From: Bacteroidales bacterium
GTDB lineage: Bacteria; Bacteroidota; Bacteroidia; Bacteroidales; UBA932
Length of the DNA: 43,085 nucleotides
Assembly (NCBI GenBank): GCA_017437125.1
Contig: JAFSBV010000006.1
Span: 1-43,085, forward strand
Direction of reading: 5' to 3'
Shown: positions 1 to 43,085 of the stretch, piece by piece
Layout of the letters: each line of letters opens with the position of its first letter
How positions within the stretch are numbered: position 1 is the stretch's first letter
The notes under the pieces: model-generated
Database searches by the model: none
What the model was told of the DNA's origin: nothing
What the model saw: the letters and a program-made list of their open reading frames with translations, nothing else
Translations under genes and position numbers: made by a program

Positions 1-2
1 AC

Positions 3-2075
3 GCCCCTTCGCGATACCTGTCAGGTTATTATTCTTCGGTATCACTGACCCAAAACAGCATCGGTCCGACTGATTCGCTCCTGTCGATAACTGGACATGT
101 CCGTATTGACTCCCTTGCCGGTGATGTTGATATTGCTGTCATATGTTGGGATGGATCTTCGAGAAAACGTATCAATCATATTGGAGAGTTTTACAAGATA
201 ATATCATTCGCCAAGCCACAGGAATGGCAGGAATTCAGGCTGGATATACCTGTCTGCCAACAGATGAAGGAGTATGATTTTGAGATCACAATCAGAGGGG
301 CAGGGAATGTGTGGATCGGTGACTTGAATGCTGAATGTATAAAATACGCTTCCGATGCTCGAAATCCTTTCTCAGCAAAGACTAAACACCAGCATACTGA
401 CCGTTATCGTCCATTCGATAACCAAGTCAGGGAATTGTCATCACTCCAGATAGAAAACCTTGCATTGTTGGGAAAGGTCTGGGGATTCCTCAAGTATTTT
501 CATCCTAATGTACGCAATGGGGCCAAAGACTGGGATGCAGAACTGTTCCGAATGATACCTTTGATGATGGATGCTGATGTTGTCAGACGAAATGAACTGC
601 TGCTGGAATGGTGTAATGGCCTCGGAACATTCCAAACATCTCAAGACATATCAATATTGGAAATAAATGACGCCATTGAATGGACTAAGGAAATATCCGT
701 ATTGGGGTCGGAACTCTCACAAAAACTTCAGGAAATACTTTTGGCGGAAAGAACCGTCTATCACGGATATCTGTATCAGGTGCCGTATATTATGAGCATT
801 GTGGATAAAAATGAAAAGACATATCCCCGTATGTCCTTTTCTGACTTAAACCTGAAACTGTTGGCTGTATTCCGTATATGGAACTATGTGCAGTATTTTT
901 ACCCGTACAGGAATCTGTTTGATCTATCCTGGGACGAGGCACTGAAAACGGCCGTTCCTGCCATGTTCGAAGCGGATACCAGAGAAGAATACGCAAACGT
1001 GCTGAGTGCTATAGGAGTATTTACTTATGATTCTCATACCAATTCGGCATATATGCCAAAGAGTATATTCAAACGGTTGATAAGGATGGCAAAAGTTCCT
1101 TCAAATATGCAGTATGCGGCATCATTCATCACGGATAAATATTACGATGGGAAATACTATGTGACTTGGGCATTAGGGGAGTCCGAGCAGGATCTTGTCA
1201 GAGGAGATGCCATTATCGCTATAAATGGAGAATCTGTTGACGATTATGTTGCCAGGAAAGGATGCCATTTGGCAGCTTCCAATGAATTGACAAGGCCAAG
1301 AGATCTTGCTCTATCTGTTTCAATGTCTGGAGACGATCGCCAGACATATACTGTAATCAGGAACAGAGACACGCTGACACTTGCTCCACAGATGAAGCCT
1401 GTCAAGGAATTTCGTCGTGAATTGTATAAAAGCGGTATCAGGGAATCGACTATGACGTGGTTCAACGGAAGAGAACTCCACGCATTTGACACCATTAATG
1501 ACACTGTAGCATATTTGCATGCCGAAGATATGACTGTTGCTGATTTCCGTAAGGCTTTGGATTATAATAGGATCATAGTGGATCTGCGAAATTATCCAAG
1601 GAATATGTATCAATCTTGGCTGAAATCCTTGCTACCGGCGATAAGACCTATTGCGACGGCTTTATATCCTGACTTGCTTAACCCTGGAATATTCCATACT
1701 ATGACAAGCGATATGACTGGTGTAGGCCGATTCTATGATCCGGAACGCAAGATTGTTATCCTTGTTGATGAGCAGACCCAAAGCGCCGCTGAATATACCG
1801 TAATGATGATGCAGTCTTCACCACAAGTTATGGTAGTCGGCACCACGACAGCCGGAGCAGACGGTAATATCGTCAAACTATCTCTCCCCGGAGATTATGT
1901 GTTTCAAGTTGGAGGTATAGGGGTTAAGTATCCGGATGGAGGACAGTCTCAGCGTTGCGGAGTGAGGATTGATTTTCTAGTCAACGAGGAACCTGACGTA
2001 ATTTCAGACAATTTTATAGATTATGCACTGGCATTTTTTGAGAAAGATCTAATTAGAAGACAATATGTTCACTGA
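3..2075 (+). CDS. S41-family (C-terminal-processing-like) peptidase, 5' truncated by the window edge
   Basis: The reading frame is open from the first bases, so the gene starts left of the window; 690 residues are visible, and the Met at 264 is internal. The first ~90 visible residues are beta-rich and look like a carbohydrate-binding-type sandwich. Then comes the KVWGFLKYFHP segment common in Bacteroidota S41 proteins. The protease domain has DSHTNS (His about visible residue 345) and QSAAEY with the likely nucleophile Ser594. The Lys expected about 25 residues after Ser in CtpA-type enzymes is not at that spacing, so a tricorn-like Ser/His arrangement is more likely (inference). It probably cleaves peptides or proteins in the envelope; the substrate is unknown. 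The export signal cannot be seen because the N-terminus is missing. Confidence 0.85.
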   Translation, partial: APSRYLSGYYSSVSLTQNSIGPTDSLLSITGHVRIDSLAGDVDIAVICWDGSSRKRINHIGEFYKIISFAKPQEWQEFRLDIPVCQQMKEYDFEITIRGAGNVWIGDLNAECIKYASDARNPFSAKTKHQHTDRYRPFDNQVRELSSLQIENLALLGKVWGFLKYFHPNVRNGAKDWDAELFRMIPLMMDADVVRRNELLLEWCNGLGTFQTSQDISILEINDAIEWTKEISVLGSELSQKLQEILLAERTVYHGYLYQVPYIMSIVDKNEKTYPRMSFSDLNLKLLAVFRIWNYVQYFYPYRNLFDLSWDEALKTAVPAMFEADTREEYANVLSAIGVFTYDSHTNSAYMPKSIFKRLIRMAKVPSNMQYAASFITDKYYDGKYYVTWALGESEQDLVRGDAIIAINGESVDDYVARKGCHLAASNELTRPRDLALSVSMSGDDRQTYTVIRNRDTLTLAPQMKPVKEFRRELYKSGIRESTMTWFNGRELHAFDTINDTVAYLHAEDMTVADFRKALDYNRIIVDLRNYPRNMYQSWLKSLLPAIRPIATALYPDLLNPGIFHTMTSDMTGVGRFYDPERKIVILVDEQTQSAAEYTVMMMQSSPQVMVVGTTTAGADGNIVKLSLPGDYVFQVGGIGVKYPDGGQSQRCGVRIDFLVNEEPDVISDNFIDYALAFFEKDLIRRQYVH

Positions 2076-2131
2076 AAACCATAAGTTTACGCACATAAAT
2101 CGGGATTTATCTACTAACTAATAACCACAAT

Positions 2132-2686
2132 ATGAAGAGGACTATAATATTATTCAGCATACTTTTGATGCCTTTCATATCTTTGAGTGCACATGAGTAT
2201 AAGTACGAGGCCAAACTTGGTTGGTTCCCTATAGATGCATTGAATATTGTATATCTTATGGGAGAGGATCCATCAGGTGAAACTACATACGGGCCGATGA
2301 AGACAGCGGGTATATTTTCAGCTGATTTTGACTACAAGGTGAAGAAATGGCTTACAGTTGGTGCAAAACTGAATTATAGAAATTCATGGCGTGATATAAA
2401 AACCATCAGCGATGGTCTTGAGGTTTATAGTATCGATAGATTGCAAGCTGTGTCAGTAATGCCTACTGTAAAGTTTACTACTGGCCATGATTCAGTGTTT
2501 CGCTATTATGCCACCTTGGGAGTCGGAGCTGGAATGGATCTGTCCTCAGGAGTAAATGATGCATTTGTGGCATTACAGTTTACTCCCGTAGGCATATCTG
2601 TAGGAAAGAAGGTATCCTGGTACTTTGAACTAGGAATCGGACACGCCTTTATGGGCTTTATGACCGGTCTAAGTTGGCGCTTTTAG
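2132..2686 (+). CDS. small exported outer-membrane beta-barrel-like protein, unknown function
   Basis: 184 residues. I do not recognise a named family. A signal peptide (MKRTIILFSILLMPFISLSA, cleavage near residue 20) is followed by alternating hydrophobic and polar strands rich in Gly, Tyr and Trp, and the chain ends in SWRF. A terminal Phe after an amphipathic strand is the usual outer-membrane barrel insertion signal, so an 8-strand barrel in the outer membrane is the likeliest fold (inference). It begins 56 bp after the S41 peptidase on the same strand, so co-transcription is possible. The ATG at 2132 is chosen because it directly precedes the signal peptide. Confidence 0.75.
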   Translation: MKRTIILFSILLMPFISLSAHEYKYEAKLGWFPIDALNIVYLMGEDPSGETTYGPMKTAGIFSADFDYKVKKWLTVGAKLNYRNSWRDIKTISDGLEVYSIDRLQAVSVMPTVKFTTGHDSVFRYYATLGVGAGMDLSSGVNDAFVALQFTPVGISVGKKVSWYFELGIGHAFMGFMTGLSWRF

Positions 2687-2902
2687 ACTATAACCCCGTT
2701 CAGCTGAGCCCTTATGGAAGCACTCATAAAAAATATAGGGCATATCTTAGTATGTTAATGACAAAGAGATATCTATAACTCTTGAAGCACTGAGATACGA
2801 ATAGTCGGTAAATTCGAATTTATGCGTCACGAAACACGTACAGATTGCATCTATATTCAGGATTTCACAATGAGATTTATTCATCAATGAAATACAAATG
2901 CA
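2687..2902. other. non-coding gap, nothing convincing
   Basis: AT-rich spacer between two exported-protein genes. TAAATTCG near 2809 resembles a -7 element with one mismatch, but a TTG lies 24 nt before it, too far for the usual spacing. I see no RNA gene, repeat or reliable terminator. Confidence 0.4.
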
Positions 2903-3721
2903 ATGGTAAAGAAGATTCTAATTGTCGCTACTGTTTTACTCATAGCTGTTTCTCAGCATAGTTCATTTGCACAATATGCACCAAGTGTGCAATCAGATGA
3001 AACGCAAGAACTCTCATATAATCAGGACAATCTTCCGTATGAGATTGGCAAAGGCGTGCATATGGTTGATGCCGGAAAGACCCTACTTTTTACTGGAGCA
3101 TCTATCGCATTGACCGGTGTCGCATGTTTTATTGGTGGAGCTGCCATGTACGATCCAAATCCGGATGCCCCAGACATGCCCATGTATCCATTTTTTGCAA
3201 TGGCTGGAGCAGCAGCTGGAGGTGTTATAGCATTGATAGGTCTTCCATTCTATTTCTATGGAAAAGAAAAGATGAACACTTATGGTTCATCACATATTAC
3301 TTTCGGAAATGAAAATCAGGAAGGCGGTACCGGATTCTTTGAAATGGGACTTGGGATTCCGAACTTCCTGAGTCTGGATGCCGTTGGAGGCTATAATTTC
3401 GGAAAGAATTTCTTTATGGGTGCAGGTGTGGGCTATAAGACTTACCTGACAGCAGGCCTTAGATACGATGGAGCCACAGCCTCTCTGCCAATATATACAA
3501 ACTTCCGCTATTCTATCGGAAAGAAACGTGTCGTTCCATATATCGGAGCTAGCTTGGGTTATGACTTTGTGAATAATGGACTTTATTCTGGCTTGGAATT
3601 CGGTACCAGAATACGTAAGATACAAGGAACCAGAGGTCAGTCCTGGTGGCTAGGAGCCAAATCAGAATTTATACTTCCAGAGGGTATGGCTATTTCGCTT
3701 AAGGTAGGAAGATCATTCTAA
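2903..3721 (+). CDS. exported protein with two hydrophobic segments and a C-terminal barrel-like part
   Basis: 272 residues, no named family recognised. A signal peptide ends near SSFAQ (about residue 23). Residues ~55-75 and ~90-112 are strongly hydrophobic and rich in Gly and Ala, flanking a Pro/Asp-rich stretch; these may be membrane segments. From about residue 130 the sequence becomes beta-rich (GVGYKTYLTAGLRY, VPYIGASLGYDF) and ends in GRSF, the typical terminal Phe of outer-membrane barrel proteins. The helical and barrel halves make a single topology hard to assign. It follows the preceding small barrel gene after 216 bp without a recognisable gene. Confidence 0.75.
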   Translation: MVKKILIVATVLLIAVSQHSSFAQYAPSVQSDETQELSYNQDNLPYEIGKGVHMVDAGKTLLFTGASIALTGVACFIGGAAMYDPNPDAPDMPMYPFFAMAGAAAGGVIALIGLPFYFYGKEKMNTYGSSHITFGNENQEGGTGFFEMGLGIPNFLSLDAVGGYNFGKNFFMGAGVGYKTYLTAGLRYDGATASLPIYTNFRYSIGKKRVVPYIGASLGYDFVNNGLYSGLEFGTRIRKIQGTRGQSWWLGAKSEFILPEGMAISLKVGRSF

Positions 3722-3749
3722 ACTAAATTACAATTTATCTGCGAGATAC

Positions 3750-3773
3750 AAGCCTGGCATTCGTGCTGGGCTT
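3750..3773. terminator. 10-bp hairpin with TTCG loop after the exported-protein gene
   Basis: The arms at 3750-3759 and 3764-3773 pair over ten positions, including two G-U pairs, around a TTCG tetraloop. It sits 28 bp after the stop at 3721. No pure T-run follows (CGTTGTATAT), so it may stabilise the mRNA end rather than terminate alone. Confidence 0.4.
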
Positions 3774-3790
3774 CGTTGTATATATAAAGC

Positions 3791-3815
3791 GCACTTGCCC
3801 TCTGCGGCTTTCTAC
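3791..3815. repeat. intergenic repeat copy 1 (GCACTTGCCCTC type)
   Basis: Begins GCACTTGCCCTC and matches 5277-5301 over about 23 positions with two or three differences. The copies lie on either side of the aspartyl protease gene, in the same orientation. The 3' part here also forms a perfect 7-bp hairpin, GGCTTTC-TAC-GAAAGCC, at 3806-3822. Confidence 0.45.
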
Positions 3816-3906
3816 GAAAGCCACAGTCATCGACGAAGTCGCTTGAGCGTCAGCGAAAGAACGCAACCATCCATAACTCGCTCCGCTCGGTTAATTCCCT
3901 CAGTTA

Positions 3907-3938
3907 TTTGCTATTCAATGTCAAAACGCATATCTTTA
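3907..3938 (+). promoter_or_regulatory. candidate promoter of the aspartyl protease gene
   Basis: TTTG at 3907-3910, a 20-nt spacer, then TATCTTTA at 3931-3938, one mismatch from the Bacteroidota -7 consensus TAnnTTTG. The predicted transcript would start about 15-20 nt before the ATG at 3962. This argues against a TTG start codon at 3908. Confidence 0.55.
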
Positions 3939-3961
3939 CACAAACAAATCTTGATTTAACA

Positions 3962-5236
3962 ATGAAACGAATCTTGACAATCATTTCTACTCTACTATTA
4001 TCTTCCTCAGTCATCTTCGCTCAGGAAGCGGACATGAAAGTTGGTGAACTTGTCAATATAGGCAACTGGTTTGAGCTTGAAAGAATATATCCTGCTGTTG
4101 CAGCTGACGTGCAGAGCCCCATGCTGAAACTGATGGCCGAAGTGACGCTTGCGTCTAACTTCAACCGTCCGGACGAGCTTCGTGGGAAACTTCAGAAACT
4201 GCTTGCAAACCATCAGGAAGAACTCGGATTCGAGAACGTCTGCAATATGATGATAATGGGAGCCATGACGGAAGGATTTGAAGGAAACTATGCAGTTGCA
4301 GCAGACATGGTAAAAGCTATTGCAGACGCTATCAAGGCTGCGAGCGGTTCATTGGAAGGAACTGGAATTGAGGAACTGCATGTATATTATGATGACGTGC
4401 GCGAGCTTCCGGCACCTATTATAGAGAAGCCGGAAACTGATATTCAGATTGCGCTTTCAGAAAACTCGATTCTGCTTTATATTCCGGTTGAAATCAATGG
4501 AAAAACATACGATTTTATCTTCGATACAGGAGCCTCATTATCATTGATTTCTCAGAAAATGGCAAATGAGATCGGAGCAAAGCCAATCGGCGAGCCGGTA
4601 TTTGTCGGAGGCGCAGCCGGAGGTGGAGATCTTCGACGTGCATTCATAGAGAGGATAAATGTCGGCCCTGTAACTTTCAGAAACATGTTGGTGCTGGTAG
4701 GTGGGAATCCTGGTGAAAACGACCCAGTCAAGGTAGATGCCGTACTGGGCATGGATTTCATCGAAAGACTGGGAGAGATTCAGATCGATATGAGTGATCT
4801 GACATTGACTATTCCAGCACAAAAGACTCCTCTACCAGATTACGGCAGAAACATTATCCTTGAACAGAATATCCCTATCATAGAAGTGGCTGACATCGAC
4901 GGAAACAAATTGACATTCACTTTCGATACAGGCAACGGCGGGGCTGACCTCACCGACCTTTGGTTCTCAAAGAATGCTGATACCGCAAGTGCTCACCCTA
5001 CTGATACTTTGAACACATGGGGACATGGTGGCACAGTACAGCACGACATAGTAAAGATTCCGGAATATACGATGACAATCGGCGATGCCTCAGTCACTTT
5101 CAATGATATTCCGGCTGTCATACCGTCCGAAGGCACTGTAACCTCTTCGCATGACGGCAATCTCGGCATAAGCCTGCTCAGGAAGTTCAACAAGGTCATA
5201 TTCAACTTTGAGGATATGTTTGTGGCGTTTGAATAA
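3962..5236 (+). CDS. secreted retropepsin-like aspartyl protease with two DTG domains
   Basis: 424 residues from the ATG at 3962, which directly precedes a signal peptide (MKRILTIISTLLLSSSVIFA). Residues ~25-150 are helical. Two beta-rich domains follow, each with a catalytic-type motif: FDTGAS (Asp188) and FDTGNG (Asp322). Single-domain retropepsin-like proteins (Asp_protease_2 type) normally dimerise to bring two DTG motifs together. Here both are in one chain, so it may act as an intramolecular pair (inference). A VLGMDF segment after the first motif resembles the flap-distal strand of this fold. It probably works in the periplasm or at the surface; the substrate is unknown. Confidence 0.82.
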   Translation: MKRILTIISTLLLSSSVIFAQEADMKVGELVNIGNWFELERIYPAVAADVQSPMLKLMAEVTLASNFNRPDELRGKLQKLLANHQEELGFENVCNMMIMGAMTEGFEGNYAVAADMVKAIADAIKAASGSLEGTGIEELHVYYDDVRELPAPIIEKPETDIQIALSENSILLYIPVEINGKTYDFIFDTGASLSLISQKMANEIGAKPIGEPVFVGGAAGGGDLRRAFIERINVGPVTFRNMLVLVGGNPGENDPVKVDAVLGMDFIERLGEIQIDMSDLTLTIPAQKTPLPDYGRNIILEQNIPIIEVADIDGNKLTFTFDTGNGGADLTDLWFSKNADTASAHPTDTLNTWGHGGTVQHDIVKIPEYTMTIGDASVTFNDIPAVIPSEGTVTSSHDGNLGISLLRKFNKVIFNFEDMFVAFE

Positions 5237-5276
5237 ACAGCTCGGCCAAAAATTGCCACAAAAATGACCGAAATCA

Positions 5277-5301
5277 GCACTTGCCCTCAGCGCCTTTCTT
5301 C
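5277..5301. repeat. intergenic repeat copy 2 (GCACTTGCCCTC type)
   Basis: Near-identical to 3791-3815 (GCACTTGCCCTC, then GCG and CTTTCT in both). It starts 40 bp after the aspartyl protease stop. With only two copies in view its nature (REP-like element, processing site or remnant) is open. Confidence 0.45.
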
Positions 5302-5522
5302 TCCGGCAAATCTTGCTGTTGCCTATGGATACAAACTCTACGTTCTTATACAGGATTTCCTCACCGAATAAAGTGTACGAATTGATTTTTTACATTTTTT
5401 TGACTTGCATCAAATAAAACGGCATTTTTGAAAAATACCGGCACGGATTCGATCCGTTGAACCTGCAAACTCATAATTTTGCATCAGAAAATAACCCCCG
5501 CAAGGGATAAACAGATGTAGTT
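5302..5522. other. non-coding stretch before the micro-ORFs
   Basis: AT-rich; I see no gene. It contains the -7-like element at 5474-5481 and little else. Together with the two micro-ORFs it makes up the 600-bp gap between the aspartyl protease and the Crp/Fnr gene. Confidence 0.4.
5474..5481 (+). promoter_or_regulatory. TAATTTTG -7 element before the micro-ORFs
   Basis: Perfect match to TAnnTTTG, 42 nt upstream of the first micro-ORF. No TTG lies at the usual distance of 19-21 nt upstream, so the -33 element is missing or degenerate. Confidence 0.4.
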
Positions 5523-5639
5523 ATGAATAAAATTGTAGCAAATTCCGGCCATGTTTTTTCTGGCCATCCAAAGAGAGACATTCTTTGCATAATGCTGCTT
5601 GAAGTAGCTGTGCTCATGGCTTTGATGCTGATCAAGTAA
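5523..5639 (+). CDS. putative 38-residue membrane micro-protein
   Basis: A short ATG-TAA frame. The N-terminal half is polar (MNKIVANSGHVFSGHPKR) and the C-terminal half is one hydrophobic helix (LCIMLLEVAVLMALMLI) ending in Lys, a typical single-pass micro-protein layout. It lies 42 nt after a perfect -7 element and 26 nt before a second micro-ORF, and the pair ends at a strong hairpin plus T-run. I recognise no family. The coding call rests only on this layout and could be chance. Confidence 0.4.
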   Translation: MNKIVANSGHVFSGHPKRDILCIMLLEVAVLMALMLIK

Positions 5640-5665
5640 ATATTCTTCAGTAATATTTATGAGTT

Positions 5666-5773
5666 ATGAAGAATCTCATCAAAAAGTTCATCAGCAGGGT
5701 GATTCTTATCTACCCTCCTGGTCCTACTCCGATTATTTACATTAAATATAAAAAAGATATTTTAGTGGTGTAG
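5666..5773 (+). CDS. putative 35-residue basic micro-protein
   Basis: An ATG-TAG frame. The N-terminus is basic and hydrophobic (MKNLIKKFISRVILIY), the middle has PPGPTP, and a second hydrophobic/basic stretch ends DILVV. It starts 26 nt after the first micro-ORF and stops 36 nt before the hairpin at 5810-5834. The Pro-rich turn between two amphipathic halves could suit a membrane-associated or toxin-like peptide, but this is speculation; no family recognised. Confidence 0.4.
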   Translation: MKNLIKKFISRVILIYPPGPTPIIYIKYKKDILVV

Positions 5774-5809
5774 TAGTACAAGGTACTCAAATTAAAGTGG
5801 TTAGTAGTC

Positions 5810-5838
5810 AGAGGGTGTCGTGATGACATCCTCTTTTT
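5810..5838 (+). terminator. strong rho-independent terminator of the micro-ORF transcript
   Basis: AGAGGGTGTC at 5810-5819 pairs with GACATCCTCT at 5825-5834 (10 bp, one G-U) around a 5-nt loop, followed by TTTTT. The T-run is only on the + side, so it serves rightward transcription. It overlaps the last codon of the convergent Crp/Fnr gene. Confidence 0.75.
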
Positions 5839-6440
5839 CATTGCAGATGCTCTTGTAAAATGGACGCCCTGACACGGCTGAGAGTCTCCAGCGACATCTG
5901 AAGATACGATGCGACGTAGGTGAGGGGAGCCCTTTGGATGATTCCAGGGAAGAGTTGCATCAGTTTTGTATATCTGTCCTTCGCTGACTCAAAGCGGAGG
6001 ATGTCTGCCTTGATCTGAGATAGTACCAGAGAGTCTTCCATAAACCTTCTGTACAGGTACGCGAGATCAGTATTGGTCTCAGCCAGAGCCTCCATCCTGT
6101 CACGCGGCATCTCCCATATGACTGTCGGTTCCAACGCTTCGATCACAAGATGGGTCGGAGTCATGTGGAAATAACTGTCGATGCAGAAGACGACACCGCC
6201 TTCACAGGATATATGTTCGGTCATATCCTTGTCGTGTTTCACATAATGCTGACGGGTAAGCCCTTTTTCAATATACGACAGGCAGGTGCATACATCTCCA
6301 TCTGCCAGGATAATCTCCCCTTTGTGAAATTTCCTGCATCGGATGATTTCCGAAAACAATTTGATGCTTTCCAGCTTCAGCCTTCGTTGAGGACAGGTCT
6401 CCTCTACAATCTTTATTGCGATATCCAGTCGGTCTGTCAT
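5838..6440 (-). CDS. Crp/Fnr-family transcriptional regulator
   Basis: 200 residues. Residues ~25-120 form a cyclic-nucleotide-binding-type beta roll (FHKGEIILADGD, YIEKGLTRQHYV). A dimerisation helix follows, then a short C-terminal helix-turn-helix (APLTYVASYLQMSLETLSRVR) as in Bacteroidota Crp-like regulators. No Cys cluster for a [4Fe-4S] centre is visible and the Arg/Ser cAMP-binding motif is not evident, so the ligand is unknown. The ATG at 6440 is preceded by a -7 element and a palindrome that may allow autoregulation. It is a cytoplasmic DNA-binding protein; the targets cannot be read from the window. Confidence 0.88.
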   Translation of the reverse strand: MTDRLDIAIKIVEETCPQRRLKLESIKLFSEIIRCRKFHKGEIILADGDVCTCLSYIEKGLTRQHYVKHDKDMTEHISCEGGVVFCIDSYFHMTPTHLVIEALEPTVIWEMPRDRMEALAETNTDLAYLYRRFMEDSLVLSQIKADILRFESAKDRYTKLMQLFPGIIQRAPLTYVASYLQMSLETLSRVRASILQEHLQ

Positions 6441-6445
6441 ATGAT

Positions 6446-6463
6446 GTGATCTTAAAAAATCAC
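6446..6463. promoter_or_regulatory. palindrome GTGAT-N8-ATCAC in the Crp/Fnr gene leader
   Basis: 5-bp perfect arms at 6446-6450 and 6459-6463, lying between the -7 element and the start codon, about where transcription should start. Crp/Fnr proteins bind two-fold symmetric sites with GTGA or TTGAT half-sites, so an autoregulatory operator is plausible; the spacing differs from the E. coli CRP site. Confidence 0.35.
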
Positions 6464-6465
6464 TG

Positions 6466-6473
6466 CAAATATA
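6466..6473 (-). promoter_or_regulatory. TATATTTG -7 element of the Crp/Fnr gene
   Basis: Perfect TAnnTTTG on the minus strand, 26 nt before the start codon. No TTG at the standard distance. Confidence 0.45.
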
Positions 6474-6584
6474 GAAAAGTTCACCAAATACGTGCTCTAT
6501 CCAAATGTGTCATGCATTGTGATTCGGCTTCTTCCTGTTCATCCCTATACTATCGAACCGTTCCCGATTCAACACAAGTGATGC

Positions 6585-7637
6585 TTATTCAAATATCTTC
6601 GAAAACAATCCGTAAACCTCATCATCGGTTTTCATCTTCAGAATATCCGAGATAGCTTTGATGCCTTCTGTCTCAAATACAGTCTTTATGATATGTCTGG
6701 CGATGGAATAATATAAACCGGAATCTGTCTGGAGTAGTGCACTCAGATCATCAGCATCTTTTATCCTCTTGATTTTACCCATGTAATCTTCAATACGGTA
6801 TTTCCCTGCAGCATCTGTGTCCAGATATATGGCCAATCCCTCGTGTATCAGTCTGTGTGCATCAGGATAATGCTGATATAGCACAGAGTGAGTAAGTTCG
6901 TGCTTGTGACATATCCTGCCTGCCAATATCGTGTCAGGGTAAACGAACTCTGCACTGACACCAGAGCTTCGTCCATCATCATGCATCAGAATCCCGGCAA
7001 TAAGCTTCGAGGAAGCATAATTTTCAGATATGACGTAGTTGATCCGCCTCACCTCTTCAAGCCCGAACATCGAAACCAGACTGTCAATGAATTCACTGCA
7101 TCGCCTCATGCCGGTTTCGTCAATCCGGAAGTCATGTGGGAAGTAAAAGTCAATGTGTCCGCACGTTTTTCTGATGATTTCATCCTTATAAACACCATAG
7201 TCCAAAGGAGCCATGAACTTGATTCCATCCTTGGTTGCCAAGGCATATATGTAGTAATTGATACTCCTGAGACCATAGGTCTTGCGTGCAGCCTTTCCCC
7301 GGTGAACAGCCTTTACGGAAAATCCGTATTCACCGTTTCCATAAGAGTCAATGCGGAATATCTCATGGTCATAATTCTTCTCCGTTTTGCCATTATAGCT
7401 GGCCAGAAATCTTGCCGTATCACAATTGACCCACATCTCTGCCGTACTTTCCTGTGCCTTGCTATGAGTCTCGACATATCTGCTCCATGAATCAATAATG
7501 GTCATGAAGCTGCTGTCATGCTTTTCTCTGACAGTCTTTTCAATAGCCTTTCCTACAGTGACCACCTGTGCCATGGAAGGTACAGCTAAAGATATCAAAG
7601 AGAGGAGTAATATCAGTAAATGCTTGATCATGACCAT
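6585..7637 (-). CDS. secreted protein with a gluzincin-like HExxH motif
   Basis: 350 residues. A signal peptide ends at PSMAQ (residue ~24). The start is at 7637 or two codons later at 7631. His246-Glu247-Leu-Thr-His250 is followed by Glu266 in HEGLA, the HExxH-15-E pattern of gluzincin zinc peptidases (MA clan). It also resembles the 'peptidase MA-like' domain in which a Glu-Gly-Leu-Ala segment carries the third ligand. A metal-dependent periplasmic or secreted peptidase is therefore likely; the substrate is unknown. A perfect -7 element lies about 50 nt upstream. It stands alone between the Crp/Fnr gene and a divergent hydrolase. Confidence 0.78.
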   Translation of the reverse strand: MVMIKHLLILLLSLISLAVPSMAQVVTVGKAIEKTVREKHDSSFMTIIDSWSRYVETHSKAQESTAEMWVNCDTARFLASYNGKTEKNYDHEIFRIDSYGNGEYGFSVKAVHRGKAARKTYGLRSINYYIYALATKDGIKFMAPLDYGVYKDEIIRKTCGHIDFYFPHDFRIDETGMRRCSEFIDSLVSMFGLEEVRRINYVISENYASSKLIAGILMHDDGRSSGVSAEFVYPDTILAGRICHKHELTHSVLYQHYPDAHRLIHEGLAIYLDTDAAGKYRIEDYMGKIKRIKDADDLSALLQTDSGLYYSIARHIIKTVFETEGIKAISDILKMKTDDEVYGLFSKIFE

Positions 7638-7687
7638 ATTGTAAATTCATGCGATCATGGATGATCGCCTTGTCCGCCGTGTGGATG

Positions 7688-7695
7688 CAAAGTTA
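7688..7695 (-). promoter_or_regulatory. TAACTTTG -7 element of the HExxH protein gene
   Basis: Perfect TAnnTTTG on the minus strand, about 50 nt upstream of the start at 7637; no clear -33 TTG. Confidence 0.4.
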
Positions 7696-7759
7696 TAAAT
7701 AATAATCAGATGTCTCTTTTTTTTGCATGATTATTGCCCTCAGGCCATTAAAAAAGGGT

Positions 7760-8671
7760 ATGCTCATGAAGGAGGAGTTCAAACTTGAGTCCAGGGTGGA
7801 CGGGTTGGAGATCGCAGCGGTGGCGGTTGTGCCGGAAGGGGAGATTGTTGCTGTTCTTCATGTCGTCCATGGAATGTGCGGGAGCAAGGAGCGTTTTCTT
7901 CCTTTCATGGAATTCATGGCGGGACATGGTGTGGCGTGTGTGGCTCACGATCATAGAGGGCATGGAAGGAGCGTGACAGACATAAATGATCTCGGATATA
8001 TGTACGGAGGCGGCCATGTCGCTCTGATTGACGATATGGATATGGTTTTCAAGTGGATGCAGACAAGATTTCACGATGTGGATTCATTTATCCTCGGGCA
8101 CAGCATGGGGGCTCTTGCAGTTATGGCATATCTGAAATCAGCCTCAGCTCTTCCGGACGGTGCAATCTTGTGCGGATTTCCTGCCTATTCTCCTTTTGCA
8201 CCATTTACGTATGCTGTTTCCGGAATCATGTGCCGTGTCGGGCTCGGCAGGATAAGACCGAAGTTCTTACAGGATCTGACCTCTGCCGGATATAACCGTG
8301 ATTTCGTTTCTGAAGGCAGACAGGCTTGGACATGTTCTGATCCCGAGGAACGCAAGAAGTTCGCTGAAGATCCTCGTCATGACTTTTATCTGACTTTCGA
8401 CGGTACGCGTGCGTTGATGGGATTGATGACAGAGGCTTATGCACAAAAGAAATTCAACGCGCTTCGGAGCGATATGCCCGTCCTGATGCTCTATGGGGAT
8501 GACGATCCATGCATGGGAGGCCCTGCTGGGATGAACAAGGCCTTATGCTCGATGCATGAACATGGCTTCCGTGATATAGGGATAAAGACATATCCTGCCA
8601 TGCGTCATGAGATCCTAAATGAGATAGGAAAAGAAAACGTATGGCAGGATATTCTCTGCTTTGTAAGATGA
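7760..8671 (+). CDS. alpha/beta hydrolase, monoacylglycerol lipase/lysophospholipase-like
   Basis: About 303 residues from the ATG at 7760. The ATG at 7766 is equally plausible; one at 7727 adds an atypical basic stretch. The serine-hydrolase set is complete: oxyanion region HGMCGSKERF, a DHRGHGRS turn, nucleophile elbow GHSMGA (Ser about residue 115), acid residue in YGDDDPC, and His in MRHEIL near the end. This order matches the Hydrolase_4 (monoglyceride lipase/lysophospholipase L2) family. No signal peptide, so cytoplasmic. It converges with the desulfidase-like gene with only 6 bp between stops. Confidence 0.85.
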   Translation: MLMKEEFKLESRVDGLEIAAVAVVPEGEIVAVLHVVHGMCGSKERFLPFMEFMAGHGVACVAHDHRGHGRSVTDINDLGYMYGGGHVALIDDMDMVFKWMQTRFHDVDSFILGHSMGALAVMAYLKSASALPDGAILCGFPAYSPFAPFTYAVSGIMCRVGLGRIRPKFLQDLTSAGYNRDFVSEGRQAWTCSDPEERKKFAEDPRHDFYLTFDGTRALMGLMTEAYAQKKFNALRSDMPVLMLYGDDDPCMGGPAGMNKALCSMHEHGFRDIGIKTYPAMRHEILNEIGKENVWQDILCFVR

Positions 8672-8677
8672 TAGGGC

Positions 8678-10003
8678 TTATTTGCAGACCATGATGTCCA
8701 GAATCATGTTGTCGGTCTTCTGCATTCCTACAGAACCGATCTTTCCGAGATTCTGAATGGTCTTTTCTATATCTTTTTCAATGATACCGTCATGTTCGGA
8801 AATGCATATTCCTTCACGTGCAAGTACGGCAGACTGGAGGGCGCTTGATACTCCGGATGCGACCTTCATCGCACAACCGACCTTTGCACCGTCGCAGACC
8901 ATTCCTGTGATGTTTCCGATCATGTTCTTGATGGCAGAACATATCTGCTCATAGTCTCCTCCACGTAGATAAACCAGTCCGCAGGCCGAGCCGGTCGATG
9001 CGATCACGCATCCGCAAAGTGCCGAAAGCTTGCCTAAGTAGCCCTTGATATGTATGGCGACAAGGTGACTCAGAACAAGGGCTCTTGCCAGCTTTTCGTC
9101 GTCAGTTCCGTATGTTATCGAATATGCGATGACCGGCATTGTCACCGTTATACCCTGATTTCCGCTTCCGGAGTTGCTCATTGCAGCAAGTGTGCATCCG
9201 GCCATACGGGCATCTGAGGCGGCAGCTGTGAGCGACATCGCATATGAAAGGAAGTCTCCTCCGAATACCTCCCTATTGTCATCAAGATTGATCGCCCAAC
9301 CTACCTTGAGACCGTAGCAGCCTTTCATTCCTTCTTTAGCGAGAGCAAGGTTCAATGTCCTTGACTCGAGAATGAATTCAATATCTTCATAGGCTACAGT
9401 TGAAGCGAATTCAACTATCTCCTTGACAGTCAGGTTGTAGTCAAGCGTGGTCTTCTGATCGGTGCTCTCTGCTTCGTTGCTGTTCTGTGAAGTGGATAGG
9501 ACTTCGTCGTCGAATCTCGTCTCAACGATGCTGTCATGATTGTCCTGGATGACTGCACTCGCGCAATGGCCGTCAGCAGAATCAACATATGCCTTGACAT
9601 ACAGCTTGTGGTCTGTTTCTGCCAGACCGACAGTGACTGACTTTGATTCAACCATCTCTTTTGCTCTTCTGATTGAACTGTCATTCAGATCGTTAAGTAC
9701 TTCCAGGCCATATTCAGACTTGCCGCACACAGCTCCAAGGGCTGCTGCGATATGAAGACCGACCATTCCTGTTCCCGGAATGCCGACTCCCATTCCGTTC
9801 TTGAGAATGTTTCCGCTTACCTCGATCCTGAGGCTGTAGCAATCCTTCATTCTCCATTCCGGATCGGAAATCCCACACCTGTCTTCCATGATTTCCATTG
9901 CCTTGGCAACGGCAAGAGCTACTGCAATCGGCTCGGTACAGCCGAGCGCCGGTTTGACTTCTTTGTGGATCAGTTCGATGATCTCTGCTTCACGTGCGGT
10001 CAT
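8678..10003 (-). CDS. UPF0597 / L-cysteine desulfidase (CyuA/YhaM-like) family protein
   Basis: 441 residues, full family length. The hallmark GCTEPIA is at residues 21-27 (Cys22), with later Cys in CGCVIASTGSACG and CDGAKVGC. In this family (M. jannaschii L-cysteine desulfidase, E. coli CyuA) conserved Cys hold an Fe-S cluster and the enzyme degrades L-cysteine to sulfide, pyruvate and ammonia. A serine-dehydratase-like activity is the alternative. No signal peptide. Its ATG overlaps the stop of the preceding amidase-like gene (ATGA), so it is translationally coupled as the last gene of the operon. Confidence 0.88.
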   Translation of the reverse strand: MTAREAEIIELIHKEVKPALGCTEPIAVALAVAKAMEIMEDRCGISDPEWRMKDCYSLRIEVSGNILKNGMGVGIPGTGMVGLHIAAALGAVCGKSEYGLEVLNDLNDSSIRRAKEMVESKSVTVGLAETDHKLYVKAYVDSADGHCASAVIQDNHDSIVETRFDDEVLSTSQNSNEAESTDQKTTLDYNLTVKEIVEFASTVAYEDIEFILESRTLNLALAKEGMKGCYGLKVGWAINLDDNREVFGGDFLSYAMSLTAAASDARMAGCTLAAMSNSGSGNQGITVTMPVIAYSITYGTDDEKLARALVLSHLVAIHIKGYLGKLSALCGCVIASTGSACGLVYLRGGDYEQICSAIKNMIGNITGMVCDGAKVGCAMKVASGVSSALQSAVLAREGICISEHDGIIEKDIEKTIQNLGKIGSVGMQKTDNMILDIMVCK

Positions 10004-13000
10004 TTGCTGAAAAATTGTAAGGTTATTGATATTATGTCGTTTATGTCTTCTTTGTCTTTCAATGTCTCGATAGGGAAGCCTATGCTTACTGACTTATAAC
10101 CATTGCCCTCATAACATACTGCAGCTGAAACTCCGGTGTCGCTGTATGTAAGGAATGTGCTTCCCGTTCTTGCTGATACAGGAGCTATTCCGTCAGCCGT
10201 TTCGACACAGTAGGTATCCGGATTGATCTCATTATGATACCCGAATGCGTCGGAGTCGTCTGCTGTTCCGAAACGTGTACTTTCCTTGAAGCGGACTTCT
10301 CCGGTCCTTCCGGCATGATTCCTCACCCATTTGTAGCCGAGGGTCTCGCGGACGAACCTCCGGGTATTTTCGCTGTATTCATTGTCTTTTTCTACTGGAT
10401 ATATGCTGTCCCAGACATCTGTTCCTATATATGCACCGCTTGTCAGGATGTTGCCTCCGTTCGAAGTGAATCTTCTGATTGCATCCTGAATCTCCTCCGT
10501 GAACACCTGGAATCTGGTTTCCTTTCCGCTTCCTACAATAGTCGATGTCTGCTTGCCGCATATCAGGTCAACGGTCCAGGCTGAACTGAGATATGATGTG
10601 TCGCTGCAGAATGTCTCGTTACTGCATGAATAGAAAGGGTATCCCGCTTTCATTATCGCCTTGCCGTGAACGGCTGCAAAGTCAAATGTGTTTCCGGCAA
10701 CCGGCTTTCCTGCGTAGTCATCGTAAGAAGCTCCGAATCCCGGATTGCTGTTGGTGATGAATTCGGAATTGCGGCGGAATTCATACATTTCTCCGATATA
10801 TGTGATATCCTTGACATACGGAACACCGCTGTCCAGCCTGTTGTCAAAACCGGCATAGGATGGAGTGTCAATGAATGCAGGGCCGCTTACTCTGTCGAAG
10901 TTGTTGACTATCAGTACTTTCTCTGTGTTTGGTCCGGAAGCAGGTATGCCTATGCTGACAGTTTCCGATGGGAAACTTGATCCGCCTCCGTTCATTGCAC
11001 ATATCCGGAAGCTGTATATCTTTCCTGGGGAAATATCCACTCTTGCCGAATATTTTCCGTCCGGATCTTTTGATGCTTTTATCTGCTTTCCGGTATCGAA
11101 TCCACCGTCGTCAATTCTGGTGTAGAGGATGAAGCCGTCTGCCTTTGCCGTAGGCTCTACAGGATCGTCAGTCTCTTTCCATGTGATGACGGCATGTCTG
11201 TCATCAACGAACCTGACTCCCATGTTTCTTACAGGAAGAGGCTGGACTGCATAAGGGATGCCGTATCTGTTGCTGAGATATTTGAGCATTCCTTTATATA
11301 CGGCCCTGCTTACAGTAAATCTGAATGAAGGATCCAGGCCGTATTTCATGTCTGCGAAATTCTGGTGAGACAGAAGTTCAAGAAGCATTGCAGGGCTTGA
11401 TGGGGTGCGTGATTCCCTGTACGACCTGTCCCATACGCATCTGCGGCTCCATTCAGGATCGAACCCCGCTTGAATGTCATTGACTATCTGAGTCTGGACG
11501 AGGTCGGCAAATTCTCTTGAAGTCATTCTGCTTTCCTTGCCCGGGAGCTTTTCACTTCCTTCCGATCTCAATGTATATATGGCAAGAGTGCCGACGATAG
11601 AGTCGTTCGGGGAGACTCCGGCATCGGAGTGAAAACCTAAAGACAGATCGACAGGTATGCCTTTTCCGCTCTTCTTTGAAGGATTCATCGATGATCCTCT
11701 GCTGATCCATTCCACCCAGTCTCCTCTGGACATGAAATCATCCCTGTAGTCGTCCTTGAGTTCGTTCTGACTGAATATAGAAGGATCTGTTCCGGCCCAT
11801 TGCAGCCAGTATCTCGCTCCTTCCGCGAATCTCGGCATTCCGGATACTTCAGGATCGTCATCAGAACCCTTGCGGGATCTTGCTATATTTCCCATACCGC
11901 CACCGAACCTTACTGCATCCGCGGTCACTATGCTTCCTTTTTCATGTTCATATCCGATCGGTGTCGTGCCACTTATGGTGACATATCCCTCTTCTCCCTT
12001 GTCAAACTCGAATGTTCCGAGATAGATCCATGTGCCGCCTCCTATCTTCTGATTGACGATGAACCTTGTTTCTCCGCCCATGTGACTGACAGTATATTCT
12101 ACAGCTGAGGCACTTTCAGGGAAGGATTTGTACGATATATATACTGCATATTCTCCTCTCTCAGGTATTTCAGGACGCCATTCGGCAGAGGCCCCTTTCC
12201 TGCTTCCAGCCATGACTGTCTCCGCTTTTCTTGCCGAACCCATTGTGAAAGGATTCTCTATACCTGTATATACGGGCTTCATCGCGGCGAAACCTGCACC
12301 GGCATCCTTCCAGCTGCCTGTCTCACTGTATTCGGCATATCCATATGCTTCGTCAACTACATCATAGTCAGATATGACTTCATTGGTCTGGGTGTCTCGT
12401 TCGCGCGGAAGCATCACATAGGCTCCGGCATTCTCCAGCATCGGTACAAGGTAGGGGAGGACAAAGCCCTGGGTGAACATATCTTCCACAGTCTGGAACA
12501 GACATGGACGCTGCCATATCCACTCACCTGTACCTTGGTCGAAATATCTTCCGTGGCTCTGCCATACGGCGATGTTCCTTCCTTGCAGTCCCTTGGTGAA
12601 TTCAGGGGAATCAAGTCTCTTTACAAGCGGAAAACCGTTTACAGGCTCGTCAGTCAGGAATGACTGTCCTGATGGCTTTCCGTCAAAGCCGAGTTCCGAA
12701 GTGACCAGTCTTTCCAGAGGAACCCTGCTGCTGTAGATCTTTCCAAGCTTGTATCTGCCATACTTCTCAGGGAACAGGTTCTTCAGCTGTCTTCTGAACC
12801 ATTCAGGTTCACCTTCTCTCCAAGGATAGTCGCCGAGCGATTCAGTGAAATATATATCCAGATATTCGCCACGCTTCATCACATTCTTCAGCTTCAGTTC
12901 TCCCTTGACATCCCTGTTCTGCTTGAGAATCGCATCCAGTGAGTCACATACCGGACTGAAGTCTGCTGTTATGGACTTCTGGGCTGCGGCATTCATACAG

Positions 13001-13041
13001 ATGCAGCAGATGAAATATATGATTGTAAAAAGTCTTTTCAT
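10000..13041 (-). CDS. secreted N-acetylmuramoyl-L-alanine amidase-like protein with inserted golvesin domain and FnIII domain
   Basis: 1013 residues with a signal peptide (~1-20, NAAAQ). Bacteroidales relatives are often labelled golvesin C-terminal-like or xanthan lyase. Residues ~150-220 and ~460-560 together look like one Amidase_3 fold, with candidate zinc/catalytic residues His163 (SHGRY), Glu186 (VED), His471 (FHSDAG) and Glu555 (LLELLSH). Between the two halves (about 225-385) is a golvesin-type beta-sandwich (GEYAVYISYKSFPES). A fibronectin-III-like domain (~600-690) and a C-terminal Rossmann-like region of ~300 residues follow. The likely role is peptidoglycan cleavage in the periplasm or at the surface (inference). 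It starts 6 bp after the VanZ gene. Confidence 0.8.
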   Translation of the reverse strand: MKRLFTIIYFICCICMNAAAQKSITADFSPVCDSLDAILKQNRDVKGELKLKNVMKRGEYLDIYFTESLGDYPWREGEPEWFRRQLKNLFPEKYGRYKLGKIYSSRVPLERLVTSELGFDGKPSGQSFLTDEPVNGFPLVKRLDSPEFTKGLQGRNIAVWQSHGRYFDQGTGEWIWQRPCLFQTVEDMFTQGFVLPYLVPMLENAGAYVMLPRERDTQTNEVISDYDVVDEAYGYAEYSETGSWKDAGAGFAAMKPVYTGIENPFTMGSARKAETVMAGSRKGASAEWRPEIPERGEYAVYISYKSFPESASAVEYTVSHMGGETRFIVNQKIGGGTWIYLGTFEFDKGEEGYVTISGTTPIGYEHEKGSIVTADAVRFGGGMGNIARSRKGSDDDPEVSGMPRFAEGARYWLQWAGTDPSIFSQNELKDDYRDDFMSRGDWVEWISRGSSMNPSKKSGKGIPVDLSLGFHSDAGVSPNDSIVGTLAIYTLRSEGSEKLPGKESRMTSREFADLVQTQIVNDIQAGFDPEWSRRCVWDRSYRESRTPSSPAMLLELLSHQNFADMKYGLDPSFRFTVSRAVYKGMLKYLSNRYGIPYAVQPLPVRNMGVRFVDDRHAVITWKETDDPVEPTAKADGFILYTRIDDGGFDTGKQIKASKDPDGKYSARVDISPGKIYSFRICAMNGGGSSFPSETVSIGIPASGPNTEKVLIVNNFDRVSGPAFIDTPSYAGFDNRLDSGVPYVKDITYIGEMYEFRRNSEFITNSNPGFGASYDDYAGKPVAGNTFDFAAVHGKAIMKAGYPFYSCSNETFCSDTSYLSSAWTVDLICGKQTSTIVGSGKETRFQVFTEEIQDAIRRFTSNGGNILTSGAYIGTDVWDSIYPVEKDNEYSENTRRFVRETLGYKWVRNHAGRTGEVRFKESTRFGTADDSDAFGYHNEINPDTYCVETADGIAPVSARTGSTFLTYSDTGVSAAVCYEGNGYKSVSIGFPIETLKDKEDINDIISITLQFFSK

Positions 13042-13047
13042 GTCAGT

Positions 13048-13443
13048 TTAAGATTTCTTCAGCATAACAAACAATGCAGTGATGACGCTCGAAAGCATCA
13101 TGCCGAGCATATCGGCATAAAAATCAGTGATCTCATAGCTTCTGTATTCAGACAGCCCCTGGAGCTTTTCTGTGCCGATCGCAATTCCAGCACCCGCCAC
13201 CAGGATCGTCAGAAGGACAGCCATATGGACGATCTTTTTCATTCCTTCAGGTCTGAAGGCGGCATATGCCAGGATCGGAAAAGGGAAGAACATCGTGAAA
13301 TGAACGACCTGATCGATCGGTATCCCAAAAAGGTCAAACTGCACCTGCGGCATGTCATCCGGACGCATGAGGCATAGATATACGACTGCGACGAAATAGA
13401 CGCATAATGCTGTTATCCATATATGTCTTCTGCCGGTTTTCAT
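13048..13443 (-). CDS. VanZ-family membrane protein
   Basis: 131 residues with four hydrophobic segments (about 8-25, 45-65, 73-92, 105-127). VanZ-like features are the LMRPD segment after helix 1, DQVVHFTMFFPF at helix 2 and a FYADMLG motif before the last helix. VanZ proteins are inner-membrane proteins of unclear mechanism, named for a teicoplanin-resistance gene. Its ATG overlaps the stop of the ABC exporter as TGATG, so the two are probably made together, and an envelope-related job is likely. Confidence 0.85.
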   Translation of the reverse strand: MKTGRRHIWITALCVYFVAVVYLCLMRPDDMPQVQFDLFGIPIDQVVHFTMFFPFPILAYAAFRPEGMKKIVHMAVLLTILVAGAGIAIGTEKLQGLSEYRSYEITDFYADMLGMMLSSVITALFVMLKKS

Positions 13444-15272
13444 CAGAGAGCCTGCATGTCGTTAAGTTTCTTGTAATAGCCGTCCATGGCGAGGAGTTCT
13501 TCATGTCGTCCTCTTTCCACGATTCTTCCTTCGTGCATCACGCATATCTCATCTGCGTTCCTGATTGTAGAAAGGCGGTGAGCGATGGCGATGGTCGTTC
13601 TTGATGAGGTAAGCCTGTCGAGTGCCTCCTGAACGATCTTCTCAGATTCAGTGTCAAGGGCTGACGTCGCTTCGTCAAGTATGAGTATCGGCGGATTCTT
13701 AAGTATTGCCCGGGCAATGCTTATCCTCTGTCTCTGTCCTCCGGAGAGCTTGCTGCCCCTGTCACCGATGTTCGTCTGATATCCCTCTTCCTTCTCCATT
13801 ATGAAATCATGGGCGTTTGCAATCTTAGCCGCTGCAATAACCTGTTCCATGGTGGCGCCTTCAACTCCGAAAGCTATGTTGTTGAATATCGTGTCGTTGA
13901 AAAGGATAGCTTCTTGATTAACGTTTCCGATAAGGCTTCTGAGATCCTTGACACGGAAATTCCTTATGTCCGTGCCATCAAGACTGATGGATCCACCGGC
14001 AACATCATAATATCGCGGAATGAGGTCAACAAGTGTGGATTTTCCAGATCCTGACTGGCCCACGAGTGCGACAGTCTTGCCTTTCGGAATCGTAAGATCG
14101 ATGTCGTGGAGCACTTCCTTACCCTCTTCATAGCTGAAGGAAACGCCCTTGAACGTTATGCTTTCATTGAAGCCCTCAAGAACTGCTGGGACGTCCGGCT
14201 CCGTAATGTCGTTTTCGGCATTCATTATCGTATCAACCCTCTCCATCGATGCCAGACCTTTAGGAATGTTGTAACTGGCTTTGGAGAATTCCTTCAGCGG
14301 TGCAAGCACGCTGTATAGGATGGTCATATAGAATATGAATGTAGGGGCATCGATAGGCGCCTTGTCGCTGAGGATCAGAGTACCTCCGAACCATAGAACG
14401 ATCATGATCATGATCGAACCGAGCAGTTCGCTTACCGGGTGGGCTGACGCCTGTCTTACAGCGACTCTTGCAGATGCCTTTCTGTACTGGTCTGCAGTCT
14501 CGGTGAACCTTTCCTTCATCTTTTCCTCGGCAATGAAAGCCTTGATCACTCTCAATCCTCCGAGAGTCTCGTCGAGCTGTGCCATGGTCTCACTCCACTT
14601 GCCCTGTGCTTCCAGTGACTGTCTCTTGAGCTTCTTGCCTATCGCACTCATGCCCCAGGCCATCAGAGGAACGACTGTTACCGTGAAGAGGGTCAGCTCC
14701 CAGCTGAGATATATCAATGCTCCGAAATAGCATATGATGAGAATAGGGTTCTTGATCAGCATGTCAAGGGAACTGATGATCGATACCTCTATTTCGGTCA
14801 CGTCACCGCTCATCCTTGCTATGATGTCACCCTTCTTCTGCTTTGAGAAGAAACCCATCGGCAGGCCCAGGAGCTTGTTGTAAACCATTGTCCTGATGTC
14901 TTTTACGATACCTGTCCTCAGAGGGACCATGACTGCAGAAGATGCAAAGTAGCAGCTGGTCTTGAGAAGTGTCATGACTCCGAAGATGATGCCGAGTATC
15001 AGAAGTGCTGTGGAACCTCCCCATCTGTCGATGAGCTGACTGACATAATAATAGAAATTGTTCATCAGCTGTTCCTTGTCCGGCATTCCGTCCCATGGGA
15101 TGAATTCATATACGTTGGTGTCCATCTTGAACAGAATGTTCAGGATAGGTATGAGCAGAGCGAATGAAAATATGTTGAAAACAGCGGAAAACAGGTTCAG
15201 GACAACCGAACCGGCAAGATATTTCCTATATGGAGCGGCAAAGCGCTTGAGTACTTTCCAGAATTCCTTCAT
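13443..15272 (-). CDS. ABC exporter, fused permease and ATPase (MsbA-like)
   Basis: 609 residues. The N-terminal half (to ~330) has six transmembrane helices of the type-I exporter fold. The C-terminal nucleotide-binding domain has Walker A GQSGSGKST (Lys411), signature LSGGQRQRI, Walker B ILILDEATSALD and the H-loop AHRLST. Length and layout match MsbA-type lipid or drug exporters, which act as homodimers in the inner membrane. MsbA (lipid A core flipping) is one possibility, but Bacteroidota carry several paralogues and the substrate is not readable. First gene of a four-gene operon with VanZ, amidase and desulfidase-like genes. Confidence 0.92.
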   Translation of the reverse strand: MKEFWKVLKRFAAPYRKYLAGSVVLNLFSAVFNIFSFALLIPILNILFKMDTNVYEFIPWDGMPDKEQLMNNFYYYVSQLIDRWGGSTALLILGIIFGVMTLLKTSCYFASSAVMVPLRTGIVKDIRTMVYNKLLGLPMGFFSKQKKGDIIARMSGDVTEIEVSIISSLDMLIKNPILIICYFGALIYLSWELTLFTVTVVPLMAWGMSAIGKKLKRQSLEAQGKWSETMAQLDETLGGLRVIKAFIAEEKMKERFTETADQYRKASARVAVRQASAHPVSELLGSIMIMIVLWFGGTLILSDKAPIDAPTFIFYMTILYSVLAPLKEFSKASYNIPKGLASMERVDTIMNAENDITEPDVPAVLEGFNESITFKGVSFSYEEGKEVLHDIDLTIPKGKTVALVGQSGSGKSTLVDLIPRYYDVAGGSISLDGTDIRNFRVKDLRSLIGNVNQEAILFNDTIFNNIAFGVEGATMEQVIAAAKIANAHDFIMEKEEGYQTNIGDRGSKLSGGQRQRISIARAILKNPPILILDEATSALDTESEKIVQEALDRLTSSRTTIAIAHRLSTIRNADEICVMHEGRIVERGRHEELLAMDGYYKKLNDMQAL

Positions 15273-15302
15273 CAGTCTATGGGTTTGTGTATGCTTAATC
15301 TA

Positions 15303-15310
15303 CAAAGATA
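15303..15310 (-). promoter_or_regulatory. TATCTTTG -7 element before the ABC exporter operon
   Basis: Perfect TAnnTTTG on the minus strand, 30 nt before the exporter start, suggesting the operon does not depend only on the M28 gene promoter. No TTG at standard spacing. Confidence 0.4.
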
Positions 15311-15344
15311 GCATAAATTTTCAAGGAATCCCATAAGAACGTGC

Positions 15345-16367
15345 CTAAAGCATCATCACTGCCCAATGATATATCAGATTTATCCTTTTGTGCAGGATTT
15401 CCATGTCGAGGGTGGCAGGCCTGTCCCAAGGTTTGTTGTTGTTCATAGTGATGCCGGAAGTGAACATGACGGCAGGAATCCTGTTATCGACGAACACCCT
15501 CTGGTCTGAAAGCCTGTAGAAGAGTTTCGTGAAATTCTCGCTTCCGTAATATGTGAATCCCAGTTCAAGATTTATGTCATACATGCTGTTGCATGACTGG
15601 AGCATGTCCTTGTATGAGCTTCTTCCCATCTTTCCGTCAAGCATGATCAGATAGTCGTCTCTTCCTTCGCTGATAGGGGACATGCTGCTGCCGATCTGGT
15701 CGATGTTTATCATCAGGTTGATCTTGTCCTGGGTGATGGTCTTTCCGGATATCGGATCAACCAGCCCGTTTCCTGATATCATTTCCCATAGCCCGTATGA
15801 TCCGGCCATATCCATTTCCTTGCCGTCGAATGCGACGAATATCACGTTGCTTCCGTATGACTTGCCGATCGATCTCGTCATGGAAAGCATCTCGGCGAGT
15901 GATGTCAATGCAACTGTGCCGGAGGCGTTTGCATCGGCTCCAGGGTAGTATCTTTCGCCTATGATTCCGAGGTGGTCGTAATGTGCTCCTATGATCACAT
16001 ATCGGTCGCGATGTCCTTTGTCCGAGCCTGGAAGGAATCCCATGATGTTGTGCCCGGTCGTACCGTTTGCGGCGACTATGGATTTTCCCCACGAGTCACC
16101 GAATCTGACAAGTCCCGCATTCGAGAATTTTCTCGCGATCCATGCCGCAGCTTCGACGCTTCCCCTTGTTCCTGTAGCCCTGCCCTGACATATAGAGTCG
16201 GCAAGAAAGGAGACCTCTCTGTCTATCTTTTCAGCCGTCACAAGGTTACGTGCCGGCTTGTGGAGAGCCAATCTTGAATTCTGTGCGTCTGCAGAGGTCA
16301 CGTACAGCAGTCCGATCAGCACCAGAAGGAGCGGATTGACGTATTTTTTTCTTTTTTTTGTCTGCAT
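15345..16367 (-). CDS. M28-family metallopeptidase-like protein, general base replaced
   Basis: 340 residues with a signal peptide (basic start, hydrophobic core, TSADAQ near residue 28). The M28 zinc-site pattern is present: AHYDHLG (His129, Asp131), GADANASG (Asp145), Glu184 in DGKEMDMAGS, NIDQIG, and a His near the C-terminus. M28 aminopeptidases normally have two adjacent Glu at the third motif, the first acting as general base and the second binding zinc. Here the first is Lys183, so activity may be lost or altered. Likely periplasmic. It lies 72 bp upstream of the exporter operon and is divergent from the TPR gene. Confidence 0.85.
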   Translation of the reverse strand: MQTKKRKKYVNPLLLVLIGLLYVTSADAQNSRLALHKPARNLVTAEKIDREVSFLADSICQGRATGTRGSVEAAAWIARKFSNAGLVRFGDSWGKSIVAANGTTGHNIMGFLPGSDKGHRDRYVIIGAHYDHLGIIGERYYPGADANASGTVALTSLAEMLSMTRSIGKSYGSNVIFVAFDGKEMDMAGSYGLWEMISGNGLVDPISGKTITQDKINLMINIDQIGSSMSPISEGRDDYLIMLDGKMGRSSYKDMLQSCNSMYDINLELGFTYYGSENFTKLFYRLSDQRVFVDNRIPAVMFTSGITMNNNKPWDRPATLDMEILHKRINLIYHWAVMML

Positions 16368-16391
16368 ACGCGCAATAAATGATTATATTTG
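16357..16391 (+). promoter_or_regulatory. candidate promoter of the TPR-to-GH125 operon
   Basis: TTTG at 16357-16360 and a perfect -7 element TATATTTG at 16384-16391, separated by 23 nt, a little longer than usual. It predicts a leader of about 75 nt before the ATG at 16472 and overlaps the start of the divergent M28 gene. Confidence 0.5.
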
Positions 16392-16427
16392 TAATTTGGC
16401 TGAATGGTGCAATGCCAAATGAACCGC

Positions 16428-16435
16428 CAAAATTA
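16428..16435 (-). promoter_or_regulatory. TAATTTTG -7 element of the M28-like gene
   Basis: Perfect TAnnTTTG on the minus strand about 60 nt before the start at 16367. Together with the + strand promoter it makes a compact divergent control region. Confidence 0.4.
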
Positions 16436-16471
16436 GAAAAAATCATCAATAACGGAAAATTTTTTATCGAT

Positions 16472-18490
16472 ATGCATAGAGTCTTGAAGCATCTGGTCAT
16501 CATATGTCTCCTTCTTGCGGCAGGCATTCATGAGCTTCATGCTCAATATGACAAGGACGTGTTCATGATGCGCGGCCGTCAGGCGATTGCTGACGGCAGG
16601 TATGCTCTTGCTATCGAGAACTTCAATGTCCTGTCCCAGCTTGATACGGCCGACTACTGGACATTCTTCTTCCGTGGAATCGCGAAATATAACCTCGGTG
16701 ACCTCAGAGGAGCAAAGAATGACTTCGACCGTTCCGTGCGTCTCAATCCTGTATTTACAAACGGCTATCATTACCGTGGTATAACGGAAAGCCGCTTCGG
16801 AAACTATGATGCTGCCCTGGGCGATCTCCAGAGGGCGATAGAATTAAGACCGGGATTCATAGGCATATATTTCAGCCGCGGTGTGACATATTTCCTTGCC
16901 CAGCAGTTCGACAAGGCGATCGATGATTTCGACAGGTATATAAGAAAGGAGCCGAAAGATCCTTCGGCATATCTCAACCGAGGAGCCAGCTATCTTTTCC
17001 TTGGCGATACCCTGAAGGCCTTGAACGATTATAACAAGGCAATAAAGCTTGACCGCTTCGATCCTGAGGGATATGTCCGCAGAGGCCGTCTCCATGCTTC
17101 AAGGAAGGAATACACTCAGGCATTGGAAGATATGGACAAGGCTATTGAGCTTGATACTGCCAATACTTTCGCTTACTTCAACAGGGCCATAATGCTTTAT
17201 GAGCAGGAAAGGTACAGGGAGGCGATGGCCGATCTCAACAGAGTTCTTCAGGACGAGCCAGGCAATGCCCTGACCCTCTATAACAGAGGCCTCATAAGTG
17301 CCCAGCTCGGTGCATATGACGATGCACTGAATGATATGGACAGGGTATTGAACATCAATCCGGACAATGTGCTGGCGTATTTCAACAGAGCGTCCATCTT
17401 CATAGAAATGGGCTTGTATGAGAATGCTCTGGAGGACTACGATATGGCGATCAGCCTTTATCCCGACTTCGCCAAGGCATACATGAACAGATCGTATGTC
17501 AAGAATCTCTTAGGCAGATTCAAGGATGCGAAAAAGGATTACGATACGGCTCAGAAGAAGGTTGCCGAGTACCGTGCAAGGAATGTGACCGATGCCGGAT
17601 CTTTTGCCGACACTACGAAGAAATACAGTTCTCTCCTGTCTCTTGATGCGGAATTCGCAAAGAAGGATTTCGACGACGAGCTTCTCCAGCATCGTGACAT
17701 AGACATAAGGTTGAGACCTTTGTACAAGTTCGTTCTTACTGGAGAGAAGGATAATACGACATATGCATTGAGCCGCGGGTATGAGAATCCTCTTGTCGCC
17801 ATGTTCGAGAATGCCATGCCTGTGGGAGTCGGAATTCGTAATTCTGATGTTCATCTTGACGAGAAGGCTCTTGCCGAAGTCGAAGCTGCTGCATGGGCAG
17901 GCGGAAATACGCCTGAAACAGCATTCCTCAGGGCATTGTACGATTATAACGGAAAGCAGTTCAACTCCGCTCTGGCATATTACGGGCAGGCGATTGAAGA
18001 AGCTGAGGAAGTCTCATCGGGATATGCATCGCTTTACAGAGCATTCTATCATATGAACAGGGGAGTGCTTCGTGCCGAGATGATCGAGTTCATCGCTTCC
18101 ATCGAGAGCAATGTCCAGGTTCTTTCAATGGATGATACTGGAAGTACGAGGGCACGTGTCCGTGACCAGGTTGTAAGGCAGTATGAATATACTGATGCTC
18201 TTGAAGATATGAAGAGAGCGGCAGAGATAATACCGGATATGCCTTATGCATATTACAATCTCGGCAATCTGTACTGTCTGTCTTCAGAGTACATAAATTC
18301 GATAGATAACTATACCAAGGCCATCGACCTCTATCCATATATGGGTGATGCATATTTCAACAGAGGACTGGTTCTCATATATCTGAAGGACAAGGAGAAA
18401 GGATGTATCGACCTTTCACGTGCCGGAGAGCTTGGAGTCGGTGACGCCTATGGAGTGATTAAGAAATATTGTGAAGATGAAAATGAATGA
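16472..18490 (+). CDS. exported tetratricopeptide-repeat protein
   Basis: 672 residues from the ATG at 16472, chosen because it starts a signal peptide (hydrophobic core LVIICLLLAAG, then HAQ). An upstream ATG at 16379 would lie before the promoter-derived leader. About ten or eleven TPR units fill residues ~30-390 with the W-L-G-Y-A-F-A-P-like pattern (for example NRGASYLFLGD, YFNRAIMLYEQ). After a linker (~400-500), further TPR-like units end the chain. TPRs bind other proteins; a periplasmic scaffold is likely. The stop overlaps the next gene, so it heads a coupled operon with sugar enzymes. Confidence 0.88.
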   Translation: MHRVLKHLVIICLLLAAGIHELHAQYDKDVFMMRGRQAIADGRYALAIENFNVLSQLDTADYWTFFFRGIAKYNLGDLRGAKNDFDRSVRLNPVFTNGYHYRGITESRFGNYDAALGDLQRAIELRPGFIGIYFSRGVTYFLAQQFDKAIDDFDRYIRKEPKDPSAYLNRGASYLFLGDTLKALNDYNKAIKLDRFDPEGYVRRGRLHASRKEYTQALEDMDKAIELDTANTFAYFNRAIMLYEQERYREAMADLNRVLQDEPGNALTLYNRGLISAQLGAYDDALNDMDRVLNINPDNVLAYFNRASIFIEMGLYENALEDYDMAISLYPDFAKAYMNRSYVKNLLGRFKDAKKDYDTAQKKVAEYRARNVTDAGSFADTTKKYSSLLSLDAEFAKKDFDDELLQHRDIDIRLRPLYKFVLTGEKDNTTYALSRGYENPLVAMFENAMPVGVGIRNSDVHLDEKALAEVEAAAWAGGNTPETAFLRALYDYNGKQFNSALAYYGQAIEEAEEVSSGYASLYRAFYHMNRGVLRAEMIEFIASIESNVQVLSMDDTGSTRARVRDQVVRQYEYTDALEDMKRAAEIIPDMPYAYYNLGNLYCLSSEYINSIDNYTKAIDLYPYMGDAYFNRGLVLIYLKDKEKGCIDLSRAGELGVGDAYGVIKKYCEDENE

Positions 18491-19121
18491 GAATAAGATA
18501 AAGGCTCTGATATTTGATATGGGAGGAGTTCTTGTTGACCTTGATATCGAGGATTGCAAGAGGGCTTTCAAGGAATATATCGGATATCATGAGATTGACA
18601 ATATTATAGATGCATGTCATCAGAAAGGCATTTATGGCGATCTGGAGGAAGGAATCCTGTCTGCTGACGAGTTCAGGAAGATCGTTCTGGCGGATTCCCG
18701 TCCCGGTGCTCTTGCAGAGGATGTGGACAGGGCCATGTGGCATATTCTTGTTGGCATAGAGCCGTATAAGGTAGAAATGCTCAGGAAGCTTTCAGAGTCT
18801 TATGAGCTGTACCTTCTGAGCAATAACAATCCTGTCTGCCTGCCACGTGCCAAAGAGATATTCAGCAAGGCTGGTATTCCGCTGGATTCCATTTTCCGCA
18901 AGTGCTTCTATTCATTCGAGATGAAGGCTCTGAAGCCGTCAGAGAAGTTTTATAAGGCTGTGATCGAGGAGATAGGCCTGCCGGCTGATCAGATGCTTTT
19001 CATAGATGATTCTCAGAAGAATGTTGACGGAGCTGTCGCTGCCGGACTGCCTGCAGCATATTACGAGCCGGGAACAGACCTTGAAGCCTTGCTTTCAGAA
19101 ATCTTGGAGGGACAGGACTGA
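18471..19121 (+). CDS. HAD-superfamily hydrolase (subfamily IA, YihX-like)
   Basis: 216 residues. Motif I is FDMGGVLVDL: the nucleophile Asp is kept, and the second Asp of the usual DxD is Gly, as in YihX-like and epoxide-hydrolase-N-type members. Motif II is LLSNNN, motif III Lys is in MKALKPSEKFY, and motif IV is FIDDSQKN. A four-helix cap follows motif I. Sugar-phosphate or other small phosphomonoester hydrolysis is likely; the substrate is unknown. Starts at 18471, 18477 or 18483 are all in frame and all overlap the TPR gene. Its stop overlaps the next start as TGATG. Confidence 0.87.
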   Translation: MKMKMNENKIKALIFDMGGVLVDLDIEDCKRAFKEYIGYHEIDNIIDACHQKGIYGDLEEGILSADEFRKIVLADSRPGALAEDVDRAMWHILVGIEPYKVEMLRKLSESYELYLLSNNNPVCLPRAKEIFSKAGIPLDSIFRKCFYSFEMKALKPSEKFYKAVIEEIGLPADQMLFIDDSQKNVDGAVAAGLPAAYYEPGTDLEALLSEILEGQD

Positions 19122-19915
19122 TGGTGAGGTTTATGAGTCTTTCCAGCGGAAGCTGCGGCAACTGCTATTATCTGGGAACGGAAAATGGAGGAGTCCTGAT
19201 CGATGCTGGTGTCAGCTTGAGACGTCTCAAGAAGGTCCTTCAAGAATACGATCTTGATATGGATTCCTTTTCGGCAGTCTTGGTTACACATGATCATCTG
19301 GATCATATAAGACATCTTGGTTCATTCTGTAAGCGCCTGAGCAAGCCTGTTTATACTACTCAGACAATACATTCGGCACTTGCAAGACACACGTTCACAG
19401 CTCCGACAATAGGCCCTTGCCGCCGGATCCTGGAAGAGGAAGTGTGGAATGAGATCGCAGGAATGAAGGTCAGATATTTCGTCGTTCCTCATGATGCGAC
19501 CCAGACTGTCGGATATGCGATAGAGGTCGAGGACCACAGATTCGTCATCATGACCGATGTCGGCAGGATGACGGATGAGGCGGTGGAATTTGCCCGTCAG
19601 GCCGATACGGTCGTGGTTGAATCGAATTATGATATGGACATGCTCATGGGCGGTCCTTATACATATGAACTGAAGATGAGGATTGTTCAAGGCTGCGGGC
19701 ATCTCAGCAATGACGAGTGTGCTTCTGCGGTCAAGCGCTTCTGGCACGACGGCCTTAGGAACATATTCCTGTGTCATCTGAGCGAGAACAACAATACTCA
19801 TGAACTTGCATACAGATGTACATCTGATGCATTGAAGGAGATCGGTGTGGAGAAGGGATCCGTATATCTTCACTGCCTGCCACGCCAGTATCCTTCACAA
19901 ATGTTTGAATTATAA
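19121..19915 (+). CDS. metallo-beta-lactamase-fold hydrolase (WalJ/YycJ-like)
   Basis: 264 residues. It opens with FMSLSSGSCGNCYYLG, typical of the WalJ/YycJ group, then the metal motif THDHLDH, the later Asp in MTDVGRM and His in CHLSENN. Members are cytoplasmic two-metal phosphodiesterase-like enzymes; in Firmicutes YycJ is linked to the WalKR system and to DNA repair, and the Bacteroidota role is not established. It overlaps the HAD gene by one base and is followed by a second HAD gene 10 bp later. Confidence 0.88.
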   Translation: MVRFMSLSSGSCGNCYYLGTENGGVLIDAGVSLRRLKKVLQEYDLDMDSFSAVLVTHDHLDHIRHLGSFCKRLSKPVYTTQTIHSALARHTFTAPTIGPCRRILEEEVWNEIAGMKVRYFVVPHDATQTVGYAIEVEDHRFVIMTDVGRMTDEAVEFARQADTVVVESNYDMDMLMGGPYTYELKMRIVQGCGHLSNDECASAVKRFWHDGLRNIFLCHLSENNNTHELAYRCTSDALKEIGVEKGSVYLHCLPRQYPSQMFEL

Positions 19916-19925
19916 AGTTGTGTAA

Positions 19926-20819
19926 ATGAAACAGAATCATAATCAGATACTTTCTCCTGATATGAAGGAGAGACTTTCACGGATACGGCATCTGGCTCTG
20001 GATATGGACGGAACCATCTATCTTGGCGGTACTCTGTTCCCGTTTACTGTGGAATTCCTCGAGAAGATGAAGAGTGAAGGAATCGGATATTCATTCCTTA
20101 CGAACAATCCTTCCCGTTCTGTGGCGGATTATCTGAAGAAGCTTGAGGCTATGGGAATCAAGTCTGACGAGAAGGATATGTACACGACTTCATTGGCTGC
20201 GATAGATTATATAAAGTCTCATTATCCGTCTGCAAGGAGGATTTTCTTTCTTGGCACACCGAGCATGATATCCCAGTTCGAGAAGGCAGGTTTCGAGTCT
20301 TGCACCGATGACCCGGATGATGTGCCTGATGTACTTGTCGTCGCTTTCGACATGACTCTTGACTTTCCGAAGCTTTGTCGTGCGGCATGGTGGGCTTTGC
20401 AGGGCATACCATATGTCGCTACAAATCCCGACCGCGTGTGTCCTACGGATCAGAAGACTGTTCTTGTGGATTGCGGCTCTATGTGCAAGTGCATAGAACA
20501 TGCTGTGGGACGACGCCCCGACATCACCTTGGGCAAGCCAGATCCCAATATGCTTACAGGCATAATGGACCGTTACGGTCTTGCACCGGAGGAAGTGGCC
20601 ATGGTGGGTGACAGGATATATACGGATACGGCTACAGCGCATAATGCCGGAGCTTTCGGAGTTCTGGTCCTTTCCGGTGAGACAACTCTTGAAACTGCAG
20701 AGACTGTGGCTGAGGATGCCAGGACCAATCCTTCTCCTGAGTTCTTCCCGCCTGATCTCATATGCAGAGACATCAAGGAATTGGGAGAACTGCTGATTGA
20801 AGCAAGAAACAATGAATAA
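19926..20819 (+). CDS. HAD-IIA sugar-phosphatase-like hydrolase (NagD family)
   Basis: 297 residues. Motif I is LDMDGTIYLGG, followed by FLTNNPSRS (motif II), a C2-type cap with DMTLDFPKL, Lys in LGKPDPNM (motif III) and MVGDRIYTD (motif IV). This order matches NagD/AraL/phosphoglycolate-phosphatase-like HAD-IIA enzymes that dephosphorylate sugar phosphates. It is cytoplasmic, with no signal peptide. It lies 12 bp before the GH3 gene, so it is co-expressed with glycan-cleaving enzymes and might recycle a sugar phosphate from them (inference). Confidence 0.9.
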   Translation: MKQNHNQILSPDMKERLSRIRHLALDMDGTIYLGGTLFPFTVEFLEKMKSEGIGYSFLTNNPSRSVADYLKKLEAMGIKSDEKDMYTTSLAAIDYIKSHYPSARRIFFLGTPSMISQFEKAGFESCTDDPDDVPDVLVVAFDMTLDFPKLCRAAWWALQGIPYVATNPDRVCPTDQKTVLVDCGSMCKCIEHAVGRRPDITLGKPDPNMLTGIMDRYGLAPEEVAMVGDRIYTDTATAHNAGAFGVLVLSGETTLETAETVAEDARTNPSPEFFPPDLICRDIKELGELLIEARNNE

Positions 20820-20831
20820 ACCACATACACT

Positions 20832-23150
20832 ATGAAGATTAAAAGAATTCTCATGCTTGCTGCAGCGGTTGCTGCTCTTGCATCCTGCGACTGCGGAACG
20901 AAGGTCGCACCAGCTATCCCTCAGGACAAGGAGGTAGAGGCAAAGGTTGAAAAGATCCTCAAGGGACTGACTCTTGAGGAGAAGATCGGTCAGATGACCC
21001 AGCTCAATGCAACTGCGGTAGCAAACGGTATTGATATCACCGAGTTTGGTGAAAAGGCTATCCGTGAATACAAGATCGGTTCAGTGCTCAATACTCCTGG
21101 CGACATCGCTCAGACAAGGGAAAAGTACAATCAGTTCATCACTGAACTGAACAGGATCTCTATGGAAACAATGGGCATTCCATGTCTTTATGGTCTTGAC
21201 CACATTCATGGCGTAACATATGTTGCAGGCGGTACTCTGTTTCCTCAGGAAATTAACATTGCTGCTACATTCAACCGTCAGCATGCGTACAACATGGGTA
21301 AGGTTACTGCATATGAGAGCCGTGCAGCAAATGTTCCTTGGACATTCTCGCCTACAATGGACCTCGGAAGAAATCCTGAGTGGCCACGTATGTGGGAAAG
21401 CTTCGGAGAAGATACTTATGTCAATGCGCAGATGGCTGTTGCAGAGGTAAACGGAATGCAGGGTGAGGATCCTAATCATGTAGGTCCATACAACATCGCA
21501 GCTTGTGCAAAGCATTTCATGGGTTATGGAGTACCTGTTACAGGCCAGGACCGCACACCGTCTTCAATTGCCGCTTCAGAGCTCCGCGAAAAGCATTTCG
21601 AGCCATTCAAGGAGGCAATGCAGGCAGGTGCCCTCACTATCATGGTGAACTCAGGCAGCAATAACGGTATTCCTTTCCATTGCAATACGGAGCTTCTTAC
21701 ACAGTGGGTCAAGGAAGACCTCAACTGGGACGGTATGATCGTTACCGACTGGGCTGATATTGCTAACCTTTATACCCGTGAGCGCGTCGCTTCAAGCCTG
21801 AAGGAAGCTGTAAAGCTTGCCATCAATGCCGGAATAGACATGTCTATGGTACCTTATGACTGCCAGTTTGCAATTGATCTCAAGGAACTCGTTGAAGAAG
21901 GTGAGGTCCCTATGTCACGTATCGACGATGCTGTAAGACGTATCCTTCGTCTGAAGTTCCGTCTCGGACTTTTCGATCAGCCTGATACACTTATGGAGAA
22001 TTATCCGGAATTCGGAGGAGAGGCTCATGCAAAGCTTTCTTATGATGCTGCTGTAGAGTCTGAAGTCCTTCTCAAGAACAACGGTATCCTTCCTCTCAGA
22101 AAGGATGTGAAGATTCTCGTTACTGGTCCTAATGCAAACTCGATGAGGACATTGAACGGTGGCTGGTCATATACATGGCAGGGACACGGTGCTTCGATTC
22201 CTCAGTTCACAGAAAGGTTCAACACTATCTATGAGGCTATCGCACAGAAGTTTGAGAATGTTACATATGTTCCAGGTGTAGAGTATGACCTTGCAGGAAC
22301 AAACTGGAGATTTGATGAGGCTACAAGCATCAAGGAGGCTGTCGCTGCTGCAAGAAAGGCAGAGGTGATCATAGCTTGCGTCGGTGAGAATACATATTGC
22401 GAAACTCCTGGAAATGATGTGGATCTCAATCTTTCTAAGAATCAGAAGGATCTCGTGAATGCTCTTGCCGCTACAGGAAGACCGGTTATCCTCGTTCTTA
22501 ACGAAGGCCGTCCTCGTATTATCAACGATATCGAGCCTCTCGCTTCAGCAGTCGTTGACGTACTTCTCCCAAGCAACTATGGTGGTGACGCTCTTGCCGC
22601 CCTCCTCTGCGGTGAGGAGAACTTCAGCGGAAAGCTTCCGTTCACATATCCAAAATATACCAACAAGTTCGCTGTATATGACTACAAGCCTGCCGAGAAC
22701 CAGACAACTATGGCCGGTTCATACAACTATAATGCTGTAATGGACGTTCAGTGGCCGTTCGGACATGGTCTCAGCTATACTACATTCGCTTATTCGAACC
22801 TTACAGTCTCTCAGAACGAGTTCGACTCGAATGATGTTCTCAAGGTTACTGTAGATGTTACGAATACAGGTGACGTTACCGGTAAGGAGAGCGTGCTTCT
22901 CTTCTCGAGCGACTATTATGCAAGCTCAACTCCTGATGTCCGCCGTCTCCGCGCATTCGACAAGATCGAACTTGCTCCAGGTGAGACAAAGACAGTCGAA
23001 CTCGAAGTGACAGCCAAGGATCTTGCCTTTGTCAACTACTATGGCAAATGGACTCTCGAGGAAGGTGAATTCGCACTTTCAATCGGAAATCAGAGCGTGA
23101 ACATCCTCTGTACCGAGACAATAGTATGGGATCAGCCGAACATTGACTGA
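20832..23150 (+). CDS. glycoside hydrolase family 3, beta-glucosidase-like lipoprotein
   Basis: 772 residues. Signal with lipobox LASC (Cys19), so a lipoprotein in the periplasm or at the surface. The GH3 barrel spans ~45-385 (GLTLEEKIGQM, YGLDHIHGV, KHFMGYG) with nucleophile Asp306 in IVTDWADI. The alpha/beta sandwich (~415-630) has CVGENTYCETPG, the usual acid/base-loop region, and LLPSNYGGDALAALL. A FnIII-like domain closes the chain from ~670. The layout matches BglX-type exo-beta-glucosidases; specificity cannot be fixed. Its stop overlaps the GH92 start as TGATG. Confidence 0.92.
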   Translation: MKIKRILMLAAAVAALASCDCGTKVAPAIPQDKEVEAKVEKILKGLTLEEKIGQMTQLNATAVANGIDITEFGEKAIREYKIGSVLNTPGDIAQTREKYNQFITELNRISMETMGIPCLYGLDHIHGVTYVAGGTLFPQEINIAATFNRQHAYNMGKVTAYESRAANVPWTFSPTMDLGRNPEWPRMWESFGEDTYVNAQMAVAEVNGMQGEDPNHVGPYNIAACAKHFMGYGVPVTGQDRTPSSIAASELREKHFEPFKEAMQAGALTIMVNSGSNNGIPFHCNTELLTQWVKEDLNWDGMIVTDWADIANLYTRERVASSLKEAVKLAINAGIDMSMVPYDCQFAIDLKELVEEGEVPMSRIDDAVRRILRLKFRLGLFDQPDTLMENYPEFGGEAHAKLSYDAAVESEVLLKNNGILPLRKDVKILVTGPNANSMRTLNGGWSYTWQGHGASIPQFTERFNTIYEAIAQKFENVTYVPGVEYDLAGTNWRFDEATSIKEAVAAARKAEVIIACVGENTYCETPGNDVDLNLSKNQKDLVNALAATGRPVILVLNEGRPRIINDIEPLASAVVDVLLPSNYGGDALAALLCGEENFSGKLPFTYPKYTNKFAVYDYKPAENQTTMAGSYNYNAVMDVQWPFGHGLSYTTFAYSNLTVSQNEFDSNDVLKVTVDVTNTGDVTGKESVLLFSSDYYASSTPDVRRLRAFDKIELAPGETKTVELEVTAKDLAFVNYYGKWTLEEGEFALSIGNQSVNILCTETIVWDQPNID

Positions 23151-25441
23151 TGACAAGACATATCACCATATTTTGTGCAGCCCTTCTTCTGCTTGCATGT
23201 CAGGCAGAAAGGGCTGCACTTCCTTTATATGAGCCGGTGGATCATGTCAATACGCTGATGGGATCCTTGTCAAAGCATTCGCTTTCCACAGGAAACACAT
23301 ATCCTGCTGTCGCCATGCCATGGGGAATGAATTTCTGGACACCCCAGACAGGACGGATGGGAGACGGATGGACATATACCTATACTGCAGACAAGATCCG
23401 CGGATTCAAGCAGACCCATCAGCCTTCTCCATGGATAAACGATTACGGCCAGTTCTCTATAATGCCGGTTTCGACCCCGGTCTTTGATGAGGATCAGAGG
23501 GCAAGCTGGTTTTCACACAAGGCTGAGACCGCTACGCCTTATCATTATTCCGTATATCTTGCCGATCATGATACGTATGTCGAGATGGCTCCTACGGAAA
23601 GAGCGGCGATGTTCCGCATTACATATCCTTCCGTTGAGGAATCATATCTTATTATAGACGCCTTTGACAGGGGTTCATATGTGAAGATATATGAAGACAG
23701 CAAAATGATTGCAGGATATTCCACAAGGAATTCCGGCGGCGTTTCAGATGATTTCCGCAACTGGTTCGTCATAGTGTCCGATACGCCGTTCTCTTCCGCC
23801 CATATCGTATCTGATGGTGTGATGTCCGATGGAGATGAGTCTGTTTCAGAACATTCCGGAGCGGTTCTTGGTTTCAATACTGCCGGTGGCAGACAGGTTC
23901 ATCTCAAGGTCGCTTCTTCGTTTATTTCGCTTGAACAGGCCATGATCAATATGAATGAACTGGGAGAGCTGACATATGATGAAGTCAAGGAAGCCGGACG
24001 TAACAGATGGAACGAAGTTCTCGGACGATTCGAAGTCGAAGACAATGACGTAGATGACATACGGACGTTCTACTCCTGTCTGTACCGCAGCCTGCTCTTC
24101 CCTCGTGACATCTCTGAAATCGACGCTGACGGCAAGAGGGTGCACTATAGCCCTCATACTGGCAATGTCCATGAAGGCTACCTCTTTGTCGATACCGGAG
24201 TATGGGATACATTCCGCTGTCTCTTCCCGTTGCTTAACCTGGCATATCCGGAAGTCAATTCAAGGATCCAGGAAGGATATGTCAATCATTTTCTGGAGAG
24301 CGGATTTCTTCCGGAATGGTCAAGCCCCGGCCACAGGGACTGTATGGTAGGAAACAATACAGCTTCGGTTGTAGCTGATGCATATCTCAGCGGAGTTCGT
24401 GGCTATGATATCGATATCCTGTGGAAAGCGGTTACCGAAGGAGCGCACAAGGTACATCCTGATGTAAGTTCATCCGGACGTATCGGTCATGAACTTTATG
24501 ACTCTTTAGGCTATGTACCTTATGATGCCGGCATCAACGAGAGTGCTGCACGTACATTGGAATATGCCTATGATGACTGGTGCATATGGAAGCTGGGTGT
24601 CGCTCTCGGTAAATCAGAGACGGAAATATCACGATACAAGGAAGCAGCCTTGAATTACAGGAACCTCTATGATGAGGAATACGGACTCATGAACGGCCGC
24701 AGCATTTCCGGTGAATTCAGAAGGCCTTTCAATCCTCTGAAGTGGGGAGGGGACTTTACAGAGGGCAATTCTCTGCATTATACATGGTCGGTATTCCATG
24801 ATATCGCTGGCCTGATCAGACTCATGGGAGGAAAAGAAAAGTTCGCGGCCGCTCTTGACCGCGTTTTCGAGATGCCTCCGCATTTCGATGAAAGCTATTA
24901 CGGATTCGTGATACATGAAATCCGTGAGATGCAGATCATGAATATGGGCAACTATGCCCATGGAAACCAGCCGATTCAGCATATGCTATATCTGTATGAC
25001 TGGTGCGGACAGCCATGGAAGACCCAGGAAAAGGTCAGAGATGTCATGGACCGTTTCTATACCGCTTCTCCGGACGGATATTGCGGGGATGAGGATAACG
25101 GACAGACATCTGCCTGGTACGTATTTTCAGCAATGGGCTTCTATCCTGTATGTCCTGGATCCGGGGAATATGCCTTGGGATCACCTCTTTTCAGAAAGAT
25201 GACACTGACACTTCCGGACGGGGAAGAAATCGTGATATCTGCTCCGGACAATTCCGACAAGAATTGTTATGTCTCATCAGTTTCTGTTGACGGCAGGAAA
25301 TCCGACAGGAATTATATCTCAATGGAGCAGCTTCGTGACGGAGCCCATATCAGGTTTGAAATGTCTGACCGTCCGGATATGTCGCGAGGAATTTCAGACG
25401 ACGCAATGCCTTACTCATTTTCAGCAAATATGAACTTATGA
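23150..25441 (+). CDS. glycoside hydrolase family 92 alpha-mannosidase lipoprotein
   Basis: 763 residues. Signal with lipobox LLAC (Cys17). The GH92 N-terminal beta domain starts with PVDHVNTLMG and TGNTYPAVAMPWGMNFWTPQ. The (alpha/alpha)6 catalytic domain includes FVDTGVWDTFRC, CMVGNNTASVVADAY, GNYAHGNQPIQHMLYLYDW, GQPWKTQ and the acidic DGYCGDEDNGQTSAWYVF motif. GH92 enzymes are calcium-dependent exo-alpha-mannosidases acting on N-glycans or mannan. The linkage (1,2, 1,3 or 1,4) is not readable; the NQPIQH segment differs from the NEPxHH form I recall for other members. Overlaps both neighbours. Confidence 0.93.
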   Translation: MTRHITIFCAALLLLACQAERAALPLYEPVDHVNTLMGSLSKHSLSTGNTYPAVAMPWGMNFWTPQTGRMGDGWTYTYTADKIRGFKQTHQPSPWINDYGQFSIMPVSTPVFDEDQRASWFSHKAETATPYHYSVYLADHDTYVEMAPTERAAMFRITYPSVEESYLIIDAFDRGSYVKIYEDSKMIAGYSTRNSGGVSDDFRNWFVIVSDTPFSSAHIVSDGVMSDGDESVSEHSGAVLGFNTAGGRQVHLKVASSFISLEQAMINMNELGELTYDEVKEAGRNRWNEVLGRFEVEDNDVDDIRTFYSCLYRSLLFPRDISEIDADGKRVHYSPHTGNVHEGYLFVDTGVWDTFRCLFPLLNLAYPEVNSRIQEGYVNHFLESGFLPEWSSPGHRDCMVGNNTASVVADAYLSGVRGYDIDILWKAVTEGAHKVHPDVSSSGRIGHELYDSLGYVPYDAGINESAARTLEYAYDDWCIWKLGVALGKSETEISRYKEAALNYRNLYDEEYGLMNGRSISGEFRRPFNPLKWGGDFTEGNSLHYTWSVFHDIAGLIRLMGGKEKFAAALDRVFEMPPHFDESYYGFVIHEIREMQIMNMGNYAHGNQPIQHMLYLYDWCGQPWKTQEKVRDVMDRFYTASPDGYCGDEDNGQTSAWYVFSAMGFYPVCPGSGEYALGSPLFRKMTLTLPDGEEIVISAPDNSDKNCYVSSVSVDGRKSDRNYISMEQLRDGAHIRFEMSDRPDMSRGISDDAMPYSFSANMNL

Positions 25442-26850
25442 AAAAGATGATCACTTTCGCAGCGACTGCTGCCCTGACATTGACTATGTCAGCCCAGGAA
25501 TATGAATGCAAGAGGCCGGCTGAGGATCAGAGACTCTTTGTCTCTGAAGCCGTCGAAGCCAAGATCCTGGAAGTACAGTCCATGCTGACCAATCCGCGTC
25601 TCGCATGGATGTTCGGAAACTGTTTCCCTAACACATTGGATACGACCGTTCATTTTACAGATGAAGATGAGACGGGCGAACCGGATACCTTCGTCTATAC
25701 CGGTGACATCCATGCCATGTGGCTCCGTGACTCAGGAGCTCAGGTATGGCCATATATACAACTGGCTAACGAGGACGACCATCTTAAGAGAATGATCGCC
25801 GGAACCATCAACCGTCAGTTCGAACTGATCAACATCGATCCTTATGCCAACGCCTTCAATGACGGGCCAACAGGAAGTGAATGGGCAAACGACGGTACGA
25901 AGATGATCCCCGAGCTTCATGAACGCAAATGGGAGATAGATTCTCATTGCTATCCTATCCGTCTTGCCTATGAGTATTGGAAGGTGACAGGCGATGATTC
26001 AGTGTTTGACGAAGATTGGGAAAAGGCTGTCAGGAATACCCTCAAGACTTTCCGCGAACAGCAGAGAAAGGATGGTCTCGGCCCTTATCGTTTTACGAGA
26101 AGGACTGACCGTCAGCTTGATACGAAGGCCAATGGTGGCTGGGGACATCCTGTCAATCCGGTAGGACTTATAGCGTCTTCATTCCGTCCATCCGACGATG
26201 CTACGACATTTGAATTCCTTGTTCCTTCAAATTTCTTCGCAGTCACTTCTCTTCGCAAGGCTGCAGAGATCCTCGAAGCTGTCAATGGCGATCCTGCCAC
26301 TGCCGGAGAATGCCGTGAACTCGCGGAAGAAGTCGAAAAGGCCTTGAAGGAACATGCCATAGTAAAGCATCCGAAGTACGGAAAGATATATGCTTTCGAA
26401 GTCGATGGCTTCGGAAACAGCTATCTTATGGATGATGCGAACGTTCCAAGCCTTCTCGCTATGGCATATCTCGGAGACGTGCCTGTAAATGACAGAATAT
26501 ACCGCAATACACGCCGTTTCGTATGGAGCGAGGATAACCCTTATTTCTTTAAGGGAAGCGCTGCGGAAGGCATCGGAGGCCCTCATATCGGATATGACTA
26601 CATCTGGCCGATGAGCATTATGATGAAAGCTTTCACATCGACTTCTGACGATGAGATCAAGTCCTGCATAGAAACACTCATGAGGACCGATGCCGGTACA
26701 GGATTCATGCACGAGTCATTCCATAAGGATGATCCGTCAAAGTTCACACGTGCATGGTTCGCATGGCAGAACACCCTCTTCGGCGAGCTCATCCTCAAGC
26801 TCATCGCTGACGGCAAGATAGATCTTCTCAATTCTATCGATATCCGCTGA
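25438..26850 (+). CDS. glycoside hydrolase family 125 exo-alpha-1,6-mannosidase
   Basis: 470 residues. The signal peptide ends at TMSAQ (~20). The family pattern (formerly DUF1237) is clear: NCFPNTLDTTV, GDIHAMWLRDSGAQVWPY, NAFNDGPTGSEWANDGTKM, WEIDSHCYPIRLAY, WGHPVNPVGLIASSFRPSDD, and DDANVPSLLAMAYLG. GH125 enzymes are inverting exo-alpha-1,6-mannosidases that trim mannan backbones or N-glycan cores. The start overlaps the GH92 stop (ATGA). It ends the operon: GH92 would remove side mannoses and GH125 the alpha-1,6 ones (inference from family roles). Confidence 0.94.
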   Translation: MKKMITFAATAALTLTMSAQEYECKRPAEDQRLFVSEAVEAKILEVQSMLTNPRLAWMFGNCFPNTLDTTVHFTDEDETGEPDTFVYTGDIHAMWLRDSGAQVWPYIQLANEDDHLKRMIAGTINRQFELINIDPYANAFNDGPTGSEWANDGTKMIPELHERKWEIDSHCYPIRLAYEYWKVTGDDSVFDEDWEKAVRNTLKTFREQQRKDGLGPYRFTRRTDRQLDTKANGGWGHPVNPVGLIASSFRPSDDATTFEFLVPSNFFAVTSLRKAAEILEAVNGDPATAGECRELAEEVEKALKEHAIVKHPKYGKIYAFEVDGFGNSYLMDDANVPSLLAMAYLGDVPVNDRIYRNTRRFVWSEDNPYFFKGSAAEGIGGPHIGYDYIWPMSIMMKAFTSTSDDEIKSCIETLMRTDAGTGFMHESFHKDDPSKFTRAWFAWQNTLFGELILKLIADGKIDLLNSIDIR

Positions 26851-26854
26851 TCTG

Positions 26855-26893
26855 TATTCCGGGAGCCACCATCCGGTCTCAGTTCCCGGAATA
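26855..26893. terminator. inverted repeat between GH125 and the convergent regulator gene
   Basis: TATTCCGGGA at 26855-26864 and TCCCGGAATA at 26884-26893 are perfect 10-bp arms with a 19-nt loop. It lies 4 bp after the GH125 stop and overlaps the last codons of the convergent gene. No T-run follows on either side; it may end or protect transcripts from both directions. Confidence 0.5.
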
Positions 26894-27568
26894 TTCCAGC
26901 TCTTCAAGCAGATTCCTTACATATATGCTGAGATTGGTGTCATGACCGTTCAGTCCCAGTTTTTTGCGTATATCGCAACCGATATGGTAATGTCTTTTCA
27001 CATTTGTGAAGGATGTTACCATTTTTCCGTTCAGACCTATTGCATAAAGACAGCAGAATTCAACTTCCATTTCATCCAAACCCTTGTCGGTCAGATGTTT
27101 TATGAATCTTGGATATGATGTGTTGAATATTATGCGTGTATGTCTTATGAATTCCTTTCTGTCATTCATTATCGCATTCAATGTCTGTGAAGCCTTCTTT
27201 TCAAAGAATGAGTCATGAAGTGCTTCACTCAGAACGAACTGGTCGATTATCCTCAGACGCTCGTTGATTATCCTTATACCTTCCTTGTTTCTGATATTTG
27301 TTCTTCCCAGTTCTTCCCGTTCCATCATCAGTTCATCGAACTGTTTCCTGAGAACTCTGTTCTCTGACTCCTTGTCGGCAAGCTGTCTCCTTATATTGAC
27401 GATGCAGATCAATGATGTCATGAGCATCATCACTCCTATGCATATGGCAGATATGATGATATATGTCCGCGCTTGAGCCGTAATCTCGTTGATTGTTCTC
27501 TGATCCATGCATGACGAGCTTGACAACATGTTGAATATGAGGATTTGAATCAAAGTAAGTCTTTTCAT
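26879..27568 (-). CDS. membrane-anchored coiled-coil protein with LuxR-like HTH domain
   Basis: 229 residues. A hydrophobic N-terminus (MKRLTLIQILIFNML) may be a signal sequence. A transmembrane helix lies at ~36-58 and a charged coiled coil at ~60-105. The C-terminal ~80 residues (YPRFIKHL, LDEMEVEFCCLYAIGLNGKMVTSF, HIGCDIRKKLGL) resemble the end of large Bacteroidales TPR/HTH membrane regulators, whose last helices act as a LuxR-type DNA-binding unit. The usual periplasmic TPR sensor is absent, so this is a minimal version or a remnant. Its apparent leader of about 240 nt contains the hairpin at 27596-27664. Regulation of the adjacent mannosidase operon is possible but not shown. Confidence 0.75.
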   Translation of the reverse strand: MKRLTLIQILIFNMLSSSSCMDQRTINEITAQARTYIIISAICIGVMMLMTSLICIVNIRRQLADKESENRVLRKQFDELMMEREELGRTNIRNKEGIRIINERLRIIDQFVLSEALHDSFFEKKASQTLNAIMNDRKEFIRHTRIIFNTSYPRFIKHLTDKGLDEMEVEFCCLYAIGLNGKMVTSFTNVKRHYHIGCDIRKKLGLNGHDTNLSIYVRNLLEELEYSGN

Positions 27569-27595
27569 AGGAATGTGGTCTTGTCATTTATGAAC

Positions 27596-27664
27596 GGCAC
27601 AGGATCATTCTTAACCTGCTCGTCATGTGGTCGAAAAATGGTGGTGTCAGAATTCTCCTGTGCC
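27596..27664 (-). promoter_or_regulatory. leader hairpin with a 37-nt loop, likely RNA control element
   Basis: On the minus strand GGCACAGGA (27664-27656) pairs with TCCTGTGCC (27604-27596). A GA/GA internal loop, which forms sheared pairs only on this strand, is followed by ATTCT/AGAAT. The loop (27648-27612) holds ACCACC, TTCGAC and GAGCA, the same motifs in the same order as the 5' arm of the RNA at 28032-28064. It sits 28 nt before the start codon of the regulator gene, where folding or pairing could affect translation. Confidence 0.55.
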
Positions 27665-27963
27665 TTGTTTATGCGTTTACAATTATGATACCTTTCAAAC
27701 TGTTGGTATCCGGTCGCATTCGCCCGGTTTCATTCTGAGATTTCGGATTCTGATACTGTTGTTTCATGGTGATATAGGTTTTAATGTTAAATAATCTGAA
27801 AAATGAAAATGCCGTCCAAATTTAACATGAAGTTAATGTGCAATCAATTGAAAAAGTTTGACATAAGATTATTTTTTGGAGCTGATGTACCTGATTACCA
27901 GTATGTTGCTCATATGCTTTCAAGGGATGTCGAGATAAAGTTTGCCAATCTCTTCTTTATGAC
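27665..27963. other. rest of the divergent intergenic region
   Basis: Holds the minus-strand promoter at 27817-27847 and no convincing gene. A 46-codon ATG frame at 27827-27967 (+) starts MKLMCNQLKKFDIR; its stop runs into the next promoter and no leader signal supports it. A partial echo of the RNA motifs (TTGCTCATA at 27906-27914, GTCGA at 27929-27933) lies here. Confidence 0.35.
27817..27847 (-). promoter_or_regulatory. promoter of the LuxR-like regulator gene
   Basis: On the minus strand TTG (27847-27845), a 20-nt spacer, then TAAATTTG (27824-27817), close to ideal Bacteroidota consensus. Transcription would start near 27812 and give a leader of about 240 nt before the start codon at 27568. 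Confidence 0.6.
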
Positions 27964-27993
27964 TTGAAATGTGGGATTATATGGTTATATTTG
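27964..27993 (+). promoter_or_regulatory. ideal promoter of the structured RNA
   Basis: TTG at 27964-27966, exactly 19 nt, then TATATTTG at 27986-27993: full agreement with TTG-N19-TAnnTTTG. The same arrangement precedes the tRNA-Phe gene in this window. The start would be near 28000. Confidence 0.7.
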
Positions 27994-27999
27994 CATAAA

Positions 28000-28163
28000 T
28001 GAATTTGAAAGCATAATACATTCCTGTCATTACCACCGGAATTCGACATTTATATTTATGAGCAGGATGTACGGGAAAGCGCGTGTCAGGCACGGGCTTG
28101 TTTCCGTTTGCTCATAAGTGGTCGAATACTTTGGTGGTGCGGTTCTTGCCCGTGTCTTTTTTT
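28000..28163 (+). ncRNA. structured small RNA, about 165 nt, family not recognised (rod-like, possibly 6S-like)
   Basis: Starts after an ideal promoter and ends in a run of seven T. The core folds into one long rod: ACCACC 28032-28037 with 28133-28138; ATTCGAC 28041-28047 with 28121-28127; TTATGAGCA 28056-28064 with 28109-28117; ACGG-AAA 28071-28078 with 28101-28107; apex 28079-28085 with 28091-28097. An 8x3-nt asymmetric loop sits mid-rod. A rod with a central bubble recalls 6S RNA (ssrS), but the expected closing stem of 5' and 3' ends is not visible, so I do not assign it. A separate -7 element before dut argues that it is independent, not just a dut leader. Confidence 0.6.
28089..28163 (+). 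terminator. terminator-like end of the small RNA, competing with its apical stem
   Basis: GGCACGGGC at 28089-28097 can pair with GCCCGTGTC at 28148-28156 (one G-U), followed by seven T at 28157-28163. The loop of 50 nt is unusually long, and the left arm overlaps the segment that closes the apical hairpin, so the two folds exclude each other. Confidence 0.5.
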
Positions 28164-28196
28164 GTCGTTTCTATAGGACTTGATCTTTGATTGATG

Positions 28197-28204
28197 TAAA
28201 TTTG
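28197..28204 (+). promoter_or_regulatory. TAAATTTG -7 element of dut-murF
   Basis: Perfect TAnnTTTG, 18 nt before the dut start codon. The nearest TTG is 14 nt upstream rather than 19, so the -33 part is weak. Confidence 0.45.
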
Positions 28205-28222
28205 CAGTAAATCAGAATCACA

Positions 28223-28654
28223 ATGAAAGTAAGAATTGTCAACCGATCATCATATCCGACTCCGGCATATGCGACAGAAAAATCAGCCGGTATGGATCTC
28301 AAAGCAGATATTCAGGAACCTTTGACGCTGGCTCCTCTTGAAAGGGCAATGATTCCTACAGGGCTTTATATCGCTCTTCCGGATGGGACGGAAGCGCAGG
28401 TACGTCCACGTAGCGGACTTGCAGCAAAGCACGGTATTTCAGTACTGAATGCTCCCGGTACGATCGATGCCGACTACAGGGGAGAAGTGAAGGTTATTCT
28501 TGTCAATCTCTCAAATGAACCGTTTGTGGTCAATCCGGGAGAAAGAATCGCCCAGATGGTTGTGGCAAGATATGAGAAGGTGGAGTGGGATGAGGTAGAG
28601 GTGCTCGATGAAACCGAGAGGGGTGAAGGTGGTTTCGGATCAACAGGCAGGTGA
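28223..28654 (+). CDS. dut: deoxyuridine 5'-triphosphate nucleotidohydrolase (dUTPase)
   Basis: 143 residues, normal for the trimeric enzyme. All five motifs are visible: AGMDLKAD (I), [11 protein letters not shown] (II), [13 protein letters not shown] (III, with the catalytic Asp and substrate Tyr), GERIAQMV (IV) and the C-terminal [10 protein letters not shown] (V) that closes over the phosphates. It hydrolyses dUTP to dUMP and pyrophosphate, keeping uracil out of DNA and feeding dTMP synthesis. murF follows with one base between stop and start. Confidence 0.97.
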
Positions 28655-28655
28655 G

Positions 28656-29993
28656 ATGGAGATTATAAGCATTTATAATAAGTTCAAGGAGTGCGGATCG
28701 GTAACTACTGACAGCCGTACGTTGAAGGGCGGGGAAATGTTCTTCGCCTTGAAAGGAGAAAATTTTGATGGTAACGAATATGCGATGAAGGCACTTGAGG
28801 CCGGAGCTGCCTATGCTGTCGTAAATCGAGATTCTTCAGTTGCGGCAACCGATGATCCTCGTCTGATCAAGGTGGATGATACACTCAAGACCCTTCAGGA
28901 ACTGGCAAGATGGCATCGCTCAATGACTATAGTCAATGGCAAGCCTCTGACTGTCATTGCTTTGACTGGAACCAACGGCAAGACCACTACTAAGGAACTG
29001 ATCAGGGCAGTGCTTTCCGCAAGATATAAGGTGACTGCTACAGAAGGAAACCTCAATAACAGTATCGGTGTCCCTCTGACTCTTCTCAAGATCAATAAAG
29101 ATACTCAACTTGCAGTTGTCGAGATGGGAGCAAGCCATCCGGGAGATATCAAGGAACTCGTTGATATAGCTCTTCCTGACTATGGCCTGATCACCAATGT
29201 CGGAAAGGCACATCTTCTCGGTTTCGGCAGTTTTGAAGGAGTAATGAACACCAAGGGAGAACTCTATGATTATCTCCGCAGGACTTCAGACAAGGTGTTC
29301 ATAAATGTGGACAATCCTCATTTGTGCCGTATGGCATCCGAACGTAATCTACAGAGCGATCCGGAAAGACCATATTCGCTTCTGATACCGTATGGAGTTG
29401 AATATCAGGGTGCAACGGTACTGGAATCGAGCGCGGAGCATCCGTTCCTCAGAATCAGGATTGGTGACAGCATGATCAGCACGAATCTCGTGGGAGCATA
29501 TAATGCAGATAATGTAATGGCAGCCTTGGCTGTAGGACAGTATTTCGGTGTGCCTTTTGAAGATGCTGTGAATGCCGTATCTTCATATGTTCCTTCGAAC
29601 AACCGTTCTCAGATGACCAGGACTGAACATAATACTCTTATTGTTGACGCTTATAATGCGAACCCTACCAGTATGGCGGCAGCTTTGGAAAACTTCTCGA
29701 ATGTGTCTGCTGACAACAGGATTGCGATGCTCGGTGACATGCTCGAATTAGGTGAGGATTCCGCGGCTGAACATAAGGCAGTCATTGAGTCTGCTTTGTC
29801 ACGTGGCTTCAGCAAGGTGTTCTTTGTCGGAAATGAGTTTTCTGCAGTTTCGCTTGTATCTGATGAGGCAGTGTTCTTCCAGACTTCAGATGAACTTGCT
29901 GAATACCTCAAGTCAAATCCTGTGCAAGGCGCGACCGTTCTGATCAAAGGCTCGCGTGGCACCCGTATGGAAAAGGTGATTCCGGTACTTTGA
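28656..29993 (+). CDS. murF: UDP-N-acetylmuramoyl-tripeptide--D-alanyl-D-alanine ligase
   Basis: 445 residues from the ATG at 28656, one base after the dut stop; an earlier in-frame start inside dut would add a dut-overlapping tail. Domain 1 has TTDSRTLKGGEMFFALKGENFDG, which binds the UMP part as in MurE/MurF. The central ATPase domain has the loop TGTNGKTTTKE, VEMGASHPGDI and ITNVGKAHLLGFGS. The C-terminal domain has DAYNANPTSM and LGDMLELGE, characteristic of MurF rather than MurE. It adds D-Ala-D-Ala to the UDP-MurNAc-tripeptide in the cytoplasm. Confidence 0.96.
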   Translation: MEIISIYNKFKECGSVTTDSRTLKGGEMFFALKGENFDGNEYAMKALEAGAAYAVVNRDSSVAATDDPRLIKVDDTLKTLQELARWHRSMTIVNGKPLTVIALTGTNGKTTTKELIRAVLSARYKVTATEGNLNNSIGVPLTLLKINKDTQLAVVEMGASHPGDIKELVDIALPDYGLITNVGKAHLLGFGSFEGVMNTKGELYDYLRRTSDKVFINVDNPHLCRMASERNLQSDPERPYSLLIPYGVEYQGATVLESSAEHPFLRIRIGDSMISTNLVGAYNADNVMAALAVGQYFGVPFEDAVNAVSSYVPSNNRSQMTRTEHNTLIVDAYNANPTSMAAALENFSNVSADNRIAMLGDMLELGEDSAAEHKAVIESALSRGFSKVFFVGNEFSAVSLVSDEAVFFQTSDELAEYLKSNPVQGATVLIKGSRGTRMEKVIPVL

Positions 29994-30006
29994 TTTGTTG
30001 TGCTCC

Positions 30007-30026
30007 ACGATTCATCGAATCGTTTT
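30007..30026. terminator. short hairpin between murF and the convergent PAP2 gene
   Basis: ACGATTC at 30007-30013 and GAATCGT at 30017-30023 form a 7-bp stem with a 3-nt loop, then TTT. It lies 13 bp after the murF stop and overlaps the end of the PAP2 gene. Weak but well placed. Confidence 0.4.
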
Positions 30027-30623
30027 CCGTGCAATGAAGCTGGCAAGGTATGCAAAAGCGATACCGGCGAGAGAACCTGCAATGATGCCGACTATGACAT
30101 CTCCCAGATAATGTTTTCCGACGAATATGCGGCTGACAGCTACCATCGCCGCCCAGAAGAACATCCATATTCCATAGGCTTTGAGCCATTTGGGAGTGCA
30201 GACTGAACCGCCATCTCTAAGACATAGCTTCATGCCCAGAAATGTGCTGAATGCCAGGCCGAAAGAGTTTGCGGAATGAGCGGAGAAGAAACTGAATCCT
30301 CCGCCTTTTTCCAGAATATTCAGACCATTGCTGACCATGAATTCGTCATGCAATGGTCTGATTCTTTCTACTGCATGCTTTACAATATTTGAGAACTGGT
30401 CACAGAATCCGAAGGTCAGCAAAGCTCCGGCAAGAACCAGCAGTCCTCTTTTCCATCCTAACTTCCATACAAGCAGGGCGATGATAGCTGCATACATCGG
30501 AGCCCATACAAGCTTGTCCGAGAAGAACTGCCATATGGGATCTGTGATATGGGAGTCCCAGCTGTTGATTTCAAGTGTGACAAGCTGGTCAGCCTTATGG
30601 ATTTCCTGCCAGAATCCCTCCAT
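30012..30623 (-). CDS. PAP2-family membrane phosphatase
   Basis: 203 residues with five to six transmembrane helices. The three phosphatase motifs are present: KHAVERIRP (K-x6-RP), FSAHSAN (the usual PSGH with Phe for Pro and Ala for Gly) and SRIFVGKHYLGD (SR-x5-H-x3-D), whose His is the nucleophile. Such enzymes dephosphorylate lipid phosphates, for example undecaprenyl pyrophosphate, phosphatidylglycerophosphate or lipid A. Which one cannot be told. It starts one base after the obgE stop and is the last gene of the hpt-adk-obgE operon. Confidence 0.9.
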   Translation of the reverse strand: MEGFWQEIHKADQLVTLEINSWDSHITDPIWQFFSDKLVWAPMYAAIIALLVWKLGWKRGLLVLAGALLTFGFCDQFSNIVKHAVERIRPLHDEFMVSNGLNILEKGGGFSFFSAHSANSFGLAFSTFLGMKLCLRDGGSVCTPKWLKAYGIWMFFWAAMVAVSRIFVGKHYLGDVIVGIIAGSLAGIAFAYLASFIARKTIR

Positions 30624-30624
30624 A

Positions 30625-31680
30625 TCAGATCAAGGTTTCATTGTCGTCACCGGGAAACAGGACGACAGGAGCATCTTCCACAGGAATCTCTTTCTGCAGA
30701 GCTTCCCACAACAAGTCCTTCAGTTCCTTTATTCCTTCCTGAGTGAATGACGAGATGAATACATGAGGGATATCAGCCGGCAGCTGCTCTTCAATCTCGC
30801 TCTTGAGCTGGTCATCCAGCATGTCGGACTTTGTGATTGCGAGAACTCTGTCCTTTACAAGAAGTTCCGGATTGTATTCGCGGAGCTCGTTAAGGAGCAC
30901 TTCATATCCTTCCCTGATATCGTCCTGATCGGCTGCAACCATGAAGAGAAGGATCGAGTTACGCTCGATATGTCTCAGGAAACGCATTCCGATGCCCTTT
31001 CCCTCGTGTGCACCTTCGATGATTCCTGGTATGTCGGCCATGACGAATGATTTGTCATCGTAATAGCTCACAATGCCGAGATTCGGTTCGAGAGTAGTGA
31101 AAGGATAGTCTGCGATCTTTGGACGTGCAGCGGAAACAGTCGAAAGCAAAGTTGACTTTCCTGCATTCGGGAAGCCTACGAGACCGACATCTGCAAGAAG
31201 CTTGAGTTCGAGAATGAACCAGCCTTCTTCGTATGGCTCCCCTGGCTGTGAATAGCGTGGAGTCTGATTGGTAGCTGTCTTGAAATTGTTGTTTCCGAGA
31301 CCTCCACGGCCACCTTTCACGAGAATCCTCTCCTCATGAGGCTCGACAAGCTCGAACAGGATTTCTCCGGTCTCGGCATCCTTGGCAACGGTTCCGAGAG
31401 GAACATCAAGATAGATGTCCTCTCCGTTCTTGCCCTTCATAAGCTGTCCGCTTCCCGCTCCACCATGCTCAGCCATGATATGCTTGCGGTACTTGAGGTG
31501 AATCAGCGTCCAGAACTGCGGATTCGCTCTCAGGATGATGTGGCCTCCACGTCCTCCGTCTCCTCCGTCAGGTCCACCCTTCGGAATATATTTCTCCCTC
31601 CTCATGTGCGTAGAGCCCGCACCTCCATTGCCCGAACGGCAATAGATCTTTACATAGTCTATGAAATTCGAATCCGCCAT
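30625..31680 (-). CDS. obgE: ribosome-associated GTPase Obg
   Basis: 351 residues. The Gly-rich Obg fold occupies ~1-160 ([28 protein letters not shown]). The G domain follows with G1 [10 protein letters not shown]3 [14 protein letters not shown] and G4 TKSD in place of NKxD. A short acidic tail replaces the longer C-terminal domain of some Obg proteins. It acts in 50S ribosome maturation and stress responses. It lies 8 bp after adk; this adk-obgE order recurs in Bacteroidota. Confidence 0.96.
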
Positions 31681-31688
31681 ATGTTTTC

Positions 31689-32261
31689 TTAGAATTTGTC
31701 CATAACCGAGAAGATGCGTTCCTGCACTTCCTCGATGGTTCCGATACCGTCGATTTCGTTGTATTTGCCAGCTTTTTCGTAATAAGCGATCAGCGGTTCG
31801 GTCTGATTGTGGTAAGTCGTGATACGGTTGTTGATGATGTCCTCGCTTGCATCGTCGGCACGGCCTTCCTTCAGGGCTCGTCCTTTGATACGTTCCATGA
31901 TCATCTCATCCGGAATCATGATGGAAACAGTGGCCGTAACGGCTTCATTTCTCTTTGCAAGGATTGCTTCAAGTGCATCTGCCTGAGGCAGTGTTCTTGG
32001 GAATCCGTCAAGAAGGAAGCCCTTTACACCTGTTACAGTGCTGAATTCGTTATCGATCATTCTTTCCACCACTTCATCAGGAACGAGGCATCCCTGTTCG
32101 ATAAGGGCCTTTGCCTGAAGACCAAGTTCCGAGCCGGCTGCGATCTCCTTGCGGAGAAGAGCTCCTGTAGAAATGTGATGAAGATTGTATTTTTCAACCA
32201 TTGCTGTGGCCTGTGTGCCTTTTCCTGCACCTGGAGGACCGAATAGGATGTAATATTTCAT
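31689..32261 (-). CDS. adk: adenylate kinase, short form
   Basis: 190 residues. The P-loop is [12 protein letters not shown] (residues ~7-15), then [10 protein letters not shown], the [14 protein letters not shown] segment and GRADD. The LID domain is reduced, with no zinc-binding Cys, as in other short bacterial Adk proteins. It interconverts ATP, AMP and ADP in the cytoplasm. It lies 15 bp after hpt and 8 bp before obgE in one transcript. Confidence 0.97.
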
Positions 32262-32276
32262 GATGATTATATCTTT

Positions 32277-32819
32277 TTATGCATCAAGTACATATATGTC
32301 TTTAAGGTTACGACCGAGTTCGTCATAGTCAAGTCCGAAGCCGATGATGAAATCGTTAGGTATCTCCATTGCTACATACTCAAGAGGAACATCCTGGTTG
32401 TATGCGTCAGGCTTGAGCAGAAGAGTGCACACGCGTGACTCTGATGCTCCATGATCGGCAAGAATCTTCTTGAGCTCGACGATGGTGTTGCCTGAGTCAA
32501 CGATGTCTTCGACGATGATTACTCTTCTGTTGCTGATGTCAGCTGTAAGACCGAGAGCCTGCCTGACCTTTCCGGTTGTGCTTGTACCTTCGTATGAAGT
32601 AAGCTTTATTGAAACTGTCTGGCAGTTGAACGACAGTCTCTTCATGAGTTCACCCATGAACATGATGGATCCGTTGAGGACGCATAAAAGAATCGGAATG
32701 TCATTGCAATCCGCAAAATCATGATTGATCTTAGCGGCTACATCATCGATAGCGCTGCTTATCCTGTCATAAGGGATAAACTTCTTGAAAGTCTTGTCGT
32801 ATAGGGTGACCTTTTCCAT
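32277..32819 (-). CDS. hpt: hypoxanthine phosphoribosyltransferase
   Basis: 180 residues. The PRPP-binding motif is VIIVEDIVDSGNT; LNGSIMFMGEL gives the PPi loop, and YEGTSTTGKV the flexible catalytic loop. The C-terminal DFIIGFGLDYDELGRNL is typical of Hpt. It salvages hypoxanthine (and usually guanine) to IMP/GMP. First gene of hpt-adk-obgE-PAP2, pairing purine salvage with adenylate balance. Confidence 0.95.
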   Translation of the reverse strand: MEKVTLYDKTFKKFIPYDRISSAIDDVAAKINHDFADCNDIPILLCVLNGSIMFMGELMKRLSFNCQTVSIKLTSYEGTSTTGKVRQALGLTADISNRRVIIVEDIVDSGNTIVELKKILADHGASESRVCTLLLKPDAYNQDVPLEYVAMEIPNDFIIGFGLDYDELGRNLKDIYVLDA

Positions 32820-32840
32820 TGGCTTGGTTTATCTGTTCTA

Positions 32841-32848
32841 CAAAATTA
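32841..32848 (-). promoter_or_regulatory. TAATTTTG -7 element of the hpt operon
   Basis: Perfect TAnnTTTG on the minus strand about 22 nt before the hpt start; no TTG at standard spacing. Confidence 0.45.
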
Positions 32849-32954
32849 ACATAAAACGTTTAAAAAAAAGAAAAATGTGGCGTTGTTTTTATGAAATACA
32901 ACTGATTTATCTGCATTCCTGTATATTATTGCTGTCAAAACGAAAGTAGAAGGC

Positions 32955-34748
32955 ATGAGGAGAGTGATGTTGTCAATGATTTTAGCTTTGAATGCTTTGG
33001 CTGTATGCAAGGCGCAGCAGGATCCGGTCGAGGCTGTCATGATGTTTTTAGGAACAGCTTCAGAGGAAGATATGGATTCGTATGATGTTGAACTTCTTGA
33101 AGAATTGCTGAGAAATCCGGTCAGAATCAATCTCGGTTCTGTAGCTCGTCTGGAAGAGTCCGGACTGATGACTCATTATCAGGCCGTGTCGCTGGCTGAC
33201 TACAGGAAACGGCATGGGGATGTGATGTCGCTGACTGAGCTTTCTGCAGTTGATGGGTTCGGGGAAGACTATGTCAGACGTCTGGCGCCTTTCATCTCAC
33301 TGGACAGCTTCAGGCTTCCTTCAGAACGGTGGCGTGATTCCTTGATCCTTGAGCATGAACTGTCTGCGCGAACAGCCGTGAAATCCGGAAGGCATCCGTC
33401 ATATGGTATCAAATACAGGTTGAAAGCAGGGGAGAGACTGACTGTGGGATTTGCTGCGACTCATACCGGAGTCTCTGCGTCCATGAAGCCTGATGCCCTG
33501 TCTGGAAATATGTCGTGGCGCTTCAGAAATCAGGACTGCACATTGATCCTCGGGGACTATAATGCCAGATTCGGGCAAGGTCTTGCTTTCTGGACCGGTA
33601 TGAGCATGGGAGGAGCACCGTCCCCTTCTTCCATGATGAAGAGGTCAACAGGATTGACCGGTTCGTCATCATTTACAGGCAGTTATGCAATGAGAGGGGC
33701 GGCATGTGCATTTGCACTCGGCAGAACAAGGATATCCTCCTTTATCTCGGTTTCTTCTTCAGATAATGGATTCCATCTTCTTCCAGGGCTGAACGTCTCA
33801 GTTTATAATCGCAATGGGCTGGTGTCTGTGACACATTATGCGGATATGTCATTGCTATCGCAGAATTCATCCTTAAATGATATGAAGACCTCTCTGGATC
33901 TGGCTATGTGTGTAAAAGGCAGTGATTTTTTTGCTGAGGTTGCATATGATTGGAAATCAGCAGTGATTGCTTCTCTTGCCGGCTGTGTCTTTCCTGCAGG
34001 GGATGACCTGAAATTCGGGGTCATGGCACGTGCATATCCATCGGCATACTCATCATCCAGAAGCGCTGCCTTCAGGAGTCTAACAAAATGCTGCAATGAG
34101 TTTTCTCTCTCGCTATCATCTGAATTATCTTCCGGAAAGTGGGTTGAACTTGAGGGAAGACAAGGTTTCGTATCGACATCAAGAAGACATTCGGCTGTCT
34201 TTTCCGTTGATATGGCCTGCTTTCCCGAGCCAAAGGATGATGATGACGCCAGAAGCCTGCAGCTCAAGGCCAGGATCGATTGGGAACTGATTCTCTCAGG
34301 ATCATGGAAGATGAAATTCCGTCTGTCTGAAAGAATCCGTACGTGGAATGATCCGTACAGGACAGAAATACGGACAGACCTGGTTCTCGACTCACCGCCA
34401 TGGTCTGCATCCATGCGTGCGGATGTTGTCAGATGCGTGGGTATTGGCTGTCTATCTTATCTTGAGGCCGGTTGTTCCGGTAATGGTGATGCTGTCTATG
34501 TCCGTGCCGGTATGTTCAAGGCAGATGACTGGGAAGACCGTATATATGCATATGAGCGCGATGCTCCAGGCTCATTCAATGTTCCTGCATACTATGGCAG
34601 AGGATTTTGGGCCGCTATGACTGCGAGATGGCGTTTCAGCAGATGGGGAAAACTATATTTCCGGGCAGCGGCTACTTCATATGTCTTCATGAAAGAAAAA
34701 AAGCCCGGCAAAGCCGAGCTTAAATTTCAGTTGGAAGTGGATCTGTGA
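32955..34748 (+). CDS. exported helix-hairpin-helix protein with barrel-like C-terminal part
   Basis: 597 residues. The signal peptide ends near VCKAQ (~22). Residues ~45-110 hold tandem ComEA-like helix-hairpin-helix motifs (LLRNPVRINLGS, LSAVDGFGEDYVRRL). The remaining ~480 residues are beta-rich with repeated Gly/Ser strands (LILGDYNARFGQGLAFWTG) and look like an outer-membrane barrel or large sandwich. This two-part type occurs in Bacteroidota, often labelled helix-hairpin-helix domain-containing. The combination might suit DNA handling at the envelope, but that is inference. The C-terminus overlaps the terminator of the convergent gene. Confidence 0.8.
   Translation: MRRVMLSMILALNALAVCKAQQDPVEAVMMFLGTASEEDMDSYDVELLEELLRNPVRINLGSVARLEESGLMTHYQAVSLADYRKRHGDVMSLTELSAVDGFGEDYVRRLAPFISLDSFRLPSERWRDSLILEHELSARTAVKSGRHPSYGIKYRLKAGERLTVGFAATHTGVSASMKPDALSGNMSWRFRNQDCTLILGDYNARFGQGLAFWTGMSMGGAPSPSSMMKRSTGLTGSSSFTGSYAMRGAACAFALGRTRISSFISVSSSDNGFHLLPGLNVSVYNRNGLVSVTHYADMSLLSQNSSLNDMKTSLDLAMCVKGSDFFAEVAYDWKSAVIASLAGCVFPAGDDLKFGVMARAYPSAYSSSRSAAFRSLTKCCNEFSLSLSSELSSGKWVELEGRQGFVSTSRRHSAVFSVDMACFPEPKDDDDARSLQLKARIDWELILSGSWKMKFRLSERIRTWNDPYRTEIRTDLVLDSPPWSASMRADVVRCVGIGCLSYLEAGCSGNGDAVYVRAGMFKADDWEDRIYAYERDAPGSFNVPAYYGRGFWAAMTARWRFSRWGKLYFRAAATSYVFMKEKKPGKAELKFQLEVDL
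34690..34721 (-). terminator. rho-independent terminator of the par/transglycosylase operon
   Basis: Read on the minus strand: AAGCTCGGC (34721-34713), loop TTT, GCCGGGCTT (34709-34701), then a T-run. One internal mismatch. It is 28 bp past the transglycosylase stop and lies entirely within the last codons of the convergent HhH gene, encoding its KEKKPGKAEL segment. Confidence 0.75.
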
Positions 34749-36572
34749 TTATTTCTTAGGTATCCGGATCTCCATTCCGGGCTTGATCTTGGTACTGCTG
34801 AGACCGTTGAAGTTCATTATGTCCTGGGCGCTGATGCCAGGATAGTTCTTTGCTATCGAATAGAATGAGTCTCCGCTTTTCACAGTATATGTCACATAAT
34901 CTCCTGAAGCGGATGGCTTGGCTTCCGTACTTGTCGTCCCCTCCTTTACCTTCAGCTTCTGTCCCGGTTTTATATTGTTGCTGCTGAGACCGTTCCACTG
35001 CTTCAGCTGATTTACGGTTATTCCATGTCTTGTAGCGATTCCAGACAAGGTATCTCCGCTTTTCACGGTATATGTGGCAGCTCCGGATGTTGATCCGGCT
35101 GATGTCGTGCTGCTTGAAGAGGCTGTTGCCGATGATGAGGTGCTGCTTGATGATGATACTCCTCCGCGATAGATTACAAGACGTTGTCCGACTCGTATGT
35201 TATTGCTGCTGAGGTTATTCCACCTCTTGATTTGTGCGACTGTACATCTGTGTCTGCTTGCTATCCTTCCGAGATAGTCTCCGCTTTTTACGCGATAGAC
35301 GATTCTCTCACCGTCACCTCCGTCCTTGATCTTCTTGATGGTTGCAGGGTTGAAATACTCGTCAACCTTGTGCCTGTATAACGAATCCTCATTCTCTATG
35401 AATGAATTCGTATAGGTGTATGGAAGGCGAAGTATGTATTCCTTGCTGTCTCCTGGAATGATTTCATGACGATACTGCGGGTTGAGATTCTTCAGTTCAT
35501 CAAGAGGAGCACCGGTCAGATCTGCAACCTGCTTCAGATGCAGCTGTTTGTTGATCTTGAAGGTATCCACGTGTGCCGGCATTTCGATCGCTTCAGGCTT
35601 TATGCCATGCTCCTTGTAATACGTCATTGTGTAGAGCGCTCCCACGAATGCAGGCACGTATCCTCTGGTCTCTCTTGGGAGATATGGCCATATGTCCCAG
35701 AACGCTCTCCTTCCACCACTTCTCCTGATCGCCTTGTTTACATTTCCGGCTCCGCAGTTGTATGAAGCGATTGCCAGGTTCCAGTCGCCGAAGATCTCAT
35801 ATGAATCCTGCAGATACTGAGCGGCTGCTTCTGCTGACTTTACAGGGTCCATTCTCTCGTCCACGAATGAGTCAATATGAAGGCCGTAACTCTTGGCTGT
35901 AGAGTACATGAACTGCCACATGCCTTTCGCGCCTGCCCTGGAAACGGCAAGAGGATTCATTGCGGACTCGATTACAGCCATTGCCTTCAGCTCTTCCGGC
36001 ATGTCATATCTGTTGAAGATCTCATCGAAGATAGGCATATAGTACTGGCATAGTCCGAGAATGTTCGACATTTTTGTCGGCATCTTCTCAGAGTAGAGGA
36101 TGATGTAGTTCTTGACTATGTCATTATAAGGGAGAGATATGAAGGAATTCATCTTTTTGAGCCTTTCGATATAAACCGAATCAGGAACGTCAGACTGGAA
36201 TCTTACGGAATCCATATCGTATTCCACATCATCTTCAGCTACCATCTTATGGGTGTACCAGATATTCAGCAGGCTGTCTGACAATTCCGGGGTATAGTCT
36301 TCCGGACTGAATCCTGCTGCGGATTTGTTTTCGTTCTCAATATAAATCTCCAGCATCTCGCTTGAAATGCTGTCTGTATAATGCAGTTCTGCCTTATATC
36401 TGTCGATTTCTGCCAGAAGTGAATCTATCTTGCTGCGAAGCATCTGATTCTCGGTCTTGAGACGGATCTTTCCTCTCCAGATCTTCCTTACATTGTCATC
36501 AGCCTGCATTTCAGGAGCGGCCGCAAGAAAAACAGCCGCTATGGCGACTGTCAGAATCTTTGTTATCTTCAT
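34749..36572 (-). CDS. membrane-bound lytic transglycosylase with three LysM domains (MltD-like)
   Basis: 607 residues. The signal peptide ends near residue 24 and a coiled coil lies at ~35-70. The SLT domain (~180-300) has catalytic Glu202 in AVIESAMNP, plus GAKGMWQFM and ASYNCGAGNVNKAI. LysM domains lie at about 395-445, 495-541 and 556-606, with a Ser/Thr-rich linker between the first and second. It cleaves peptidoglycan glycan strands to 1,6-anhydro-MurNAc ends in the periplasm while the LysMs hold the wall. It follows DUF5683 by 21 bp, last in the parAB cluster. Confidence 0.94.
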   Translation of the reverse strand: MKITKILTVAIAAVFLAAAPEMQADDNVRKIWRGKIRLKTENQMLRSKIDSLLAEIDRYKAELHYTDSISSEMLEIYIENENKSAAGFSPEDYTPELSDSLLNIWYTHKMVAEDDVEYDMDSVRFQSDVPDSVYIERLKKMNSFISLPYNDIVKNYIILYSEKMPTKMSNILGLCQYYMPIFDEIFNRYDMPEELKAMAVIESAMNPLAVSRAGAKGMWQFMYSTAKSYGLHIDSFVDERMDPVKSAEAAAQYLQDSYEIFGDWNLAIASYNCGAGNVNKAIRRSGGRRAFWDIWPYLPRETRGYVPAFVGALYTMTYYKEHGIKPEAIEMPAHVDTFKINKQLHLKQVADLTGAPLDELKNLNPQYRHEIIPGDSKEYILRLPYTYTNSFIENEDSLYRHKVDEYFNPATIKKIKDGGDGERIVYRVKSGDYLGRIASRHRCTVAQIKRWNNLSSNNIRVGQRLVIYRGGVSSSSSTSSSATASSSSTTSAGSTSGAATYTVKSGDTLSGIATRHGITVNQLKQWNGLSSNNIKPGQKLKVKEGTTSTEAKPSASGDYVTYTVKSGDSFYSIAKNYPGISAQDIMNFNGLSSTKIKPGMEIRIPKK

Positions 36573-36593
36573 ATAATTCTATGTTCAGATTAA

Positions 36594-37595
36594 TCAGAAC
36601 CTAAAGCCAACCCTCATTCCGAATGCATTCTGTCCTGCTGAAGGAGAATTTATCGCATAGGCATTGTAAGGAGATATGACTGCCGGTTCAATATTCATCG
36701 TTATATCGTCGCTGATTTCAAAATCATGCATATATGCAAACACATTGGCATCTATGACCTGAAGAAGATAGACTGCGGCTGTAGCTACTATAGAGTAGTC
36801 CCTGTATCTTCTGTAAACGTCTCTGTACCATTTGGCCGTTTCTGCAGAAATGCTCTGGTCATAGCCGCTTCCTGGTGTAGTGGCTTCGTTGTGTATCCTC
36901 TTGAATCTCTTATAGTTAAGGTTGTTTGTGGTGAGGAAATGGACAGATGCCAGAAGACCTCCCCAATATATAGGGATCTTGAAGAATTCTCCGTTATATA
37001 TCTGACCGAGTCCGGGAAGCAGGATCGAATAGAGCGTAGCACGTCCAGGAAGCGGATCAGTCTCCGATTCATAGTTTATCACACCGTCAAGGAGGGTCCC
37101 CCAGTACATGAATGCAGCTCCTGCCATAAGCCATGTTCCTGTCTTTTTGGACTTCATGTCAACGAAAGGGGCTTCAAACGGATATTCTATCTTGTATTGG
37201 GCCTCGAATGCGGTCTTCTCCAGATTCCAATTGTCGTAAACCTTCTGTGTCTTCTTGTACTGATGCAGATAATATCCTCCAGTTCCGGCCAATGCTCCGA
37301 TTCCTCCATATACGATTGGAAGCTTCCAATAGTCCTTGTTGTAAATCTGAGCTGTTCCGGGGAGTACGACTGAACCTGCAAACATGGTTCCGATCTTCAT
37401 GGTGTTCTTGTGTGCAAGGCCTCCTAAATACTCTTTGAAAGAGAACAGAGCAGAGTCTCCCTGTGAAGTCGTGTCACTTTGGGAGTTGTAGGTCTGCTTG
37501 AATGCTTCTTCCTTGAATTGGGCCTGGCTTTTTACAGCAAAGCCTGCAAGGCAGATCACCATTATGAATATATATCTGATCAGTTGTCTCAGCAT
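36594..37595 (-). CDS. DUF5683-type membrane protein with internal duplication
   Basis: 333 residues. The signal peptide ends at KSQAQ (~26). Two related segments are visible: VLPGTAQIYN...KLPIVYGG from residue ~77 and LLPGLGQIYN...KIPIYWGG from ~192, each followed by a hydrophobic stretch, and a further helix near 265-285. The chain ends in GFRF, an outer-membrane-type terminus. In Bacteroidota this family regularly lies between parB and a LysM transglycosylase, as here, hinting at a link between chromosome segregation and wall remodelling; its function is unknown. It is 12 bp downstream of parB. Confidence 0.85.
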   Translation of the reverse strand: MLRQLIRYIFIMVICLAGFAVKSQAQFKEEAFKQTYNSQSDTTSQGDSALFSFKEYLGGLAHKNTMKIGTMFAGSVVLPGTAQIYNKDYWKLPIVYGGIGALAGTGGYYLHQYKKTQKVYDNWNLEKTAFEAQYKIEYPFEAPFVDMKSKKTGTWLMAGAAFMYWGTLLDGVINYESETDPLPGRATLYSILLPGLGQIYNGEFFKIPIYWGGLLASVHFLTTNNLNYKRFKRIHNEATTPGSGYDQSISAETAKWYRDVYRRYRDYSIVATAAVYLLQVIDANVFAYMHDFEISDDITMNIEPAVISPYNAYAINSPSAGQNAFGMRVGFRF

Positions 37596-37607
37596 CTGGT
37601 CCCTTTC

Positions 37608-38543
37608 TTAGAAATTTGAGTCTTCAAGTGCCTTGAGGAATCGTTTTACTTCATCGTCCGAACCGAAATGGATCGTCATAGAACCCTTGCCGTTTCCTGC
37701 ACGCTTGAGACTGATATTGTTTTCAAAATATTTGCCGACAATCTCAAGAACCTTGAAATACTCGTCCGGCAGCTCCTGTACCTCGGCTGTCTGTCCGCTT
37801 TTCTGTTCTGTCAGTTTCTTTATCTTTTCCTCAAGCTGTCGTACTGAGAGCTCTTCCTTAATGACGAGGTCACAAAGGTATTCCTGCAGATTCAGGTCTT
37901 CAACTCCAAGAAGAACCTTGGCGTGTCCGACGCTGAGAAGACCCACCTTAAGGTCATGCTGAAGCTTGGCAGGTAACTTGAGAAGTCTCAGGTAGTTCGT
38001 AACGGAAGCCCTTTTCTTTCCCACCCTTATCGCCATCTGCTCCTGGGTGAGATTGCATTCTTCGATCAGCCTCTGATAGCTCATGGCCACTTCGATAGGA
38101 TCCAGATTCTCTCTCTGGATATTTTCGACGATAGCCATCTCAAGCATTCCTTGATCATTGGTGTCACGGATATATGCCGGAATCATATCCATTCCGGCCA
38201 GTCTGCAAGCCCTGAATCTGCGTTCTCCGCTTATGATCTGATATCTTCCGTCTGACTTTCTTCTTACCGTTATCGGCTGGATGAGTCCGAGTGTCCTTAT
38301 TGAATCGGCAAGTTCTTCCAGAGCTTCCTGGTCGAAGCTCATTCTCGGCTGGAACGGATTCGGCTCTATGATCTCCACAGGTATGCGCAGCACGTCGGCC
38401 GTACCTTGCTGAGGCTGGCTTGTGCTGACTATTTCCTTGTTTACATAGCCTACAGGCTTTCTTATCTGGCTGAGGTCGGCTTCACCTCCGAGAAGTGCAC
38501 CCAGACCCTTTCCCAATCCTCTCTGCTGCTTGCTCATCTTCAA
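37608..38543 (-). CDS. parB: chromosome-partitioning protein ParB
   Basis: 311 residues from 38543 (309 from the ATG at 38537). The N-terminus RGLGKGLGALLG is the usual ParA-stimulating tail. The CTP-binding domain has NPFQPRMSFD and ISGERRFRA, then MLEMAIVENIQRENLDPIE. The helix-turn-helix is LTQEQMAIRVGKKRASVTNYLRLL (~155-180), and the C-terminal dimerisation domain closes the chain. ParB loads on parS as a CTP-dependent clamp. It starts 4 bp after parA. Confidence 0.96.
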   Translation of the reverse strand: MKMSKQQRGLGKGLGALLGGEADLSQIRKPVGYVNKEIVSTSQPQQGTADVLRIPVEIIEPNPFQPRMSFDQEALEELADSIRTLGLIQPITVRRKSDGRYQIISGERRFRACRLAGMDMIPAYIRDTNDQGMLEMAIVENIQRENLDPIEVAMSYQRLIEECNLTQEQMAIRVGKKRASVTNYLRLLKLPAKLQHDLKVGLLSVGHAKVLLGVEDLNLQEYLCDLVIKEELSVRQLEEKIKKLTEQKSGQTAEVQELPDEYFKVLEIVGKYFENNISLKRAGNGKGSMTIHFGSDDEVKRFLKALEDSNF

Positions 38544-38547
38544 TTGT

Positions 38548-39315
38548 TTAACTGTTCTTTTCGAGTACTTCCTTTGCGAGGTTCAGGTAGTTTGTCGTAC
38601 CGTTGCAGATTACGTCGTAAAGTATGATCGGCTTGCCGTGTGATGGCGCTTCACTCAACCTGATGTTTCTCTGTATGATAGTGTTGAATACCATGTCTCC
38701 GAAATGCTCCCTGAGTTCACCGAGCACCTGGTTGTGAACCTTTGTCCTTCCATCGAACATGGTGACAAGAAAACCTTCGATCGTCAATGAAGGGTTAGGT
38801 CTGCCCTGGACGAGCCTTATGGTCTGCAGCAGCTTTCCAAGTCCTTCCAGTGCGAAGAATTCCGGCTGTACCGGTATTATGATAGAGTCGGCTGCAGTAA
38901 GCGAATTCACAGTAATGAGACCAAGTGAAGGTGAGCAGTCTATGATGATGTAATCATATTCGTCTCTCAACGGAGCCAATGCGTTCTTGAGAACCGATTC
39001 CCTGTCCTCATCGTTGAGCATCTCTATTTCAGCTCCTACGAGGTTGATGTGCGAAGGGATCATATGGAGATTAGCGATCTCTGTCTGTATCAGTGTATCC
39101 CTGACATCAATCGTTCCGATCATGACCTCATAGAGAGTCCTCTTCTGGTCGTTGTCCGGAGAAAAGTTCAATCCGGATGTCGTATTGGCCTGGGGATCGG
39201 CGTCAATGATGAGCACCTTCTTCTCCAGTACGGCCAGTGACGCGGCCAGATTTATGGCAGTCGTGGTCTTTCCTACACCGCCTTTCTGATTTGCTATTGC
39301 TATAACTTTTCCCAT
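38548..39315 (-). CDS. parA: chromosome-partitioning ATPase ParA (Soj)
   Basis: 255 residues from the ATG at 39315. A longer frame to 39345 would add ten atypical residues and include the region next to the -7 element. The deviant Walker A is KGGVGKTTT (~residues 10-18), then DADPQANTTSG (Walker A'), IIDCSPSLGLITVN (Walker B) and VQPEFFALEGLGKL. It is short, without an N-terminal HTH, as in chromosomal Soj-type proteins. It forms ATP-dependent dimers on the nucleoid that move ParB-parS. Confidence 0.96.
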   Translation of the reverse strand: MGKVIAIANQKGGVGKTTTAINLAASLAVLEKKVLIIDADPQANTTSGLNFSPDNDQKRTLYEVMIGTIDVRDTLIQTEIANLHMIPSHINLVGAEIEMLNDEDRESVLKNALAPLRDEYDYIIIDCSPSLGLITVNSLTAADSIIIPVQPEFFALEGLGKLLQTIRLVQGRPNPSLTIEGFLVTMFDGRTKVHNQVLGELREHFGDMVFNTIIQRNIRLSEAPSHGKPIILYDVICNGTTNYLNLAKEVLEKNS

Positions 39316-39342
39316 GTTGTTTTCTTTAGGACATAATCCTCG

Positions 39343-39350
39343 CAAAATTA
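39343..39350 (-). promoter_or_regulatory. TAATTTTG -7 element of the parAB operon
   Basis: Perfect TAnnTTTG on the minus strand 27 nt before the parA start at 39315; no clear -33 TTG. Confidence 0.45.
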
Positions 39351-39382
39351 CAAAAATTATTTCATTCGTCGGCTTAAATTGC

Positions 39383-39390
39383 TACTTTTG
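39383..39390 (+). promoter_or_regulatory. TACTTTTG -7 element of the lipid kinase gene
   Basis: Perfect TAnnTTTG on the + strand, 53 nt before the ATG at 39444. It predicts a start just before the palindrome at 39400-39414. Confidence 0.45.
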
Positions 39391-39399
39391 TTGATAAAT

Positions 39400-39414
39400 T
39401 GTTCCGTCGGAACA
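39400..39414. promoter_or_regulatory. parS-like palindrome, one base short in the centre
   Basis: TGTTCC-GTC-GGAACA (7-bp arms if the flanking T/A is counted). The arms equal the outer half-sites of chromosomal parS (TGTTCC-ACGT-GGAACA), but the centre is GTC instead of ACGT. It lies 85 bp upstream of parA. It may be a decayed parS, a ParB or other operator, or a 5' UTR hairpin of the lipid kinase gene. Confidence 0.35.
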
Positions 39415-39443
39415 AGGGGAAATGATTTAACTGTTTGAAAATC

Positions 39444-40454
39444 ATGGAAGTCACCGAAACAAGAGGCGTCTGGTATGCCGTTGTAAACATATTTGCAGCC
39501 TCAAAGAAGGCCGGTGCCATGTGGAGGAAAGCTGAAACTGTTCTTCTCGAGTCCGGAGTACCTTTCATCAGTGAAAAGACTGGCGATCATGGCAATGCGA
39601 TGAACCTTACATGTGTCGCATGCGAAAGAGGCTACCGTAATTTCATTGCTGTAGGTGGTGACGGTACTGTTCATGATGTTCTTGAGGGAATCGTCTTCTT
39701 CATGGAGAGCCGCAGGCTTGCAGGTGACGATATTTCCCTTTCTGATTTCACTCTTGCAGTCATACCGGTCGGTTCCGGAAACGACTGGATCAAGACGACC
39801 GGTGTTCCCAAGGAGATTTCGAAAGCAGCCGCCCTGTTGTCAACAGGCGTCATAAGAAAGCAGGATGTTGTCAAGGCAAGCGTCCTTGATCCGGCTTCAT
39901 TACCGTCAGAAAAGGTTGTCAAGGTCGCATATATGGCCAATGTGGGAGGTGTCGGTCTGGATGCTGCCGTATGCGAAAGGGTCAACAGAGTGAAAAGACA
40001 GGGAAAAAGAGGTAAGAGGCTCTATGTCAGTGCTTTGATATATAATATAATTCATCGCGTTCCAAGCTTTGCCAGGGTCATATGTGACGGTAAAAAGGTT
40101 TTTGAAGGTGCCTTTCTTTCCATCGCCTTCGGTATCGGCAAATATTCCGGTGGAGGCATGAGGCAGACTCCAGGTGCAGTACTTGATGACGGTATGCTTG
40201 ATATGACCATAATACCGGATCTGCCTATACTCACTATTGCGAGAGAAGCGCCGAAGCTTTTCACTGGAAAATTCCTGACTGTAAAGGAACTGGTTACGTC
40301 GAGATCACGTTGCATCACAGTCGTTCCATATGATGAAGCCATGCCATGCCATGCCATATCCGGATCTTTAGTGGAGGTTGACGGCGAAGTTGTCGGAAAT
40401 GCACCGGTGAAATTCGAAGTTCTGGAGGGACAGCTGAATATTCTCTGCCCTTGA
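39444..40454 (+). CDS. diacylglycerol-kinase-like lipid kinase (YegS/DagK/BmrU family)
   Basis: 336 residues from the ATG at 39444; an in-frame TTG at 39435 is less likely. The nucleotide-binding motif is AVGGDGTVHDVLEG, followed by IPVGSGNDW. The C-terminal beta domain has IAFGIGKYSGGGMRQTPGAVLDDGMLDM, whose GGGM-PxAxxDDG pattern is a family signature. Such enzymes phosphorylate diacylglycerol or related lipids at the inner face of the membrane. It is divergent from parA and convergent with priA. Confidence 0.92.
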   Translation: MEVTETRGVWYAVVNIFAASKKAGAMWRKAETVLLESGVPFISEKTGDHGNAMNLTCVACERGYRNFIAVGGDGTVHDVLEGIVFFMESRRLAGDDISLSDFTLAVIPVGSGNDWIKTTGVPKEISKAAALLSTGVIRKQDVVKASVLDPASLPSEKVVKVAYMANVGGVGLDAAVCERVNRVKRQGKRGKRLYVSALIYNIIHRVPSFARVICDGKKVFEGAFLSIAFGIGKYSGGGMRQTPGAVLDDGMLDMTIIPDLPILTIAREAPKLFTGKFLTVKELVTSRSRCITVVPYDEAMPCHAISGSLVEVDGEVVGNAPVKFEVLEGQLNILCP

Positions 40455-40465
40455 TGAATGCGGAT

Positions 40466-42709
40466 CTATGACGGATCGACGTTGACGGTTATATGGCCGT
40501 CATATTTCTGAGACTTTTCGAAGTCATAGATCGTGGTCATGATCTTCTGCTTCTCTTCTGAAAGCTTTCTGTCCTTTTTCAGACTGATTCTGATAGTGCG
40601 GATATATTTGTCCGCAATCTTGTCTATTACAGGCACGTATGGACCGGTAACAGGATCCGAAAGCAGAGACGTACCGGCCGGAGAGATTGCCTTATGCAGA
40701 TGTTCTCCCAGTTTTCCGGCCATTCTGTCTGCCCGATCTTCAAACATGTCTCTTACCGTGATCTCGATGATTCTTGTGAATGGCGGGAATCTGAAGTCCT
40801 TTCTTTCCATCAGCAGCGCGGTGTTGAAATCAGAAGCTTCATTGTTTCTGATGCTTTGATATACAGGGTGTTCGGGCTGTGATGTCTGTATGACGAACAA
40901 CCCTCTGTCTTCTCTTCTGCCGCACCTGCCTCTGAACTGTTCCATAAGCTGCAGAGCCTTTTCGTCTGCACGGAAATCCTGCATTCCAAGCAGAGAATCA
41001 GCTGCTATCACAGCGACAAGACTCAGCCTGCCGAAGTCAAATCCTTTTGTTACGATCTGGGTTCCTATGAGAATATCAATCTTTCCGTTTCCAAAGTCCC
41101 GGATAATGCCCTTTTCATATTGACGGCTTTGAGCCGTATCACTGTCCAGACGTGCAATACAGGCGTCCGGAAACAGAGCCTTTGCTTCATCCTCTATCTT
41201 CTGAGTTCCGGCTCCGAGGCTCATCAATGAACCGTTGCATTTGCTGCATCTGCCTTTGTATGGTTCTGAATGACCGCAGTAATGGCATACCATGAGACCG
41301 TTCTTGTGACTGCTCATGCTGACATTGCAATGAGGACATCTAACAATCTCTCCACAGCTTTCACATTGCATGACGGGGGCCCATGAACGTCTTGACCGCA
41401 GAATGATGATCTGTCCTCTGTTTTTGAGGGTTTCATTCATATGGGCGATCAGTTTCCTTGAGAAGTTTCCGACCATTCCGTTCTTGCGACGTTCCGCCTT
41501 GGTGTCGATTATCTCGATCTTTGAATCTTCTGAACCATGAAATCTCTGTTTCAACTCTATGAGGACATGTTTTCCTGCACGGCAGTTATACATTTCCTCA
41601 AGTGATGGCGTGGCAGATCCCAAGATTATGTCACATCCATGTATCTGCTTGAGCATCAGTGCCGTATCTCGTCCGTTGTATCGTGGTGCCGGGGAGTCCT
41701 GCTTGTAGGAATTGTCATGTTCCTCATCGACTATTATCAGTCCGAGATCGTGGTGGGGGAGGAACAGGGATGAACGTGTTCCAAGAACGATGTATCCGTC
41801 TGTCGAACTCCTTATGGTCTCAGCCACGTTTCTTTTACTGGCAGCACTTTCTCCGGAGTGGAATATCAGCATCCTTTCTCCGAAATATGCATACAGCCTG
41901 TCTTCCAGCTGGCGGCTGAGGGCAATCTCAGGAACAAGATAAAGCACATTCTTTCCGGAATCAAGAGCTTCTGTAGCAAGCTTTATATATATTTCCGTCT
42001 TTCCTGAGCCTGTTATTCCATGTAACAGTACAGGCTTATCCTCGTCAAAACCTTTCTTTATGCCTCTAAATGCAGTTTCCTGTGCTTCGGTCAAGGATAC
42101 TTGAGGACGCTGGCCAAATGGGACCGAGCTGCTCTCAGCCATGTTCATATGGCTGACTTCTTCGAGCGATTCCCTGACACGTTCAATTTCCGATCTTATC
42201 GTGTCAATCTCTTTTGCATATCCCTCCTTCGTCGATTCCTTACGTGCTTTTGAATGCTGTTCCTCTTTTCTGGACAACCTGGTTTCCAACGTTGCAAGTT
42301 TCCTGCGGATGCTTTCCAGAAGCTTTTCCCGTCTTATCCGAACTTTAGACTTTGCTGCTGCGCGTGCTTCCTCAAGGCTGATCTTTCCATAAGGATATGC
42401 TGTTTTATAGACTTCTCCGATACTGCATAGATAATAATCTGCAACCGCTCTCCAAAGCTCGATTTCCTTAGGATAGATTCTTTCCAGTTCTCTCTCGAAT
42501 GACAGGATAGGCTTGATCTTCTCAGGCGTGGTGTCAGGAGTGATTCCGACTGCACTTACGACTCCGGAATATTCCCGGTTTGCAAAACTTACCTTCACTC
42601 TGTCTCCGACCTTGACCTCTTCCGGATCCGTTCCATCCGGAATTGCATACGACGGTTCCCACGCAAGCTTGAGCGGCAGAATCACAGATATGTAATGCAG
42701 TTTCTTCAT
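40466..42709 (-). CDS. priA: primosomal replication-restart helicase PriA
   Basis: 747 residues from the ATG at 42709. A longer frame to 42763 adds 18 residues of unlikely composition. The N-terminal 3'-DNA-binding domain (VGDRVKVSFANREYSGVV) precedes helicase motifs GITGSGKTE (Walker A), DEEHDNSYKQ (DEAH-like) and LGSATPSLEE. The zinc region has eight Cys in four CxxC pairs (CESC, CPHC, CHYC, CSKC). Later motifs are ILIGTQIVTKGFDF and QLMEQFRGRCGR. It restarts stalled forks by loading the replicative helicase. Confidence 0.96.
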   Translation of the reverse strand: MKKLHYISVILPLKLAWEPSYAIPDGTDPEEVKVGDRVKVSFANREYSGVVSAVGITPDTTPEKIKPILSFERELERIYPKEIELWRAVADYYLCSIGEVYKTAYPYGKISLEEARAAAKSKVRIRREKLLESIRRKLATLETRLSRKEEQHSKARKESTKEGYAKEIDTIRSEIERVRESLEEVSHMNMAESSSVPFGQRPQVSLTEAQETAFRGIKKGFDEDKPVLLHGITGSGKTEIYIKLATEALDSGKNVLYLVPEIALSRQLEDRLYAYFGERMLIFHSGESAASKRNVAETIRSSTDGYIVLGTRSSLFLPHHDLGLIIVDEEHDNSYKQDSPAPRYNGRDTALMLKQIHGCDIILGSATPSLEEMYNCRAGKHVLIELKQRFHGSEDSKIEIIDTKAERRKNGMVGNFSRKLIAHMNETLKNRGQIIILRSRRSWAPVMQCESCGEIVRCPHCNVSMSSHKNGLMVCHYCGHSEPYKGRCSKCNGSLMSLGAGTQKIEDEAKALFPDACIARLDSDTAQSRQYEKGIIRDFGNGKIDILIGTQIVTKGFDFGRLSLVAVIAADSLLGMQDFRADEKALQLMEQFRGRCGRREDRGLFVIQTSQPEHPVYQSIRNNEASDFNTALLMERKDFRFPPFTRIIEITVRDMFEDRADRMAGKLGEHLHKAISPAGTSLLSDPVTGPYVPVIDKIADKYIRTIRISLKKDRKLSEEKQKIMTTIYDFEKSQKYDGHITVNVDPS

Positions 42710-42804
42710 ATGGATGCGAAGATACCAAAAAGTATTCAGAAAAGTCTTCCTAAGCGGCTGCAAATAAGATTTTTTGAAAAAATGTCTAAAAAAGTGAAGA
42801 AAAA

Positions 42805-42835
42805 TTTGCAGGTTCAGAAAAAATGCCTACCTTTG
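42805..42835 (+). promoter_or_regulatory. ideal promoter of tRNA-Phe
   Basis: TTTG at 42805-42808, exactly 19 nt, then TACCTTTG at 42828-42835: full TTG-N19-TAnnTTTG agreement. It predicts a short leader of about 35 nt before the mature tRNA. Confidence 0.7.
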
Positions 42836-42876
42836 CAATCCCAAACGAAAAGAATGGGAGTTCTTAAAACAAAACT

Positions 42877-42949
42877 GGTGTCATAGCTCAGTTGGTAGAG
42901 CAAAGGACTGAAAATCCTTGTGTCCCTGGTTCGATTCCCGGTGACACCA
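42877..42949 (+). tRNA. tRNA-Phe (GAA)
   Basis: 73 nt with a full cloverleaf: acceptor GGTGTCA/TGACACC, D arm GCTC-AGTTGGTA-GAGC, anticodon arm AAGGA-CTGAAAA-TCCTT with anticodon GAA, T loop TTCGATT. The discriminator is A and CCA is not encoded. The T stem CCTGG/CCCGG has one U-C mismatch (positions 51-63). Promoter and terminator flank it, so it is a single-gene transcript. Confidence 0.97.
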
Positions 42950-42971
42950 CGAAGAATCACAGCAAAAAGAT

Positions 42972-43012
42972 GAAAACCTCTGAATTTCAACGAATTCAGA
43001 GGTTTTCTTTTT
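42972..43012 (+). terminator. strong rho-independent terminator after tRNA-Phe
   Basis: GAAAACCTCTGAATT at 42972-42986 pairs perfectly with AATTCAGAGGTTTTC at 42993-43007 (15 bp, 6-nt loop), followed by TTTTTG. It is 22 nt past the tRNA 3' end. Confidence 0.85.
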
Positions 43013-43085
43013 GTTTCAACTGTGCAAAACATGCAGATTTAGGAATTTCAATCGTGCCAAATTCGTGGCTTTTTTTTGAGCCACT

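Follow-up and report, generated by a model that had tools for sequence, protein, structure and literature searches.

The stretch of DNA analysed here (the window, 43,085 nt) carries, between a regulator-like gene and dut, two predicted hairpins that contain the same motifs in the same order. The regulator-like gene lies on the minus strand (26879..27568) and encodes a protein of 229 aa, the closest homologues of which have about 545 aa. The dUTPase gene dut (28223..28654, plus strand; PF00692, E 8.1e-35) lies downstream of a predicted hairpin RNA (28000..28163, plus strand; ends predicted), which was placed by its fold z score and by a match to the model R2 described below. The long RNA hairpin announced in the earlier note is present (-58.1 kcal/mol, z -4.5). 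Along the plus strand it comprises a 5' arm (28032..28064, from the fold and duplex energies), an apical hairpin (28079..28098, from folding), a 3' arm that is the complement of the leader loop (28109..28138, from the motif pattern and duplex energies), and the 3' strand of a terminator with its U-tract (28148..28163, from a terminator scan and the folds). The 3' strand of the apical hairpin (28089-28097) is predicted to be able to pair alternatively with the terminator strand.

Upstream of the RNA, a consensus match of the form TTG-N19-TATATTTG (27964..27993, plus strand) agrees with the Bacteroides -33/-7 promoter consensus as quoted in PMC7366714. Judged by its sequence, the RNA would have both a promoter and a terminator of its own. 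On the leader strand a consensus-type promoter, TTG-N20-TAAATTTG, is found at about 27817-27847 (minus strand). Near-ideal promoters in opposite directions had been proposed for the two units; matches of the Bacteroides type do occur on both strands. A scan for E. coli-type promoters yielded 5 sites versus 5.3 expected, which is chance level.

The second hairpin lies in the minus-strand leader of the regulator-like gene (27596..27664, loop 27617-27645), as had also been noted; it folds at -25.4 kcal/mol (z -3.5) and has a counterpart in seven other species. A pattern search on the plus strand places the ordered motifs TGCTC, GTGGTCGAA and GTGGT at 27617-27645 and at 28109-28138, the positions first given for them. 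Direct local alignment, plus strand with plus strand, of the 112-nt leader region and the 167-nt RNA region gives a score of 21, reached by none of 3000 dinucleotide shuffles. When 1520 segments of the window were scored on both strands, leaving aside the RNA's own surroundings, no other segment did as well. The alignment is not confined to the loop but reaches into the terminator stem. With the minus strand of the leader set against the RNA 5' arm (inverted orientation), the score is 10, reached by 2122 of 3000 shuffles. Of the likeness first drawn to both arms, that to the 3' arm thus holds and that to the 5' arm falls within the range of shuffled sequence, so the significant match sits in the 3' arm. 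The motif correspondence between leader and RNA is real beyond chance.

The label 'LuxR-like' for the neighbouring gene finds no support, as no helix-turn-helix (HTH) family is matched in Pfam at E up to 1, nor in NCBIfam. In NCBIfam the BT3442 family comes closest, far under its cut-off, with E 1.8e-4 for the window protein and E 4.8e-15 for its homologue in the related genome G024; a diverged HTH domain is possible. No solved relative of the G024 homologue was found at E up to 1. Compared with the 545-aa homologue, the window protein lacks about 315 residues; its start and membrane segment are retained, as is the C-terminal part. A TPR identity for the N-terminal part of the long homologue was considered and dropped, since its Pfam matches (E 0.036 and 0.044) are under the cut-offs; we speak of a lost N-terminal part. 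The reading frame at 26879-27568, shortened from about 545 to 229 aa, is intact, and the shortened protein might act without that part.

An Rfam 15 scan of the window returned a single match, a tRNA, and within 27500-28260 only matches at E 6.9-10, which were taken as chance. 6S RNA, or Bacteroidales-1 (RF01693), was rejected as an identity for the hairpin RNA, as it gave no match to 27500-28260 up to E 10. Nor did any Rfam 15 model overlap the RNA in 14 further loci (8 with members of the wide family discussed below and 6 more), a negative that covers the window and these 14 loci, a minority of the wide-family loci.

Conservation of leader and RNA in the genus

A DNA search for the RNA in 61 genomes matched, besides the genome of the window, G024 alone. 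A relaxed version of the motif pattern matches 8 of 400 species genomes of the genus, a sample drawn from a larger group, and the pattern read backwards matches none of the 400. Five of the eight genomes contain the pattern twice in the same order, at a distance of 492 to 829 bases; the remaining three show it once, the second copy having been missed through a changed letter or spacing. When the loci are read, all eight have both the RNA and a leader hairpin with a complementary loop. The earlier note had proposed relatives that keep one element and lose the other as evidence against the pairing. The pattern search, which would miss loci where both motifs had drifted away, found no genome with one element alone among the 400; outside the clade of eight, however, the RNA family occurs without the leader partner.

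The elements of the locus follow in this order: regulator-like gene (minus strand), leader hairpin, a secreted-type gene (minus strand; 124-130 aa) in seven of eight, RNA (plus strand) and dut (plus strand). The start of dut lies 90 to 321 nt after the start of the RNA 3' arm in seven of eight; in G265 a minus-strand frame of 390 aa separates RNA and dut, which starts 1333 nt after the start of the 3' arm. At the site of the RNA promoter all eight species have a TAnnTTTG -7 box, TATATTTG each time, and seven have a -33 TTG at a suitable distance. The full promoter pattern was found for neither RNA nor leader in G265.

The secreted-type gene was found neither in the window (best tblastn match E 0.035, elsewhere) nor in the rest of its genome, and its close homologues (E below 1e-20) occur in 7 of the 400 genomes of the genus, exactly the other seven; six further genomes of the 400 hold weaker ones. 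Pfam matches to this gene, seen for one of two proteins, are all under the cut-offs (GBD_IRG7_N E 2.8e-4, DUF3244 E 0.013). With the secreted-type gene gone and the regulator-like gene truncated, the window has a reduced form of this locus, which the relatives possess more completely. Its copy of the pair looks decayed, to judge by sequence, and G322 or G400 should be the better models.

The leader stems differ strongly among species and remain paired, and the loop is nearly invariant. In the seven fuller loci the leader loop begins 20-41 nt past the stop of the secreted-type gene and 40-55 nt separate its end from the first ATG of the gene that follows. The spacer around the loop consists mainly of hairpin stem, leaving little room for another promoter, which argues that the leader strand is the RNA. 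Six of the seven fuller loci, G265 being the one where none was found, have a TTG...TAACTTTG promoter match upstream of the secreted-type gene. Transcription of that gene should therefore include the leader strand.

The leader on its plus strand shares the plan of the RNA's 3' half and has similar stem lengths. On that likeness, the leader probably arose by duplication of this half, the neighbouring operon reading the copy from the opposite strand.

A hairpin family with two predicted folds in Bacteroidales

A first model, R1, built on the clade RNA, recovered weak relatives from other genera; in all it matched 7 of 398 family genomes. The shared core was then sought across GTDB species genomes, which returned at least 120 stretches, of which 80 were listed; among the matches listed, 75 carry Bacteroidota names. 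Six loci (L085, L100, L103, L113, L146 and L147) were set aside by eye and 74 kept. On recheck five of the six had no family match and L103 proved real (E 4.5e-10); L103 is left out of the wide-family counts for context and alternative fold. The match at L103:1285-1439 stands in a record labelled Planctomycetia and is, with L087, one of two in records named outside Bacteroidota; it is either a transfer or a mislabelled metagenome bin.

Model R2 was built from 45 wide-family loci with the clade excluded (alignment A4, 45 loci). It nevertheless matches the clade RNAs: that of the window at 28025-28162 (36.1 bits, E 1.9e-5) and those of the seven other members at E 9.5e-8 to 3.1e-10 (134,911 bases searched). 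The RNA is therefore a diverged member of a wide family. At E 1e-4 or better, R2 matches 98 of 295 genomes of the order and 68 of 183 genera, under strict filters and with ten candidates scored per genome. Three further copies were recorded in the genome of the window and the window copy was missing there, so the genome counts are lower bounds. Fuller scoring (E up to 0.01) gave 77 R2 matches in one genome (G436) and 23 in another.

The family has two folds (example locus L134:3271-3422; loci L075-L154 and L195-L304). The long hairpin was assessed in 56 matches from 51 loci (alignment A5), where 94.0% of cells are paired versus 34 to 47% when the partners are slid. There are 272 both-side changes versus a mean of 81 in shuffles (0 of 500 as high), and they fall at 20 of 25 pairs, the core helix included. 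This alignment leans towards the model structure, the matches having been fitted to the model, and four of the 56 (L196, L201, L209 and L218) are opposite-strand repeats of copies already included. The alternative fold, which was drawn up manually, turns the 3' half into a hairpin that ends at the U-tract and encloses a mini-hairpin, AGGU-8 nt-ACCU. Across 44 loci (alignment A6) 92.2% of its cells are paired, with 32 both-side changes, a number that none of 500 shuffles attains (10.5 on shuffling) and that drops to 8 or fewer when the partners are slid; the changes support seven of the eight pairs of the outer helix and also the middle helices. The 4-pair mini-hairpin has no both-side change within these 44 sequences and reads AAGU/ACUU in the window clade. 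Folded alone, the 3' half takes the alternative fold in 62 of 71 loci evaluated (L120 left out, L137 and L148 giving no evaluation) and gives a terminator hairpin in all eight clade members. Since the apical 3' strand is used in both folds, only one of them can form at a time, as in an attenuator.

The core of the family varies between copies with matching changes on both sides. When the 7-mers that form the terminator partners were swapped between loci, the mean was 6.08 (highest swap 6.23) versus 6.27 for a locus's own partners, a weak test because the 7-mers are nearly identical everywhere.

Of 71 loci (the 74 less three of the clade), 65 have a co-directional next gene, and a crude rule classes the next gene as signal-peptide-like in 55; the same rule accepts 21 of 65 upstream neighbours and 157 of 483 other open frames. 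In the two high-copy genomes the next frame was signal-peptide-like in 16 of the 20 found at 30 loci and in 12 of the 21 at 23 loci. The clade departs from this norm, as the gene next to the RNA in the window and six relatives is dut and not one for an exported protein; the secreted-type gene lies on the opposite side of the RNA from dut.

Several individual loci deserve mention. In G436 (L210, L255-L283) several of the 77 copies precede paralogous exported genes starting with MKKYFLLALLFPLWG or similar, and the core loops of the copies differ by matched changes. Two family copies in the same orientation, about 2.7 kb apart, occur at L107 (L107:575-741 and L107:3254-3420). The RNase P RNA of Millionella massiliensis lies directly upstream of a family copy (L134:2622-3103), and a Group II intron match lies near another (L052:4-96, genome G258). 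At L053:1753-1816 and L054:1755-1786, DUF805 and DUF805b RNA matches under threshold fall between the family RNA and a secreted-type gene.

Proposed pairing in trans and its alternatives

In seven of the eight species the duplex of the RNA 3' arm with the leader loop is predicted at -40.1 to -46.6 kcal/mol and that with the RNA's own 5' arm at -26.9 to -31.6 kcal/mol, so that pairing in trans is favoured by 9.2 to 19.0 kcal/mol; with shuffled leader loops the 3' arm gives -10.5 to -11.6 kcal/mol on average. The exception is the window, at -31.3 kcal/mol in trans versus -32.7 kcal/mol with its own arm. Extended complementarity to another putative transcript kept in relatives, the mark of a trans-acting RNA, is thus strong in seven of the eight and weak in the window, and the proposal that the two RNAs pair, well supported in the relatives by these energies and by the presence of both elements in all eight, loses its energetic advantage in the very locus for which it was made. 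In the fuller species both loops carry a mini-hairpin AAGU-8 nt-ACUU (with one pair broken in the G265 leader). Its 8-nt loop reads GGUCGAAU in the RNA and AUUCGACC in the leader, each the full complement of the other, and one fixed letter difference between leader and RNA gives a one-base bulge. The window leader loop is without the AAGU/ACUU mini-hairpin. Covariation of the intermolecular pairing, suggested earlier as a check, is not seen: there is no species-specific co-change, and in a cross matrix every 3' arm fits every leader loop about equally, so that the support for pairing is a matter of conservation.

The hairpin RNA may be read as an RNA of attenuator type which, in this clade, acquired a partner in trans. 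The RNA would adopt either the long hairpin of 5' and 3' arms or the terminator hairpin of its 3' half, and in the terminator state the mini-hairpin would display its 8-nt loop (GGUCGAAU). In an ancestor of the clade the 3' half would have been copied into the spacer before the regulator-like gene; the copy, read on the opposite strand by the regulator-like operon, would form a hairpin, and the loop of that hairpin (AUUCGACC with its flanks) could pair almost perfectly with the 3' arm. We infer that the two RNAs meet by loop-loop contact from which the duplex spreads, and that the regulator-like gene is thereby regulated in trans, most likely with lowered expression through a duplex near its start. 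Equally, the mRNA may draw the RNA out of its long-hairpin state, or the leader might instead switch the RNA and, through it, dut; the direction of regulation is conjectural. The pair of the window would be relaxing, its locus having lost the secreted-type gene and the N-terminal half of the regulator-like gene. Contact between the RNAs in trans is the best reading because the elements are conserved together in eight of eight species, because the loop is kept while the stems drift, and because no comparable trans partner was found beside the other family loci scanned (a higher score at L107 being its second family copy). The explanation as a whole, from two-state RNA and duplicated 3' half to regulation of the regulator-like gene, we judge moderately probable.

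Two other explanations of the shared element we think unlikely. A protein could bind the 8-nt-loop mini-hairpin or its conserved flanks, RNA or leader then serving as decoy, an idea with which the decoy proposed in the earlier note is compatible; the aligned members of the wide family do keep flanks that resemble a protein site (GAAA / A.UUU / AGGU / ACCUC). However, the strand of the leader that is likely transcribed is the complement of the 3' arm, so that a strand-specific binder would meet different letters, and at about 30 nt the match is longer than protein-binding RNA sites usually are. Situated between the secreted-type gene and the gene that follows, the leader hairpin could as well be a plain terminator or attenuator, copied from the terminator half of the RNA, its loop kept for another reason or through recent descent. 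The architecture shared with the 3' half, the reach of the direct alignment into the stem and T-rich stretches after the stem in several species all agree with such an origin. Recent descent, though, fails to explain a loop that is preserved in stems so strongly diverged, and in several species, the window included, the leader strand has weak T-tracts.

That the shared sequence is a DNA operator, for instance for the regulator-like protein encoded next door, seems very improbable: AAGTGGTCGAATACTT is an imperfect inverted repeat present twice per locus in the relatives, but the element lies inside hairpins and downstream of promoter boxes, the RNA family occurs at many loci with other neighbours, and Pfam and NCBIfam recognise no DNA-binding domain in the protein. 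We give still less credence to a functional plus-strand leader RNA, a short second copy of the terminator half that would pair with the RNA's 5' arm. The GA/GA pairs once advanced in favour of the minus strand do not generalise, as the stem folds better on the plus strand in four of eight species, and G-U pairs are more numerous on the plus strand (10 versus 6 within the stems, 18 versus 7 with flanks). This excess, as read from the sequence, fits a plus-strand RNA at least as well as a minus-strand one and leaves the matter undecided; against a plus-strand RNA, a search 20-330 nt upstream of the leader found no plus-strand -7 box in seven of eight species.

Relation to known systems and significance

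IstR-1/tisB is a trans-acting antisense RNA encoded beside its target, and FinP/traJ and CopA/CopT are antisense pairs that interact loop to loop. The RNA described here resembles these in its own putative promoter and terminator, its long complementarity to a neighbouring leader and its recognition in hairpin loops, and differs from them in not overlapping its target and in belonging to a widespread two-state family; unlike in antisense pairs, the target element resembles a duplicate of the RNA's own 3' half. In ChiX/chb an intercistronic spacer pairs with the sRNA and titrates it. The present leader is likewise a spacer between two operon genes that would pair with a small RNA, titration being the feature of ChiX/chb. 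With transcription attenuators the family shares two exclusive, covarying folds that end in a U-tract and a position mostly upstream of a co-directional gene, and it departs from the known ones in its many diverged copies in some genomes. We know of no ligand, leader peptide or protein for the hairpin family.

A literature search with core sequences as words, and of titles, found no description of this family. FopS and GibS, as described in PMC11697453, are paralogous sRNAs of Bacteroides, likewise a multi-copy RNA family of the same order with the common promoter type; FopS gives bands of about 65 and 70 nt, and the present RNA is predicted at about 160 nt and with another structure. HMP2_4205, named in PMC8040213 as a 132-bp Bacteroidetes candidate near TPR genes, might or might not be the same RNA. 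6S RNA / Bacteroidales-1 (RF01693) resembles the family as a long hairpin RNA in the same genomes; the genome of the window has its RF01693 match elsewhere (G000:C69:59221-59402, L059; 29.8 bits versus a cut-off of 60), beside a gene that by eye resembles that of ribonuclease Y. Some relatives have a comparable arrangement, and this match is likely the 6S RNA of the genome.

The pair is an apparent natural example of an RNA whose trans partner was born from a duplicated half of itself, read on the other strand. A bolder proposition, which we put forward as conjecture and think improbable, is that the whole family forms a network of RNA switches. Each copy would be an attenuator, mostly of a gene for an exported protein, its fold set by a copy-specific 7-bp core, and complementary cores in another copy or in an mRNA leader would throw the switch by loop-loop contact; if so, the clade's leader would offer a first clear example of an mRNA that evolved to target a switch of this kind. 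The RNA family is much larger than the correspondence of leader and RNA from which it came to light. Present in a third of the genomes of the order sampled, it may represent a common and unstudied means of controlling surface and secreted proteins in gut bacteria.
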